From: a virus
Reading direction: 5' to 3' (one strand)
DNA: 51,493 nucleotides
IMG/VR virus record: IMGVR_UViG_3300035070_002473
Coordinates: 1 to 51,493 of that record
The translations under genes and the position numbers were made by a program. Numbering within the stretch: the first letter of the stretch is position 1; each line of letters begins with the position of its first letter. A model generated the notes under the pieces. It was not told the origin of the DNA. It searched no databases and saw nothing but the letters and a program-made list of their open reading frames with translations. Below, in pieces: positions 1-51,493 of the stretch.

Positions 1-441
1 CCTTTCATTCATAAAGGTGTCCAGTCTTGTGGCATCGACTTCTATCTTAGTGACTGGCTCATTTATCTGCTCATTTTCAAGCAGTGAAGAAGCTCCTATG
101 TTTGAGTTTTCATTTACCGCATCGACTGAATAAAACTCGATTTTTTGGTCTTTGTTGTATACCGCTTTTTCTATCAATTCTATATTAGCATCGGAATATC
201 TTAGATTTCTTTTGCATAGGTTTATTGCGTATGGATTACACTCAAACGCATAAGACTTATCGACTCCATACATAGAACTAAATACCATTAGATCCACTAT
301 ATCTCTTGAGCCACATTCAATTACGGTCTTGTAGTCAATACCAGACAGAAATCTGTTGAGCTTAACATTTACATAATCACAACCAACTTCAATATCTTTT
401 TCGGTCGAGTTTCTAGCCAGTTCTTCTAAATCTATATACAT
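1..441 (-). CDS. FkbM-family SAM methyltransferase, 3' part cut by window edge
   Basis: The reading frame is open from ATG at 441 to the left edge (147 codons), so the C-terminus is missing. The translation shows a methyltransferase motif I variant (VIECGSRDIVDL), the acidic motif II region (AFECNPYA) followed by an EKAVYN strand, and a later EVDATRLDTF segment. This order is typical of Methyltransf_21/FkbM enzymes, which O-methylate sugars or other small substrates with S-adenosylmethionine. A GGAAG ribosome site lies 4-8 bases before the ATG. A terminator separates it from the upstream zinc-ribbon gene. Its substrate is unknown; the neighbouring glycan island makes a sugar plausible. Confidence 0.8.
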   Translation of the reverse strand, partial: MYIDLEELARNSTEKDIEVGCDYVNVKLNRFLSGIDYKTVIECGSRDIVDLMVFSSMYGVDKSYAFECNPYAINLCKRNLRYSDANIELIEKAVYNKDQKIEFYSVDAVNENSNIGASSLLENEQINEPVTKIEVDATRLDTFMNER

Positions 442-456
442 CTTTCTTCCTTTAAA

Positions 457-495
457 ACAAAAATAAAACCTCACCCAAGTTTCCCTGAGTGAGGT
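457..495 (-). terminator. Rho-independent terminator after the zinc-ribbon gene
   Basis: On the minus strand ACCTCAC (495-489) pairs with GTGAGGT (474-468), with two further possible pairs inside the stem, followed by a T-rich tract (TTTTATTTTTGTTTT). It lies just after the stop at 516 and before the start of the FkbM gene at 441, so it would end the long leftward transcript and leave the FkbM gene dependent on read-through. Confidence 0.75.
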
Positions 496-515
496 CGCCC
501 TAACCGGAGCACTCT

Positions 516-845
516 TTATTCAAGAGTCTTAGTCTTAGGATTCCATTTCTGCCAACCACCGTCAGGTAGCCAGTTTCCATCGGCATCCTTGCGTTTGGGG
601 AATAATCCACCACCCTTCTTGTTTGCACCAAATGCTAGTTTAGCACCACAGTCCACACAACGAAGTTCGTAGTATTCGTTACCATCATTCTCTCTCACGA
701 CAAATCTTAGGTTCTCAGAACCACATTTGCCACAAGATGTTTCACCAAATACTTCTTGAAAAGTAGCTAGTTGCTTCCAGATTTCACGAACGCTATCTGC
801 TTCAAATTCTACGCTAAGTTTATTTACCTTGAAATTCGCTTTCAT
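516..845 (-). CDS. Small zinc-ribbon protein, function unknown
   Basis: 109 residues from ATG at 845, which overlaps the upstream stop (TGATGA) and has GGAGAA 4 bases upstream; a TTG 12 bases earlier is less likely. Two CxxC pairs (C38/C41 and C63/C66) flank a short beta-rich segment and form a classic zinc ribbon. The C-terminus is rich in Gly, Lys and Trp. It is translationally coupled to the Rad52-like gene, so a role as accessory factor in ssDNA annealing or nucleic-acid binding is an inference. No enzyme motif is visible. Confidence 0.75.
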   Translation of the reverse strand: MKANFKVNKLSVEFEADSVREIWKQLATFQEVFGETSCGKCGSENLRFVVRENDGNEYYELRCVDCGAKLAFGANKKGGGLFPKRKDADGNWLPDGGWQKWNPKTKTLE

Positions 846-1621
846 CAGTTTCTCCAATTCTTGTCATAACCCATAATCGTCTCTGGTATTTCTGTTGCTT
901 TAGTTTGGTATTTATTAAGGACTCCGAGCATCGCAGAGGCTTTCTTCTTTTCTACCTCATTGATTGACCCATATTCGCCCTCACCAGAATTAATAAACCC
1001 AATAACGTTGATGTCCAATTGCCTACATTTATTGTCGATAAAGTTGATTTGAGAAGCACTAATCTTAGAGTCCTCAGCCCACTCACCGTCTGTAGGGTTG
1101 TCCTTCTGTACGCTTTGCTGCACAATAGACACAATGTCTTTTCTTGCTAATTCCTCAGCAGCTAGACATCGTACACCTAAAGCCTTACGCAAAGCTCGTC
1201 CTTCCGCACGAGTGCTTGCGGTAGCTACTGGATGAGCACAAAATAGGTCATCAGTATTACCGTGCCACACATCGGCAACTTCTTTAAAGACTCGGAGTTG
1301 TCCAGAGTTCATCCAATTGATTGCAACCTGATAAACAACTGTAGCTCTTCCGGGTCCATTTCCATCGGTTGCGGGAAATACTTGATCTGGGCCAGATTCA
1401 ATAACCTCACCTAGTAGTAGTCCTGCAACTCTTCTCAGTCCTGCACAAATGGGATTTCCATCAATAAGTTCATCTTTGCGAAAATGTCCCATTACGTATT
1501 CATTCCATTCCTGTGAACCATACTCAGGAACGTCTGGATCTTTTGGTACTGCAATTACGTCTTGTTCCGTGACGGCTTCAAAGTCAAACATTTCTTCTTC
1601 AATTTCAACTGTTTTTGTCAT
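845..1621 (-). CDS. Putative Rad52-like single-strand annealing protein
   Basis: 258 residues from ATG at 1621, which shares one base with the previous stop and has GGAGA 7-8 bases upstream. An in-frame earlier start would extend it by 29 residues into the nuclease gene and is less likely. The central segment contains a basic, Ala-rich stretch, TASTRAEGRALRKALG, that resembles the conserved core of phage Rad52/Sak-type annealing proteins. The C-terminal 60 residues (ISASQINFIDNKCRQL onward) look like the accessory tail found in those proteins. Such proteins anneal complementary ssDNA during recombination. The assignment rests on motif resemblance only; an uncharacterised DNA-binding protein is the alternative. 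Confidence 0.5.
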   Translation of the reverse strand: MTKTVEIEEEMFDFEAVTEQDVIAVPKDPDVPEYGSQEWNEYVMGHFRKDELIDGNPICAGLRRVAGLLLGEVIESGPDQVFPATDGNGPGRATVVYQVAINWMNSGQLRVFKEVADVWHGNTDDLFCAHPVATASTRAEGRALRKALGVRCLAAEELARKDIVSIVQQSVQKDNPTDGEWAEDSKISASQINFIDNKCRQLDINVIGFINSGEGEYGSINEVEKKKASAMLGVLNKYQTKATEIPETIMGYDKNWRN

Positions 1622-2391
1622 CAAGAAATCTCCAGTTCTATAAGTCTCTTTGACTTCGGAGGAAATTTGGTAGCCACTTGCTTTACTACTGGCTGGACCA
1701 TTTCCCAAAGTCTATTCTCAACACCCCTAGTAAAGCTGGGGCACAAATACTTAACTCTAATAACACAGTATCCATTTTTAATCATGATACCGTTCTTAAT
1801 TGCATCGTGCTTGACATACTCTCGCAGATGCTTTTCACCAAATACGGGCATAAAATGTTGTGGCCCGTCTATCTCTATAATAGTATCAATATCAGGAAGA
1901 TACAAGTCCATTTCATATTTTTCTCCACTTATCAAGCCTTTTTTATGTAGCTCAACAGTGTAACCTATGTTCTTCAGGTTTTCAAACAAACTTCTCTCCG
2001 CCTTAGACCCATCTCTAATTGTATCTCTCAGAGCCTCGCTGCCCTTTCTTTGTATCTCTTTTCTTTCAGCCTCACTCAGGCTTTCCCAGTGTTTCTTAGC
2101 CATTGCGCTACGTCGATTTCTTTCTTCTTCAGACATTGAGTCCCAATGCTTCTCTAAAGAGTTACTAATCTTGTCCTTGGCTTCTTCACTTCTTTTCTTG
2201 CCTTTTGTTGGATGCACAGCACTGCCATTCTCAAGAGCTTGTTTCTGTGCCTGACTTTTGCTACGTATCTCAACACCATTTGACAACAACACTCTCCTAA
2301 TTTTATTAGGATAAGTATTATATCTTTCTGCAATAGCTTTGGTGCTCAGTTTTTCTTCCACGTAAAGTTCTATGATTTTGCTGGCGTCCAT
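1621..2391 (-). CDS. Free-standing homing-type endonuclease (HTH + NUMOD-like + PD-(D/E)XK)
   Basis: 256 residues from ATG at 2391 (GGAG 5 bases upstream), overlapping the previous gene by 22 bases. Residues 1-50 form a helix-turn-helix that starts with an IIELYVEEKLSTKAIAERY segment. Residues 60-130 hold Lys/Glu-rich repeats (KKHWDSMSEEER / KKHWESLSEAER) like NUMOD3 DNA-binding motifs. The C-terminus carries a Vsr/EDxHD-like nuclease core: YEMDLYLPDIDTIIEIDGPQHF, where the D, E and H are probable catalytic residues. Such proteins cut intron- or gene-less alleles and spread selfishly between phages. No intron or intein is visible beside it. Confidence 0.7.
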   Translation of the reverse strand: MDASKIIELYVEEKLSTKAIAERYNTYPNKIRRVLLSNGVEIRSKSQAQKQALENGSAVHPTKGKKRSEEAKDKISNSLEKHWDSMSEEERNRRSAMAKKHWESLSEAERKEIQRKGSEALRDTIRDGSKAERSLFENLKNIGYTVELHKKGLISGEKYEMDLYLPDIDTIIEIDGPQHFMPVFGEKHLREYVKHDAIKNGIMIKNGYCVIRVKYLCPSFTRGVENRLWEMVQPVVKQVATKFPPKSKRLIELEIS

Positions 2392-2843
2392 ACTAACTCC
2401 TCTAACTGTTCCATGTTCCAATTATCTACAATACCCAAAACTTCTCGGTTAGCGTACTTCTCAATCAAGTCTTTATGGTATTGACTTCTTGCGATCAGTT
2501 GTATATTTTCATCTCTCATAATTTGTATAACGTCTGTAAATACGAGAGGGTTTCTTAGCCATTCTAAGTCCCAGACATAAAAGAATTTATCGGAACTGTT
2601 CTGTGTCTTTAACATCAGGTTCGCCGTTTCTACGCTGTTCGCTACTGTGACACCATAGTAATTAGCATAATAAGAAATGTTCATCACAGAGAAGAAAGGC
2701 TTCAGCACAGGTGGTGCTAGATTATTATAGAAGCAAACTGGCGAATATTCTACATCCTTTACCAGCTTGTTAAACTCTTTTATCAAATAAAAACTAGATT
2801 GTGTTGGCCCTAAATTATCGACAACCGCAGCAATTCTCTTCAT
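2370..2843 (-). CDS. Unknown protein of the glycan island, GT-B N-domain-like
   Basis: 157 residues from ATG at 2843, overlapping the previous gene by 29 bases. It begins with a hydrophobic strand and a Gly turn (RIAAVVDNLG), alternates predicted strands and helices, and contains FYVWDLEWLR. The pattern resembles the N-terminal Rossmann half of GT-B glycosyltransferases, but no donor-binding C-domain is present. It lies at the downstream end of the glycosyltransferase operon. Function is not assigned. Confidence 0.6.
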   Translation of the reverse strand: MKRIAAVVDNLGPTQSSFYLIKEFNKLVKDVEYSPVCFYNNLAPPVLKPFFSVMNISYYANYYGVTVANSVETANLMLKTQNSSDKFFYVWDLEWLRNPLVFTDVIQIMRDENIQLIARSQYHKDLIEKYANREVLGIVDNWNMEQLEELVWTPAKS

Positions 2844-3606
2844 CTTTTATCAAATTCTCCCAATACTTAAAAGACAGTTTTCGCTCATCATATATAATAT
2901 TAGGAACTTCCTCAACAAATTGCACAAGTTTTTTATTAGTTATTTCTTGCCAATCATCAACAAATAATATAGGTAATTCTGAAAGACATCCATGAGTGAG
3001 GTGTCTCTGCACTATAGGTATGCAGCCCATATAAAGAGCTTCCCATATTCTGTGAGTGTCTACACCATTTCCTCTGGGGCAAATACAAAATGCATAGTTT
3101 GATAGATTACGAATATATACATCAAAGCCTTGACCATTAATAGATGGAGCAAAGTCTGCGTCTACTTTGCCGCTCACTATGAGGTTCATCAAGTCTACTC
3201 TGGATTCATGTGTTGATGGATTAAATTGAGTAAAGGCTCGCAGTAATCTTTTCTTTGGTTTCTCCGATTTAATAATTATATCACGTTTAGCTGGGTGCCA
3301 ATGTGAATTCTCTAAACCTATCGGTATTGGAAATGTTCTACTCGATGGCGTACACAAATTTTGAGCATACCAACAGATTAGATTTTTAGGCAGTAGGTTA
3401 CTCATTAATTGCACTTCTGTGTCACCGTTATGTGTCACAAGTTTGAACCCTACGTCTGGATTTGCTTCTATAAACACTAAGGCTTGTAGATATTTATCTG
3501 AAGGAGCGTACATAATCAACTCCTTCTTGTTGGGCATCTCTTGACCAAGCTCAAAATCGCAGATAGACTTAAAGCTGTCGCCATCAACAAAATCTACAGT
3601 GTACAT
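2815..3606 (-). CDS. Exostosin/GT47-like glycosyltransferase
   Basis: 263 residues from ATG at 3606. The conserved C-terminal donor-binding block reads CICPRGNGVDTHRIWEALYM followed by GCIPIV, then LPILFVDDW. This P-x-G-x-G-x-DTHRxWE-x-L-x-x-G-x-IPI pattern is shared by exostosin-like (GT47) and related GT-B enzymes that transfer sugars from nucleotide donors. It overlaps the GT25 gene upstream by 13 bases, in keeping with co-translation. Acceptor and donor cannot be read from the sequence. Confidence 0.75.
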   Translation of the reverse strand: MYTVDFVDGDSFKSICDFELGQEMPNKKELIMYAPSDKYLQALVFIEANPDVGFKLVTHNGDTEVQLMSNLLPKNLICWYAQNLCTPSSRTFPIPIGLENSHWHPAKRDIIIKSEKPKKRLLRAFTQFNPSTHESRVDLMNLIVSGKVDADFAPSINGQGFDVYIRNLSNYAFCICPRGNGVDTHRIWEALYMGCIPIVQRHLTHGCLSELPILFVDDWQEITNKKLVQFVEEVPNIIYDERKLSFKYWENLIKDEENCCGCR

Positions 3607-4277
3607 TCATAAACTCCAGCAGTGCTAAGTTGTCCAGCAGTGTAAGGAACAGTATGCCATACCTTTAGATTGTTTACTTTGAAGTGATAGTTTAGTTCCC
3701 AATCTATTGATGTGCATATGGTAGTGAAGGTGGATAAAACTTTTTTCGCAGCTTCCTTTGTTATGATATAAGATGAAGTGCAGTTAGTCGCTGGGTGGTC
3801 AACTAATATAAAGTCTTTGTATTTCGCAGCCACTCTGCTGGCTACTAAGTTGTGGTCAAAACCTCCACCAAAGAATATAGCATCCCATTTGGCTCCCTTG
3901 ATTTGTTTAGTATAATTTTCAATTCCTTTTTTGTCTATGTTGAGAACTACATCATCTTCTAGAAAAACTCCATAGTCAAAATCTGAAGCCACTAAGTCTT
4001 CCATGCACTTGATATGTTTGATACACAAGGAAATGCCACCCAAAGTCACTCCTTGATAACCCTCGTAATCCACCTCTGGATACATCCCAGATGTCCTCTC
4101 CTTAAACTTAGATAAATCAGGGGTATAATACTGCCCCAAAATTTCATCATTTAATTCGTCCTTATCATAGTCAAGATACCAGACAGGATCAATGCCAGTT
4201 TGTTCTAGCAAAGGGATCAGATTAGCTTTTCGCTGCTCATTTTTCTTGTAGTGCATTACATAAAATTGTGTTTTCAT
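3594..4277 (-). CDS. GT25-family glycosyltransferase
   Basis: 227 residues, ATG at 4277 in an ATGA overlap with the gene upstream. The N-terminus (FYVMHYKKNEQRKANL) matches the opening of GT25/LPS galactosyltransferases. FLEDDV near residue 107 supplies the acidic metal and nucleotide-sugar binding motif, and a downstream helix region (SSYIITKEAAKKVL) is also typical. These enzymes add galactose or glucose to LPS-type glycans. It is a full-length family member. Confidence 0.85.
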   Translation of the reverse strand: MKTQFYVMHYKKNEQRKANLIPLLEQTGIDPVWYLDYDKDELNDEILGQYYTPDLSKFKERTSGMYPEVDYEGYQGVTLGGISLCIKHIKCMEDLVASDFDYGVFLEDDVVLNIDKKGIENYTKQIKGAKWDAIFFGGGFDHNLVASRVAAKYKDFILVDHPATNCTSSYIITKEAAKKVLSTFTTICTSIDWELNYHFKVNNLKVWHTVPYTAGQLSTAGVYECTL

Positions 4278-5086
4278 TTTAACCTCTTCGCCATATAAGA
4301 AGCTAAGCCTTTAGGTGAACAGAAATGCTCATACCACATGCGGCTAGCTTTTGAATAATATTCCATCTCTTCTGGGCTCGCCAATATCTTATCTACAATA
4401 TTTGTAAGATTTGACCATGAATTATCTACAATAATATTAGGGGCGACATTGTACATTGGCACAAAAGGCATCTGCTGACTAATTATGACACATCCAGCTT
4501 GAGCAGCTTCAAAAAATCTAAAGCTTTCATAACTTGCAGAGCCAGTCGGCACGAGCGCTATTTTTGTATTGTTCATTACACTACAGTAGTCGTCAATTGG
4601 TTCGCCGTTATTCCAACCATTGTACCACAAAACTTTTGACTGATGTCCAGCACCCTCTAGTTCAGAGACAGAATTCTTAAAATGAACTCTGGAATATGGA
4701 TCAAACTGACCCATCCATGACCAGTCATATTTTCTGTCACTTATGTTTATGTCTTGGTCTACAAAGCCTTCTAGCGAACACAGAGGCAGAGGGCTGACCT
4801 TTTCAGTCTTAAGCACCGATACTGGATTCTTCATATCTGCCATTGGTGCATATTGCTTGAATATATGAACATACGAATCATCATCCGCTTCTGCTGGCAT
4901 TGCGTGTACTTCATCTGATGTTGATATGAATACCTTTGGGTATTTTGCCTCAATGGGTTTGTCATGGTTCCAAACTTGAATTATAAAAGAGTAGTCCTCT
5001 TCTAATTCTTCGTAAAGTATTTCGGCAGCCTTTTGGTATACGTAAGTGTCTGGGTTCTTGCTGGCATAGTTAATGATTTCCGACAT
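4274..5086 (-). CDS. Putative GT-B glycosyltransferase
   Basis: 270 residues from ATG at 5086 (TAATG overlap). The C-terminal half has a glycosyltransferase-like donor site: ALVPTGSASYESFRFFEAAQ, then AGCVIIS, comparable to the E-x7-E region of GT-B enzymes. The N-terminal half is divergent, with a WSWMGQFDPYSRVHF segment where other GTs have a domain-linking strand. Part of the tightly overlapping glycan operon. Family number cannot be fixed by eye. Confidence 0.65.
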   Translation of the reverse strand: MSEIINYASKNPDTYVYQKAAEILYEELEEDYSFIIQVWNHDKPIEAKYPKVFISTSDEVHAMPAEADDDSYVHIFKQYAPMADMKNPVSVLKTEKVSPLPLCSLEGFVDQDINISDRKYDWSWMGQFDPYSRVHFKNSVSELEGAGHQSKVLWYNGWNNGEPIDDYCSVMNNTKIALVPTGSASYESFRFFEAAQAGCVIISQQMPFVPMYNVAPNIIVDNSWSNLTNIVDKILASPEEMEYYSKASRMWYEHFCSPKGLASYMAKRLK

Positions 5087-5946
5087 TACACAAACCTTTC
5101 TAGGTTTTTGCTATGGACATGCAGATTGAATATTGGGAAACGTTCGCCATCCATTCTTATCACATAGGGGCGATCAGTAAATTCCGCATTTATTTCTTCT
5201 GCCAGCATTGCAGAGCCAATCATATGTTTTTGGTCAATGAACCCTGAACCATGGCCATTATTTGTGCCTCCTAAATACTGCCCATATGAACCCGGATCAA
5301 ATATATAATGATGGTCTTCATTAAAGTTAGGGATTGTTGGTAGCGGGCAAAACATATTATTTACATGTGCTACGTGCAGCAATGACATTTCACTCACATG
5401 GTCAAAACCGAAGTTTTGCATTAACCATTGCTCTCCCTTTTCTAGTAGTTGATTAAAGAAGAGACACATATGTCTTGTGTGTTGTGGTGTAGGAATATGA
5501 GCAAAGGCAAACGTCACCTGATCCACAGACATGGGAGTCAGGCTCAATAACGGATGCGTAGGGACATCTCTAAGATCGCCATAAACTAGAACATCGTTCT
5601 CAAAATGAAACGCATCATAGATTCGCTCTCTATTCAGATATTCATCTAGATAGTAAAGTCTTTCGCAAGTTCTGTGCCAGAAAAGTTCTGGACTAGGATA
5701 CGAAGTGTTTGGCGTACCATGCCTACGAAAGTCACATACATTATTGAACTCTTTGAGGACATCGCCGTCAGACAGCTCGTCTTGAGGAACCCAATTAACA
5801 TCAAACTCCTCAAATATAGGTTGGTCATCTTTACAGATAAAATCCAGCTCAACATCTGGGTTGGTTTTTCTTGCTTTTTGAATTGAAAATCTAACGTAAT
5901 CTGGTAAAGCTCCGCCGTCAGATATAAAAGTATTTACTATTTTCAT
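5086..5946 (-). CDS. Putative GT-A glycosyltransferase
   Basis: 286 residues from ATG at 5946 (MKIVNTFISDGG); a TTG four codons earlier would overlap the previous stop and is less likely. The N-terminus has the glycosyltransferase-like pattern of a strand followed by SIQKARKTNPDVELDFICKDD. FHFENDVLVYGDL near residue 115 replaces the usual DXD with END and is the probable metal and nucleotide-sugar site. The rest is His/Gly-rich, including GGTNNGHGSGF, which may contact the acceptor. Coupled by one base to the next gene. Confidence 0.65.
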   Translation of the reverse strand: MKIVNTFISDGGALPDYVRFSIQKARKTNPDVELDFICKDDQPIFEEFDVNWVPQDELSDGDVLKEFNNVCDFRRHGTPNTSYPSPELFWHRTCERLYYLDEYLNRERIYDAFHFENDVLVYGDLRDVPTHPLLSLTPMSVDQVTFAFAHIPTPQHTRHMCLFFNQLLEKGEQWLMQNFGFDHVSEMSLLHVAHVNNMFCPLPTIPNFNEDHHYIFDPGSYGQYLGGTNNGHGSGFIDQKHMIGSAMLAEEINAEFTDRPYVIRMDGERFPIFNLHVHSKNLERFV

Positions 5947-5948
5947 AT

Positions 5949-6668
5949 TTAAGTCCAAGTGTGAATTGTGAACAGGTCTACATCAGTAGCACCTTCATAC
6001 ATGTTTATTGCAGCTCTAATTTCTTCATGTGACCATTGTTTGTATTGCCCATGAGTCTTTGTTTTAGTGTGAGTGTGATTGTACATTTGAGGATGTGTTT
6101 TTGCTACATAGTTCCCATAGGTTTCAAACTCAGAGAACAAATATTCTTCGTTCACCAAAATTTCATTGAGATCATTTACAAACGTCTTCAGATCTGGTAG
6201 CATTTCTCGACACACATTTTTATCGAACAGCATAAAGTCATTTATGTAAGTATGATTGACTTGTCTACCAAAGCCGAAGTAAATTTCCATTAAGCTAAAG
6301 TATGGGATATGGTGTTGATCCCTGTCGCTAATAAAGAAGTTTGGCTTACCTCCAGCAAAGACATCAATAGGGCGATTGAAAATTAGATCAGAATCTATGC
6401 ACATGTAAAGATCATTTCTAGTTACATCCTGAAAAGTCTTTATAAGTTGCTGATAGATCCAGTTAGGTCTAGTGAATTTTACTTCGCTTATATCTAAGTC
6501 GATAACCTCTGAATCCGTTAGACATATAAAATCATCTGATACTGCATGGTCAGGCGTTACCAAAAATATGTCGTGAGGCATTGGATTTAACCACTTCATT
6601 GACTCAAGACAGTAGTTGATTTTAGTATAATCTTTTGGGTGTGATAATATAATTGCGTCGTATTTCAT
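5949..6668 (-). CDS. DUF6492-like glycosyltransferase
   Basis: 239 residues from ATG at 6668, which directly abuts the upstream stop. Features include an N-terminal AIILSHPKDY strand, RPNWIYQQLIKTF, and CIDSDLIFNRPIDVF with a DSD metal-binding motif, followed by GGKPNFF. This arrangement matches DUF6492/GT-A-fold proteins found in capsule and LPS clusters. Full length for that group. The reaction is probably glycosyl transfer; no characterised homologue is recalled. Confidence 0.7.
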   Translation of the reverse strand: MKYDAIILSHPKDYTKINYCLESMKWLNPMPHDIFLVTPDHAVSDDFICLTDSEVIDLDISEVKFTRPNWIYQQLIKTFQDVTRNDLYMCIDSDLIFNRPIDVFAGGKPNFFISDRDQHHIPYFSLMEIYFGFGRQVNHTYINDFMLFDKNVCREMLPDLKTFVNDLNEILVNEEYLFSEFETYGNYVAKTHPQMYNHTHTKTKTHGQYKQWSHEEIRAAINMYEGATDVDLFTIHTWT

Positions 6669-7562
6669 TTATATTCCTTGTAATATATCAAGCTCTTGAT
6701 GCGGACAAACAATCTGTTCAAAGTCTATACTCTCAAGAGAAAGGCGTTTACCTTCCTCATATTCATCTCTTAAGTCCAGCGCTACATAACTGTAGTTATC
6801 TCCATTCCTATTCTTTATTTGGTTTTGAACCCTATTGTTCGGAGAATTGACAACACAGCTATATTCAGGGCAAGCCATTAAAGCTGGAAGATCAAAGAAA
6901 TACATTTGTAGCTTAGTCTCAAACTCATTCGGTGTTTGCTTCCACGCATATTTTGCTCTAGGTACTCCTATGTTAGAGTAGTGTTTCTCCAATACGCAAA
7001 GTTCGGTGCAAAATCTTAATAGCCTGTCCTTCTGGAATATATGCGCATCAACAGAAAGTGGATATGCCCAGTATCCTCCTACAGGAATGGATGTTCTATT
7101 CCAGACTAACAGGTTCCCTAAAGATCCTACCTGCTCCGGCAAAGCATCTTGTCTCAAAACACCATCGCCATAATCCCTCATGACCGTGTTTTTGCCTAAC
7201 CTTAAAGATATGCAGGAAACTTGGCTTTCAAATGCCAGATCAATATCTTCTTCTGTCAGAGATAGTTCTCTGTAAACAATGTCATCATCGGTGAAAAAAC
7301 AAACGTACTCGTCTAGCGAAGTATCAACAAGCTTTTTTATGTCGCTGAATATACTCGCAGACTGTCTAACAAAGTTGACATCCTGATGCTCTTTAATTAG
7401 AGTTTCATATGAATTTTCATGCTCCTTAGATGTAGTATACAAAACATCAATACGATGAATTGGATATCCGTACTGTGTGCATGGTATGCGAGATTTTATA
7501 CTATTTAGAGTTAGATCTAACTGAAGCGCTCTATCTTTGCTAAATACGATTGAGGTAAACAT
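6669..7562 (-). CDS. GT-A-fold glycosyltransferase
   Basis: 297 residues. ATG at 7562 is chosen because GGGAG lies 8 bases upstream and the protein then starts with the strand MFTSIVFSKDRALQLDLTL; an ATG 21 bases earlier is possible. CFFTDDDIVY near residue 90 is the DXD-type metal site. A C-terminal tail contains a NSPNNRVQNQ segment. It overlaps the GDP-fucose-synthase-like gene by 23 bases, so the two are probably co-translated. Confidence 0.7.
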   Translation of the reverse strand: MFTSIVFSKDRALQLDLTLNSIKSRIPCTQYGYPIHRIDVLYTTSKEHENSYETLIKEHQDVNFVRQSASIFSDIKKLVDTSLDEYVCFFTDDDIVYRELSLTEEDIDLAFESQVSCISLRLGKNTVMRDYGDGVLRQDALPEQVGSLGNLLVWNRTSIPVGGYWAYPLSVDAHIFQKDRLLRFCTELCVLEKHYSNIGVPRAKYAWKQTPNEFETKLQMYFFDLPALMACPEYSCVVNSPNNRVQNQIKNRNGDNYSYVALDLRDEYEEGKRLSLESIDFEQIVCPHQELDILQGI

Positions 7563-8496
7563 CAAACTGCTCCCTGTTTTCATTGAACCAGTTTACCGTC
7601 ATTTCTAGACCGTCTAGCAGATCGTACTTAGGCTCATAACCAAGTCTTTCTCTAGCTCGACCGATGTCTAGTTGTCTTCTAGGTTGTCCGTCTGGATAGT
7701 CTGAATTAAAGTATATAGCTCCATTGTACCCCATAACTTCTGCGATTGAATGAGCCAAGTATTTAATCTTTATTTCTCCGCCTGTTCCAATATTGATCGG
7801 CTCTGGAGATACATCTGTTTCCAGTGCTAACCTAAACGCATCCGCACAATCATATACATGTAGGAACTCTCTACTAGCTTCTCCTGTGCCCCAAACCTCT
7901 ACAGCGTCTAAGTCAAACTTCATTGCCTTGTAAAACTTAAGGATAAGCGCCGGTATGACATGACTAATAGCAGGGTCGAAGTTGTCTTCAGGCCCATACA
8001 TGTTTACGGGAACCAAGTTGACAGCATTAAAATCATACTGTTGATTATAAGCTACCAACAGCTGAGATAAAGTCTTTTTTGCGATTCCATACGGTGCGTT
8101 GGTTTCTTCGGGAAATCCTTTCCAGATGTCTTCTTCTTTGAATGGGACTTCTGTGAATTTGGGGTACGCACAAACAGTTCCAGCCATTACAAACTTGGAG
8201 ACTTTGCTTAACCTTGATTGCTCGATAGTATTTAATCCCATTGCAAGATTATTATAAAAGAACAATCCGGGATTTTGTCTGTTCGCTTCAATTCCTCCAA
8301 CAGTAGCTGCGAGGTGGATCACCGCCTTCGGTTCAAACTTATCGAAGGCTAACTTTGTGTCTTCTGCGCTCGTCAGGTCGAAGGAACTTCCGATAGCATG
8401 GACATTCTCGTAGCCATTATCTTTAAGATTAGCGACAACCGCTTTACCAAGAAAGCCAGTACCGCCTGTGACTAAAACCGATTCGTTTTTATACAT
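7540..8496 (-). CDS. fcl: GDP-L-fucose (or GDP-colitose) synthase, NAD(P)-dependent epimerase/reductase
   Basis: 318 residues, the usual length for WcaG/Fcl. The N-terminus has the Rossmann motif TGGTGFLG, then the catalytic Tyr-Lys pair in YGIAKK, GTVCAYPKFTEVPFKEEDIW, and PVNMYGPEDNFDP with SHVIPALI. Fcl epimerises and reduces GDP-4-keto-6-deoxymannose to GDP-fucose; the closely related ColC makes GDP-colitose. The ColD/RfbH-like dehydratase and the GT10 enzyme elsewhere in this window leave both products possible. No GDP-mannose dehydratase is seen here, so that precursor would come from the host or another part of the genome. Confidence 0.9.
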   Translation of the reverse strand: MYKNESVLVTGGTGFLGKAVVANLKDNGYENVHAIGSSFDLTSAEDTKLAFDKFEPKAVIHLAATVGGIEANRQNPGLFFYNNLAMGLNTIEQSRLSKVSKFVMAGTVCAYPKFTEVPFKEEDIWKGFPEETNAPYGIAKKTLSQLLVAYNQQYDFNAVNLVPVNMYGPEDNFDPAISHVIPALILKFYKAMKFDLDAVEVWGTGEASREFLHVYDCADAFRLALETDVSPEPINIGTGGEIKIKYLAHSIAEVMGYNGAIYFNSDYPDGQPRRQLDIGRARERLGYEPKYDLLDGLEMTVNWFNENREQFDVYLNRI

Positions 8497-9532
8497 TTAT
8501 TTGACTCCTAGTTTTATTCCAACCAGTTATTATATTCTCTGCTTCTTGTTCACATCCGAAGTATCTAAGTATGTCAGCAATTCTATGGAAGTTAGTGTGT
8601 GTACTCAACAAAAACTCTTGACCCTGCTTTGCTAGCTGAGTTCTTTCGTCTTCGTTATTTAGATAATAGTCTATCTTGTCTCTAAAGTCTTGTGGGCTAT
8701 CCGCAAAGACTACACCATTTCCATTGAATATTTTTGCAATAGATGTTACATTATCGGAGATACAAAAGCCTCCTGCACACAAAATCTTAAAACATCTCTC
8801 ATTTATGTCGAAGCCATAATGGTGAGCATGAGGTTCACTAAGGTTCGGACAAACCTTCGCGGAGACAAAAAGGTCTTTTACTTTCGCATCTTGTATAACT
8901 CCACAATATTGATTAATGTGCCAAGGTTGATTCCCAAACACTTTAATATTATAATTATGAACAGGGAAACACATCGGTGTTAGATATTGATCTATCACAA
9001 CACCTTTATATGGCCAGTAGCCACCAACAAATCCAATATCACAGGCCAATGACTCATCATACTTGCCTCCAAGATATTCTTGCACATCACCGCACATAAT
9101 TAGAGACTTAGCATCTATGCCTATCTCTGCATACTTTGAATGTGTTTGGTCAACAGCTTCTTGGTCGTAGTGAATATGCACAAAATCTGGTTTGCCAGTC
9201 TCTTCTTTTAGCTTGGCTAATAATTGTATTTCTTGTTCAGTAGCATAAAGAACATTGAACCTTTGGTCTTGTTCAAAGTCTCCCCAATCTCCAGCACGAA
9301 GACCTACCTTTAGGTGCGGTCTTTCATAAATGCACTTGATCAGATCTGACGTAAGATTATATGCTTGCCCTAAGAACATATCTGGCTCAAACAAATCGAA
9401 CGCATCGAAAGCTGACATATTCTTGCAGTCCCAAAATTGTGCCCTGATACCTACAGCATTAAATGCTTTTAACCAAGACATTCTTTGAAAATAGTGGGCG
9501 TGCATGCCATCACTAGATATTAAAATTTTCAT
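8489..9532 (-). CDS. CgeB-like GT-B glycosyltransferase
   Basis: 347 residues. An N-terminal SSDGMHAHYFQRMSWLKAFN, CDIGFVGGYWPYKG, and the C-terminal block FDINERCFKILCAGGFCISD followed by a helical tail match Glyco_trans_1_2/CgeB-type proteins, in which the NERxFE/K-AxGG segment contacts the donor sugar nucleotide. It overlaps the epimerase gene by 8 bases. It likely transfers a hexose in the same glycan. Confidence 0.8.
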   Translation of the reverse strand: MKILISSDGMHAHYFQRMSWLKAFNAVGIRAQFWDCKNMSAFDAFDLFEPDMFLGQAYNLTSDLIKCIYERPHLKVGLRAGDWGDFEQDQRFNVLYATEQEIQLLAKLKEETGKPDFVHIHYDQEAVDQTHSKYAEIGIDAKSLIMCGDVQEYLGGKYDESLACDIGFVGGYWPYKGVVIDQYLTPMCFPVHNYNIKVFGNQPWHINQYCGVIQDAKVKDLFVSAKVCPNLSEPHAHHYGFDINERCFKILCAGGFCISDNVTSIAKIFNGNGVVFADSPQDFRDKIDYYLNNEDERTQLAKQGQEFLLSTHTNFHRIADILRYFGCEQEAENIITGWNKTRSQINV

Positions 9533-10220
9533 TCTTTAAGTCTTTCATACAATCTATTTCTAATACTGAAATTTTATCTGGCTCAATAACTTTGATATTG
9601 CCGCCTTTACTTATTATAAGATTAAGCACCTCAAAAGTCAACATATTTCTTGTTTCTTCTGAATGTTTTAGGAATATCTGCCTCAATAATTTTAACTCTT
9701 TTCCGCACAAGTATACTATTTGACACCACTTTAAGTTCAAACCATGAGAGAAGATCGTCGCTTTATTTTTTACTTGGGTGATTCCAACTTCTCTATCTTG
9801 CATCGTGCTTTGTGAAGCCAAAGCAAAAGATCTGCTGTAGTCTAAGTCTCTTATTGCTTCTTGTCCAAAATACAAATCTCCATGAAAGAAGAGTATGCTG
9901 TCAGAGTCTGAGTTATTTGTGATGAGTCGCATTGTTTCTGCAGAGCCTGTAGTTTCGTACAACTGGTTCTCGACATATCTCACACCAGAACTTAGTCTTT
10001 TGATAACCTTGTTCGCGTCTACTCCAAGGCCAACCACAATCTCTGGTTCTGAGAAGACATTCCTAGCCGTAGAAATCTGATGTTCAAGCAGCATTTTATT
10101 GCCGATCTTCAGTAAAGATCGTGGCTCATTAGATTTAATTCTATTTCCTACGCCAGCAGAAAGTATGCCAACAGTTGTAGTGATAGAATCTTTCCTAATT
10201 TTTTGAGTAAATCTGTTCAT
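9513..10220 (-). CDS. Nucleotidyltransferase-like protein (sugar-1-phosphate or choline-P type)
   Basis: 235 residues. The N-terminal signature ILSAGVGNRIKSNEPRSLLK resembles the G-x-G-x-R...PK loop of NTP transferases, although the lysine after Pro is Arg here. LYETTGSAETMRLI and FFHGDLYF (GD metal ligand) follow in the expected order. Enzymes of this fold activate sugars with a nucleotide to provide donors for glycosyltransferases. The substitution of the loop lysine and the short C-terminus leave the substrate open. Confidence 0.7.
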   Translation of the reverse strand: MNRFTQKIRKDSITTTVGILSAGVGNRIKSNEPRSLLKIGNKMLLEHQISTARNVFSEPEIVVGLGVDANKVIKRLSSGVRYVENQLYETTGSAETMRLITNNSDSDSILFFHGDLYFGQEAIRDLDYSRSFALASQSTMQDREVGITQVKNKATIFSHGLNLKWCQIVYLCGKELKLLRQIFLKHSEETRNMLTFEVLNLIISKGGNIKVIEPDKISVLEIDCMKDLKNENFNI

Positions 10221-11031
10221 TACGCTTTCTTATCTTCTCGGCATTATTTTGAAATATCTCTGCTGTCATCTTCATTGATTGGTTCAGTCCTGTTTCTCTC
10301 ACATAAGATAGAGGTTCTGGCAGATGAGAAATCATACAAACGTTTGATAATCTTAGCCATAGATCATAATCTTCTGTACAGCCTATGAAGCCTTGACTTC
10401 CGGGCCCATGAAGATCACTATCATAGAACTCTCTGTTCTCCAACATGATTTTCGACAGGTAGGATTTTTTAATCAGTCCTGCGCTATGAACTATGCACTG
10501 CCGTTCTAGCTCAAACTTAGAGTATGGATACTTGTACTCGTATGTTTCATAATCGTTATAGCCATAAGACTTGTGAATCACATAATCTGAATATGTGACA
10601 CCAATTTCTTCATGCTCCATTAGCTTTTCTACCTGCTTACTAACTTTACTAGGATGGTAAAGGTCATCGGCATCAAGAATAGCAAAAACATCAGCCCAGT
10701 TCCAAGCTTCCCAAATCGCTACGTTTCTAGCGGTACTGGCACCTGAGTTAGTAATGTGATAGCACCACAACCCCAAGTCGCTGCATTGGAACAACTTCAT
10801 ATCTCCAGTATAATATGCCTCACTAATAGGATGCGTATCGGTAATAGAAGATATGTCTTCCGATGCGTAATTTAGAAGTTTATCATAAGAGCCATCAGGT
10901 GAGCCATCATCAACCACGTAAACACGTAGCTGACCTTTGTAGTCTTGCTCTAAAGCGCTCGCTATAGCATCTAAAACATAATCGCCATAATTATAGTTAG
11001 TAATTATAACAGCTACATTAGGCAGATTCAT
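10195..11031 (-). CDS. GT2-family glycosyltransferase
   Basis: 278 residues. Canonical GT2 motifs: VAVIITNYNYGDYVLDAI, VYVVDDGSPDGS, NSGASTARNVAI, then AILDADDLYHP with the DXD-type metal site, and a later CTEDYDLWLRL (the ED region of the catalytic base). The ATG at 11031 lies within the end of the upstream gene (14-base overlap). Very likely transfers a sugar from a nucleotide donor to the phage-directed glycan. Confidence 0.92.
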   Translation of the reverse strand: MNLPNVAVIITNYNYGDYVLDAIASALEQDYKGQLRVYVVDDGSPDGSYDKLLNYASEDISSITDTHPISEAYYTGDMKLFQCSDLGLWCYHITNSGASTARNVAIWEAWNWADVFAILDADDLYHPSKVSKQVEKLMEHEEIGVTYSDYVIHKSYGYNDYETYEYKYPYSKFELERQCIVHSAGLIKKSYLSKIMLENREFYDSDLHGPGSQGFIGCTEDYDLWLRLSNVCMISHLPEPLSYVRETGLNQSMKMTAEIFQNNAEKIRKRNEQIYSKN

Positions 11032-11857
11032 CTATAAAGTCCTCCCAAGAAATAATTGTATCTGGGTCTGACGTATTCATACCTTCAACTTTTTCAACAA
11101 AGCTAAGAGTCATGTCTTCTCCTGTCTCTTTGTGTTGCAGCTTTCTACTGCCATCTAGAAACTTATATATAGCCGTTTGGAATATCATGCCATTCAAATC
11201 ATCATACGGCTTGACTAATACAAGTCTCTTCATGTCTATGTTTATTCTGTCATTGATTTTCTCTAGAAGATCACGTCTCACATTTTCTCCGCTAGTCGTA
11301 ACATACGCCCAACCATTCTTAGCATGTCTAAAGGCTTCGTCCAATAGGAAGTCATTTTTACTATCAACTAATGTCTGTACGATGTGGAATTCTGTTTTAA
11401 TAAACCTGTTCAGTCGTATATCTTCTGCTGTGGTATTATTAAAAGTATTCCTTAACATCTCGTGTAACTGCTCATTATATTCAACTCTAGAATTAATCAG
11501 TGCCACATATCGAGCTTGACCGAAGGTCTGCTCTCTAATGTCTTTCAATGTTGCGCTAAGTCGATCAAGCATGCCTTCCTCATTATCCAAGAAGACAAAA
11601 AAGCCAACTCTTGGAGAGACTTCGTGCATAACAGACTTTATCATATCTTGCCGTTCTTCATCAGATAAAATGATCTCCCATTCTTTAGGTCTGTATGTAT
11701 TGCAAAATCTATTAAAAGTATAGTGATGCTTATCTCCATCCAAAAGTAAATCATTTTTAGGGTTTAGCTTTTCAGCCCTATTTAACTTACATCCGGTCTG
11801 TGTGTTCTTTGTGTATTCTGCAAATACGCAGCCTTTACAACTAGTTTGAACTTGCAT
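11018..11857 (-). CDS. Divergent GT-A-like protein with N-terminal Cys cluster
   Basis: 279 residues. The first 55 residues hold C7, C10, C23 and C52 in a C-x2-C...C...C arrangement that could bind zinc or an Fe-S cluster. The remainder starts with VGFFVFLDNEEGMLDRLSAT and resembles a degenerate GT2 Rossmann core, but no clear DXD is seen. It sits between GT2 and GT4 genes, so a role in glycan assembly is likely from context only. Confidence 0.6.
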   Translation of the reverse strand: MQVQTSCKGCVFAEYTKNTQTGCKLNRAEKLNPKNDLLLDGDKHHYTFNRFCNTYRPKEWEIILSDEERQDMIKSVMHEVSPRVGFFVFLDNEEGMLDRLSATLKDIREQTFGQARYVALINSRVEYNEQLHEMLRNTFNNTTAEDIRLNRFIKTEFHIVQTLVDSKNDFLLDEAFRHAKNGWAYVTTSGENVRRDLLEKINDRINIDMKRLVLVKPYDDLNGMIFQTAIYKFLDGSRKLQHKETGEDMTLSFVEKVEGMNTSDPDTIISWEDFIDESA

Positions 11858-12284
11858 TTGCGATCCTCCTTGATGTTATAATACTTTGCATTGTTTCATT
11901 GTCCAAAGTCTTCTCTTCTATTTTTAGATTGCTCTTCTTAATAATCTCGCTAATAGTTTCTGTGTTTAGTACACAGCCAATTGAGGGAGAGTCTTCAAAT
12001 AACAAAGAGTTCATATCAGACAAAGCCATTCCTGTTTTATTATATCTATACGCGAGCAAGTCGATGTCCTTCTGGTAGATGACTAGCTTCGAGTTTAATC
12101 TCATCTTTGAAACTATCTTGTCTAAGATGTAGCCTAGACTTTCAAAATTAAAAGCAGAAAGAAAGCTATCGACAATTATTTCTGTAGCTTCGTTGTTATC
12201 TACAACAGCGTCTAAAGTAGAAAAGTCTTTTACCCATACGTGGCTTTTGCTTTGTGGGTCTGTGTGTGAAAGTATAATCTTCAT
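11841..12284 (-). CDS. Small methyltransferase-like protein
   Basis: 147 residues from ATG at 12284 (TAATG overlap). The pattern of strands and helices (EIIVDSFLSAFNF, LNSKLVIYQKDIDLLAY) resembles the C-terminal half of class I methyltransferases, such as proteins that lack motif I beside glycosyltransferases. There is no recognisable SAM-binding GxGxG loop, so it may be inactive or a partner protein. Function unknown. Confidence 0.5.
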   Translation of the reverse strand: MKIILSHTDPQSKSHVWVKDFSTLDAVVDNNEATEIIVDSFLSAFNFESLGYILDKIVSKMRLNSKLVIYQKDIDLLAYRYNKTGMALSDMNSLLFEDSPSIGCVLNTETISEIIKKSNLKIEEKTLDNETMQSIITSRRIANASSN

Positions 12285-13303
12285 TACTTTTTATAATTCC
12301 TTATAACTTTGAAAAACAAGTCATTCCAGTTTTTAGTAAACCTGTCAAGACTATAATTATCTTTGATTGTATTCCGTGCATTTTCTCCAAGCCTTCTAGC
12401 TTCTTGAGGATTGTCAAGAAGAAATTGACAAGATGCGCGTAGCTCATCTGCGGTATCCGCAAGTAACCCGTTCTCACCGTGCTGGATTATTTCTGGAATC
12501 ATACAGTTATTAGTGCTGACGATTGCGCAGCCACAAGCCATTGCTTCCATCAACACTGTTGGTACAGGTGAATGTATAGATGTGTTTAGAAATATTGACG
12601 AGCTTTTGTAGGCATCTCTCAAATCTTCTATACTATCAGCAGGTTCGGAGAAGCCGGGACTATTTCCTAAAACCTTAACTGGTAAAGTGCCTTCGTTAGT
12701 CTTAATTATTTCATTCCACAAGTTCCAGCCACAACACCAATCTCTGTTAGGCCATTCATTTACAACTGAGAGCAAAACGTTTTCACGTTCTAACTCTTCG
12801 CCTGTTTGCCAGAAGTCGTAGTCCATACCATGCTCGATAAAGCCGGTAGTTCTTTCTTGCTTTTTGCCCCAAGCTTTCATATTGTAATCAGAAATAAAAC
12901 TGTCGTGATCGACAGTAATAGAATTGAAACCCTCAACCTGTTGCTGAACATCAAATCTAATGTCCGGCAGTACATGCGTATGCCTAATGATTGGGATGTT
13001 ATACATTGCTTGTAAGTTCTTGGCAAATTGCAGTCTTTCGCAACTCGTGTGAGAAAGTATCAAGTCGAATTGTATGTGCCAAGGTATAATCTTTATCTCT
13101 TGGTAGTTTTCTGGTATTTCACCGTAGTCTTCATTCCATAACTTACCTTGAGCTATGGAATAAAAGTTGTGACCAGTGCGACACAAATTCTGCTCGTATC
13201 TTTCGTGAGTACAAAAGGTTAATATATTTAATTTATCTGTATCTTTCATAGTGGCACGGCGCACTATGGATTTTATAGAAACTTGATTTGGCTGACTAGC
13301 CAT
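12284..13303 (-). CDS. GT4-family glycosyltransferase
   Basis: 339 residues from ATG at 13303, with AGGAG 8 bases upstream. The C-terminal domain carries the GT4 donor block: SSIFLNTSIHSPVPTVLMEA, then MACGCAIVSTNN, GENGLLAD and a terminal ARRLGENARNTI helix. The N-domain contains LILSHTSCERLQFA. The E-x7-E motif is represented by PTVLMEAMACG. Full length. Translationally coupled with a second GT4 gene upstream (8-base overlap). Confidence 0.9.
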   Translation of the reverse strand: MASQPNQVSIKSIVRRATMKDTDKLNILTFCTHERYEQNLCRTGHNFYSIAQGKLWNEDYGEIPENYQEIKIIPWHIQFDLILSHTSCERLQFAKNLQAMYNIPIIRHTHVLPDIRFDVQQQVEGFNSITVDHDSFISDYNMKAWGKKQERTTGFIEHGMDYDFWQTGEELERENVLLSVVNEWPNRDWCCGWNLWNEIIKTNEGTLPVKVLGNSPGFSEPADSIEDLRDAYKSSSIFLNTSIHSPVPTVLMEAMACGCAIVSTNNCMIPEIIQHGENGLLADTADELRASCQFLLDNPQEARRLGENARNTIKDNYSLDRFTKNWNDLFFKVIRNYKK

Positions 13304-14402
13304 AAAGCAACTCCTTTAATTGTACTCCAACGTTTGCATTACTATAATTCTGTGCCTTTAGTTGCGCATCTGCACAAATTAAATCATATTTTTTTCTATC
13401 ATTTTTGTATGTTTCATATGCAACCCTCATTGCAGATGCCAGATGTTCTATGTTTGGCTCCATCCATTTGGTATGGGAAGTATACATATAATCCAAAGAA
13501 TCAGTGGCATTGTAGCAGTTCTTAGCTTCGGAATCCACTTTCCATCCATGACAGAAATCATCCATTCCTGTATTGCCAGTGTAGATGACAGGCATACCAA
13601 TCGCCATAGATTCGAGTGCCGGTATGCACCAAGCCTCACCAAAGCTAGGCATTACAAAACAGTGACACTTCGCCATTAAAGACAATAAGTGTCTATCTTC
13701 TAGATGTCCAGCAATAGCAATTTCTTTCCTGTAATTGGAGCGTATCTTTAGTCTAGACTTGACAGAATCAGACAGATTCTTAAATGCTTCAAGTGTAGCG
13801 TCGTTAGAAAATCCAGACTTGTTTATTTTCAACATTAAGTTCACGGGTTCTGAAGGATGAAACTCTGTATGGAAGGCTCTGAGCAAACCTTCAATATTTT
13901 TTCTGTTTATCATCTCTCCAACAAAACAGAAGTTAAAGCAACCCTCAAACTCAGTTGCATCAGCACAGTCTTCTATATTGCTATACTTTGTCAAGTCAAG
14001 TGAGTGAGGAGCAATCTTGATAGGTGCTTTAACACCGCTTTTGTGACAGGCTTCGACCATTTGTTGGTTTGGAACCCACACTTCATCCATCATGTTGATA
14101 TGCTTCTGCCACATTGTCTCTGTAAAAGTCACAGTTTCGGTGACGAAGAATCCAATGTTTTTGATTTTAGCATTATAACTATAAAGAGGCGGTAATGTGT
14201 GATAAATGCAGGCATCACAATCTGATTCGCTCTTAGCTTCTAACTTTGTAATCGTAGGGTGGATGTCGGCATGAGAGTTGTTGAATGTTATAGCTCTTGG
14301 CACTACATCTACTCCAGCAGAGTGCAAGGCTAAAATATTATTTAGTGAAGCGTAACCCCAGCCAGTTCTATCTTTATAATTACCTATGTAGAGTGTTTTC
14401 AT
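13296..14402 (-). CDS. GT4-family glycosyltransferase
   Basis: 368 residues. Begins TLYIGNYKDRTGWGYASLNN (Gly-rich acceptor loop), then NFCFVGEMINRKNIEGLLRA and the donor site CFVMPSFGEAWCIPALESMA with AIGMPVIYTGNTG. These are standard GT-B/GT4 landmarks, with the catalytic-region EAWCIPALE serving as E-x7-E. It is part of a run of three GT4 genes and probably extends the same glycan. Confidence 0.92.
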   Translation of the reverse strand: MKTLYIGNYKDRTGWGYASLNNILALHSAGVDVVPRAITFNNSHADIHPTITKLEAKSESDCDACIYHTLPPLYSYNAKIKNIGFFVTETVTFTETMWQKHINMMDEVWVPNQQMVEACHKSGVKAPIKIAPHSLDLTKYSNIEDCADATEFEGCFNFCFVGEMINRKNIEGLLRAFHTEFHPSEPVNLMLKINKSGFSNDATLEAFKNLSDSVKSRLKIRSNYRKEIAIAGHLEDRHLLSLMAKCHCFVMPSFGEAWCIPALESMAIGMPVIYTGNTGMDDFCHGWKVDSEAKNCYNATDSLDYMYTSHTKWMEPNIEHLASAMRVAYETYKNDRKKYDLICADAQLKAQNYSNANVGVQLKELLYG

Positions 14403-16035
14403 TTTGCAACCTTTGTATTCTAATGTTTTCCCATTGGTTATGAATATTCCTCATCTTTGCCATGTAGTCATACGCCTGTTTTATGTCAAATGGAGTCCAA
14501 GATCTAATATCTCCATCAGTGTGTGACTCATTGAAGTAGAAATCTACGTTAGTATTCGCGACAGTACACTTATACATTAAATCTTTTAGTGTTCTCTTCC
14601 ACTGGTGGTTTCCTATCCAGTCAGGCTTTCTTAAAACAGAGTCAAATAAGAAATTAACTTGGTCTTTAACTGTCAACCCGTCTGGTATCTCAGGAGCAGG
14701 CTCAAAGAGTCTTGGAGGCGAGTACCAAGTTTCTGACGGGTCTTTTACTGGTGTTGCGTCAAAGTAGTTCGCCCAGATTTCAGCCGTCTTATCCCAGTTG
14801 TATCTGCTTAAAGTTTTTTGCCTCATGCCAAAACCTAGCTGCTTTAGTTGCTCTCTGCGCATACTGTAAAGTTCAACAAACTTCAAGAAGGCAAAATTGA
14901 CATCAGGAACTGCTCTTTTGCATCCTGTCTCACATTCAGTCTGTAGTGTTAGAACAGGTATCTTAATTGCTCCGATATTGTCACCCACAGAATCCATAGC
15001 AGAATACGATACTGTCATGACAGGAAGACCAGATTGGCTCGCTTCTAGCTGAGGCATGCCAAAACCTTCACTGTTTGCATACTGCACATAAACATCAAAA
15101 AGATTGTATATCTTAGCTAGGTCTTCTTCTTCGATTTTATTGTTGACTCCTACTAGCTCGCTCTTAAACGAGTTGCAAGCTCGACAATGGTTGAAAGTAT
15201 CCTTATAGAACGAAGGTTCGATGTGACCGCATTGCTTACATTTGTAGGTAAACAAAACCCTGTTTGTTAGGTCGTATTCCTGTAGCAGATCTGGAATCTC
15301 CCATCCAACATCAGGATAATATGTATGGCAATACAGGAAGGCGTTGCTAGCTTTAGTAGTATCTAAGAATTCTCTAAATGCACGAAATAGGTCTGGGTAA
15401 AGTTTGCGCCTTTGGTTACGCATCACAGTCCCAATTATGAATGAGTCTGCTGTCAGTCCAGCACTTTCTTTATGCCTTTCTTTATTTTGTACAGGTGCAA
15501 AACTATTACTAGCACAGGGAGAAGCTACATCTACGAAGTTGAGATTCTTACACTGACCCAGCAAAACATCTCGACCAAACTCAGAATATGCAAACACTGC
15601 GTCTGCGGAAGCGAACGTATCCATCCACTGTTTGTTCTGAGGAAACGCATCTACAGTTGGCATGATAGCCCAGTTGTAGAACTCTCTATAGGTCGATCTT
15701 TGTTGAAACTCAAACATCCACCAATCACGAATATCCATAACAAAGTCAGGCTTGAAGTCTAGTAACACATGATTGAATGTGTATTCTCCAAATTCGTAAG
15801 TCGGTGAAGACTTATACTCACTCCACTCAGGAGAGTTTTTCTCTGGCTGGTTTCCATAGATCTTCCAACCTTTGGCATTTTGCTTTACTGAATTGTCAGT
15901 AGCATAGCAAGCTAGCTCAGCCACTTCAAAGCGAGGATCTAAGTGCAATCTAGATAGTAGCTCTTTTGTGTAAACAGAATATCCTGTTGGTAGGTAATGA
16001 GCTTCGGTACAAAAAAGTATTTTCTTAGGTCTCAT
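14380..16035 (-). CDS. GT4-family glycosyltransferase with inserted zinc ribbon
   Basis: 551 residues from ATG at 16035; a TTG 18 bases earlier is possible. The N-domain has LFCTEAHYLPTGYSVYTKEL; the C-domain has IIGTVMRNQRRKLYPDLFRA and the donor block YVQYANSEGFGMPQLEASQS followed by GLPVMTV. Between them sits a CKQCGHIEP...HCRACN zinc ribbon (two CxxC pairs), unusual for GT4 enzymes. A C-terminal extension of about 130 residues has no recognised domain. The extra modules may bind a partner or acceptor. Confidence 0.88.
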   Translation of the reverse strand: MRPKKILFCTEAHYLPTGYSVYTKELLSRLHLDPRFEVAELACYATDNSVKQNAKGWKIYGNQPEKNSPEWSEYKSSPTYEFGEYTFNHVLLDFKPDFVMDIRDWWMFEFQQRSTYREFYNWAIMPTVDAFPQNKQWMDTFASADAVFAYSEFGRDVLLGQCKNLNFVDVASPCASNSFAPVQNKERHKESAGLTADSFIIGTVMRNQRRKLYPDLFRAFREFLDTTKASNAFLYCHTYYPDVGWEIPDLLQEYDLTNRVLFTYKCKQCGHIEPSFYKDTFNHCRACNSFKSELVGVNNKIEEEDLAKIYNLFDVYVQYANSEGFGMPQLEASQSGLPVMTVSYSAMDSVGDNIGAIKIPVLTLQTECETGCKRAVPDVNFAFLKFVELYSMRREQLKQLGFGMRQKTLSRYNWDKTAEIWANYFDATPVKDPSETWYSPPRLFEPAPEIPDGLTVKDQVNFLFDSVLRKPDWIGNHQWKRTLKDLMYKCTVANTNVDFYFNESHTDGDIRSWTPFDIKQAYDYMAKMRNIHNQWENIRIQRLQNENTLHR

Positions 16036-16507
16036 ATCTTTGTATTTTTCCAACTCCAGAATAGAATAGATTATAATATTCTTTTTTACTTAAGGTTAAC
16101 ATGTCGCAGATTTCTTTCCTATTGAAACCTTGTGACTTCATTTCTAGAATAAAAGATTCAGCGGGCAAAAGTCTATTCGCACAAGATACTAGTATATTCT
16201 TGAAGTCATTGACATACGACTTATCATCATAACTAACAGTCACCGTAGAGTTGGTAACATTGTTGTTTTGCCATCTCAATTCTTTTCTCAAGAATCTATT
16301 AAGATGATTCTTTACGCAAGAAAAGACATAAGGTCTCAGAGGTCCGATGTCAGGATCAAAGCTACTAACGGCTTTGAAATACCCAACAAAAGCTACCTGC
16401 AATAAATCTTCAAACTCAAAAGATTTGGCATGACCTCCAAATTGAACTACTAACGAAATTATAATATCAAAGTTTTCGTCTATAGCTGGAGGGTCACTGT
16501 GTGTCAT
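16025..16507 (-). CDS. Sigma70 region-2-like transcription factor
   Basis: 160 residues from ATG at 16507, just inside the end of ssb; an ATG at 16585 would overlap ssb by 92 bases. The segment FEFEDLLQVAFVGYFKAVSS, then FDPDIGPLRPYVFSCVKNHLNR, is a sigma region 2 (core-binding helix and -10-reading helix). A C-terminal helix-turn-helix (FNRKEICDMLTLSKKEYYNL) corresponds to region 4. It probably redirects host RNA polymerase to phage promoters. A second sigma-like gene lies at 47.3 kb. Confidence 0.75.
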   Translation of the reverse strand: MTHSDPPAIDENFDIIISLVVQFGGHAKSFEFEDLLQVAFVGYFKAVSSFDPDIGPLRPYVFSCVKNHLNRFLRKELRWQNNNVTNSTVTVSYDDKSYVNDFKNILVSCANRLLPAESFILEMKSQGFNRKEICDMLTLSKKEYYNLFYSGVGKIQRYET

Positions 16508-16832
16508 TAGGTTCTCTGTCCTTAAAGACTCTAAAATTTTGAACTCTGAAGGCAACCTTCTGTTTTGGTTGACCGTTTGAATCATTCCATTTTTCCTGTC
16601 TAGCTACAGCATTTACGGCGATCATATCACCTTTGCTGCATAATTTATGTATAGTAAGAGCTCCACTATCCCAAGCGGAAAAGTCAAAAAAGTCAACACG
16701 CTTTACTTTGTTTCCGTTCTTATCTTTTCTATGCTCCTCGATTGCTAGCGAAAATGTTGCTAGCTTTGTGGTGCCAACATCTTTTATAATAGGGTCTGCT
16801 GTTAGCCTGCCCACGAATGTACAATTATTCAT
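16494..16832 (-). CDS. ssb: Single-stranded DNA-binding protein
   Basis: 112 residues. Opens NNCTFVGRLTADP, followed by TTKLATFSLAIEEH, DFFDFSAWDSGA and KGDMIAVNAVARQEKW, the standard OB-fold order of bacterial SSB. It is shorter than cellular SSB (about 170 residues) and lacks the acidic DDDIPF-type tail that recruits host proteins. It would coat ssDNA during phage replication beside the polymerase genes. A short AT-rich gap of 36 bases separates it from the polymerase gene. Confidence 0.9.
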   Translation of the reverse strand: MNNCTFVGRLTADPIIKDVGTTKLATFSLAIEEHRKDKNGNKVKRVDFFDFSAWDSGALTIHKLCSKGDMIAVNAVARQEKWNDSNGQPKQKVAFRVQNFRVFKDREPNDTQ

Positions 16833-16868
16833 TATAATACTCCAAATATATTATATTTTAACTATAAA

Positions 16869-18431
16869 CTAAGCTTGAGACACTTTGTTTATAATCAAAC
16901 TTGTATCTTTTTTCTTAGAAACCTGTGCCATAACGATCACTGTGTTGCCTTCGTACAGCAACTGTTTGTTTTCTTCATACGCATCTGGAAAAACTATCGC
17001 TGAATCCAAGCACGCTGTAGAATCTTCAACGGATAAAAATGCCATGATCTGTCCGGGATTTTTACCGTTCTTAGTTTTGTATTCACGTAAAGCATTTATA
17101 TGAACAGCAAGGTTAACATTTCCAGTCTTGCCCTGAGCTATCTCTTTGCAGGTCGTATTGACCAAAGAGCTTTGGACCGCATCCGTCTTTGAGTAGCTTA
17201 GCGACGTACCTAAGTATTTAATTTCTAAGTCTGCAATCTGCTCTGGATGATCTACAAGTTCAAACGGTGGTGATTCTACCACATTTCTAAGATCAAAAAC
17301 TTTTACGAGCCTACGAGAGGTAATCTTGAGATTATTTATCATATTATCTAAAGACTGGACAAAGTTGTGACTTGAGTCGTAGTTTTCTTGAAGCCAAGTT
17401 CTCTCTCTGGCAGACAGGTCTTTGTAGCTTTTATATTCGTAGAGCATCTGGTTTCTATGCATACGGTTCTTAGTTCCATTAAAAGCACCAACATTTATCA
17501 GAGACTCCATTGATGTCTTATTGATTCTTGCACCTAAGTTAAACAATACGTCAGACCAAGTAAATTCAGTAAATGGTTTTTCGAGACTTTCTTCAAGCTC
17601 GGGTATTGCATCCAACAATTTGACAGTTTCAGAACTACCAACACCCTTCACGTTGTTGACACCAAAATATATCTTGTCTTCAGATATAGTGAAGTTGTTA
17701 AAGAACTTGCCCAGTCTTGGCGGCATTACTTCAATATCGTAAAGTTTGGCATCTGATACTAGTTCTCGAACTTCTGTTTGAGGGTCAGGCTTTCTGTCTG
17801 CGTGTCCGAGATAAGCCTCAAAGAACTCAATCTTGCGATGCACTTTACAATACGCACTTCTGTAAGCATTAACGGCATATGATACGGCATGAGACTTATT
17901 GAAAGCATACCTGTTTGACTTCTCAATCCAGCTAAAGATTTCCTCCGCAGTCTCTTTCTCTAGACCTCCAACAGAAATAGCACCGTCAATAAAAGATCCT
18001 TTGATCTGATTCATAAGGTCAGCTTTTTTCTTTCCGATAGCTTTACGAAGACTGTCCGCCTCTTTGAGGTCAAAGCCCGCCAGTTGCTGAGCAATCTTCA
18101 TAGACTGCTCCTGATAAACAAGAACTCCGTAAGTTTCTTTTAGAATCGGCTCAAGACTGTCATGTAAATACTTAACCTCATCAATGCCAGCCTTACGGTC
18201 AACGTAGTGCTGGGTCATTGACTTACCTTCAGTAAAAGCTTTCAAACATCCGGGCCTAATTAGAGAGATTAGCGCAGCCAACTCTTCTATACTTCGAGGA
18301 CGAACTCTTTTCGCCCAAGATCTGCCTAGCTGTGACTCTAGCTGAAAGACACCCTTTGTCTGCCCTTCGCAAATTAAATCCCAAACACCAGAGTCATTAT
18401 AGTTGTCAATATTAAACGTAGAATTCTCCAT
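16869..18431 (-). CDS. DNA polymerase III alpha subunit, C-terminal half (fingers, HhH, OB)
   Basis: 520 residues from ATG at 18431. It starts inside the palm-to-fingers region: residues 26-33 contain GVFQLES and later LIRPGCLKAF, ETYGVLVYQEQSM and NKSHAVSYAVNAYRSAYCK, all fingers motifs of DnaE. Then come an HhH segment (ESLINVGAFNGT) and an OB fold near residues 430-515. The palm aspartates are in the separate gene at 19315-20895. The two halves must associate to make polymerase. The split falls between the VKFDILG and GVFQLES motifs with almost no sequence missing. Confidence 0.9.
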   Translation of the reverse strand: MENSTFNIDNYNDSGVWDLICEGQTKGVFQLESQLGRSWAKRVRPRSIEELAALISLIRPGCLKAFTEGKSMTQHYVDRKAGIDEVKYLHDSLEPILKETYGVLVYQEQSMKIAQQLAGFDLKEADSLRKAIGKKKADLMNQIKGSFIDGAISVGGLEKETAEEIFSWIEKSNRYAFNKSHAVSYAVNAYRSAYCKVHRKIEFFEAYLGHADRKPDPQTEVRELVSDAKLYDIEVMPPRLGKFFNNFTISEDKIYFGVNNVKGVGSSETVKLLDAIPELEESLEKPFTEFTWSDVLFNLGARINKTSMESLINVGAFNGTKNRMHRNQMLYEYKSYKDLSARERTWLQENYDSSHNFVQSLDNMINNLKITSRRLVKVFDLRNVVESPPFELVDHPEQIADLEIKYLGTSLSYSKTDAVQSSLVNTTCKEIAQGKTGNVNLAVHINALREYKTKNGKNPGQIMAFLSVEDSTACLDSAIVFPDAYEENKQLLYEGNTVIVMAQVSKKKDTSLIINKVSQA

Positions 18432-19101
18432 TCGCAAACGCCTTTTCAAATTTAGTCTTCTGTGAAATGTTCCGCTGGAACTTCAAAAATTTAATCAATA
18501 TATTAGCTGTGTCCTTCACATCCTGCAAGGCATCGTGAGCGTTTTGTTTGCTCTCTTCTGGAAAGCCCATATACTCACGCAAGAAGTCCATACTAAGACT
18601 CTTAAAGTCTTTGTTGTTCTCAGTCCAAGAGAAAACGATGTCCATCAAGTCTAACTTAAAGATAGGATTGAATACAGTCTGACGACCTCTAGCATCGGTT
18701 GTGCCGTGCATATCACACATACGCTGAACAATCGGAAGGTCAAACCCAATGATGTTGTAGCCAGCTGCGATAGGGGCAGTATAAGAGCTTTTCTTAAAGT
18801 TAAATTGCATACAGAAATCTTCAAACTTCTTCCATACAGTCTTTGGTAGCGGAGCTTTTGCTAGCGCTTCTCTGGTCTTGCCGGTAATCTTCAGCGCCTC
18901 TTCTTCGACTGGATCAAAGCCAGCCTCAATCGCTTTCTTATCATCAAGAATAGGGCGAATCTCACTATTGAAAATACCATTAGGTTGGATGGTTAGTTTT
19001 CTCCCATGCAAAGCAATAGCCGCAATTTGTGTCGGCTGTGTCTTGTGAGGATTCCTAGATCCTGTTTCAAAGTCAAATACAATTATGTCTCTATAATTCA
19101 T
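18412..19101 (-). CDS. DnaQ-type 3'-5' proofreading exonuclease
   Basis: 229 residues. DEDDh motifs are visible: Exo I FDFETG (D10, E12), Exo II AGYNIIGFDLPI, and Exo III HDALQDVKDTANIL (H and D). It removes mismatched 3' nucleotides. The gene lies between the two halves of the polymerase alpha subunit and overlaps both neighbours by 4-20 bases, so its product is probably the proofreading subunit of that split polymerase. Confidence 0.92.
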   Translation of the reverse strand: MNYRDIIVFDFETGSRNPHKTQPTQIAAIALHGRKLTIQPNGIFNSEIRPILDDKKAIEAGFDPVEEEALKITGKTREALAKAPLPKTVWKKFEDFCMQFNFKKSSYTAPIAAGYNIIGFDLPIVQRMCDMHGTTDARGRQTVFNPIFKLDLMDIVFSWTENNKDFKSLSMDFLREYMGFPEESKQNAHDALQDVKDTANILIKFLKFQRNISQKTKFEKAFANGEFYV

Positions 19102-19325
19102 CTAACAACACCTTTCAGTTCAAGAAATTTATCAACTGCATCATCAATACTATAAAATAATTTACTGTACATCTTCTTTTTATTATCCGAGTGTACTTGG
19201 TAAACTCCGTTAGCTCTTCCACGATACTGAGGCAGAAAGTGTCTCAAGTCGCAAAGACTAACATTTCTATACTCAATAGCGCAACCAGAAAAAACAACAG
19301 ACTTGTAATCTTCTTTAGTGCTCAT
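19098..19325 (-). CDS. Small protein between polymerase and exonuclease genes, unknown
   Basis: 75 residues, ATG at 19325 overlapping the polymerase N-half stop by 11 bases and ending in ATGA with the exonuclease gene. The sequence (DLRHFLPQYRGRANGVYQVH) has no known motif; it is small, mildly basic and could act as a clamp- or subunit-bridging peptide. Position alone suggests a link with the replisome. Confidence 0.65.
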   Translation of the reverse strand: MSTKEDYKSVVFSGCAIEYRNVSLCDLRHFLPQYRGRANGVYQVHSDNKKKMYSKLFYSIDDAVDKFLELKGVVR

Positions 19326-20895
19326 CTTTAATCTCCATAATTTTACTTAATAGGTCAATGCCTAGAATATCAAACTTAACGTGACCTTGATCCTCAAGAT
19401 CTCCCATTTCAAAACCAGCGACAAGATTCTTGTTTCTGTCTTGAACCATCGGGCAAACCTCTCTCAGTTTATTAGCAGAAATAATGACTCCTGCGGCATG
19501 CTTGCCCTGTGACTTAATTGTACCTTCAATGTCAATAGCTTGCTCAAAGATTTCCGCTAAAGGTCCGATTAAATCTCCTTCTTGATTTACCTTGCACCAC
19601 TTAACTAAGTCGCTAGGTTGGTAGAGTAGTGTCCATCTAATGAGAGACTTTTCTCCACTTTCTTCAATCAAGTCAGACACATCTGCTTCATTAGGAATAT
19701 TCTTTGTTATATCATTCATCTCGGCAAAGGACACGGCGTTCGTGATGCGCATGATTTCTTTCAGCGCAGCTCGCCCTTGCAGTTTGTTAAATGTTAGCAT
19801 CTGGGAGACATTATCCTCGCCGTATTTCGACTTAATATATGCGATAACATCATCTCGCTTTTCCGCTGGAACATCAACATCAATATCAGGCAAAGATACG
19901 TGATCTTCAGTATTACGTCCTGCATTGTAGAATCTTTCAAAGATCAAGTCATACTCAATAGGATCAATCTCTGTGATACCGATTAAATATGAGATCAAAC
20001 ATCCGGCAGCAGACCCTCGTCCGGGTCCCGGCAACCAGCCTTGTTCTCTAACATAGTTTACAATATCTTGAACAATCAAGAAATAACCAGACAGATCTGC
20101 TTCAAAAATAACATCCATCTCGTTCTTGATTCTATCGAGATATTCCTGCTTTACATCCTCATCGTCAACCTTGCCCGTCTCGGCAAGCAAAGTTCGCCAG
20201 CCATCTCTACATAACTGTTTCAGGTATTCATCTTCATCATACCCTTCTGGACAATCGAATTTAGGCAGCATTGGTTTACCAAGAACATTATATTCTTCGC
20301 ATTGTGCTGCAATGTCAGCAACTTTATCTATCAGATCACTATCATAGGCTGATTGAACTTCATTTGGCGACAACATATAATACTTGTCAGAGTCAAAGAA
20401 GCCTTTGAGTTTTTTGAACCCATCCTGTTTTAGCCTCTCTTTTGACTTAGCCATTGTAGTCTTCATTGCAGAACACAGGAGTATTCTATGCAGCTCCGCA
20501 TCTTTTGTTTCAGCATAATAACTAGGCTGTTGCTTTAGCTCATCAATGCAAATCAAATTTTCACTGTGAGATTTTAGTAGCTTGTAAACAACGTCATCAC
20601 TATACGAGTTTTTCTTAGAAACTAAGTCGATCAGGTCAAACCAACCAGCTTTGTTTTTAGCCAAGAGAGTAGTTGGCTTATGGCTTTCAAATTCAAATGT
20701 ACAGCCAATGATAGGCTTAATGTTATTCTTCTTGCAAGTTTTGTAAAAGGCTACAGCGCCAGAGATAGTATTTATATCAGTGATAGCGCAAGATTTGTAG
20801 CCAAACTCTTTGCATTTAGCTACGAGCTGTTCTGGTTTAGAATAACCTCTCTGTAAGCTAAAGTGCGTCTTATTGTTCAGCGGAATCCAATTCAT
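19315..20895 (-). CDS. DNA polymerase III alpha subunit, N-terminal half (PHP, palm)
   Basis: 526 residues from ATG at 20895 (GAGGA 5 bases upstream). A degenerate PHP domain leads: THFSLQRG and AITDINTISGAVAFYK lack several usual metal ligands (canonical DH is DI, G-x-E is GCT). The palm follows with GPGRGSAAGCLISYLIGIT, LPDIDVDVPAEKRDDV (two catalytic Asp), SQGKHAAGVIIS, and ends with VKFDILGIDLL (third catalytic Asp). The stop comes only ten codons later. It works with the C-half encoded 0.9 kb downstream. Confidence 0.92.
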   Translation of the reverse strand: MNWIPLNNKTHFSLQRGYSKPEQLVAKCKEFGYKSCAITDINTISGAVAFYKTCKKNNIKPIIGCTFEFESHKPTTLLAKNKAGWFDLIDLVSKKNSYSDDVVYKLLKSHSENLICIDELKQQPSYYAETKDAELHRILLCSAMKTTMAKSKERLKQDGFKKLKGFFDSDKYYMLSPNEVQSAYDSDLIDKVADIAAQCEEYNVLGKPMLPKFDCPEGYDEDEYLKQLCRDGWRTLLAETGKVDDEDVKQEYLDRIKNEMDVIFEADLSGYFLIVQDIVNYVREQGWLPGPGRGSAAGCLISYLIGITEIDPIEYDLIFERFYNAGRNTEDHVSLPDIDVDVPAEKRDDVIAYIKSKYGEDNVSQMLTFNKLQGRAALKEIMRITNAVSFAEMNDITKNIPNEADVSDLIEESGEKSLIRWTLLYQPSDLVKWCKVNQEGDLIGPLAEIFEQAIDIEGTIKSQGKHAAGVIISANKLREVCPMVQDRNKNLVAGFEMGDLEDQGHVKFDILGIDLLSKIMEIKDEH

Positions 20896-21385
20896 TACAG
20901 TCCTCAAATTTATTCAATTCTGAAATAGCAACATTATGACAATCTGCTCGAACTATAAAGCCATTAGATGGATCTTTCTGGCCTTTTGTAAGTTTGCGAG
21001 CTTTCTTAAAGTAATCATCGTGAGTCAACCAACCTAAGACCCACGCCCTTCCCCATCTTCTATTTTTATTTTCAATTCTAACAAAAACATATCTATCACA
21101 CTTCTGCTTTGTGTTAAAGTTAGCAACTGAACAATCATAGTAAGGTTTAGGTGGAGAAGTACACCGTTTTGTTTTTACGTCGTACTTGATTCCGTCCTGT
21201 GAAACCAAGTCGTAATCGTAGGTGTTATTAATTGTACCACCTATAACAACATTTGCAACCTCTTCTCCTAAAAACCCAGCAATATTTCCATCGCCCTTCA
21301 TGATGGAGTTCTTGATGACTCCCATCTCTCTGGACTTTGCCCATGCTCGCTTCTTCATATCTTCTGTAATTTTTACTTCAATCAT
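20870..21385 (-). CDS. PD-(D/E)XK-like phage nuclease, putative
   Basis: 171 residues from ATG at 21385 (TAATG overlap). The middle has GFLGEEVANVVI followed by DYDLVSQDGIKYDVKTKR, in which D-x(n)-D-V-K is the expected nuclease core, then Cys-containing strands and CDRYVFVRIENK. This layout is common in small phage endonucleases of unknown target. It overlaps the polymerase N-half by 26 bases. DNA end processing or recombination is a reasonable guess. Confidence 0.65.
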   Translation of the reverse strand: MIEVKITEDMKKRAWAKSREMGVIKNSIMKGDGNIAGFLGEEVANVVIGGTINNTYDYDLVSQDGIKYDVKTKRCTSPPKPYYDCSVANFNTKQKCDRYVFVRIENKNRRWGRAWVLGWLTHDDYFKKARKLTKGQKDPSNGFIVRADCHNVAISELNKFEDCNELDSAEQ

Positions 21386-22398
21386 TATCCGGGAGCCTCA
21401 TAATATCCAACATCGAAACCTTCTCTTGTGCAATTTTGTATTGTATCTAGCATACCAAATTGGTCTAGGTGATTACTGACATGACGACACATACTTTCAT
21501 CAGTTCCCGGCCAATCTTTCTTACAGAAGTCACAGAGTTTTTGACACTTCCAGTGAGATTGATTTCTTGACAACATTCTTGGTCTAGTCGTCTTTTTGAT
21601 TTCTTGAAATCTATCTTTTAACATGCCAAGAAACTTTTGCCTATCAGACTCCTCAAAGCAAATACTGAACGGGCCTCCATCTCTAATAAAGTATATCGAC
21701 ATAATCGCGTCATCATATTCAGGGAAAATCTTAGAAATAGCATAATGATAAAGCATTAGTTGCGGATCTTTGCAGAGCTTCTCGTATGTTTTCTCTTCTC
21801 CTGTAGCCCAGTTTAATCTGCGACCAGTCTTCCAGTCAATCACTTCGATGACTCTATCTGACACTTCTGTTACTAAGTCAATAGTGCCCTTGATGGCAAG
21901 CCTACCTTCGACCTTACTGCCGTCAGGCATGTCATATTCGTACTTTCCCCAGTCTTCTTCGATAGGAATGTCAAACTGCGGTTCCGCCGCAACAATATTT
22001 CTCTTGCGAGGATCAAAGTTGCCGTCATCATAAGTCAGTGCGTCCCAAGTAAGTTTATCACAAAACTTGTAGTCGGCATTTGTATAATGATGTGTACACG
22101 GAACAGTGTAGTGATCGTAGCTACGCTTAAGGATTTCGTTTACAAATTTCTTTGTTCCGAGTCTACGCTTGGTAAACTCGACCTCTCCGATAGCGTCATC
22201 CTCAAGCAATAGCTCGTCACCATCTTGTAGCAATTTTTTGCATCCAGCTAAAACCTCCATGACCTTGTGTACAACTGTACCAAGTTGAGCTTTTTTGCCC
22301 GATACAGTCTGATGACCCAAAACATAGGTCATAAAGTATTGCATCTGACAGTATTCAAAATTATTATAACTAGAACTTCTTATGTACGTTACTAACAT
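21385..22398 (-). CDS. Cas4/RecB-like Fe-S exonuclease
   Basis: 337 residues from ATG at 22398 with AAGGA upstream. Order of motifs: CQMQYFMTYVLG, LGTVVHKVME (RecB His region), KGTIDLV then EVIDWKTGR (D-x-E-x-K nuclease core), QLMLYHYAI, and C-terminal Cys clusters (CQKLCDFC and a distal Cys) that, with the N-terminal Cys, could hold a 4Fe-4S cluster. This is the Cas4/AddB-type architecture. It likely resects dsDNA ends for recombination. Confidence 0.85.
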   Translation of the reverse strand: MLVTYIRSSSYNNFEYCQMQYFMTYVLGHQTVSGKKAQLGTVVHKVMEVLAGCKKLLQDGDELLLEDDAIGEVEFTKRRLGTKKFVNEILKRSYDHYTVPCTHHYTNADYKFCDKLTWDALTYDDGNFDPRKRNIVAAEPQFDIPIEEDWGKYEYDMPDGSKVEGRLAIKGTIDLVTEVSDRVIEVIDWKTGRRLNWATGEEKTYEKLCKDPQLMLYHYAISKIFPEYDDAIMSIYFIRDGGPFSICFEESDRQKFLGMLKDRFQEIKKTTRPRMLSRNQSHWKCQKLCDFCKKDWPGTDESMCRHVSNHLDQFGMLDTIQNCTREGFDVGYYEAPG

Positions 22399-22399
22399 G

Positions 22400-23233
22400 T
22401 TATTCCTTAATCTTATGGATTCCACCTACCAACTCTGGCTTATCCGCATCTGGAATTGATTCAGTAGGTGCTTCAATTTCACTACCAAGCCAACCCCACT
22501 TCTCAAGAAGCGAGATGATTTCCACGTTGGTTTCATGTAGTGTAAGTTCTTTATTGTCTATTGTTGCATCGTAGTTTTGTATCTTTTCACTTTCTACTTC
22601 GCTGCTATGTGTATCAGCATCAACACCTCTAGTCAATCGGACGACTTTGCCTCCTGCTCTTTGAACTGCATCTACTTCATTTTGAAACCGACAGTCAGAA
22701 ATTACAGCAACTAAAGGCTCCTCAGTGCGAATACTCTTGAGTGTGTGTTCAGTCCAAATCTCTGGATGGATTTTACGACAAATGTCTGTACCAAAAAACT
22801 GCATGAACTCTCTAGCCGTCATACGACCTTCTTCATCACCCTCATATCCGGGCATATCTTGCCAACGAAACCAAGTTAAAGTATTCTTTTCTTGGTCAGT
22901 TCCATAGCATTGTGCATTATCAAGGTCAAATAAGCCGTTGCAAATTTCTTTGAGTGCACCAGCAAAGGAATAGTGCTTAATGAAAGGCCATAAGTTTTCT
23001 GCGGCCCACAACCCAAAGTCAAGATCTGTCCTAGTTACATCAAGAACTCCTTGAGTAGTTTCTTCTACGCCATTTGCGTTAGTCGAAGTTGTATCTACAA
23101 TCAACCTGCCCTTATCATCAATATTGAAACCTTTAATCAGATGATGACATCTCATTTGATAACCATGTAGAAACGCGCAAGCTGAATTTTTGCCTGACTG
23201 TTTTCTGCCAGCGAAAGCCAAAATTCTTGTCAT
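22400..23233 (-). CDS. Deoxynucleoside monophosphate kinase-like protein
   Basis: 277 residues. Walker A loop GRKQSGKNS near residues 9-17 at the N-terminus, then TAREFMQFFGTDICRK (typical of the dNMP-kinase/gp1 family), VAVISDCRFQNEVDAV (DxRF), and VRLTRGVD. Phage dNMP kinases phosphorylate dNMPs to supply the polymerase. The last eight residues (GGIHKIKE) match the tail of the protein at 30642-31034, and their codons form the ribosome site of the next gene. Confidence 0.85.
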   Translation of the reverse strand: MTRILAFAGRKQSGKNSACAFLHGYQMRCHHLIKGFNIDDKGRLIVDTTSTNANGVEETTQGVLDVTRTDLDFGLWAAENLWPFIKHYSFAGALKEICNGLFDLDNAQCYGTDQEKNTLTWFRWQDMPGYEGDEEGRMTAREFMQFFGTDICRKIHPEIWTEHTLKSIRTEEPLVAVISDCRFQNEVDAVQRAGGKVVRLTRGVDADTHSSEVESEKIQNYDATIDNKELTLHETNVEIISLLEKWGWLGSEIEAPTESIPDADKPELVGGIHKIKE

Positions 23234-24289
23234 TTATAGAACTCCTTCTAATTTATTTATAATTTGATCTTGTATTTGTTCGACTGTCATATCGCCAACA
23301 TCTTTTTGGTCAATTTGAGGTCGATAGTAATTGAATCTTCTGCCACATCGTTTGAGGATTTGTTGTGCGGCTTTCTCGCCAGCTTCATCATAGTCGGTAA
23401 GTATTACAACATTTCTTGCACCACTTCTTTCTATTAGTATTAGTTGGTCTTCACTGAGACTCGCACCAAATATTCCAACAGTGTTTGTAATCCCAGCCTC
23501 GTGCATACGCCAAACATCACCTTGTCCTTCTACTAAAACAATAGTGCCTTTTCTCATTATATCATCTTTGGCAACATTATACCCGTATAAATAAGAACTT
23601 TTTTTGAAACCTTTACTATGCAGCCATTTTGGTTGCATGTTCTGATAGACGGCTCTACCAATACAAGCAACGTAATTATTATTCTCATCATAGATAGGTA
23701 CAACTACTCGGCCTGACATTGGTTTGCCTTTACCGATGCACATACCTATATCAAACTTCTCAAGAGTTTCTGGTTTATATCCACGATTGATGTAGTATTG
23801 TGATGGTATATCAAGCTTGCTCACGACAGCATCTCTATCAATAACTTGCTCATGCCTCATAGGTTCTCTCTGAAAAACCTCAAGTATCTTTACCACGCTG
23901 TAGTTCTCAACTGGTTGCTCAAACTCAATTGTCTCTGGATCTAAACCCAAAAATTTACTACAAAAATAAAAGGTCTCTAATACTCCGACCTCTTTAGCTT
24001 TTCTGTTTGACAAGACACCACGAACAAAACCAAAAGTGTTCTTACCAAAGTCTTCGTGACAGTTGGCAGTCCAACAGTTCCAGTTCCCTTTGGAGCTCAC
24101 TCCATCTGTAAAAATAGAACAGCCCTCTGGATTGTCTCCGCCGTGAATAGGGCAAGCACATGCAAGTCTATTCGGGTACTCAATGTATTCAATATCGAAA
24201 TATTTAAGCAAATCTTCAACCCTATTGGAGAGCTGATTAGACACCGCTAATATCTGCTGATTCGTTAGTCGTTTGTTCAAAACCATCAT
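23234..24289 (-). CDS. DnaG/T7-type TOPRIM primase
   Basis: 351 residues from ATG at 24289 (overlapping the helicase stop by about 50 bases; the exact start among several Met is uncertain). An N-terminal zinc ribbon has C44/C46 with CPIHGG, then WNCWTANC. The TOPRIM core shows VLVEGQGDVWRMHEAG and VILTDYDEAGEKAA (acidic metal ligands). It makes RNA primers on ssDNA and is paired with the DnaB helicase next to it, as in many phages. Confidence 0.9.
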   Translation of the reverse strand: MMVLNKRLTNQQILAVSNQLSNRVEDLLKYFDIEYIEYPNRLACACPIHGGDNPEGCSIFTDGVSSKGNWNCWTANCHEDFGKNTFGFVRGVLSNRKAKEVGVLETFYFCSKFLGLDPETIEFEQPVENYSVVKILEVFQREPMRHEQVIDRDAVVSKLDIPSQYYINRGYKPETLEKFDIGMCIGKGKPMSGRVVVPIYDENNNYVACIGRAVYQNMQPKWLHSKGFKKSSYLYGYNVAKDDIMRKGTIVLVEGQGDVWRMHEAGITNTVGIFGASLSEDQLILIERSGARNVVILTDYDEAGEKAAQQILKRCGRRFNYYRPQIDQKDVGDMTVEQIQDQIINKLEGVL

Positions 24290-25706
24290 CCTTAATTTTG
24301 CTTGACTTATGGGCTTCATTTCTTGTCTTGCCCTCGACAAGCTTACCAAATTTACCAAACATATTCATATTGATGTAGTCACCGTCATCAAGTCCGGCTC
24401 CGTGACGAGCAACAATTGGAACAAGTTTTCTGTTACCATGCTCCTCTCCGTCATCAGCCATTTCTTCATCTGACTTCATCTTAAAAATAGTAAAGCTGGT
24501 ACACAACCAAATCAATCTATCAGAACCACTGACAACATCTGTTGATTCCTTTGTGATACCATCTCTGTTTAGCTGTACAAAGCTCAGACAAGGAACATCA
24601 TGTTTTACGCAGAAGTTATGTAACTGCGTGATTTGAAATCCTAGCACTTGAAACTCCTGCATGGAGTTGGAGATGCTGTCCGAGTTCATCAATTTTAAAT
24701 AGTCATAAATTATAATACAATCGTTTGTTCTACCATTTTCATCAAAGCCAACTTCTTGATGAATCCATTTACGCATAATTGCAAGAATGTTTTCAAATGG
24801 TTGGCCAGCAATACTAACGTAGTGATATGGGATATTCTGTAGTTCTTCAGCTGCTTTTTCTACTTTCTCAATGTCCAAATCATTATTAGCAAATTTACCA
24901 CTAGCTAACTTGTTAATCTCCACACCACTAAGGTTCGCTAGCATACGGTTGAGATGGTCTTCTTTCGACATTTCAGTGTCTAACATCAACACTGGAATAT
25001 TTAAGTTTCTAGATACGTGCATAGCTACAGCATCGCCAAACATGGACTTACCAACTTTAGGGCGAGCAGCAACTAGATCTACGCATTTCCTGCGTATACC
25101 TCCACCAATCGCCTCATCAAAGCGAGGAAAGCCAGTGCTGATACCCAACATCTCATTTTGGTTCTCTTTCAAGAACTCAACGTATTCGCCTACATCCTCA
25201 CCAATGATTTTTGGTTTGTTATCTGAGCCTTGATATATCTTTGAAGTAGCATCGAGAATAGGTGTTTCAATCAAAGAGATGATCTCTGCAATATCTTCGT
25301 CACCATTAATCTTGTCTACTTCCAGAGAGCATTTGGCCAAAGTCTTCTTTACGTCACGAGCTATCTTGAGCTTAGCTAACTTGGCTCCATTAACAGGAAT
25401 GTTGTCTTCCAGAATCGGAGTATCAAACAAGTATCTTAGATAACCAGCTTCTTCCTTAATAATATCATAATGATTGAGCTGATTAGCAGCGGAAAGCAAT
25501 GACGAAAGCTCCGCTTTTTGAGTGGATTCAAGAGACTTTTTTATGCAGTCAAAGATAACCTGATTTGTTTGGTCTACAAAATACTCGGTGCTGATATACT
25601 CAACCTCAAGCATTGCATCAATTCCGTATTGACACAAGCCAGCGAGAACCGCAGACTCAGCTGCGGCATCTTCTAGCTTATTTTCATTTTGTTTAATTCG
25701 TACCAT
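24237..25706 (-). CDS. DnaB-family replicative helicase
   Basis: 489 residues from ATG at 25706 with GGGG 6 bases upstream; earlier alternatives lack support. N-terminal DnaB helical domain (LEDAAAESAVLAGL), then RecA-like ATPase: ISTGFPRFDEAIGGGI, Walker A AARPKVGKS near 213-221, MLDTEMSKEDHLNRM, Walker B IIIYDYLKLM, and a sensor segment with SFVQLNRDG. Unwinds the phage DNA ahead of the split polymerase III. Confidence 0.93.
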   Translation of the reverse strand: MVRIKQNENKLEDAAAESAVLAGLCQYGIDAMLEVEYISTEYFVDQTNQVIFDCIKKSLESTQKAELSSLLSAANQLNHYDIIKEEAGYLRYLFDTPILEDNIPVNGAKLAKLKIARDVKKTLAKCSLEVDKINGDEDIAEIISLIETPILDATSKIYQGSDNKPKIIGEDVGEYVEFLKENQNEMLGISTGFPRFDEAIGGGIRRKCVDLVAARPKVGKSMFGDAVAMHVSRNLNIPVLMLDTEMSKEDHLNRMLANLSGVEINKLASGKFANNDLDIEKVEKAAEELQNIPYHYVSIAGQPFENILAIMRKWIHQEVGFDENGRTNDCIIIYDYLKLMNSDSISNSMQEFQVLGFQITQLHNFCVKHDVPCLSFVQLNRDGITKESTDVVSGSDRLIWLCTSFTIFKMKSDEEMADDGEEHGNRKLVPIVARHGAGLDDGDYINMNMFGKFGKLVEGKTRNEAHKSSKIKDDGFEQTTNESADISGV

Positions 25707-25840
25707 AATAACCCCACATTGGCCATTGCATAAGAAAACCACATGAGGGCATGTGGATAATCTTTTTGTTTCATACAAGAAACACAGACAGCTAAGTACA
25801 TTACCGAAGCTGTTGCGATTGCAAGTATCCCTAAATTCAT
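25673..25840 (-). CDS. Small membrane protein, unknown (55 aa)
   Basis: Short gene with ATG at 25840, GAGG about 7 bases upstream, and a stop 33 bases inside the helicase gene. The N-terminus is one hydrophobic helix (LGILAIATASVMYLAVCVSC), with a second possible helix near residues 30-47 (LMWFSYAMANVGLLWY). The start follows the stop of the 32-residue gene directly. Probably an inner-membrane peptide; function unknown. Confidence 0.6.
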   Translation of the reverse strand: MNLGILAIATASVMYLAVCVSCMKQKDYPHALMWFSYAMANVGLLWYELNKMKIS

Positions 25841-25939
25841 TTACATTCCTCTAAAAATATAGAACCCCATACAAATGCTGGCGCTTAAAAATACGCCGAG
25901 CAGAAAATCTTTCCATTCCAAATTAATTGATTTCTTCAT
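25841..25939 (-). CDS. Very small membrane protein, unknown (32 aa)
   Basis: ATG at 25939 shares one base with the previous stop (TAATG) and the stop at 25841 is followed immediately by the next ATG. The product is a single hydrophobic helix (FLLGVFLSASICMGFYIF) with a positive N-terminus. The exact start-stop coupling on both sides supports a real gene despite its size. Confidence 0.55.
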   Translation of the reverse strand: MKKSINLEWKDFLLGVFLSASICMGFYIFRGM

Positions 25940-26334
25940 TATCCAAAAAACCCTTTGATCTTAGTTAAGATGTCCCCACCTCCAAAACCACCTTTGAAGA
26001 TTACTAGGTATGCTACTATAGCACCAACTATGATAAAAAACAACCACTTTCTCTTAGAAGCGACCGCATAAAACTTTTCTTTTATTGCGGCAATCTTCTC
26101 TAATCGGTAGTTTCGTCTTTCTTCAACCTTCTCTTTGCGTTCTTCTCTACGTTCTTCTTTTGCCTCTTTCCTGATTTCACCTCTAGTTCTAGTAGTCTCT
26201 GGCAATTCTTCAGCCTCCGACTCTTCACTGATAACGGAATCAAGAGTAGATACTATCTCATCTACTTGAGAAGTGTCATAGGTTTTATTGGGAAAAATTT
26301 TATCTTTTATACTTTGTAATATATTCTTAAACAT
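25939..26334 (-). CDS. Charged coiled-coil protein with C-terminal membrane helix
   Basis: 131 residues, TAATG-coupled to the methyltransferase gene. Residues 45-80 are a long Lys/Glu/Arg-rich helix (EIRKEAKEERREERKEKVEE), then a membrane segment (WLFFIIVGAIVAYLVIF), then a Gly-rich end. A tail-anchored coiled-coil, perhaps a membrane scaffold or an anti-host protein. No family is recognised. Confidence 0.7.
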   Translation of the reverse strand: MFKNILQSIKDKIFPNKTYDTSQVDEIVSTLDSVISEESEAEELPETTRTRGEIRKEAKEERREERKEKVEERRNYRLEKIAAIKEKFYAVASKRKWLFFIIVGAIVAYLVIFKGGFGGGDILTKIKGFFG

Positions 26335-26951
26335 TATAAACCTTTTACATAATCTAAGTTAAGATCCAAATCTTGCTTGACAAACCAGCGATGCCAAATG
26401 TATTTTCCGCAAGGACTTTTGGATGTGTAGAAATTATCATAACCGAGAGACTCCATGTAGCCGTAATCTAAATAGTTAGGCACATCGTGATTCTCTGCGC
26501 AAATTAATTTTATGTTCGTCTTTGAAAAGTCTATTCCAGAAATAGCTTCGTGCTCAAAGCCTTCTAAATCTAGTGACAAAAAGTCTATCTCAGTGATAGA
26601 ATTCTCATCAAATATATCTTGCAACATCCTAGCTGGAGATTGAAAAGAATTGTCACCAGAAGCTCCTTCTGCGCAACTTGCTACCATGCCTGCACCATGA
26701 AATATTATTGTGTCTTGGTTGTACTCATTGCCTACAATAGCAGAGTGAATAAACTTGGTGTTTGGTCTATTGACAAGATACCCTGCCTGATAAGAACTAT
26801 GTGCATCAATCGCTATGCCTTGCCACCCACTCTGCTCCAACTTGTATGTATTGTTTTGTTCTACGTAACTGTTACATCCCGCATCAACAAAAAATCCAGA
26901 CGAGCCGAGAATTGATAGAACAATGTCATCTACGTTGTCTTGTGCTGCCAT
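26334..26951 (-). CDS. FkbM-family methyltransferase
   Basis: 205 residues. Motif I GFFVDAGCNSYVEQNNTYKL, motif II IAIDAHSS, and the FkbM hallmark IDFLSLDLEGFEHEAISGID. These enzymes methylate sugar or peptide hydroxyls with SAM. It is full-length and coupled to dut on one side and the coiled-coil gene on the other. A second FkbM gene lies at the left edge. Confidence 0.88.
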   Translation of the reverse strand: MAAQDNVDDIVLSILGSSGFFVDAGCNSYVEQNNTYKLEQSGWQGIAIDAHSSYQAGYLVNRPNTKFIHSAIVGNEYNQDTIIFHGAGMVASCAEGASGDNSFQSPARMLQDIFDENSITEIDFLSLDLEGFEHEAISGIDFSKTNIKLICAENHDVPNYLDYGYMESLGYDNFYTSKSPCGKYIWHRWFVKQDLDLNLDYVKGL

Positions 26952-27373
26952 TACTTTCCACTGCTCCCAAAGCCGCCCTCTCCACGATCAGTATCGTCTA
27001 GACTTTCGACTTCTAAAAATTCAACATCTTCAACTTTTTGTATAATTAACTGCGCTATTCTATCGCCCGGCTGAACGTGTACCATTTGGTCAGAAGTATT
27101 CAGTAGGCATACTTTTATTTCACCTCTATATCCAGAGTCAATAACGCCTGCAAGCACATCAATCCCACTTTTAACTGACAAGCCAGATCTTGGCCAGATA
27201 AGACCGCAATAACCATCAGGAATCGCTATAGATATATCTGTGGAGATTAACCTTCTTTTATGTGGAAAAATTGGCTGTGCTAAATCTGAAGCATATATAT
27301 CCCAACCAGCGTCAGAACTGTGTGCCTTAGTTGGAACTTTAGCATCTTTACTTAGTAACTTGACTTTTATCAT
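26951..27373 (-). CDS. dut: dUTP diphosphatase (trimeric dUTPase)
   Basis: 140 residues with all five trimeric dUTPase motifs in order: SSDAGWDI, PRSGLS, GVIDSGYRGEI, PGDRIAQLII and the C-terminal GEGGFGSSGK. It hydrolyses dUTP to dUMP, preventing uracil incorporation and feeding dTTP synthesis. Normal length. Coupled through TAATG with its neighbours. Confidence 0.97.
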   Translation of the reverse strand: MIKVKLLSKDAKVPTKAHSSDAGWDIYASDLAQPIFPHKRRLISTDISIAIPDGYCGLIWPRSGLSVKSGIDVLAGVIDSGYRGEIKVCLLNTSDQMVHVQPGDRIAQLIIQKVEDVEFLEVESLDDTDRGEGGFGSSGK

Positions 27374-27816
27374 TATCTTCTCCTGTTAGATAAGCAGCCG
27401 TCACAGACAAACCATTCTCTACGGTGTGTCTCAGCTACTTCAAAAGTTTTTGAGCAACTTTGACAGGTCTGATTAACCTTTCTAGGTGCTTTCCTTCTTT
27501 CTGTTGGTGTTACTGATGGAGTTTCTATATCCATATGCTCAGTTCTGTCATCAAAGAACTTGTTCTCTCTTTGTCTAATATCATTGACAGGAGTTCTTGA
27601 GCTAGATCTAGATTCTCTACTCACAACAAACTCATCAGCAGTGACTCTCTGAGGTGAAGCTTCTTCCTTCTTTACGACCTGTTTTACTTCAGGTTGAGCA
27701 GGCGTTTCGGTTTCAACTTGCACCTCTAGTAGAGAGTTTGCCATATTTATTAAATCTTCATCATTTAGAGCGATACCTTTCTTGAGTAGCTCTTTTGCTG
27801 TATCAATTATTGACAT
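27373..27816 (-). CDS. Unknown protein with C-terminal zinc ribbon
   Basis: 147 residues. A helical N-terminus (residues 1-35), a flexible Ser/Thr/Pro/Glu-rich middle, and a C-terminal CQSCSKTFEV...WFVCDGC zinc ribbon (two CxxC pairs). The disordered linker and zinc knuckle suggest a nucleic-acid-binding or adaptor role in the replication cluster. No family recognised. Confidence 0.65.
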   Translation of the reverse strand: MSIIDTAKELLKKGIALNDEDLINMANSLLEVQVETETPAQPEVKQVVKKEEASPQRVTADEFVVSRESRSSSRTPVNDIRQRENKFFDDRTEHMDIETPSVTPTERRKAPRKVNQTCQSCSKTFEVAETHRREWFVCDGCLSNRRR

Positions 27817-28283
27817 TAGTAACCTCTTCTTTTACCTAAGTCTTGCAATAGCGCAGCCATTCTTTTAGCGTTGTCAACTTTACCAGAAAGCCGATTGAGT
27901 CTAGCCTGCGACATAATCTTTAATCTATTTAATTCTGTAGCCATTGGATTTTCTTTTATTGCGGAGTAATATTTTTCCTGCCATTTGGAATATTGTCCTC
28001 CGTAGTTCTGTAGTTTGTCTCCGACCATAAACCAGATACTGTCATCACAAAACTCAACGACTGTCTTCTCTTTATTATAAACACCTTGAAGATATTCTGC
28101 ATGAGCAAAAAGAACAAAAGAATAGGACAGTGCCTTCTCTTGGCTCAGTGATCTAACCTCATCAGAACTGAGCGCCATGATTGGCTCGACTTCCTCGTTT
28201 TCTTTTGCGAGATCTGCGTTTCTATCTTCAATCCAGTCATCCACCTTTGAGAGGAATTCTGTTACTTTTTGTTCGTTAGTCAA
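27816..28283 (-). CDS. Unknown helical protein, TTG start
   Basis: 155 residues, predicted all-helical (QEKALSYSFVLFAHAEYLQG in the middle). TTG at 28283 is the probable start: GGAGAG lies 7 bases upstream, the frame overlaps the previous stop by 8 bases, and the first ATG would lose about 36 residues. It lies between the PD-(D/E)XK gene and the zinc-ribbon gene beside recA, so a role in recombination is a contextual guess. Confidence 0.65.
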   Translation of the reverse strand: MTNEQKVTEFLSKVDDWIEDRNADLAKENEEVEPIMALSSDEVRSLSQEKALSYSFVLFAHAEYLQGVYNKEKTVVEFCDDSIWFMVGDKLQNYGGQYSKWQEKYYSAIKENPMATELNRLKIMSQARLNRLSGKVDNAKRMAALLQDLGKRRGY

Positions 28284-28689
28284 ATTTTTCTCTCCATTGT
28301 TCTTCAGACTCGTCGTAATTTAATTCAATCAAAGTCATATGATTCAGTTCGCACCAAGCTCTTTTATCTTTATCTCTTGCTTGAGCTTTGAAAAACGCCA
28401 TCTTATCTTTGTGAAAAAATGAATTGAACTTAAAGTGTTGTTCGCCATGCACTTCTACGACCAGTTCTCTATTTGGCACATAAAGGTCAGCATAAAGTAA
28501 TGTTTTTCTAGAGCCAGTTTTAGTGCCGGGAAGCGTGACTTCTTCTAAGATTCTATCATATGGATAAATGTCTTTCAATAACTTTCTAGCTTTTTTGTGC
28601 AAAGAAGACCTATTTTTTTCACTCACCGAAGCCTGACTTCTGGAAGGATTCCACTTCCAGACTTTACCATCAAGACCGTGTATTTCCAT
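28276..28689 (-). CDS. Vsr-like PD-(D/E)XK endonuclease
   Basis: 137 residues from ATG at 28689 (TAATG with recA). The core reads LLYADLYVPNRELVVEVHGE, then QHFKFN and a late DKDKRAWCELNHMTLIELNY; D, E and H are in the order expected for the Vsr/very-short-patch and EDxHD nuclease group. Its placement beside recA points to repair or recombination; a homing role is also possible. Confidence 0.65.
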   Translation of the reverse strand: MEIHGLDGKVWKWNPSRSQASVSEKNRSSLHKKARKLLKDIYPYDRILEEVTLPGTKTGSRKTLLYADLYVPNRELVVEVHGEQHFKFNSFFHKDKMAFFKAQARDKDKRAWCELNHMTLIELNYDESEEQWREKFD

Positions 28690-29753
28690 TAGAGCATACC
28701 CTTAATTTCTTTCTCTAAGATATCAAACACTTCTTCGTTCGCCAGCAAGAAGTTGTAAAGTCTTTCTTGCCCTTGGAACTTTACTGCCTTTAAGACCGCC
28801 TCAGTATCTTCTATATTTGTTTCTGGTTTTATCTTCTTTACTACGTCTGTAAACCCAACCATAAACTCACATGTAAACCAAGCGCCAGCTTTGCCAATTA
28901 AACCCAAATCCAACCCAAGCATAATAAGTTCTTGAATCTTGTCTACGCCATGACCATATTTGATCCAGCTTTGACATTCTGTGCCGGGAGACCCCATTGA
29001 GGAACACACAATCTTCCAATTCACAGCTTGGCCTATCTGTGTGTCGCTTTGAACCCAAGGAGTGATAGATTTGACCTCCATGCGTGTATCAGCCTGATAT
29101 TGAATCTTGCGCCCACAGTCTGGCATCCTTGAAGCACCATAGCCTGAAGTATTAGCAATAAAGTGTGTAATAATAATTAAAGTGGCTCGTTGATTAGGAA
29201 CGATTTGTCCCATCTTCTTACAGAAGACTGAAAGAATCTTTGGAAGACCTGCTCGTCCGGGAGTCATATCTCCATCCAGTTCTTTCTCGGGCATTAGCGA
29301 TGAAGTGGAATCAATAATACAGACACACCCTTCATTCTCTTTTGCGCTAACAAGCTTGACTGCAATATCCAGAAACGCTTCTGCACTAAGTGGCTCGTCT
29401 TCAGAATGGATGATTTGCATCTTTTCTTTATCTAAACCATCAACACCAAGAAGGTTCATCTCTTTTAATCGACCTTCAGCGTCAAGATAGATAATTGGAC
29501 GACCTTCTTTCTGGCAGTTGGCGGCAATCTGCAAAGCTGTGGTTGTTTTGCCGCACTTCGGATCTCCGGTTAAGATAACCCAAGAGCCTTCCTTGATTCC
29601 GCCACCCAATGCCAAGTCAATCGAAGGACTGACGGTGACAACCTTGTAATCTTTCCTTCTCTCTAGAATTTGATTCCCAGTAGAAATCACATTGCCATAC
29701 TTCTTAACAATTTCTTTTACAAATGCTGGATCAGCCTTCTTTGTTTTTGCCAT
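28689..29753 (-). CDS. RecA/UvsX-type recombinase
   Basis: 354 residues. Walker A GDPKCGKTT near residues 63-71 (cysteine where RecA has Ser), Walker B region CVCIIDSTSSLMP, loop 1 DMTPGRAGLPKIL and L2-region GYGASRMPDCG, in the order of RecA. It catalyses strand exchange, and may help replication restart. It overlaps the upstream basic-protein gene by 23 bases. Phage RecA/UvsX are often this length. Confidence 0.92.
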   Translation of the reverse strand: MAKTKKADPAFVKEIVKKYGNVISTGNQILERRKDYKVVTVSPSIDLALGGGIKEGSWVILTGDPKCGKTTTALQIAANCQKEGRPIIYLDAEGRLKEMNLLGVDGLDKEKMQIIHSEDEPLSAEAFLDIAVKLVSAKENEGCVCIIDSTSSLMPEKELDGDMTPGRAGLPKILSVFCKKMGQIVPNQRATLIIITHFIANTSGYGASRMPDCGRKIQYQADTRMEVKSITPWVQSDTQIGQAVNWKIVCSSMGSPGTECQSWIKYGHGVDKIQELIMLGLDLGLIGKAGAWFTCEFMVGFTDVVKKIKPETNIEDTEAVLKAVKFQGQERLYNFLLANEEVFDILEKEIKGML

Positions 29754-30186
29754 TTGAATTCCTCAATTTAGAAAAGAGCGATTTGTTACCAAAGCTCTTC
29801 ATTGGTTTTACATTTACATTATCTTCTTCTACTTCAATAATATCAACCTCTTTGGGTTTTGGCCTTGAATCTAGAAGTTTTTTGTGTTTTTTGACTTCAT
29901 CTTTTACCCACTTGGGCAATGCAGAGTAAACTCGTTTGTTTTTATTTATGATATAGTCATAGACAGCATCTTCGCCAAATTCAGAAATCATTTTATAGAC
30001 TTCTTGAACCTGACGTTGATACTGTTTTTTACGAGTTTTATTCCAGAACTTGTAGGGCAAAGAGCCTTTGTTTTCTCTCTCTGATCTACGTTGCACCAAT
30101 ATCTCAGCTATGTATTGGCCTGTAGTACAGTAATCACCCGTTGAGGGTGACTTGAACCTGCTCGTTTTGCTTCTTCGTTTCGCCAT
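29731..30186 (-). CDS. Basic conserved phage protein, unknown
   Basis: 151 residues, strongly positive at both ends (KRRSKTSRFKSPSTGDYC near the start and a Lys-rich C-terminus). It contains ENKGSLPYKFWNKTRKKQYQ, a motif I associate with small phage proteins of unknown role next to recombination genes. A nucleic-acid-binding function is likely from charge only. Confidence 0.6.
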   Translation of the reverse strand: MAKRRSKTSRFKSPSTGDYCTTGQYIAEILVQRRSERENKGSLPYKFWNKTRKKQYQRQVQEVYKMISEFGEDAVYDYIINKNKRVYSALPKWVKDEVKKHKKLLDSRPKPKEVDIIEVEEDNVNVKPMKSFGNKSLFSKLRNSNGKNKEG

Positions 30187-30640
30187 CTTTCCAAATCATC
30201 CAAGAGAGATTTTCTTGAGTAATCATTCTCTTCTGTGTAAATTCCATAAAGTCGCACTCTGGCCAACTATACTTCTTCACTTCTACTTCAAGATCATCAT
30301 TTAATAAACCAAATGTCATGTGCTGGTAGGACGGGCCATCTCCAGTCACCATATCAATATCTTTTGAAAAGCCTCTAGCAATGAAAAAACCATCAAGGCC
30401 ATCTTCGTTTTCAAAAACAACTTCTTCTGGCGCGCCCATCACAATTACTTGCGCCTTAGCTACACATCTACCATTTTCTTCACAGTATCTCTGCAATCTA
30501 AGCCAAGGGCTTTCAGGTACTCCGGGACGCTCATAGTCGCCCCATACAATTGTACCATCATCTAACGTGCACTTCCAAGTCATGGAAACATCTTCCATAA
30601 TCAGTTTACGGATATGTTCATCTCTGACAGTACAAATCAT
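30134..30640 (-). CDS. Unknown protein beside the recombination genes
   Basis: 168 residues from ATG at 30640, with GGGAG 6-7 bases upstream formed by the tail of the previous gene; a longer start is not needed. It has mixed alpha/beta features, a MTWKCTLDDGTIVWGDYERP strand pair and PECDFMEFTQKR near the end. No recognised domain. It overlaps the next gene by 53 bases. Confidence 0.6.
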   Translation of the reverse strand: MICTVRDEHIRKLIMEDVSMTWKCTLDDGTIVWGDYERPGVPESPWLRLQRYCEENGRCVAKAQVIVMGAPEEVVFENEDGLDGFFIARGFSKDIDMVTGDGPSYQHMTFGLLNDDLEVEVKKYSWPECDFMEFTQKRMITQENLSWMIWKDGETKKQNEQVQVTLNG

Positions 30641-30641
30641 G

Positions 30642-31034
30642 TTAGTCTCCCTTAATCTTATGGATAGCACCTCTGTGGCGACGAGCGACATTAATCTTGT
30701 CAGGAAGTCTTTCTTCCTTAGTTCCGTCTCCAGCCATAGAAGCCTGTTCAGTCATGATAACTGTTCCGTAGCGATTGTTTCTAGCCATTAGTTCACCAGC
30801 TTTAGGCATCTCAGGCTCTTCTTCTTCGGGCTCACTACCTGTAATAGTAGCAGAAACTGCTGGCTTTTCTTCTGCTGAATCGTGCAGTAGTTCTTCTTCG
30901 CCTAATTTTGTAAGATACTTGTCTACAGATTTCTCAGACCTGTCAAGCTCTTCTGCAATTTCACCCACAGGCAACTCTCGATTGTCCTCAATATACTGTT
31001 TTTCGCTTTTTGAAAGCGGGCCTTTCTTAGTCAT
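30642..31034 (-). CDS. Helix-turn-helix protein, putative regulator
   Basis: 130 residues. The N-terminus (PLSKSEKQYIEDNRELPVGE followed by IAEELDRSEKSVDKYL) is a clear helix-turn-helix. A Glu-rich linker (residues 60-80) leads to a C-terminal segment ending GAIHKIKGD, nearly identical to the end of the dNMP kinase. It could bind DNA at phage promoters. The last codons also provide the ribosome site of the downstream gene. Confidence 0.65.
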   Translation of the reverse strand: MTKKGPLSKSEKQYIEDNRELPVGEIAEELDRSEKSVDKYLTKLGEEELLHDSAEEKPAVSATITGSEPEEEEPEMPKAGELMARNNRYGTVIMTEQASMAGDGTKEERLPDKINVARRHRGAIHKIKGD

Positions 31035-31035
31035 T

Positions 31036-31368
31036 TTAAACCTCCATAAGTGATCTTCTTGCTCGTGTCAAAAAGATTCTATCTCTATTTGTTAAATATT
31101 CTATATAGTAATTGTATACGTTTTCTTTAACTTTCCTGAAGTCAAAGTATGGTCTGTTATGCATGTTTCTATCTGCACCAAAAGGGTCGAACAAATCACC
31201 TCTACCATATTTGATATAATGAGTTTTGTATTCGCCATTCACGACAATTTTAGCAAATGCATCTTTTTCTTTAACTTCTTCGCCTTTGGCTCCAATAAAG
31301 GTTGTAACCTTAGTCGGAACTTCTGGTAAATTCAGATGAGAAATATCATCATTTTCGCCTCTAGCCAT
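31036..31368 (-). CDS. Small conserved phage protein, unknown
   Basis: 110 residues, soluble, with FAKIVVNGEYKTHYIKYGRG and YFDFRKVKENVYNYYIEYLT segments and a basic end. It overlaps the next gene by 8 bases. No domain recognised. Confidence 0.55.
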   Translation of the reverse strand: MARGENDDISHLNLPEVPTKVTTFIGAKGEEVKEKDAFAKIVVNGEYKTHYIKYGRGDLFDPFGADRNMHNRPYFDFRKVKENVYNYYIEYLTNRDRIFLTRARRSLMEV

Positions 31369-31579
31369 CTAATTTCTCCAATAACTCTTTGATCTTTTTA
31401 ATACAATCTGCTCTGTCAAAGCCGTCTATAGCTATCTTAGCTTGACGACCAATATCATATCTTGCAAGTTCTTCTTCACTAGCTGGAATAGGATCTAGAT
31501 CTCCATTCCTAAGAACTTCATGCACAGCAATACCGATATGTATAATTGCTTTGTGCGGTAAGTTAGCTCTATCAACCAT
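31361..31579 (-). CDS. Small acidic helical protein, unknown
   Basis: 72 residues from ATG at 31579 (TAATG with the FmdB-like gene). Predicted helical, IHIGIAVHEVLRNGDLDPIP followed by ASEEELARYDIGRQAKI. Nothing further can be assigned. Confidence 0.55.
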   Translation of the reverse strand: MVDRANLPHKAIIHIGIAVHEVLRNGDLDPIPASEEELARYDIGRQAKIAIDGFDRADCIKKIKELLEKLDG

Positions 31580-31920
31580 TACTCACCTTTCTCTATGTAT
31601 TTCATTTTTTCAGCAGTAGACATCTTGTTGATTTTGTTTCTGCGTTGATTAACCTCTCGGTCTTTCTTAACCTTGTCCATATTATCAGCCTGCATCTTAT
31701 CTTGCAGTTCATAGCTTCCCATCTTCTGTGTATTCCTATCGGCTAGGTGTCTTACTGTTGTAGGCTCACCCTTTACAGACACATGAGGAGCATCTAGTAT
31801 AACTCTTCTAAATTTATGTTTCTTGCATGACGGACATCTTACCAAAGGTTTCTCCGAGAATCTTTGGAACACTTCTTTATAATGTCCACACTCACTACAC
31901 TCATAATCGTAGGTTGGCAT
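31579..31920 (-). CDS. FmdB-family zinc-ribbon protein
   Basis: 113 residues. The N-terminal 40 residues are a standard FmdB ribbon: MPTYDYECSECG (C8, C11) and VRCPSCKKHKFRRV (C29, C32). The remainder is a Lys/Asp-rich helix, longer than in the minimal family. FmdB proteins are often regulators or accessory factors, and phages carry them near late genes. Target unknown. Confidence 0.85.
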   Translation of the reverse strand: MPTYDYECSECGHYKEVFQRFSEKPLVRCPSCKKHKFRRVILDAPHVSVKGEPTTVRHLADRNTQKMGSYELQDKMQADNMDKVKKDREVNQRRNKINKMSTAEKMKYIEKGE

Positions 31921-31929
31921 TTTGAATCC

Positions 31930-33081
31930 TTAATACAGATTGTTTATAACTTGACAAACTTTTTCTATATCTTTTATATCCATGTCGTGGTGATTTGGCA
32001 CATACATTCCGTTAGAATCTACTAAACAAGAGTTTTTATGACCAACTTTGCCAAATAATTTTTGCCAAACTGGTTGCATACCAATGCTCCCAGCTATGAG
32101 AGGTCTACATTCAATATTGTTGTCATTAAGAGATTCTGCAAGCTTTTCTCTATCTCTAACAATTATTGGATAGCCCATGTTTGATACGAGATTTTGGCAC
32201 GAAGAAGGCTGTGGTTTCCAGATTGTGTCTTTGATTAGTTCGTCATAAATCAAGAAATTTTCATGACGTTTACTTGCAATATTATCTATCTTATCGACCT
32301 GTCTCAGGCCAATAAATGCTTGCAAATCTGTAGACCTTAAGTTAAATCCAGCAAAGTAAAATTTATAAAGAGCATTGAACTCGTCTACATTATACTGGTT
32401 TCTATACTTTTTCTTAGAATCTTCAGATATGTCTCTATCCCACCCATGACTACGAATCATGCGAAGAATTTCTGCAAGATCATCATCATCGGTGCAAATC
32501 ATACCGCCTTCGATGGTAGATATGTGATGTCCAAAATAAAATGAGAACGAACTCATGTCGCCAAAAGTTCCTAGCTTCTTGCCATGCACTTCTGATCCAA
32601 GACTTTCGCAAGTGTCTTCTATTAGCAGAACAGAGTATTTGTCACAAAGGGCTTTGACTTCTTGTATATTGCAGTCGAACCCTAGCACATGTACCAATAT
32701 AAGGGCGGCAGGATTTTCAGTTTGAAATATATTCTCAAGATGACCGAGATCCAGTCCTAGATTTTGCATATTGCAGTCACAAAGTATAGGCTGAAGCCCG
32801 AACTGTATGATAGGAAATACGGTAGTAGACCAAGAGACTTGAGGAGCTACCACTTTATTGTTTTTCATTTTCCCCGATTGAGCTAAGGCAGAAAAAGCTA
32901 GTAGATTTGCCGAAGATCCAGAGTTACAAAAGACTGAGTGCTTCACTCCTAGTTTTGCAGAGAATTTCTCTTCAAACTCTACAGTTAGCTTGTTCTTCGT
33001 TAAGATAGGTTTTGTTTTCAACCACTCAATCAAAGAGTCAATATCTGCATCATCTATGATTTCTGCACAAAGTTTTATCAT
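31930..33081 (-). CDS. DegT/DnrJ/EryC1-fold sugar 3-dehydratase-like enzyme (His in place of PLP lysine)
   Basis: 383 residues, the standard DegT length. CNSGSSANLLAF is the PLP phosphate loop, and EDTCESLGSEVHGKKLGTFG is the PLP pyridine-binding strand (D156). Where aminotransferases have the Schiff-base Lys, this protein reads SFYFGHHISTIEGG, placing His185 in that position. That is the signature of ColD and RfbH, which remove the 3-hydroxyl of nucleotide 4-keto-6-deoxysugars. It is coupled (ATGA) to a GT10 fucosyltransferase-like gene, so a 3,6-dideoxy sugar such as colitose is a plausible product. Substrate is inference. Confidence 0.88.
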   Translation of the reverse strand: MIKLCAEIIDDADIDSLIEWLKTKPILTKNKLTVEFEEKFSAKLGVKHSVFCNSGSSANLLAFSALAQSGKMKNNKVVAPQVSWSTTVFPIIQFGLQPILCDCNMQNLGLDLGHLENIFQTENPAALILVHVLGFDCNIQEVKALCDKYSVLLIEDTCESLGSEVHGKKLGTFGDMSSFSFYFGHHISTIEGGMICTDDDDLAEILRMIRSHGWDRDISEDSKKKYRNQYNVDEFNALYKFYFAGFNLRSTDLQAFIGLRQVDKIDNIASKRHENFLIYDELIKDTIWKPQPSSCQNLVSNMGYPIIVRDREKLAESLNDNNIECRPLIAGSIGMQPVWQKLFGKVGHKNSCLVDSNGMYVPNHHDMDIKDIEKVCQVINNLY

Positions 33082-34010
33082 GCTTCTACAATTCCTTTAA
33101 GCTGTTCCAGCAAAAATTCTTGATTTACACATTCCGGTATTTTATTGTCAGGGAAACAGGGTAATGTTTGTATTTTTTTATATTCAATAGTATTATAACA
33201 AAGCTCAAGAACTTTTTCATGTAGATGTTCTAAATTTTCAAAGTTTCTGACATGTAGAAATGCTTCTTCGTTGAACTCTTCTGCAACATCTTTGCATCCC
33301 CAATAAATAGGTATTGATCCTACATACTTGGGATGAATTATTTTTTCTGTGATCCAGCCATCTGATTCTCCGTTATCAAAACAAAGATTAAACTTGAAAT
33401 CAGATAGATATTCCAGCTTGTGTTTTTCATCTCCGCCAATCGACGGCATATTAGTAAATGCTCTCCCTCTACTCTCTACAAGAAGTCCATTATCAATACC
33501 AAAGTTTATAAATTTAGGATACGCTTCTTTTCTGTAGCCCATATCATTGTTAGTTAATATAGAACAGAATTTACTCTTTTGTGAAACATTAACTTGATTC
33601 GTTAACTTTTTTGCTGACAAGAGAAACGCTTGATTTCTGCCCTCTACATAGCTTTCTTGCTGATCGCCAAACCAGTTTACATACATAGCCCACAGAGGTA
33701 TTCTGACATTTCTATCATCTTCAAATTTACAAGACGAAATAGAAAAGTCACACTTGCTATAGTCGGGATCTCCTGTTCTGTCTATGGATTCTACTAACCA
33801 ATGAACTATCTTGGAGCTGGTAAATCCTGATGTAAACCTTTCGGGAGGTGGAGCTTGATGACTAGCCGGTGAAACCTGACAGATTACAATGTCTGGATTA
33901 CTATCTGTTATTGTAACGTCGTACTCTTTTCTAAGAGTGTTTGTTATAATGTTGTCGTACTCAAAGAAGCCGCCCCACATATTATAAAATTTTAAAGATA
34001 TGTTTTTCAT
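33078..34010 (-). CDS. GT10 alpha-fucosyltransferase-like protein
   Basis: 310 residues. The donor-binding block FKFNLCFDNGESDGWITEKI, then KYVGSIPIYWG, matches the GT10 consensus (FxxxFEN...YxTEK...G.VPvyxG). N-terminal strands PDIVICQVSP and IVHWLVESIDRTGD form the acceptor domain. GT10 uses GDP-fucose and, in some O-antigens, GDP-colitose. Its partner upstream of the sugar dehydratase gene makes the pair a likely donor-plus-transfer unit. Confidence 0.85.
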   Translation of the reverse strand: MKNISLKFYNMWGGFFEYDNIITNTLRKEYDVTITDSNPDIVICQVSPASHQAPPPERFTSGFTSSKIVHWLVESIDRTGDPDYSKCDFSISSCKFEDDRNVRIPLWAMYVNWFGDQQESYVEGRNQAFLLSAKKLTNQVNVSQKSKFCSILTNNDMGYRKEAYPKFINFGIDNGLLVESRGRAFTNMPSIGGDEKHKLEYLSDFKFNLCFDNGESDGWITEKIIHPKYVGSIPIYWGCKDVAEEFNEEAFLHVRNFENLEHLHEKVLELCYNTIEYKKIQTLPCFPDNKIPECVNQEFLLEQLKGIVEA

Positions 34011-34037
34011 TTGTACCTCATATAAATAGTCTAATAC

Positions 34038-34065
34038 ATTATAGAGCTACTTATCGAGTTGTACA
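34038..34065 (-). promoter_or_regulatory. Weak sigma70-type promoter candidate for the GT10 gene
   Basis: On the minus strand a perfect TATAAT (34043-34038) is preceded 16 bases upstream by TGTACA (34065-34060), a poor -35 match. It lies 28 bases before the GT10 start within the end of the small membrane-protein gene. The -10 match is good, the -35 poor, so this could be chance in AT-rich DNA. Confidence 0.35.
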
Positions 34066-34382
34066 TCTATTTTCTTTAAATTTTCTGAGAATTGTTTTAG
34101 CGTGCTTACTGTTGTTTCTCTGGCAACTCTTTCTGCGGTCTCAGCGGCATAAGCTTGGACTTCTGTTGGGAGTTCATTAGAAAGCGCCTGAAGAAACGTC
34201 TCAAACTTCATGGCTGTATCAGTTTGTATTGTGTGACTATAAGAAGCACCTTCCTCTAAAATGTCTAATCTTTTGTCTAAATATCGGTTGTTATATTCAG
34301 CTCTAGCGCCTATAAAAATAACGGCAGCTAGAAAGATGCCTCTAAAAATACTTGACTGGTTCACCTTCATGTTCATTCTCAT
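34047..34382 (-). CDS. Small single-pass membrane protein, unknown
   Basis: 111 residues from ATG at 34382 (ATG at 34376 or 34370 are also possible, since the start overlaps the end of phoH). A hydrophobic segment (IFRGIFLAAVIFIGARA) near residues 12-28 looks like an uncleaved signal or signal anchor, followed by a helical periplasmic-like part ending KKIDVQLDK. It overlaps phoH by 41 bases. Confidence 0.6.
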   Translation of the reverse strand: MRMNMKVNQSSIFRGIFLAAVIFIGARAEYNNRYLDKRLDILEEGASYSHTIQTDTAMKFETFLQALSNELPTEVQAYAAETAERVARETTVSTLKQFSENLKKIDVQLDK

Positions 34383-35052
34383 CTTCTTCTTTATTGAGTG
34401 TCATTAATATTTTGGACACGATACCACTACGAACAATATCGCTATAATCCAGTTTGCAAACACCAACACCAGAAACTTCGGAAAGTTTATCCATACAAGT
34501 CTTAAGACCACCTTGATGTTTACCTAAGTCGGACTGTCTTAGATCTCCGTTTATCACAGCCTTAGAATCTTTTCCAATTCTAGTAATAAACATTTTGATT
34601 TGTTCAAACGTAGCGTTCTGCGCTTCGTCTAAGATCATAAAACAATTATGAAAGTTTCGCCCTCTCATATATTCCAGTGGGCATAACTCAATAATATCTC
34701 TACTCCTATAAGTTTCTACCGTATTCTTTGTGAGATATTGGTTCATCTCTTCTAGAATAGGTATTAAATAAGGATTAATTTTTTCTACTAATGTGCCGGG
34801 CAAGTGACCCAAACCACGACCCGACTCTACAACAGGTCGAGTAATAATAATTTTGTCTACTTTCTTTTCGATCAAGTATTCACACGCCATTCCGACAGAG
34901 ACGCTAGTCTTTCCCGACCCAGCAGGCCCAGAGCAGAAAGTAACATCAGACCTGTTTATACTCTGCATGTAAGTTTCTTGATTGCGTGTTTTAGGCCGTA
35001 ATATTTTTCTTCTCTGTCTTGTTGTCTTTGGTTTTTTTGCTTGTCTTGCCAT
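34342..35052 (-). CDS. phoH: PhoH-like P-loop ATPase
   Basis: 236 residues. Walker A GPAGSGKTS near residues 42-50, IIITRPVVESGRGLGHLPG (PhoH signature), Walker B CFMILDEAQNATFEQIKMFI and NGDLRQSDLG follow. PhoH proteins are common auxiliary genes in marine phages; they bind and hydrolyse ATP, probably in RNA metabolism. Normal size. Coupled through TAATG with the membrane-anchor gene. Confidence 0.93.
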   Translation of the reverse strand: MARQAKKPKTTRQRRKILRPKTRNQETYMQSINRSDVTFCSGPAGSGKTSVSVGMACEYLIEKKVDKIIITRPVVESGRGLGHLPGTLVEKINPYLIPILEEMNQYLTKNTVETYRSRDIIELCPLEYMRGRNFHNCFMILDEAQNATFEQIKMFITRIGKDSKAVINGDLRQSDLGKHQGGLKTCMDKLSEVSGVGVCKLDYSDIVRSGIVSKILMTLNKEEDENEHEGEPVKYF

Positions 35053-35348
35053 TAATTATTCTCTACTGTTATAGTTTTAATTGCTGAATCCTGACACATT
35101 GGACATATCGGCTGAGAGCCGGGCTTATGTATACCAAGTTGGTGATGGGTCATAAGGATTGCTTGAATTATCTGTGATTCTCTAAGCCTTGAATGTAAGG
35201 GTAATTCTCTGAGTTCTTTTTCTATGGGAATTTTAAGTTCTATTGCTGGCTCCTTATTCATTATATGTTTGAACATATAGAAAGAGCCCGCTAAATTCAG
35301 TAAAGATAGTGAAAAAAGTACATAAACTGCGTTCTTAAAAAATTTCAT
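35052..35348 (-). CDS. Membrane-anchored small protein with CxxC
   Basis: 98 residues from ATG at 35348 (TAATG with the DUF1501 gene). One N-terminal helix (NAVYVLFSLSLLNLAGSFYM) followed by a soluble part with a PICPMCQD motif near the end, a possible thioredoxin-like or metal-binding CxxC. Its coupling to an exported DUF1501 protein suggests it lies in the same cell-envelope compartment. Confidence 0.65.
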   Translation of the reverse strand: MKFFKNAVYVLFSLSLLNLAGSFYMFKHIMNKEPAIELKIPIEKELRELPLHSRLRESQIIQAILMTHHQLGIHKPGSQPICPMCQDSAIKTITVENN

Positions 35349-36559
35349 TAGAATAATTCTTTTATAATCTTACCAGAGTTGGCAATCTTCATAGGTCTGC
35401 CGTTATTACTGGTAAATGTGGTTGTTAGTGAAATGTCAAGAGCTTTGCATACTGAAGCCATCACATCTTGAGAAGTGTAAGGTTCTGTATCAACGCGCGT
35501 GCCATCTGAATTAGTAGCACCGACAGCAATACCTCCATTCATTCCACCTCCACCAACGACAACGCTCCAACTTCGTGCCCAATGGTCACGACCTGCGTTC
35601 TGGTTGATTCGAGGAGTTCTACTAAACTCTCCCATCCAAATAATTACTGTGTCTTGTAGAAGTTCTCTCTGTTCTAGATCTTCAAATAGCGCACTCATAC
35701 CTTGATCTAACATAGGAAGTTTGTTATCTCTTAATGTAGCATGAATATTCTGATGATTGTCCCATCCGCCAAGATTAACCTCTATAAACGGCACACCAGC
35801 TTCTACTAGCCGTCTAGCCATCAGACAACCTTTACCAAAGTTGTTGTTGCCGTATCTTTCTTTTACATTTTCTGGTTCGCCTGCAACTTTCAAAGCATCC
35901 ATCTGTGAGCTTGTCAGTACATTAAATGCTTCCTTTAGAACTGATTGATGTTCTTTTGCTAGTGAGCCTCGTCTTTGGTTTATAAAATTACTTTCAATTG
36001 CATCCAAAGCGTAAGCTCTCTGATAAAATCTCTGATCTACTTTTACATCTAGATTTCTAATTCTACCATCGCTATTCACGCTAAATGGAGCATATTTAGA
36101 ACCAAGAAAACCGGCGCCTATACTTCCTCCACCCACAGAAATAAACTTGGGTATAGAAAGATCTGGTCTTGGCGACTGATGTGAGATTACTGAACCATAA
36201 CTAGGATGATCTATGCTTGGGTTCGGAACATATCCAGTATGCATATAATAGCGACCACGCATATGGTCAGCTTCACGAGTACTCATACTTCTAATAATAG
36301 CAGCGTTATGCATCTGTTTTGCCATGAGAGGCATATGTTCACATATTTGCACATCTCCAGAGGTATTGATGGGACGGAAAGGGCCTCCTGTAGGCGCTCC
36401 GGGTTTTAAATCCCAGATGTCCATAGTTGAAGGGCCACCGCCCATCCATAGAAGAATGGCGGACTTCCCTTTCTTTTTAAGTTCATCTTCGTTAGCTTTA
36501 ACAGTTTCCGCTAATGATAGCGCACTAAAAACCGATGTTAGAAAGGTACGTCTTTGCAT
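35348..36559 (-). CDS. DUF1501 protein with Tat signal, copy 1
   Basis: 403 residues. The N-terminus MQRRTFLTSVFSALSLAETVKA has a twin-arginine motif (RRTFL) and a hydrophobic run. The mature part shows the DUF1501/sulfatase-like landmarks LLWMGGGPSTMDIWDLKPG, EADHMRGRYYMHTGY, GGWDNH, MGEFSRTPRINQNAGRDHW. The fold belongs to the alkaline phosphatase superfamily. GAGGTGA precedes the ATG. Three such genes are unexpected in a phage; a cell-surface or virion-bound role is inferred. Activity has not been defined for the family. Confidence 0.88.
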   Translation of the reverse strand: MQRRTFLTSVFSALSLAETVKANEDELKKKGKSAILLWMGGGPSTMDIWDLKPGAPTGGPFRPINTSGDVQICEHMPLMAKQMHNAAIIRSMSTREADHMRGRYYMHTGYVPNPSIDHPSYGSVISHQSPRPDLSIPKFISVGGGSIGAGFLGSKYAPFSVNSDGRIRNLDVKVDQRFYQRAYALDAIESNFINQRRGSLAKEHQSVLKEAFNVLTSSQMDALKVAGEPENVKERYGNNNFGKGCLMARRLVEAGVPFIEVNLGGWDNHQNIHATLRDNKLPMLDQGMSALFEDLEQRELLQDTVIIWMGEFSRTPRINQNAGRDHWARSWSVVVGGGGMNGGIAVGATNSDGTRVDTEPYTSQDVMASVCKALDISLTTTFTSNNGRPMKIANSGKIIKELF

Positions 36560-36570
36560 GTCTTCACCTC

Positions 36571-36759
36571 TTAAATTATAGCATGTTGATCTGAATCAGA
36601 GTTTTGAAACTTAGCATAATTTCTATGCCAATCATATTGATGATCTTGGTACGGTGTAGGCTCATCATTATTATCATTGTAGGCATAACCGAAATCTTGC
36701 TTGAGTGAAGCAGAGCTTCCGCTACCTATGCCCATTGTTAATAAGTCTCCCATAAACAT
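36571..36759 (-). CDS. Small acidic Asn/Asp-rich protein, unknown
   Basis: 62 residues from ATG at 36759 (AAGGAAATAATATT before it). Contains a short Gly/Ser stretch (MGIGSGSSAS) then an Asp/Asn/Tyr-rich tail (NDNNDEPTPYQDHQYDWHRN). It lies in the gap between DUF1501 copy 1 and the Cys-rich membrane protein. Real gene status is moderate because the sequence is low-complexity; an internal structural or linker protein is possible. Confidence 0.5.
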   Translation of the reverse strand: MFMGDLLTMGIGSGSSASLKQDFGYAYNDNNDEPTPYQDHQYDWHRNYAKFQNSDSDQHAII

Positions 36760-36763
36760 AATA

Positions 36764-36796
36764 TTATTTCCTTGTTAAAGCTGGTAAATATTTCAT
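36764..36796 (-). CDS. Ten-residue reading frame, possible leader peptide
   Basis: ATG at 36796 is preceded by a strong AAAGGAG 6 bases upstream and encodes MKYLPALTRK before TAA at 36766-36764, whose AAGG then serves as ribosome site for the next gene. The good ribosome site is the only support; it may be a leader peptide or a chance start. Confidence 0.3.
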   Translation of the reverse strand: MKYLPALTRK

Positions 36797-36840
36797 TTTT
36801 AACTCCTTTAGTAAAGCTTGAGCGCCCGATAAATTCCTTT

Positions 36841-36905
36841 TTAGCGAACGCCCAAACTGATTCCGATGGCGCCTCTCGCCGTTGGGTCGAGATCGAAATT
36901 AACTA
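36841..36905 (-). other. GC-rich intergenic block with self-complementary parts
   Basis: This stretch is much richer in G and C than its surroundings. On the minus strand CCCAA and TTTGGG, about 30 bases apart, can pair around an inner GGCGCC palindrome. A 43-codon reading frame (ATG at 36972, stop at 36841) also runs through it in another frame from the Cys-rich gene, ending LDPTARGAIGISLGVR. No T-tract follows, so it is not a standard terminator. It may be a structured RNA or remnant of a gene. Confidence 0.35.
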
Positions 36906-37093
36906 ATGCATTTGGGGCATTTACATACCTCTGCCTTACAAATGCAGTTTGTTTCTGGACACGGACACTCATCTACACAAATTTCACAAATTGTTGGTTG
37001 GTCGCTATTAAACATCTCCTTTATCTCCTCTTTGTTAATTAAGCATAACGCTGCAACTATAATAATTGCTACTAGCGGAAGTTTGATCTTCAT
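36899..37093 (-). CDS. Cys-rich single-pass membrane protein
   Basis: 64 residues; the ribosome site GGGGTGATCG is an extended match to the 3' end of 16S rRNA. An N-terminal membrane helix (KLPLVAIIIVAALCLI) is followed by nine cysteines in the last 30 residues arranged as short CxxC, CxC and CxxxC groups. Such a tail could bind metal or make disulphides outside the cytoplasm. It lies between two DUF1501 genes and may assist them. No family known. Confidence 0.75.
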   Translation of the reverse strand: MKIKLPLVAIIIVAALCLINKEEIKEMFNSDQPTICEICVDECPCPETNCICKAEVCKCPKCIS

Positions 37094-37111
37094 ATGACGA
37101 TCACCCCCTCT

Positions 37112-38410
37112 CTAAATAATAAGGTCTTGTCGAACTGTACCACCGTCCACAATTTCTATAGGACGATCTCCCGGAGCCATAAGCTCCTTATCGGAAACGA
37201 TTCCGATTCTATTGTATATTGTTGCTGCCCAATCTTCTACTGTCATTGGGTTATCTTCTGGTTCACTCGCTGTAGCATTAGAGCTACCATAAACCATTCC
37301 GTTTTTAATACCGCCTCCAGCCATAACTACACTGAAAACCTTTGGCCAGTGGTCACGACCAGCGGTAGCATTAATCTTTGGTGTACGACCAAACTCGGAA
37401 GCCAAACAAACCAGCGTGGAGTCAAGCATACCTCTATCACTAAGATCTTCAATAAGGGCCGCAAGTCCTTGATCTAGTGCTGGCACTTGTCCACGAATAC
37501 CATTTTCTATATTGTCGTGCATATCCCATCCACCATAGGTGAGTGTGACGAAGCGAGTTCCAGCTTCTACTAAACGGCGAGCTAATAACATGCGAGCGCC
37601 AGCAGTATTTCTGCCATACTTGTCTCGCATCGCATCGCTTTCTTTGTTAATATCAAAAGCATCTCTGGCTTTTTCACTGCTAATCAAACTATAAGCACGA
37701 TCATAAAAGCTATCTACGGCATCCAGAGAGTCTGACTTTTCTTTGGTAGCAAAGTAATCGTTGACTGCACTAAGCATTTTTCTTCTTGTTCCAAACCTAT
37801 TATCATTCACACTGTCGGGCAGTCTGAGATCTCGAACCTGAAATCCATCACTAGCAGGGTCTGAACCTAAGCTGAAACCTGAGAATGAGCTACTTAAATA
37901 TCCAGTACCTGCATATTCATTAGGTTGGTTTGGGATGCAGACGTATGGAGGAAGGTTTTGACGAGGCCCAAACTCATGTGCCACCACTGAACCCATTGAT
38001 GGGTATTGAAGGGCTGGGCTAGGTCTATAGCCAGTAAACATATTATGTGTGCCTCGTTCATGAGCTGCTTCTCCATGTGTCATACTGCGAATAATCGTCA
38101 TCTTGTCTGTAACTTTGGACGTTTTGACCATCATCTCATTTAATCTAGTTCCGGGAACTACGGTTTCAATGCTAGACATTGGCCCCCTGTATTCAAGAGG
38201 AGCAAAAGGTTTAGGATCAAATGTCTCTTGATGAGCTGAACCTCCCGGCAAATAGATATAAATAACAGACTTTGCTGGCCCCTCAATGCTTTCATAAAAC
38301 TTCTGGTCAGCTTGAGCTTGCTCCATGCGGAAATAATCCGATAGACTCAAACCCAAGCCACCCAAAAAACCAACTTGCAGAAAAGATCTGCGATTACTTT
38401 TGCAATTCAT
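37112..38410 (-). CDS. DUF1501 protein with Tat signal, copy 2
   Basis: 432 residues from ATG at 38410 (AAAGGAAATTTT upstream); the frame stays open further up but that part overlaps the DUF5824-like gene. The N-terminus NRRSFLQVGFLGGLGLSL is a good Tat motif. Family blocks: YLPGGSAHQETFDPKPF, EAAHERGTHNMFTGYRP, GGWDMH, SEFGRTPKINATAGRDHWPK. Also a long central region with GDPASDGFQVRDL. Largest of the three copies. Confidence 0.9.
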   Translation of the reverse strand: MNCKSNRRSFLQVGFLGGLGLSLSDYFRMEQAQADQKFYESIEGPAKSVIYIYLPGGSAHQETFDPKPFAPLEYRGPMSSIETVVPGTRLNEMMVKTSKVTDKMTIIRSMTHGEAAHERGTHNMFTGYRPSPALQYPSMGSVVAHEFGPRQNLPPYVCIPNQPNEYAGTGYLSSSFSGFSLGSDPASDGFQVRDLRLPDSVNDNRFGTRRKMLSAVNDYFATKEKSDSLDAVDSFYDRAYSLISSEKARDAFDINKESDAMRDKYGRNTAGARMLLARRLVEAGTRFVTLTYGGWDMHDNIENGIRGQVPALDQGLAALIEDLSDRGMLDSTLVCLASEFGRTPKINATAGRDHWPKVFSVVMAGGGIKNGMVYGSSNATASEPEDNPMTVEDWAATIYNRIGIVSDKELMAPGDRPIEIVDGGTVRQDLII

Positions 38411-38420
38411 AAAATTTCCT

Positions 38421-39332
38421 TTACCACATTCTGCAAGACCAGTACCGAGCTTTCCATTTTGGGCCCGGAGCTGTATCACATTTGTGTCTTGCTCTAAAAC
38501 TTCTTCTTCTTTCAGGGTTATCCCTTTTAATTTCCATATTAGGATCGCCAAATCTAACAATAACAACTTTACCAGATCCATTCTTAGTATAAACTGCAAA
38601 TTTCTTTGGCCCATCAGGGGTTCTAAAAGGCTTATTTAAAGTGACTTTTCTACCTTGATATTCTGCCGCTTTGGACTTTCTTGGATGTCCTTTTGGAAGA
38701 AGGTCATTATCCTGCGTGTATCCAGAATTAGAAGGTTTACCAGTTCTGAGTAATGTCAAAAAGGCATTTACTCTAGCCATAGCCCATCCATCTCTAGACA
38801 TTTTTGGCGCATGACTTGTTGAGTAGGCTCCAGCCCCTCTACGATACACAGCTTTAAGCATACCAAGAGTTGCTTTTGATCCTTTGCCTTTAGCATTATG
38901 CTCTTTCACTTTCTTAGACAGTCTTTCGGTGGTCTTTTTACTAAAAGTGATTTTACCACTTGGGTTCTTTGCACTATCAGGCTTGTTTCTTTTTGAGCCT
39001 CTCTTCTGATCTTTTTTTGGTGCGGGAGTTCTACGGGGATCTCTAGGGCCCGGTTTGTCAGACTGAGCTTTCTTAAGCTCCTCTTGACTAGGACGACCTT
39101 CTTTTTCAGTGCGAGCAGGACGGTAGCTATCTCCTTCTCTCTGCTTTTTCCTCCTAATATTTTCCCAAAGTCCGGGCTTAGCTTGTGAAACATCCCATTC
39201 TTCAGTATCTTCACCAAAATCTACATACTCAGCTTCAGCAGGAATATAAAAGTTTTCCTCTGTAAGATCTTCTGTATATCCAGTTTCATTTAAGTACTCA
39301 TTAAATGCGCTTGCGTAATCTTCTTTTTTCAT
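38421..39332 (-). CDS. DUF5872/DUF5824-like phage protein, very basic
   Basis: 303 residues from ATG at 39332 (TAATG with DUF1501 copy 3). The N-half has AKPGLWENIRRKK (DUF5872-like) then a Lys/Pro/Arg-rich linker. The middle RRGAGAYSTSHAPKMSRDGW with ARVNAFLTLL and the end RFGDPNMEIKRDNPERRRSF, then KWKARYWSCRMW, match DUF5824-like sequences seen widely in phages and giant viruses. It is probably virion-associated and DNA-binding by charge. Precise role unknown. Confidence 0.7.
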   Translation of the reverse strand: MKKEDYASAFNEYLNETGYTEDLTEENFYIPAEAEYVDFGEDTEEWDVSQAKPGLWENIRRKKQREGDSYRPARTEKEGRPSQEELKKAQSDKPGPRDPRRTPAPKKDQKRGSKRNKPDSAKNPSGKITFSKKTTERLSKKVKEHNAKGKGSKATLGMLKAVYRRGAGAYSTSHAPKMSRDGWAMARVNAFLTLLRTGKPSNSGYTQDNDLLPKGHPRKSKAAEYQGRKVTLNKPFRTPDGPKKFAVYTKNGSGKVVIVRFGDPNMEIKRDNPERRRSFRARHKCDTAPGPKWKARYWSCRMW

Positions 39333-40588
39333 TATAATATTACCTTTCCTTCACCTTCTAGCAGGTATCTTGGTCTGCCAGAGTTATCAACTCTCTGTGT
39401 GCCTTTATCTATTCCAAAATGATCAAATAGGGTTGCCTGTAAATCCAAAGGCCCAACAGGTCTTTCTGTAGGACTGTAAGATCTATCAGCCTCTCCGATG
39501 GTTCTTCCTGCTGCATACTCTCCACCGAACATAAACATCGGCGTGATTGATGGCCAGTGGTCACGACCGGCATTTGCATTAATTTTAGTTCTTCCAAATT
39601 CGCCAGTTACTACCAATAATACTTTATCACCTAAACCTCTATCGGACACATCCTGTATAAAGCCTGCAATAGCTTTATCGACAGGAGGCACTCTTGTCTT
39701 TAGGGCATTTGATACATTGCTATGCATGTCCCATCCGCCATAATGAAGCGTAACAAATCTTGTTCCGTATTCTACAAGACGACGAGCAAGAAGAAGTTGT
39801 TCACCAATATCTTTTGCTTTAGTTGACCCATAGAGAGCTTTTGTTTTTTCATTCTCTTTTTCTACTGCAAATGCGTCTTTTGCAGATCCTAATATTACAT
39901 CGTATGCTTGCCCCTTGTAAAAGTCTACTGAGTTGGCGCTTCTGCTTGCGACTGCGGCGGCATCAAGTCCTTTGAGCAGGTCTTTTCTTGTAGAGAATCT
40001 ATCAAGTTCGACTCTTGGGGTAAGGTTGTCTTTATTGGATGGATCGAAAGGTTTATATGCTCCACCGAGCCAAGCACCTTCATCACCTTCGATTTTACCT
40101 TGCTTAACATATGTTGGTACTCCATTTTCTTGGTTGTTAGCTCCATAACATGCAGATACAATAGATCCGAATGAGGGGTACTTTGCCATAGAAGTGGTGG
40201 TTCTTTCTGGATTATACTGTCCGGTCATCATAAAATGAGTCCCTTGTCTATGAGAGGAATCTCTGTGACTAAAGGAATTTACCACATTCATTTTGCCGGT
40301 ATGTTTAGCTAGTTCTGTCCAGTCAGCACCTAAATTTATGTTCGTTTTAACATCATAAATAGAACCGTTTACTGCTTGCCATTCGGTAGGCACAGTGTCT
40401 GTAGGAGCGTGAAATGTTTCAAACTGTGTTGGCCCTCCTCCAAGCCATAACCAAACAACTGCCTTATCTTCATATGCATCAAAACCTTCTTGAGAAAACG
40501 CTTTGTCGGAAAGTCCGATAGAACTCATAGCTGCGCTGATGCCACCTACCCTTAAAAAGTTTCTTCGATTGAAAATAAAGTCTAACAT
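39332..40588 (-). CDS. DUF1501 protein with Tat signal, copy 3
   Basis: 418 residues; AAGGAG 7-8 bases before ATG at 40588. Tat-like N-terminus (NRRNFLRVGGISAAMSSIGL). Blocks: WLWLGGGPTQFETFHAP, DSSHRQGTHFMMTGQYNP, GGWDMH, GEFGRTKINANAGRDHWPSI (one Pro missing from the usual RTP). Divergent from the other two copies, so not a recent tandem duplicate. Coupled to the DUF5824-like gene. Confidence 0.88.
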   Translation of the reverse strand: MLDFIFNRRNFLRVGGISAAMSSIGLSDKAFSQEGFDAYEDKAVVWLWLGGGPTQFETFHAPTDTVPTEWQAVNGSIYDVKTNINLGADWTELAKHTGKMNVVNSFSHRDSSHRQGTHFMMTGQYNPERTTTSMAKYPSFGSIVSACYGANNQENGVPTYVKQGKIEGDEGAWLGGAYKPFDPSNKDNLTPRVELDRFSTRKDLLKGLDAAAVASRSANSVDFYKGQAYDVILGSAKDAFAVEKENEKTKALYGSTKAKDIGEQLLLARRLVEYGTRFVTLHYGGWDMHSNVSNALKTRVPPVDKAIAGFIQDVSDRGLGDKVLLVVTGEFGRTKINANAGRDHWPSITPMFMFGGEYAAGRTIGEADRSYSPTERPVGPLDLQATLFDHFGIDKGTQRVDNSGRPRYLLEGEGKVIL

Positions 40589-40598
40589 TTTGGTCTCC

Positions 40599-41624
40599 TT
40601 AATAAGTTGTTGATTGTGTTTTTGTGACTATTGATCCATTTGTGTATGGCATGTAGTCATTGTTGTCATTTGTATAAGAGAAAGACATTTCTACATTGCC
40701 TCCTCCTGTATCTCCACCCGAAAATCCAACGCCTGTACAATAATTCTTTGACCCCAAATCAAAAATTATATTATCAAATTTCAGGACTATTTGCCGATCA
40801 GGAGTTGGAAATGTGCCCATAAAAATATTGTTGTTGTCTGATATTAGTATATCTTGTTGGACTGACTTTCTAGCTATTGCGCTGATTTCACAAGTAACTT
40901 CAACAGGCGTTTCTACGTACTTATATTTGTTTTGCTCGCTTGGATTGGTGCCCTGATTTGAACCTCTCCAAAAACCCGTATCGGCAAGTTCAGAGTAGCT
41001 GACCGAAAGACTAATTCCTATTGATTGTATAACCCTAACTTTTATATTATCATCTACTGTTAGTATGGCTGCGTCAACCTCAGTTGGAAATATACTGTTT
41101 TCTGTGTCGAAGTTTTGCTTTCTCATAAGAGTTCCAGACTCTCCAAGAGCCGGAATAGAACCGGCAGACTGCTTCGTCAGGTTATTGGTAACGAGGGTAA
41201 TACTTTCAGTAAATATACCATCAACAGAGAAGTTATACGAAATCTCTGTAACCAAACAATATTCAAACTTTACTGAATCGACAGAACCACTTATGGTCGT
41301 ATCATCACCATAAGTCAAACCAATTTCATATTCTTTTAATCCAGTCCAGCCAGCTATACCTAGATTGGAATTTTTTAGAAGATAAGAGTCTTCATAATTG
41401 CCAGTTCCTATAGTATAGAAAGGCGTATCACCAGATCTTAGATGTCGTTCTATTGTTATTGTCACTTCTGGCTTGTTGTATCTATCTCCAAAAGCCTGAG
41501 ATCTTCCGGTATCAAGTATAGCTTCAGCGTCAGCGCTATAGTCAACGCCAACGCTTTGGACGTTCTTTAAGTACGTGCCATCAACGAAGACCGCCTGACA
41601 CGCATAAAAAACTCTGTTACCCAT
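40599..41624 (-). CDS. Tail-tube-like virion structural protein, putative
   Basis: 341 residues, beta-rich and with few Lys. It opens VFYACQAVFVDGTYLKNVQSVG, and has GDRYNKPEVTITIERHL and SVSYSELADTGFWRG, with alternating strands to the end. The beginning resembles phage tail-tube proteins that assemble into rings, but no decisive motif is seen. It precedes the DUF1501 group and follows nrdB. Role as tail or head decoration protein is inferred. Confidence 0.5.
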   Translation of the reverse strand: MGNRVFYACQAVFVDGTYLKNVQSVGVDYSADAEAILDTGRSQAFGDRYNKPEVTITIERHLRSGDTPFYTIGTGNYEDSYLLKNSNLGIAGWTGLKEYEIGLTYGDDTTISGSVDSVKFEYCLVTEISYNFSVDGIFTESITLVTNNLTKQSAGSIPALGESGTLMRKQNFDTENSIFPTEVDAAILTVDDNIKVRVIQSIGISLSVSYSELADTGFWRGSNQGTNPSEQNKYKYVETPVEVTCEISAIARKSVQQDILISDNNNIFMGTFPTPDRQIVLKFDNIIFDLGSKNYCTGVGFSGGDTGGGNVEMSFSYTNDNNDYMPYTNGSIVTKTQSTTY

Positions 41625-41638
41625 AGTAAGTACCTTTA

Positions 41639-42646
41639 TTAAAAGTCGTCAACTAAATTTCCTACAGAATACTCAGTGACTCTAGTCTCGAAAAAGTTCT
41701 TGCATTTTTCCAGATCAATGATCTCGCTCATCCAAGGAAATGGGTTCTGTGCATTTCCATAAGGTGATGGTAAATTTAAATTGGTTAATCTTCTGTCAGC
41801 AATAAACTGAACATAATCAATAAACATATCTGCGTTTAATCCTAAGATACCATTTGGTAGAACATCTCTAGCATATGCTAACTCTAGCTCCATAGCTGTA
41901 TCAATATGCTCGATGGTTTCTTTTTCCATTGCTTTTGTCCAGATCTTAGGATTGTCTTCTCTCAATCTATTAATAAGAGTTGTCCCAAAGTTGATGTGGA
42001 TACTCTCATCACGAAGTGTGTATTGAATTTGCTCTCCAATTCCCGGCAGTTTGTTTTGCCTATTAAATGAAAGGAGCATAGCAAAGCCAGAGAAGAAGAA
42101 AATCCCTTCACAGATAACATAATAAGTAATAATATTACGAAGGAATTCCCTTTTCCCCTCCAGCGTATTTATATTAAAATCAGGGCGATTGATGTCAGTT
42201 GTAATGTTCATCAAGAACTCGTCTTTGGCCTTGATACTCGGAATTGAATTATATGCCTGATAAACTTCATCAATATCTAAGTTCAAAGAGTCACAAACAT
42301 AAACCACAGTAAGGTTGTGGAGGCTTTCCTCATATGCTTGACGCAGAATATATTGGCGACATTCTGGATCTGTTACAAACTTGAATACACTGAGAAGCAA
42401 GTTATTGGCAACCAAAGATTCTGATCCAGCAAAGAACCCTAAGCATCTCTTCACAACTAATCTTTCATCTTCGGATAGAGAGTTAGATTTCCACTGTTCA
42501 ATGTCTTTTGCCATAGAGACCTCTGTAGGCATCCAATTGTTAGCGGCTCCGTCGATGAATAAATCCCATGCCCATTTGTTTGTATGCGGCAAGATTTGAT
42601 TCACAGTGGCTACTTTATCTGATATAATTTCTTTGCTTTTTTTCAT
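41639..42646 (-). CDS. nrdB: Ribonucleotide reductase small subunit, class Ic-like
   Basis: 335 residues from ATG at 42646 (TAATG with nrdA). Di-metal ligands E76, E107, H110, E180, E214 and H217 are in the standard pattern. E76 replaces the usual Asp of class Ia, and position 114, where the radical Tyr belongs, is Val. The region SESLVANN...PECRQYILRQAYEESLH closely resembles Chlamydia R2c, which uses Glu and a non-Tyr residue with a Mn/Fe centre. It works with NrdA to make dNDPs. Confidence 0.93.
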   Translation of the reverse strand: MKKSKEIISDKVATVNQILPHTNKWAWDLFIDGAANNWMPTEVSMAKDIEQWKSNSLSEDERLVVKRCLGFFAGSESLVANNLLLSVFKFVTDPECRQYILRQAYEESLHNLTVVYVCDSLNLDIDEVYQAYNSIPSIKAKDEFLMNITTDINRPDFNINTLEGKREFLRNIITYYVICEGIFFFSGFAMLLSFNRQNKLPGIGEQIQYTLRDESIHINFGTTLINRLREDNPKIWTKAMEKETIEHIDTAMELELAYARDVLPNGILGLNADMFIDYVQFIADRRLTNLNLPSPYGNAQNPFPWMSEIIDLEKCKNFFETRVTEYSVGNLVDDF

Positions 42647-45096
42647 TATTGACAACTCTCACATCCGGGATCTAAAATAGAACATGCCTTAATTTCTTCT
42701 GCTTGTGGCTCTTCGGTTGACTTAAAACTAACAGTTGATTTCTCAACGCGAGTGGCGGCTTTGCCTCTCAAGTAATATGTAGTTTTTAATCCGTTTTCCC
42801 AAGCACAAAAATATAAGTCATTCAAAAACTTAAGACTGTCATGTTTGTTGTAAAGATTAAGCGATTGTCCCATATCAATCCACTTCTGTCTTTCAGCCGC
42901 AGCCTTAATTAAAATTTCTGGTTCAATATCAAAAGCAGTAATAAACTCTCTCTGAATATCTTCATCCAGATCAACCGCCATAACGTCTCCGTCAGCAGTT
43001 TTTAGAGCATCTACTAGCTCTTGACACCAAATACCCTTCTTCTTAGCCATTGCAACAAAATGTTCATTGACCATAGTAAACTCTCCACTGAGTGTTGAGT
43101 ACACATAAAGAACCGAGTAATCTGGCTCAATAGACTGCGAACAACCCTGAATATATGAGATGGTTGCGGTAGGAGCGATTGCCATGACATTACTATTACG
43201 CATACCATGTTTTCTCACTAATTCCCTAACCTCATCCCATTCTTCTACAAAGTTCTCGAAGTCCTCTTTCTTATACACATTATCTGACCTGTGAGTCTCT
43301 CTCTGATTCATTAAATCACAATAAGTATCTATAGGAAAATTACCTTTATCCCATTCGGAACCCTCAAAAGAGGGGTATGCGCCTTTTTCCTTAGCTAATA
43401 ATGCTGACGTTTTGATCGCATGTAAAGAAATAAATTCTTGTATTTTCCCGCACAGTATGACTGCATCTTGAGAATTATACGGTATTCCTAGCTTGTGTAA
43501 CACATCATGAGTACCCATAATACCAAGCCCTACAGGTCTGTGTTTCAGGTTTGACTTTTTGGCTTCTTTTGTAGGGTAGAAGTTTAGATTTACAACATTG
43601 TCTAAGCCTCTAACTGCCACCTCTACGGTTTTCTGTAGCTTTTTCCAATCAATAGTTCTAACTTTTAAGTGCGATGATAGATTGATACTGGCGAGATTAC
43701 AGACTGCTGTTTCACCTACCTCGACAATTTCACCTTCTTCATAAACTGTAGGTTTGGTGTGCAGTAAAATCTCAGTACACAGATTAGAAGAATGGACTAC
43801 ACCCTCATGTTTATTAGAATATCTTATATTAGATGGGTCTTTAAAGGTGATCCAAGGATGTCCAGTTTCATAAAGCGCAGTAAGAACTTTCTTCCAAAGG
43901 TCTTTAGCATTAATAGTTCTATAATTATTTATTTCTCCATTGTCTGCGGCTTTCTTATATTTTCTATAAACCTTAGTAAACTCTTTGCCGTAGGTATCGT
44001 GTAACTCTGGACATTCTGCTGGATCAAACAAATACCAATCTTGGTTTTTTGTGACAGCTACCATAAAGTCATCTGGAATCCATAAGGCAGTATTCATGTC
44101 GTGACAACGACGGCGATCATCTCCAGTATTTTTTCTAAGGTCTAAGAAGTCTTCAATGTCTAAATGCCAAGGTTCAATATAAGAACATCCAGCACCTTTT
44201 CTTTTTCCTCCTTGATTGACCGCCACTAATAAGTCATTGAATATTTTTAACCAAGGAACAAGGCCTGTAGACTTTCCATTTGTGCCTTTTATGTAGCCGC
44301 CTGTAGCTCTTACGCTAGACCAATCAACACCAAGCCCTCCAGCATATTTCGACAATCTAGACTGTCCATGTAACGTACCAAAGATGCCATCAATTGAATC
44401 TCCCACTGTACTCAAATAGCAAGAAGAAAGCTGAGACCGTTTTGTCCCACTGTTAAACAGTGTAGGAGTAGATGGAGAATATCTAAACTCTGACATCATA
44501 TTATATATTTCGAGAGCCTTCTCTTCTTTATTATCCCCCTCTGCAAGACATAGACCCATAGCTACTCGCATATAAAATGCTTGAGGGGTTTCCATTCTCT
44601 GTTCATTTAGGTGGATAAAATAGCGATCATAGAGGGTTTGGATGCCCAAGTATTTGAATAGTTTGTCCCTTGATGGAACCATATTCTCAGCTAGGTAATC
44701 AAGATCATAAGAAAGGAGTCTATCACTGAGCCTCTCTTCTTTTACTAACCTTTTGATGTTTTTCACAAAAGCTTTTTTGTACTGCTCTTCAAAATTTTCA
44801 CTACCTACGTCTTCGCCAAACACCTCTTTATAAAGATTGTTAAGTAGCATCCTCGCAGCTACATAAGCATAGTTTGGTTCTTTTTCTATCTTAGAGCGAG
44901 CAGATAATATCAGCGCCTTGTTTATTTCTGATGTTGGTATCTTATTGTAGAGTTGCAAACTAGCATCAAGAACTACTTCGCTCACAGAAACATCTTCAAG
45001 TTCATTACAAGCCCTTTCAACGCACTCATTTATCTTGTCTAAACAAACATCTTCTAGTCTACCGTTGCGTTTTTTAATTTTTATATCTTGGCTCAT
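42646..45096 (-). CDS. nrdA: Ribonucleotide reductase large subunit, class I
   Basis: 816 residues from ATG at 45096 (a TTG 18 bases earlier is less likely). N-terminal ATP-cone (KKRNGRLEDVCLDKINECVE), then SGTKRSQLSSCYLSTVGDSI, the active-site HSSNLCTEILL, and a C-terminal CESCQ tail with the redox cysteines. Reduces ribonucleoside diphosphates. Expression is probably controlled by the promoter and leader RNA at 45131-45299. Confidence 0.95.
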   Translation of the reverse strand: MSQDIKIKKRNGRLEDVCLDKINECVERACNELEDVSVSEVVLDASLQLYNKIPTSEINKALILSARSKIEKEPNYAYVAARMLLNNLYKEVFGEDVGSENFEEQYKKAFVKNIKRLVKEERLSDRLLSYDLDYLAENMVPSRDKLFKYLGIQTLYDRYFIHLNEQRMETPQAFYMRVAMGLCLAEGDNKEEKALEIYNMMSEFRYSPSTPTLFNSGTKRSQLSSCYLSTVGDSIDGIFGTLHGQSRLSKYAGGLGVDWSSVRATGGYIKGTNGKSTGLVPWLKIFNDLLVAVNQGGKRKGAGCSYIEPWHLDIEDFLDLRKNTGDDRRRCHDMNTALWIPDDFMVAVTKNQDWYLFDPAECPELHDTYGKEFTKVYRKYKKAADNGEINNYRTINAKDLWKKVLTALYETGHPWITFKDPSNIRYSNKHEGVVHSSNLCTEILLHTKPTVYEEGEIVEVGETAVCNLASINLSSHLKVRTIDWKKLQKTVEVAVRGLDNVVNLNFYPTKEAKKSNLKHRPVGLGIMGTHDVLHKLGIPYNSQDAVILCGKIQEFISLHAIKTSALLAKEKGAYPSFEGSEWDKGNFPIDTYCDLMNQRETHRSDNVYKKEDFENFVEEWDEVRELVRKHGMRNSNVMAIAPTATISYIQGCSQSIEPDYSVLYVYSTLSGEFTMVNEHFVAMAKKKGIWCQELVDALKTADGDVMAVDLDEDIQREFITAFDIEPEILIKAAAERQKWIDMGQSLNLYNKHDSLKFLNDLYFCAWENGLKTTYYLRGKAATRVEKSTVSFKSTEEPQAEEIKACSILDPGCESCQ

Positions 45097-45130
45097 AAGT
45101 CTCACTGGAATCAAAGGTTAGTGTAAGTGT

Positions 45131-45265
45131 ATAAAAAAAACGACACTTATAACATACAGAGATAGGAACTTGTCTACTCTAAGTTTATCCCTGTGCCTTT
45201 CGGCTTGTCGGGGTAAGTGTCGTTTAGCCTGTTTTCCAAAACTGGCTTTTTATTCCCCAACGACT
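45131..45265 (-). ncRNA. Structured nrd leader RNA, riboswitch- or attenuator-like
   Basis: Predicted transcript from about 45265. In order 5'-3': GUCGUU (45264-45259); a GC-capped hairpin (45247-45226); AAACGACACUUA (45225-45214); a CCC/GGG stem enclosing GCC-GAAA-GGC (45204-45195); an AGAGUAG/CUA-U-CUCU hairpin; and UAAGUGUCGUUU (45149-45138) followed by eight U. The 12-base repeat closes a three-way-junction-like fold and doubles as a terminator. GUCGUU can also pair with AACGAC in that repeat, and UAAGUGU can pair with ACACUUA at 45130-45124, giving alternatives. Not matched to any known family by eye. Confidence 0.65.
45133..45225 (-). terminator. Terminator-like stem of the nrd leader
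   Basis: Twelve-base perfect inverted repeat (AAACGACACTTA at 45225-45214 and TAAGTGTCGTTT at 45149-45138, minus strand) followed by a T-run (45140-45133). The loop of 64 bases is itself structured. It would stop transcription before nrdA unless an alternative pairing forms; it could also be the 3' end of an independent small RNA. Confidence 0.6.
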
Positions 45266-45270
45266 GTTAA

Positions 45271-45299
45271 ATTATAGTGTTCGTTGAGCGGATTTGCAA
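45271..45299 (-). promoter_or_regulatory. Sigma70-type promoter for nrd leader and nrdAB
   Basis: TTGCAA (45299-45294), a spacer of exactly 17 bases, and a perfect TATAAT (45276-45271) on the minus strand. A start near 45265-45264 would begin the leader RNA. It is the best host-type promoter match in the window, just after the stop of the upstream gene. Confidence 0.75.
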
Positions 45300-45313
45300 G
45301 ATCTAATTAATGA

Positions 45314-45517
45314 CTAACCGCCAAAAAATGATCTTTTTTCGTCGTCACCATCTTCGTCTTCCGAGACTGGCTCTGGAGCCGGAGCTGGTGCTGGTACTGG
45401 GTCTTTTTTAACACCCAAAGCTTCCGCCATAGCGGTAAATACTTCAACAAGCTGTTCATGGTTCTGAGTGCCAAGAATAACCTTATCTAACATATCTTTG
45501 ATTACAACTTTGTCCAT
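45314..45517 (-). CDS. Small acidic protein with Pro-Ala linker, unknown
   Basis: 67 residues from ATG at 45517 (AGGAG upstream). A helical N-terminus (VVIKDMLDKVILGTQNHEQL) is followed by a PAPAPAPEPVSEDEDGDDE linker and end RSFFGG. The acidic tail with aromatic end resembles interaction tails of ssDNA-binding or scaffolding proteins. It sits directly upstream of the nrd promoter. Confidence 0.6.
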   Translation of the reverse strand: MDKVVIKDMLDKVILGTQNHEQLVEVFTAMAEALGVKKDPVPAPAPAPEPVSEDEDGDDEKRSFFGG

Positions 45518-45529
45518 TTCTAAAATCTC

Positions 45530-45820
45530 CTATTTACAATTATGAATGGCTTCTATTATCTTTTCTGTTACAGACAACTGTGTCTGATGAATAGATTCTT
45601 CTAACTTGTCCATCTTATTATCAATCTTAGTCTCCAATCCGTCAACCTTATTCTCTAAAGAATCCAATCTTCTTGATATAGAATCATTGACTTTTTCTTC
45701 TAACATTGCTAACTTACCCCCATGCTTGACTATAGTTCTAAGAACCCAAGCAATAAGAGGTAATGCGACCATGCCGAAAAACTGCGTAATTTCTTTTACT
45801 AACTCCCATGTATCTTCCAT
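45530..45820 (-). CDS. Coiled-coil membrane protein, holin- or XhlA-like
   Basis: 96 residues from ATG at 45820, with an extended ribosome site GGGGTGATC. One membrane helix (FFGMVALPLIAWVLRTIV) near residues 14-31 is followed by a coiled coil with heptad pattern (DSLENKVDGLETKIDNKMDK). This topology is like XhlA/haemolysin-type phage lysis accessories. A tail-fibre or membrane-scaffold role is also possible. Confidence 0.55.
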   Translation of the reverse strand: MEDTWELVKEITQFFGMVALPLIAWVLRTIVKHGGKLAMLEEKVNDSISRRLDSLENKVDGLETKIDNKMDKLEESIHQTQLSVTEKIIEAIHNCK

Positions 45821-45833
45821 AGCGATCACCCCT

Positions 45834-45866
45834 AAAAAAAATAAGGGGAGGGAAACCCCTCCCCTT
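45834..45866 (-). terminator. Strong rho-independent terminator
   Basis: A ten-base perfect stem (AAGGGGAGGG / CCCTCCCCTT) with a GTTT loop is followed by eight T (minus strand), 20 bases after the stop at 45886. It would end transcription of the structural-protein gene efficiently. Confidence 0.9.
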
Positions 45867-45885
45867 GTAAAACTCTAAATTGTTA

Positions 45886-46560
45886 TTACATACCAGTGAT
45901 GGCTTTGTAATCGAAGAAGTCTCCGCCACTGCTTACGCTTAGTGTTACGAAGTCTACCTTCAATACTAGTTCACCCGGAATTGCGCGAGTTGGGTTACCA
46001 GCATTGTCTGCTGTTCCCTGTACATCGCTTCCTGTTGTTGCGCCAGCCATAGCAGTACCATCTAGCTCTGCTGGAGATGCTGCTGCGGTGCCGGAAGAAT
46101 TCAACCAGTTAATACGCATGTTGGTGATCGTAGCGCCACTGTCAAGAGTACCAGTCCAGCTGAACTGATTTTGTCTCCAGCCAGTAAGTAGCTTGGCTCC
46201 GTAATCGCCTTGGAATGTAGCAATAGACTTTCTGTTGTCCCCTCTGCCCATAGTGAGTAGCTGAGTTTTAGATACGCCAGAGAGAGTTGAAGAAGATCTA
46301 GCAATAACGTATTTGCCCTCTTCGCTGTAACCAAAAGTACCAGCAGATAGAGCTTTTTGTACGTTGTAAATACCGCTAGCTGTGACGCTTGGTAGCATGT
46401 TGCTATCTGGGGCTACTGCTACACCGTCTAAAAGAGTAAGACTTTTTGTTATAACGTCACCAGTAGTGTCGTTACCTAGAATTGTACCACCCTGTGTTTG
46501 CGAAACAAAAGTCCCGCCAGTTGTGTTCTTTAGGTGGCTGTTGTTGCTTGGAACTGCCAT
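45886..46560 (-). CDS. Probable abundant virion structural protein
   Basis: 224 residues from ATG at 46560 (AGGAG upstream). It is Gly/Ser/Thr-rich with alternating strands (TTGGTFVSQTQGGTILGNDT, SWTGTLDSGATITNMRINWL), few charged residues, and no signal peptide. These are traits of phage capsid or tail surface proteins. It stands as its own unit, with a strong terminator directly after it. Exact role unknown. Confidence 0.55.
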   Translation of the reverse strand: MAVPSNNSHLKNTTGGTFVSQTQGGTILGNDTTGDVITKSLTLLDGVAVAPDSNMLPSVTASGIYNVQKALSAGTFGYSEEGKYVIARSSSTLSGVSKTQLLTMGRGDNRKSIATFQGDYGAKLLTGWRQNQFSWTGTLDSGATITNMRINWLNSSGTAAASPAELDGTAMAGATTGSDVQGTADNAGNPTRAIPGELVLKVDFVTLSVSSGGDFFDYKAITGM

Positions 46561-46630
46561 TATACATGACTCCTATAAAAAATAAAGATATTTTATTCCC
46601 ACATTTGTCCGTATAATAATCCAAGTCCTA

Positions 46631-47269
46631 CTATATATTACACAAATTGTCAAGTATTTTATATGATTTTATTCTGATTCCATAGATATTTGATTTATAA
46701 AAAATATCATAATGATCTTGGCTTAGTATTGGAGAACAGCTAACAACAGGCATATCTATCTGGTCTTCTATTGTTTTGCAACATATTATATTATCTACAA
46801 TGTCATCTACCATTGTTCCTGTTCCAATAACTATCTCGGAAGAATTGTTGGATTTCAGGCAATAACACAAGTCCATTACAAATGACCAGTCAGAAACCCT
46901 GTATTCTATTACAGGACGAAGAGAGATGTCATATTCACTACAAGCAGAAGCACAAGACTTGAAGTCTTTTCTTATACTAGCTAAATTAGATGCTTCTAAA
47001 TCATTTCTATTTATAACTAAGTCAATGCTTTTGGCTCCTCTTCTTTTTGCTAATATTATATCGTGTATTCTCACGTTTGTGTCGGATATACCGTATGGGT
47101 AATCCACAATAGCAGAAAAGTTCAGATGCTCCTTTATTAGCGATTCATCAATTCTAGATAGTAGCCCTGACGGAGTGCAGATCGTATCTACTTTGCTGTT
47201 TGCAGAATTAAATATACACTCCAGAACGGAGCTGTAATTAGCTTCGTTACACAAGACTTCTAATTTCAT
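46631..47269 (-). CDS. DeoC/DERA-like protein without catalytic lysines
   Basis: 212 residues. TICTPSGLLSRIDESLIKEH, VDYPYGISDTNVRIHDI and RGAKSIDLVINRNDL follow the deoxyribose-phosphate aldolase barrel, including the Asp of the DLVIN strand. The positions of the Schiff-base lysine and proton relay (IKTSTG and VKPAGG in DERA) read IVIGTGT and YGIRIKSY, so both lysines are absent. It may bind a sugar phosphate or catalyse another reaction; an inactive relative is also possible. Confidence 0.7.
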   Translation of the reverse strand: MKLEVLCNEANYSSVLECIFNSANSKVDTICTPSGLLSRIDESLIKEHLNFSAIVDYPYGISDTNVRIHDIILAKRRGAKSIDLVINRNDLEASNLASIRKDFKSCASACSEYDISLRPVIEYRVSDWSFVMDLCYCLKSNNSSEIVIGTGTMVDDIVDNIICCKTIEDQIDMPVVSCSPILSQDHYDIFYKSNIYGIRIKSYKILDNLCNI

Positions 47270-47739
47270 TAGTCATTGTCCTCAAATATCGCTAGTGCGC
47301 TGTTGACGGCTCTACGTGCAGTCTCTCTACTGTAACCGTTCTTCTCTCCAATCTCGACCATGGTCATTCTGTCGAGGTAGCGTTGCTTTAGAATCTTCTT
47401 CTGGTCTTCATTGAGGTCTGAGAGCAGGACTTCAATGTTTTCTTTTGGAGTGTGGCAGATGTCAAACGGTATGCCATTCTTCTCTCTTCTTCTAATTCTA
47501 AGCTGGTTCATCATCGCATAGTTGAGTTGTTGATACAGAAAGGTTGTAAATTTAACACCTCTAGTTTCATCAAAAGAGTTCAGGCACTTCCACAATACTT
47601 CTAGCCTTAAAGATGAGATGTCATCTGGGTCAACACTTTTACAATATTTTGCGCAAACAGAATCCATAATTTTTTTGTAATCAATATTTTCTAAAGCTTC
47701 GTTTAGATCTCTAGTCTTCAATTTAAGATACTTCTTCAT
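47269..47739 (-). CDS. Sigma70-family-like transcription factor
   Basis: 156 residues. Region 2: DDISSLRLEVLWKCLNSFDE followed by TRGVKFTTFLYQQLNYAMMN, and region 4 HTH at the end (QRYLDRMTMVEIGEKNGYSR followed by ETARRAVNSAL). It resembles small sigma factors. It may steer RNA polymerase to late promoters of the structural genes that follow. Overlaps the previous gene by 17 bases. Confidence 0.8.
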   Translation of the reverse strand: MKKYLKLKTRDLNEALENIDYKKIMDSVCAKYCKSVDPDDISSLRLEVLWKCLNSFDETRGVKFTTFLYQQLNYAMMNQLRIRRREKNGIPFDICHTPKENIEVLLSDLNEDQKKILKQRYLDRMTMVEIGEKNGYSRETARRAVNSALAIFEDND

Positions 47740-48349
47740 TCTTGCTCCTTAATATGGTTCCACCAATTTTATCACGTAAGTTTTCAAATTTATTTAAATC
47801 ATTCAAATACTCATCGTTTAGTGTATCTGACATGATATACTCAATTTCTGCCGTTGGACTAATGAAGATAGCCCAGTAAGGCTTTTCAGAGACTTGATTT
47901 TTTACCATCTCAATAGTTTCTTCTACTTCGAGAATGATGTCATCTCTTCCTGATATTGTATCTTCTATATCGAGTTTTACAAGTGTAGAATTGAAAAGTT
48001 TTCCAATTCCAATAAACATTGTGTATCTCGATAATACTTTTATCGCCTCAACCCCTTGAATTTCTTCAATCTTTTTTACCATATTTTTAGTAATATCAAA
48101 AGAAGTATAGCAGAACCAACAGTCCCATCTATTAGAAGGCTTTAACATTGATTCTGCGGCGAACAGGCCATAAGGAGTATATAGCACTTTAGGTTGTGGA
48201 GGTTCAACTGGAGCATACTTTAGCATATTTTCCATCATCTCTAACTCTTCTTCTGTTAGGTGATCTAGAAAATTTATTGGTTCTTCAGAAAGAATTTCAT
48301 CAACTATAGCGTTCCAGCTTTCCCAAGCTATCGTGGCTTTTTTAGACAT
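47723..48349 (-). CDS. Unknown conserved phage protein
   Basis: 208 residues from ATG at 48349. It has an acidic helical start, then KVLYTPYGLFAAESMLKPSN, RWDCWFCYTSFDI and LSRYTMFIGIGKLF. I associate this pattern with proteins of unknown function in phages. A regulatory role with the sigma factor is possible because of the 17-base overlap. No catalytic motif seen. Confidence 0.6.
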   Translation of the reverse strand: MSKKATIAWESWNAIVDEILSEEPINFLDHLTEEELEMMENMLKYAPVEPPQPKVLYTPYGLFAAESMLKPSNRWDCWFCYTSFDITKNMVKKIEEIQGVEAIKVLSRYTMFIGIGKLFNSTLVKLDIEDTISGRDDIILEVEETIEMVKNQVSEKPYWAIFISPTAEIEYIMSDTLNDEYLNDLNKFENLRDKIGGTILRSKNEEVS

Positions 48350-48370
48350 TTTTTGTACTCCACGTTTACT

Positions 48371-48411
48371 GTTTGAACTTTAGTCTTATATATAATACAC
48401 ATTATTCAAAC
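48371..48411. repeat. Inverted repeat GTTTGAA...TTCAAAC in a short intergenic gap
   Basis: A seven-base inverted repeat separated by 27 bases of AT-rich sequence (TATATATAA-like) in the gap before the unknown 48402 gene. It could be a regulator-binding or hairpin site, or chance given the base composition. Confidence 0.3.
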
Positions 48412-48737
48412 TTAACAGCGCTAGGTCTTACAACCAAATCGCAGTTTTTTGATTCTTCCTTGAAGGAGTCATAATAAGTAAGGAACGCTAAAAATTGATC
48501 TTCTCCACCACCATTGTCGGCAGAGCATTGTCTTTCAATCTCTTTTAGTATTTCCGTTTCATACTCTCCAGAATTGACTTTATATAATAAACTAGCAAAA
48601 GCTGAGATGTCTTCTAGAGAGTTTCCCCATCCGCATTTAAAATATATATCATAAGTTTCCGGTTCTACGAATACAGTAAAATAAGAACTGCTAGAAACAG
48701 AATCTTGTTGTGGTAAATCTGGATATTGATCTGACAT
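48402..48737 (-). CDS. Unknown protein, small structural-type
   Basis: 111 residues from ATG at 48737 (GGAGAAAGG upstream), overlapping the previous gene by 47 bases. It has YFTVFVEPETYDIYFKCGWG, ISAFASLLYKVNSGEYETEI and FLAFLTYYDSFKEE segments, mixed alpha and beta. No recognised family. Confidence 0.55.
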   Translation of the reverse strand: MSDQYPDLPQQDSVSSSSYFTVFVEPETYDIYFKCGWGNSLEDISAFASLLYKVNSGEYETEILKEIERQCSADNGGGEDQFLAFLTYYDSFKEESKNCDLVVRPSAVKFE

Positions 48738-49077
48738 ACCTTTCTCCAATTTTGTTTAAGTTGTCGGTGTTATTAAGATTCAGCATTTTACCTTTTATAC
48801 TAAACCCTGCAACATATGGAAAATGACAGTAGTATACAACCTCAAACTCGTCTTCTGAAACTCTACAAAAGTCAGCTAGCTGATAGTCAAGCCATTCTGT
48901 ATCATACTTAATATATTCAGATGATAGTTTGCCTAAACATTCTGGAACATCTTCATTATAAAAGTATCGGTTTATAACATTGCCATCTTGATCCAAAAGT
49001 AAACTATTTCTAGTTGCATCTGCTATGTTTTTTGAATTATCGAAAGTCACCGGCAAGATCGACAGTTTAATCTTCAT
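48691..49077 (-). CDS. Unknown protein of the structural region
   Basis: 128 residues. An N-terminal strand (KIKLSILPVTFDN), GNVINRYFYNEDVP, then FEVVYYCHFPYVAGFSIKGK, and a basic C-terminus. Overlaps the next gene by 47 bases and the previous by 11. No domain recognised. Confidence 0.55.
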   Translation of the reverse strand: MKIKLSILPVTFDNSKNIADATRNSLLLDQDGNVINRYFYNEDVPECLGKLSSEYIKYDTEWLDYQLADFCRVSEDEFEVVYYCHFPYVAGFSIKGKMLNLNNTDNLNKIGERYVRSISRFTTTRFCF

Positions 49078-49315
49078 TGTTGCTTTCTTCCGCTTCTTGC
49101 GAAGCTTTTAAGTATTGAGCTTTTAATTCTTGAACAAACTGAAAATTGCCTCTAGCATCATTATAATCTTCTAGAGCGTTTCTAAATTCCTCAAAGATTT
49201 GAGGGTGTTCACCAATACCGGCAGGATTTGACATATACACTTTCATTGTTAAACCGGCTTCGTCCATCTTAGCTTTGTAGTGAGATTCTGCTGCCGATAT
49301 AAAATCAATATTCAT
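49067..49315 (-). CDS. Small acidic helical protein, unknown
   Basis: 82 residues. AESHYKAKMDEAGLTMKVYM then SNPAGIGEHPQIFEEFRNAL and an acidic tail. Likely a helical structural or scaffold component. Follows a terminator, so it begins a new transcription unit or depends on read-through. Confidence 0.5.
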   Translation of the reverse strand: MNIDFISAAESHYKAKMDEAGLTMKVYMSNPAGIGEHPQIFEEFRNALEDYNDARGNFQFVQELKAQYLKASQEAEESNNED

Positions 49316-49326
49316 CTTGTGTTCCT

Positions 49327-49365
49327 TATTTAATAAAAGAGCCTAGCGCTTCATGCGCTAGACTC
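49327..49365 (-). terminator. Terminator after the holin-like gene
   Basis: Minus strand: GAG-t-CTAGCGC (49365-49355), ATGAA loop, GCGCTAG-g-CTC, then a T-rich tract (TTTTATTAAATAA). Ten paired bases with one mismatch, directly after the 49389 stop. Confidence 0.8.
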
Positions 49366-49388
49366 AGAATCATGATTCTCAAATATGT

Positions 49389-49562
49389 CTACTCCGTTGG
49401 ACGAAGAGAATCACCCACAATCCATGCGATAGCTACAGCCACAATGCTGGTAGCTGTTTCTGGTGGAATGCCGATGACATCTTGGAGGCATACAGTAACA
49501 ACTGAACCAACTGCCGTCCAAAAACGTTTCGACTTAACCAGACCTTTAATTTTATCTACCAT
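49389..49562 (-). CDS. Small holin-like membrane protein
   Basis: 57 residues from ATG at 49562, AGGAG about 9 bases upstream. Two hydrophobic helices (FWTAVGSVVTVCLQDVIGI and TSIVAVAIAWIVGDSL), a basic N-terminus (KGLVKSKR) and short polar C-terminus fit a class II holin. It has its own promoter (49600-49628) and terminator (49327-49365), unlike its neighbours. An endolysin is not seen in this window; a non-lytic membrane role is also possible. Confidence 0.6.
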   Translation of the reverse strand: MVDKIKGLVKSKRFWTAVGSVVTVCLQDVIGIPPETATSIVAVAIAWIVGDSLRPTE

Positions 49563-49599
49563 TTTTCTTCTCCTATAAAAGATATTGGTTGACTAAAAC

Positions 49600-49628
49600 A
49601 TTGTAACATATTTCTACACAATAGACAA
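49600..49628 (-). promoter_or_regulatory. Sigma70-type promoter for the holin-like gene
   Basis: TTGTCT (49628-49623), 17-base spacer, TACAAT (49605-49600) on the minus strand. It begins 38 bases before the holin-like ATG and overlaps the palindrome at 49620-49635. Confidence 0.7.
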
Positions 49629-49635
49629 GTCTATT
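49620..49635. promoter_or_regulatory. Palindromic operator candidate over the -35 of the holin promoter
   Basis: AATAGAC and GTCTATT form a seven-base inverted repeat around two central bases. It covers the -35 hexamer. This suits a dimeric repressor that would block RNA polymerase; no similar site was seen elsewhere, so it is uncertain. Confidence 0.45.
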
Positions 49636-50671
49636 CTAAGCCTTTTATGAATTTTTTAGCCGAGTTCTCCCAAGAAAACTCTTTAGCGGTGTAAATACCG
49701 TCAATATTTGTTTCCAGATTTCCTTCTTGTTTTAACGTGTGTATCGCTCTCATGTAGGTAACAACTTGTTCTAGCTGGTTACTACCCAAAGAAGCCCATG
49801 AGCCTTGACCATGAAACCAAACTCCATCTTGAGCCGGTTCAAGATTGTCTATCGAAACCAAGTGACAATTCTTTGCATTGCAAAACTCCGTGTGTGCTGA
49901 ATATTCGGTAGCTATAACATGTTTGCCACACGCCATCATTTCTAAAAGTTCCAGATTCCAGCCTTCAGCTCTAGCAGGAAAAACTCCACAATCAGCTTGT
50001 TTCATAACATTGTAAACATCTCTGTGTGTGTTCTGTCTCGGTATAATCCTGATCTTATCACCAAGAGGAGATTCTTTATAAAGTTTTTCCCATTGTGATT
50101 GTTGCTCAGGTGAGTAGAAGGGATTGCTACACATCATCCACAATTCAACTTCATCCGAGTGGTCAAATGCGGCGTTAAAACAATTCACTAGTATATCATG
50201 ACCCTTTCTGACTTCCCATTTTCCGCAGTTGAAGAATACCGTTTTTGGTCTAGTAGAATCGTGAGGTTTGAAAATTTGCGTATCTACACCAAGAGGCACC
50301 ACTTTAGTTTCAACTCCGGTTTGTTGTTCTACTATTTCTTTTGCCCATTTTGAGCAGGTGAAAATTCTGTCATTATATTTTATGCTTTGTTTTTCCAGCT
50401 CGTTAAATCTTTCAAGCTCGAATATAGGAAAACCAACGTGCATACCTTTTCCGACGTGTCCATGTAATTCATGTTGATGCCATATTTTGACAGAAGGATT
50501 CTTTTCATGACATTCTTGCATGGTGATCTTTTGTATAAACGGATCTGACATCTCCGGTTTGCCAATCGGAAGATAGTTTACCTGATTGCCCTGCGACAAT
50601 AAATTCTTAATTATATTATAACTTGCGATGCCATATCCGAGATTGTTTATAGGCGCTGTAATATTAATCAT
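49631..50671 (-). CDS. GT4-family glycosyltransferase
   Basis: 346 residues. Begins NITAPINNLGYGIASYNIIK (Gly-rich acceptor loop), then VFFNCGKWEVRKGHDILVN and the donor block CGVFPARAEGWNLELLEMMA followed by CGKHVIATEYSAHTEF, clear GT4 motifs with E-x7-E. It follows a radical SAM gene (8-base overlap). Likely separate from the main glycan island but possibly acting on the same surface. Confidence 0.9.
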   Translation of the reverse strand: MINITAPINNLGYGIASYNIIKNLLSQGNQVNYLPIGKPEMSDPFIQKITMQECHEKNPSVKIWHQHELHGHVGKGMHVGFPIFELERFNELEKQSIKYNDRIFTCSKWAKEIVEQQTGVETKVVPLGVDTQIFKPHDSTRPKTVFFNCGKWEVRKGHDILVNCFNAAFDHSDEVELWMMCSNPFYSPEQQSQWEKLYKESPLGDKIRIIPRQNTHRDVYNVMKQADCGVFPARAEGWNLELLEMMACGKHVIATEYSAHTEFCNAKNCHLVSIDNLEPAQDGVWFHGQGSWASLGSNQLEQVVTYMRAIHTLKQEGNLETNIDGIYTAKEFSWENSAKKFIKGLE

Positions 50672-51493
50672 TTTGACCTCTAGCTATTTTGTAATAATGA
50701 TAAACATTTCCAAGATCAACCTTAGAACTATCAAAAATGTCGTTATCTAAAACATTTAGGAAATCTTTGTGTAGTTTATTGTTTTCCATCCATACGGCAT
50801 GGTCTTCAAAGACTTCGCGCTTCCAAGTTCCCCAGTCTGTTATAATTGAAAAATTCATCTTGTCTACACCGTCTAATGAATTAGCCAACTCAACACATGC
50901 AGGCATCTCTTTATAGTTGTTCTTTTGTACTACTGAGTCAATCCTAAGTATGTTAATTTTACCTTCAACTCTCAATCTTGACAACATTTCTATGTTCTTC
51001 ATCAGCAAGTCCCAATCGCCACCTATACGTATCTTATCATAAGTTTCTTTAGTGGCAGCGTCGATAGACACAATTACCTGATTGATATTGTCATGGCACT
51101 TGTGTAGCATGTTCCACATTTTTTCAGTAAGCATGACTCCGTTTGTTTGTAGGTTTATCATTATTTCTGGGTGCTGTTTCCCATCAAAATTTATCAAGAA
51201 GTCCCTGAAAACTTTTGAGCCGAACGGATCGCCAGAGCCAGTGATGTTTAGCGAAGTATGACCTTTTGGTTGCTCGTTTAGAACAAAATCCATTATCTTG
51301 TTTTGTATCGCAACAGCATCATCATATTTCTTTCCCGAAGTATGAAGTATCGAACTTATCCTACAGCTAGGACATTTTAGATTGCAAGAATCGTCCCACA
51401 AAAAGTTGACATGTTTAATTCTATCCATGTCAGTAATATTGTTTTCTATTATATGCTTATGTCTTTCTTGTGTGACATCTTCTCTTTTAGGCA
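50664..51493 (-). CDS. Radical SAM protein, 5' part cut by window edge
   Basis: The frame is open from 50664 to the right edge, so the start lies outside. An ATG at 51428 has no ribosome site and is probably internal. DSCNLKCPSCR provides the CxxxCxxC cluster for the 4Fe-4S centre; ITGSGDPFGS and INLQTNGVML are further SAM-barrel motifs, then VIVSIDAATKETYDKIR. Similar enzymes modify peptides or sugars. An extra N-terminal part with KREDVTQERHKH is visible before the cluster. Target unknown. Confidence 0.85.
   Translation of the reverse strand, partial: PKREDVTQERHKHIIENNITDMDRIKHVNFLWDDSCNLKCPSCRISSILHTSGKKYDDAVAIQNKIMDFVLNEQPKGHTSLNITGSGDPFGSKVFRDFLINFDGKQHPEIMINLQTNGVMLTEKMWNMLHKCHDNINQVIVSIDAATKETYDKIRIGGDWDLLMKNIEMLSRLRVEGKINILRIDSVVQKNNYKEMPACVELANSLDGVDKMNFSIITDWGTWKREVFEDHAVWMENNKLHKDFLNVLDNDIFDSSKVDLGNVYHYYKIARGQND

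Follow-up and report, generated by a model that had tools for sequence, protein, structure and literature searches.

A candidate pseudoknotted leader RNA of ribonucleotide reductase operons in uncultured marine phages

Does the RNA that starts from a strong promoter just ahead of the ribonucleotide reductase (RNR) genes of this phage control those genes, and if so how? Few metabolic genes are commoner in marine phages than those of RNR, the enzyme that supplies DNA precursors. An earlier note on the window (the whole stretch of viral DNA analyzed, 51,493 nt) had proposed a TTGCAA-17-TATAAT promoter, an RNA of about 135 bases and a 12-base stem followed by a U-run acting as a terminator before nrdAB. 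All of these are present, and the RNA had been correctly placed. The parts of the locus are:

45271–45299, minus strand: sigma-70-type promoter, with −35 TTGCAA at 45299–45294, a 17-nt gap and −10 TATAAT at 45276–45271 (from the sequence)
45131–45266, minus strand: structured RNA of about 135 nt, from the promoter-proximal end to the U-run (match of covariance model R1 at 45132–45266)
45255–45261, minus strand: 5′ strand of P1, GUUGGGG, part of the pseudoknot (covaries with 45207–45213 across the family; present in the nascent fold)
45248–45254, minus strand: J1/2, an A-rich joining strand with consensus AUAAARARC (kept in nearly all groups)
45226–45247, minus strand: P2 hairpin, AGCC ... GGCU (folding; pairs kept in the family despite changes on both sides)
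45214–45225, minus strand: 5′ strand of P3 (P3a), AAACGACACUUA (sequence; P3 covariation in 49 sequences)
45207–45213, minus strand: 3′ strand of P1 (P1b), CCCCGAC (alignment, covariation)
45195–45204, minus strand: GCC-GAAA-GGC hairpin, subgroup-specific (folding)
45156–45194, minus strand: P5 hairpin (folding; covariation of the corresponding helix in group B)
45138–45149, minus strand: 3′ strand of P3 (P3b), UAAGUGUCGUUU (alignment, covariation)
45133–45140, minus strand: U8 run, forming an intrinsic terminator with P3 (sequence)
42646–45096, minus strand: nrdA, large chain of class I RNR, with ATP cone (Pfam PF02867, PF00317, PF03477)
41639–42655, minus strand: nrdB, small chain (Pfam PF00268)

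The RNA presumably starts near 45266–45263, and the ATG of nrdA lies 41 nt past P3. The 12-bp P3 and its U8 run have the make-up of an intrinsic terminator or attenuator, i.e., a G+C-containing stem and a U-run ahead of the start of nrdA. A search for tRNA and tmRNA genes found none, and the idea of an origin of replication received no support, the GC skew being uniform across the region. Further upstream, a strong terminator (AAGGGGAGGGG-TTTC-CCCTCCCCTT plus a T-run, 45843–45866, minus strand) directly follows a 224-aa open reading frame, so that the stretch holding the small ORF, the RNA and nrdAB may be isolated from upstream transcription. A phage-encoded sigma-70-like factor, with regions 2 and 4 recognized by Pfam, lies upstream, separated from the RNA by a few genes (47269–47739, minus strand); despite this nearby gene, the RNA's own promoter resembles the host sigma-70 type.

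Folded on its own, the window RNA has a predicted energy of −37.0 kcal/mol against −26.8 ± 3.6 for shuffled sequences (z −2.8, 1 of 200 shuffles as good), a signal that is modest when taken alone. Both the GAAA-capped hairpin and the second hairpin described inside the closing stem appear in this predicted fold. The three-way-junction layout deduced from them is incomplete, because the core of the RNA is a pseudoknot whose first helix, P1, had been missed. P1 (GUUGGGG with CCCCGAC) was revealed by aligning relatives, and its 3′ strand comes directly after the 5′ strand of P3. Because P3a sits between P2 and P1b, P1 and P3 together make an H-type pseudoknot, and as read from the aligned sequences P3 is both the terminator stem and the second stem of this predicted pseudoknot. 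The GAAA hairpin is found in L003, L004, L005, L007 and L008 and is absent from group B; on these sequences it is confined to the window's own subgroup.

The strand pairs of P1 have been rewritten repeatedly among the relatives: besides GTTGGGG/CCCCGAC we find CGGGGAG/TTCCCCG, TCGGAGAG/TTCTCCGG, CTTGTTGGGTT/AACTCAACAAG, TATCTGGAGAA/TTCTCTAGATA, AACCAGAG/CTCTGGTT, GATCAGAG/CTCTGATC, AGACTAAAG/CTTTAGTCT and GTGCTAGG/CCTAGCAC. To count such changes we used a sequence-only alignment of 20 relatives (A2), which leaves out the window and groups C and D. In this alignment 93.5% of the cells of P1, P3 and P5 are paired and 14 pairs show two-sided changes; the covariation score is 0.324 against 0.156 after shuffling, a value reached by 0 of 500 shuffles, and slid controls pair in at most 47% of cells. 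Covariation in P1 was counted on group B alone; the joint MAFFT alignment of groups A and B misplaces a gap in P1.

A covariance model, R1, was then built from the same 20 sequences, i.e., without the window or its near relatives. It recovers the window copy at 45266–45132 on the minus strand with E = 1.1e-5, and it matches the group C copies with E values between 1e-8 and 1e-2. P3, which was left unpaired in R1, still has 97.9% paired cells in a 49-row alignment, with two-sided changes in five pairs, and its sequence is almost invariant among the relatives; the compensatory changes in the 12-base stem that the earlier note had named as support are seen in related phages. The counts for P1 and P2 in the 49-row alignment are less independent, because both helices were fitted to the model. 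That this is a conserved RNA structure, and that it defines a family, is near certain.

The same RNA stands ahead of nrdA in many marine phage contigs, found through relatives of NrdA in IMG/VR. The viral contigs of IMG/VR were also scanned four times independently of RNR, using only the RNA's own letters, in patterns that included either the U-run or the context GCTARA; an initial loose pattern, whose matches were mostly chance inverted repeats, was superseded by these stricter ones. The four scans gave 63 loci with 52 distinct sequences. The J1/2 consensus recurs in nearly all groups, a U-run follows P3 in 42 of the 50 RNR-linked distinct RNAs, and a TATA-type box, mostly GTGTATAAT where the window has TATAAT, lies equally far from P1 in the relatives. 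R1 searches of 50 whole contigs gave at most one strong copy per viral record and no convincing second copy elsewhere. When 257 Gb of contigs from bacteria and archaea were scanned with the pattern, 27 matches came up; none scored as a family member (best R1 E = 0.03), and by eye they look like chance, mostly coding or repeat sequence. No host or prophage copy was found in these contigs. Comparing the window, group B and group C RNAs with 50,697 phage records by blastn gave chance matches or none, and no copy turned up among phage isolates. Rfam 15 at gathering thresholds had no match for the window RNA or for 11 relatives from several groups, and permissive scans with the window and L213 RNAs gave only sub-threshold matches to unrelated families. 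This is a previously undescribed RNA family of uncultured marine phages, unmatched in Rfam.

The association with RNR extends far beyond the genome in which it was first noticed. Specifically, 50 of the 52 distinct RNAs are followed, 16–613 nt downstream and in the same orientation, by a gene for RNR. This gene is an nrdA like that of the window in 36 cases, class II nrdJ in 13, and in one case an nrdA of a distant lineage, at only 28% identity, the class II call being based on the B12-dependent RNR insertion domain in Pfam. In the remaining two, L220 and L350, the match is a chance one that falls within a reading frame, and neither has a comparable P1 or promoter; the four RNR-independent scans found no copy away from RNR operons. 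Upstream, the neighbours vary: ORFs of 67 and 99 aa in group A, an ORF of 62–64 aa in group B, a dCMP deaminase before nrdJ and a zinc-ribbon-like ORF in group C. A dCMP deaminase was also considered for the group B upstream gene and ruled out, a different small ORF being found there. Since these neighbours differ among groups, shared gene order alone does not explain the linkage. Much of the gene order is nevertheless common to these phages (deoC, DUF1501), so that the 50 cases should not be counted as independent of one another. RNR is the constant neighbour, and the linkage to it is strong: 50 of the 52 sequences place a conserved structured RNA in the leader position, reading in the same direction as the RNR gene, as a leader of the riboswitch kind would.

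Three observations concern the genes around the RNA. A gene for a DUF1501 protein repeatedly adjoins the RNR genes, whether class I or class II (window 39332–40588, minus strand; L222; group C loci). In L213 the nrdJ that follows the RNA is split into two frames (154 + 496 aa), where close relatives have a single ORF, from a sequencing error or a real break. L347 carries a RecA-like ORF of 678 aa (+6164 to +8200 after the start of P3a) whose Walker-A region seems to be interrupted by an intein-like stretch, KDQPLYSTVYTMDGPKRMGEIRIGDTV.

Our best reading of these layouts is that the RNA probably acts in cis, as a leader at which the transcription of phage RNR operons is attenuated. The RNR start lies at most 65 nt from P3 in 31 of the 50 RNR-linked RNAs (16–65 nt in groups A and B), which leaves little room for another promoter, so that in these phages RNR must be reached by read-through. 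Relatives whose P3 lacks a U-run usually have a separate terminator downstream; in L347/L351, L055 and L254 it ends just before the ribosome site of RNR. L238 has no terminator at all, and its RNA is plainly the 5′ UTR of nrdJ. In relatives that lack the RNA (L283, L287, L289, L300 and L316) the GTGTATAAT promoter stands directly before nrdJ, which argues that this type of promoter serves RNR, and it is rare elsewhere in the loci inspected. The RNA-less nrdJ leaders (the same loci with L288–L290) keep a GTGTATAAT-type promoter and have a 5′ end that resembles P1a-J1/2. One stretch of L287, UUUGUUGUU, could pair with GACGACAAG immediately ahead of the start codon, and L289 and L300 show partial compensation; this may be a short element of translational control or what is left after a deletion.

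The main rival is a free-standing gene, equipped with its own promoter and terminator, for a small RNA that acts in trans. It would be carried in a nucleotide-metabolism cassette for co-timing with RNR and be aimed at some other host or phage RNA or protein. It owes this rank to relatives in which a further terminator and an apparent promoter are present. In about a dozen group C relatives (L013, L014, L017 and L043 among them) the RNA is separated from nrdA by a second terminator, a perfect one, and by GGTACAATTGAAATAGTTACAA, a conserved block that resembles a promoter, and the RNA is fully conserved there all the same, which suggests a role that needs no read-through. A promoter-like box at nearly every copy, the one or two terminators in which nearly all copies end and the almost invariant sequence of P3 would fit such a gene, as would the two other genes before nrdJ in L218 and L301 and the single small ORF in L222. 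In L218 a thermonuclease-like ORF (+113 to +550 after the start of P3a) and an ORF of 53 aa have been placed in the interval from the RNA to nrdJ. Yet a trans-acting RNA would be expected to occur independently of a particular downstream gene, and in our scans all 50 copies sit at RNR operons even though the RNR type and the upstream genes change. The little space that groups A and B leave for RNR to have a promoter of its own, the terminator-free L238 and the lack of a convincing second copy in whole contigs point the same way. Overall we consider an independent small RNA rather unlikely, the group C layout being what keeps it in contention. One further variant, which speaks against the attenuation reading, is seen in L007, L008, L009 and L011 (about 3835–3970), where the 5′ strand of P3 has decayed and P3b, the U-run, P1 and P2 are retained; the −10 region of these copies, AACGATACTTATAAT, is nearly perfectly complementary to P3b, and a weaker form of this complementarity occurs in other group A members.

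A leader that senses nothing is an improbable alternative. The pseudoknot and terminator would then fix a low level of read-through, protect the 5′ end of the mRNA, keep transcription from upstream out of RNR or bring in an antitermination complex. No conserved alternative fold was found, P1 lies at the extreme 5′ end and the terminators are kept in different forms, all of which would suit such a role; a plain terminator or hairpin, on the other hand, would have no need for P1 and P3 to interlock in a conserved core, or for the joining strands to be conserved as well. Finally, the idea of an intergenic stretch that carries an ordinary terminator and folds by chance, which the single-sequence z of only −2.8 might have allowed, can practically be dismissed given the held-out model matches and the exclusive linkage to RNR, and the compensatory changes in three helices already refute it.

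How might an attenuation leader of this shape work? The strong promoter starts the RNA, whose 5′ end, judging from sequence and covariation, forms P1 around P2. Folding the nascent window RNA to the end of P1b indeed predicts P1 around P2 at −14.7 kcal/mol, and nascent folds predict P1 in most of 22 relatives. Because P1 is favoured in the nascent RNA, P3a would wait inside the loop that P1 closes, and the terminator has to pass through this loop in order to form: the emerging P3b would pair with P3a through it, completing the H-type pseudoknot and the terminator at once. Most polymerases would then stop at the P3/U-run and release a short RNA, and RNR would be made by read-through only, the RNA acting as a cis attenuator. 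Control is likely to fall on whether P3 threads the P1/P2/J1-2 loop in time, an outcome that a ligand or protein could set at the conserved A-rich J1/2 and the near-invariant P3.

This differs from the switch imagined earlier, in which the terminator strands would pair instead with GUCGUU at the 5′ end or with ACACUUA just after the U-run. Both pairings exist in the letters of the window and both are absent from the close relatives L004 and L005; moreover, the GUCGUU/AACGAC pairing, at −11.0 kcal/mol, loses to P1 in the nascent RNA. An antiterminator between P2a and P3b, noticed by eye, is possible in groups B and C and absent in group A. No mutually exclusive antiterminator is conserved across groups, and since P1 and P3 are also sterically compatible, a two-state switch is not visible from the sequence. 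Ligand sensing by the RNA is possible. Because it serves both class I and class II enzymes, a signal of nucleotide or dNTP supply would fit better than a cofactor of one class such as adenosylcobalamin. We therefore offer only tentatively, as a somewhat doubtful extension of the attenuation reading, that this may be a new class of marine-phage riboswitch, in which a pseudoknot with the terminator as its second stem would sense a nucleotide or dNTP signal and gate RNR of either class.

In broader terms, the RNA is likely to be a control switch for the supply of DNA precursors during infection. Its staying before RNR while class I and class II enzymes are exchanged would point to a shared signal, e.g., the deoxynucleotide pool, and sensing of that pool, if true, would be of a ligand type still almost unrepresented among riboswitches; the 2′-deoxyguanosine riboswitch is the near exception. 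The structure is already backed by covariation, and at about 135 nt the RNA is small enough for direct functional work.

An open-access literature search for a phage RNR leader RNA found none named, and we know of no phage RNA described as a controller of RNR. The adenosylcobalamin riboswitch precedes bacterial RNR genes and controls their expression as a leader RNA. The RNR-leader RNA matches no cobalamin family, and it also stands before genes of class I RNR, an enzyme that works without this cofactor. For the shape of the RNA a comparison is offered by crcB, whose aptamer contains a pseudoknot. The crcB RNA lies next to or overlaps an intrinsic terminator (PMC2864571), whereas in the RNR-leader RNA the terminator stem would itself be a stem of the pseudoknot, and there is no sequence relation between the two. 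The nrdJ motif, reported in Streptomyces by Rfam search (PMC8388888), implies by its name an association with class II RNR, as holds for part of the RNR-leader RNA loci. It was matched neither at gathering score in the RNA-bearing loci nor at E ≤ 10 in the class II locus L213, and unlike it the RNR-leader RNA is phage-borne and also precedes class I genes. A glutamine (glnA-type) riboswitch occurs in marine phages such as Melnitz (PMC9004378); it too is phage-borne and marine, but its gene is ssrA, and we found no Rfam match or shared sequence. Parallels in setting are the manA and wcaG motifs (RF01745 and RF01761), structured RNAs of marine metagenomes and cyanophages that lie in potential 5′ UTRs and are riboswitch candidates, the targets of manA including nucleotide-synthesis genes (PMC2864571). 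Like them, the RNR-leader RNA is a structured RNA of marine phages in a potential 5′ UTR and a riboswitch candidate; but they precede several kinds of gene, whereas the RNR-leader RNA, which has no Rfam match, is found before RNR operons only.
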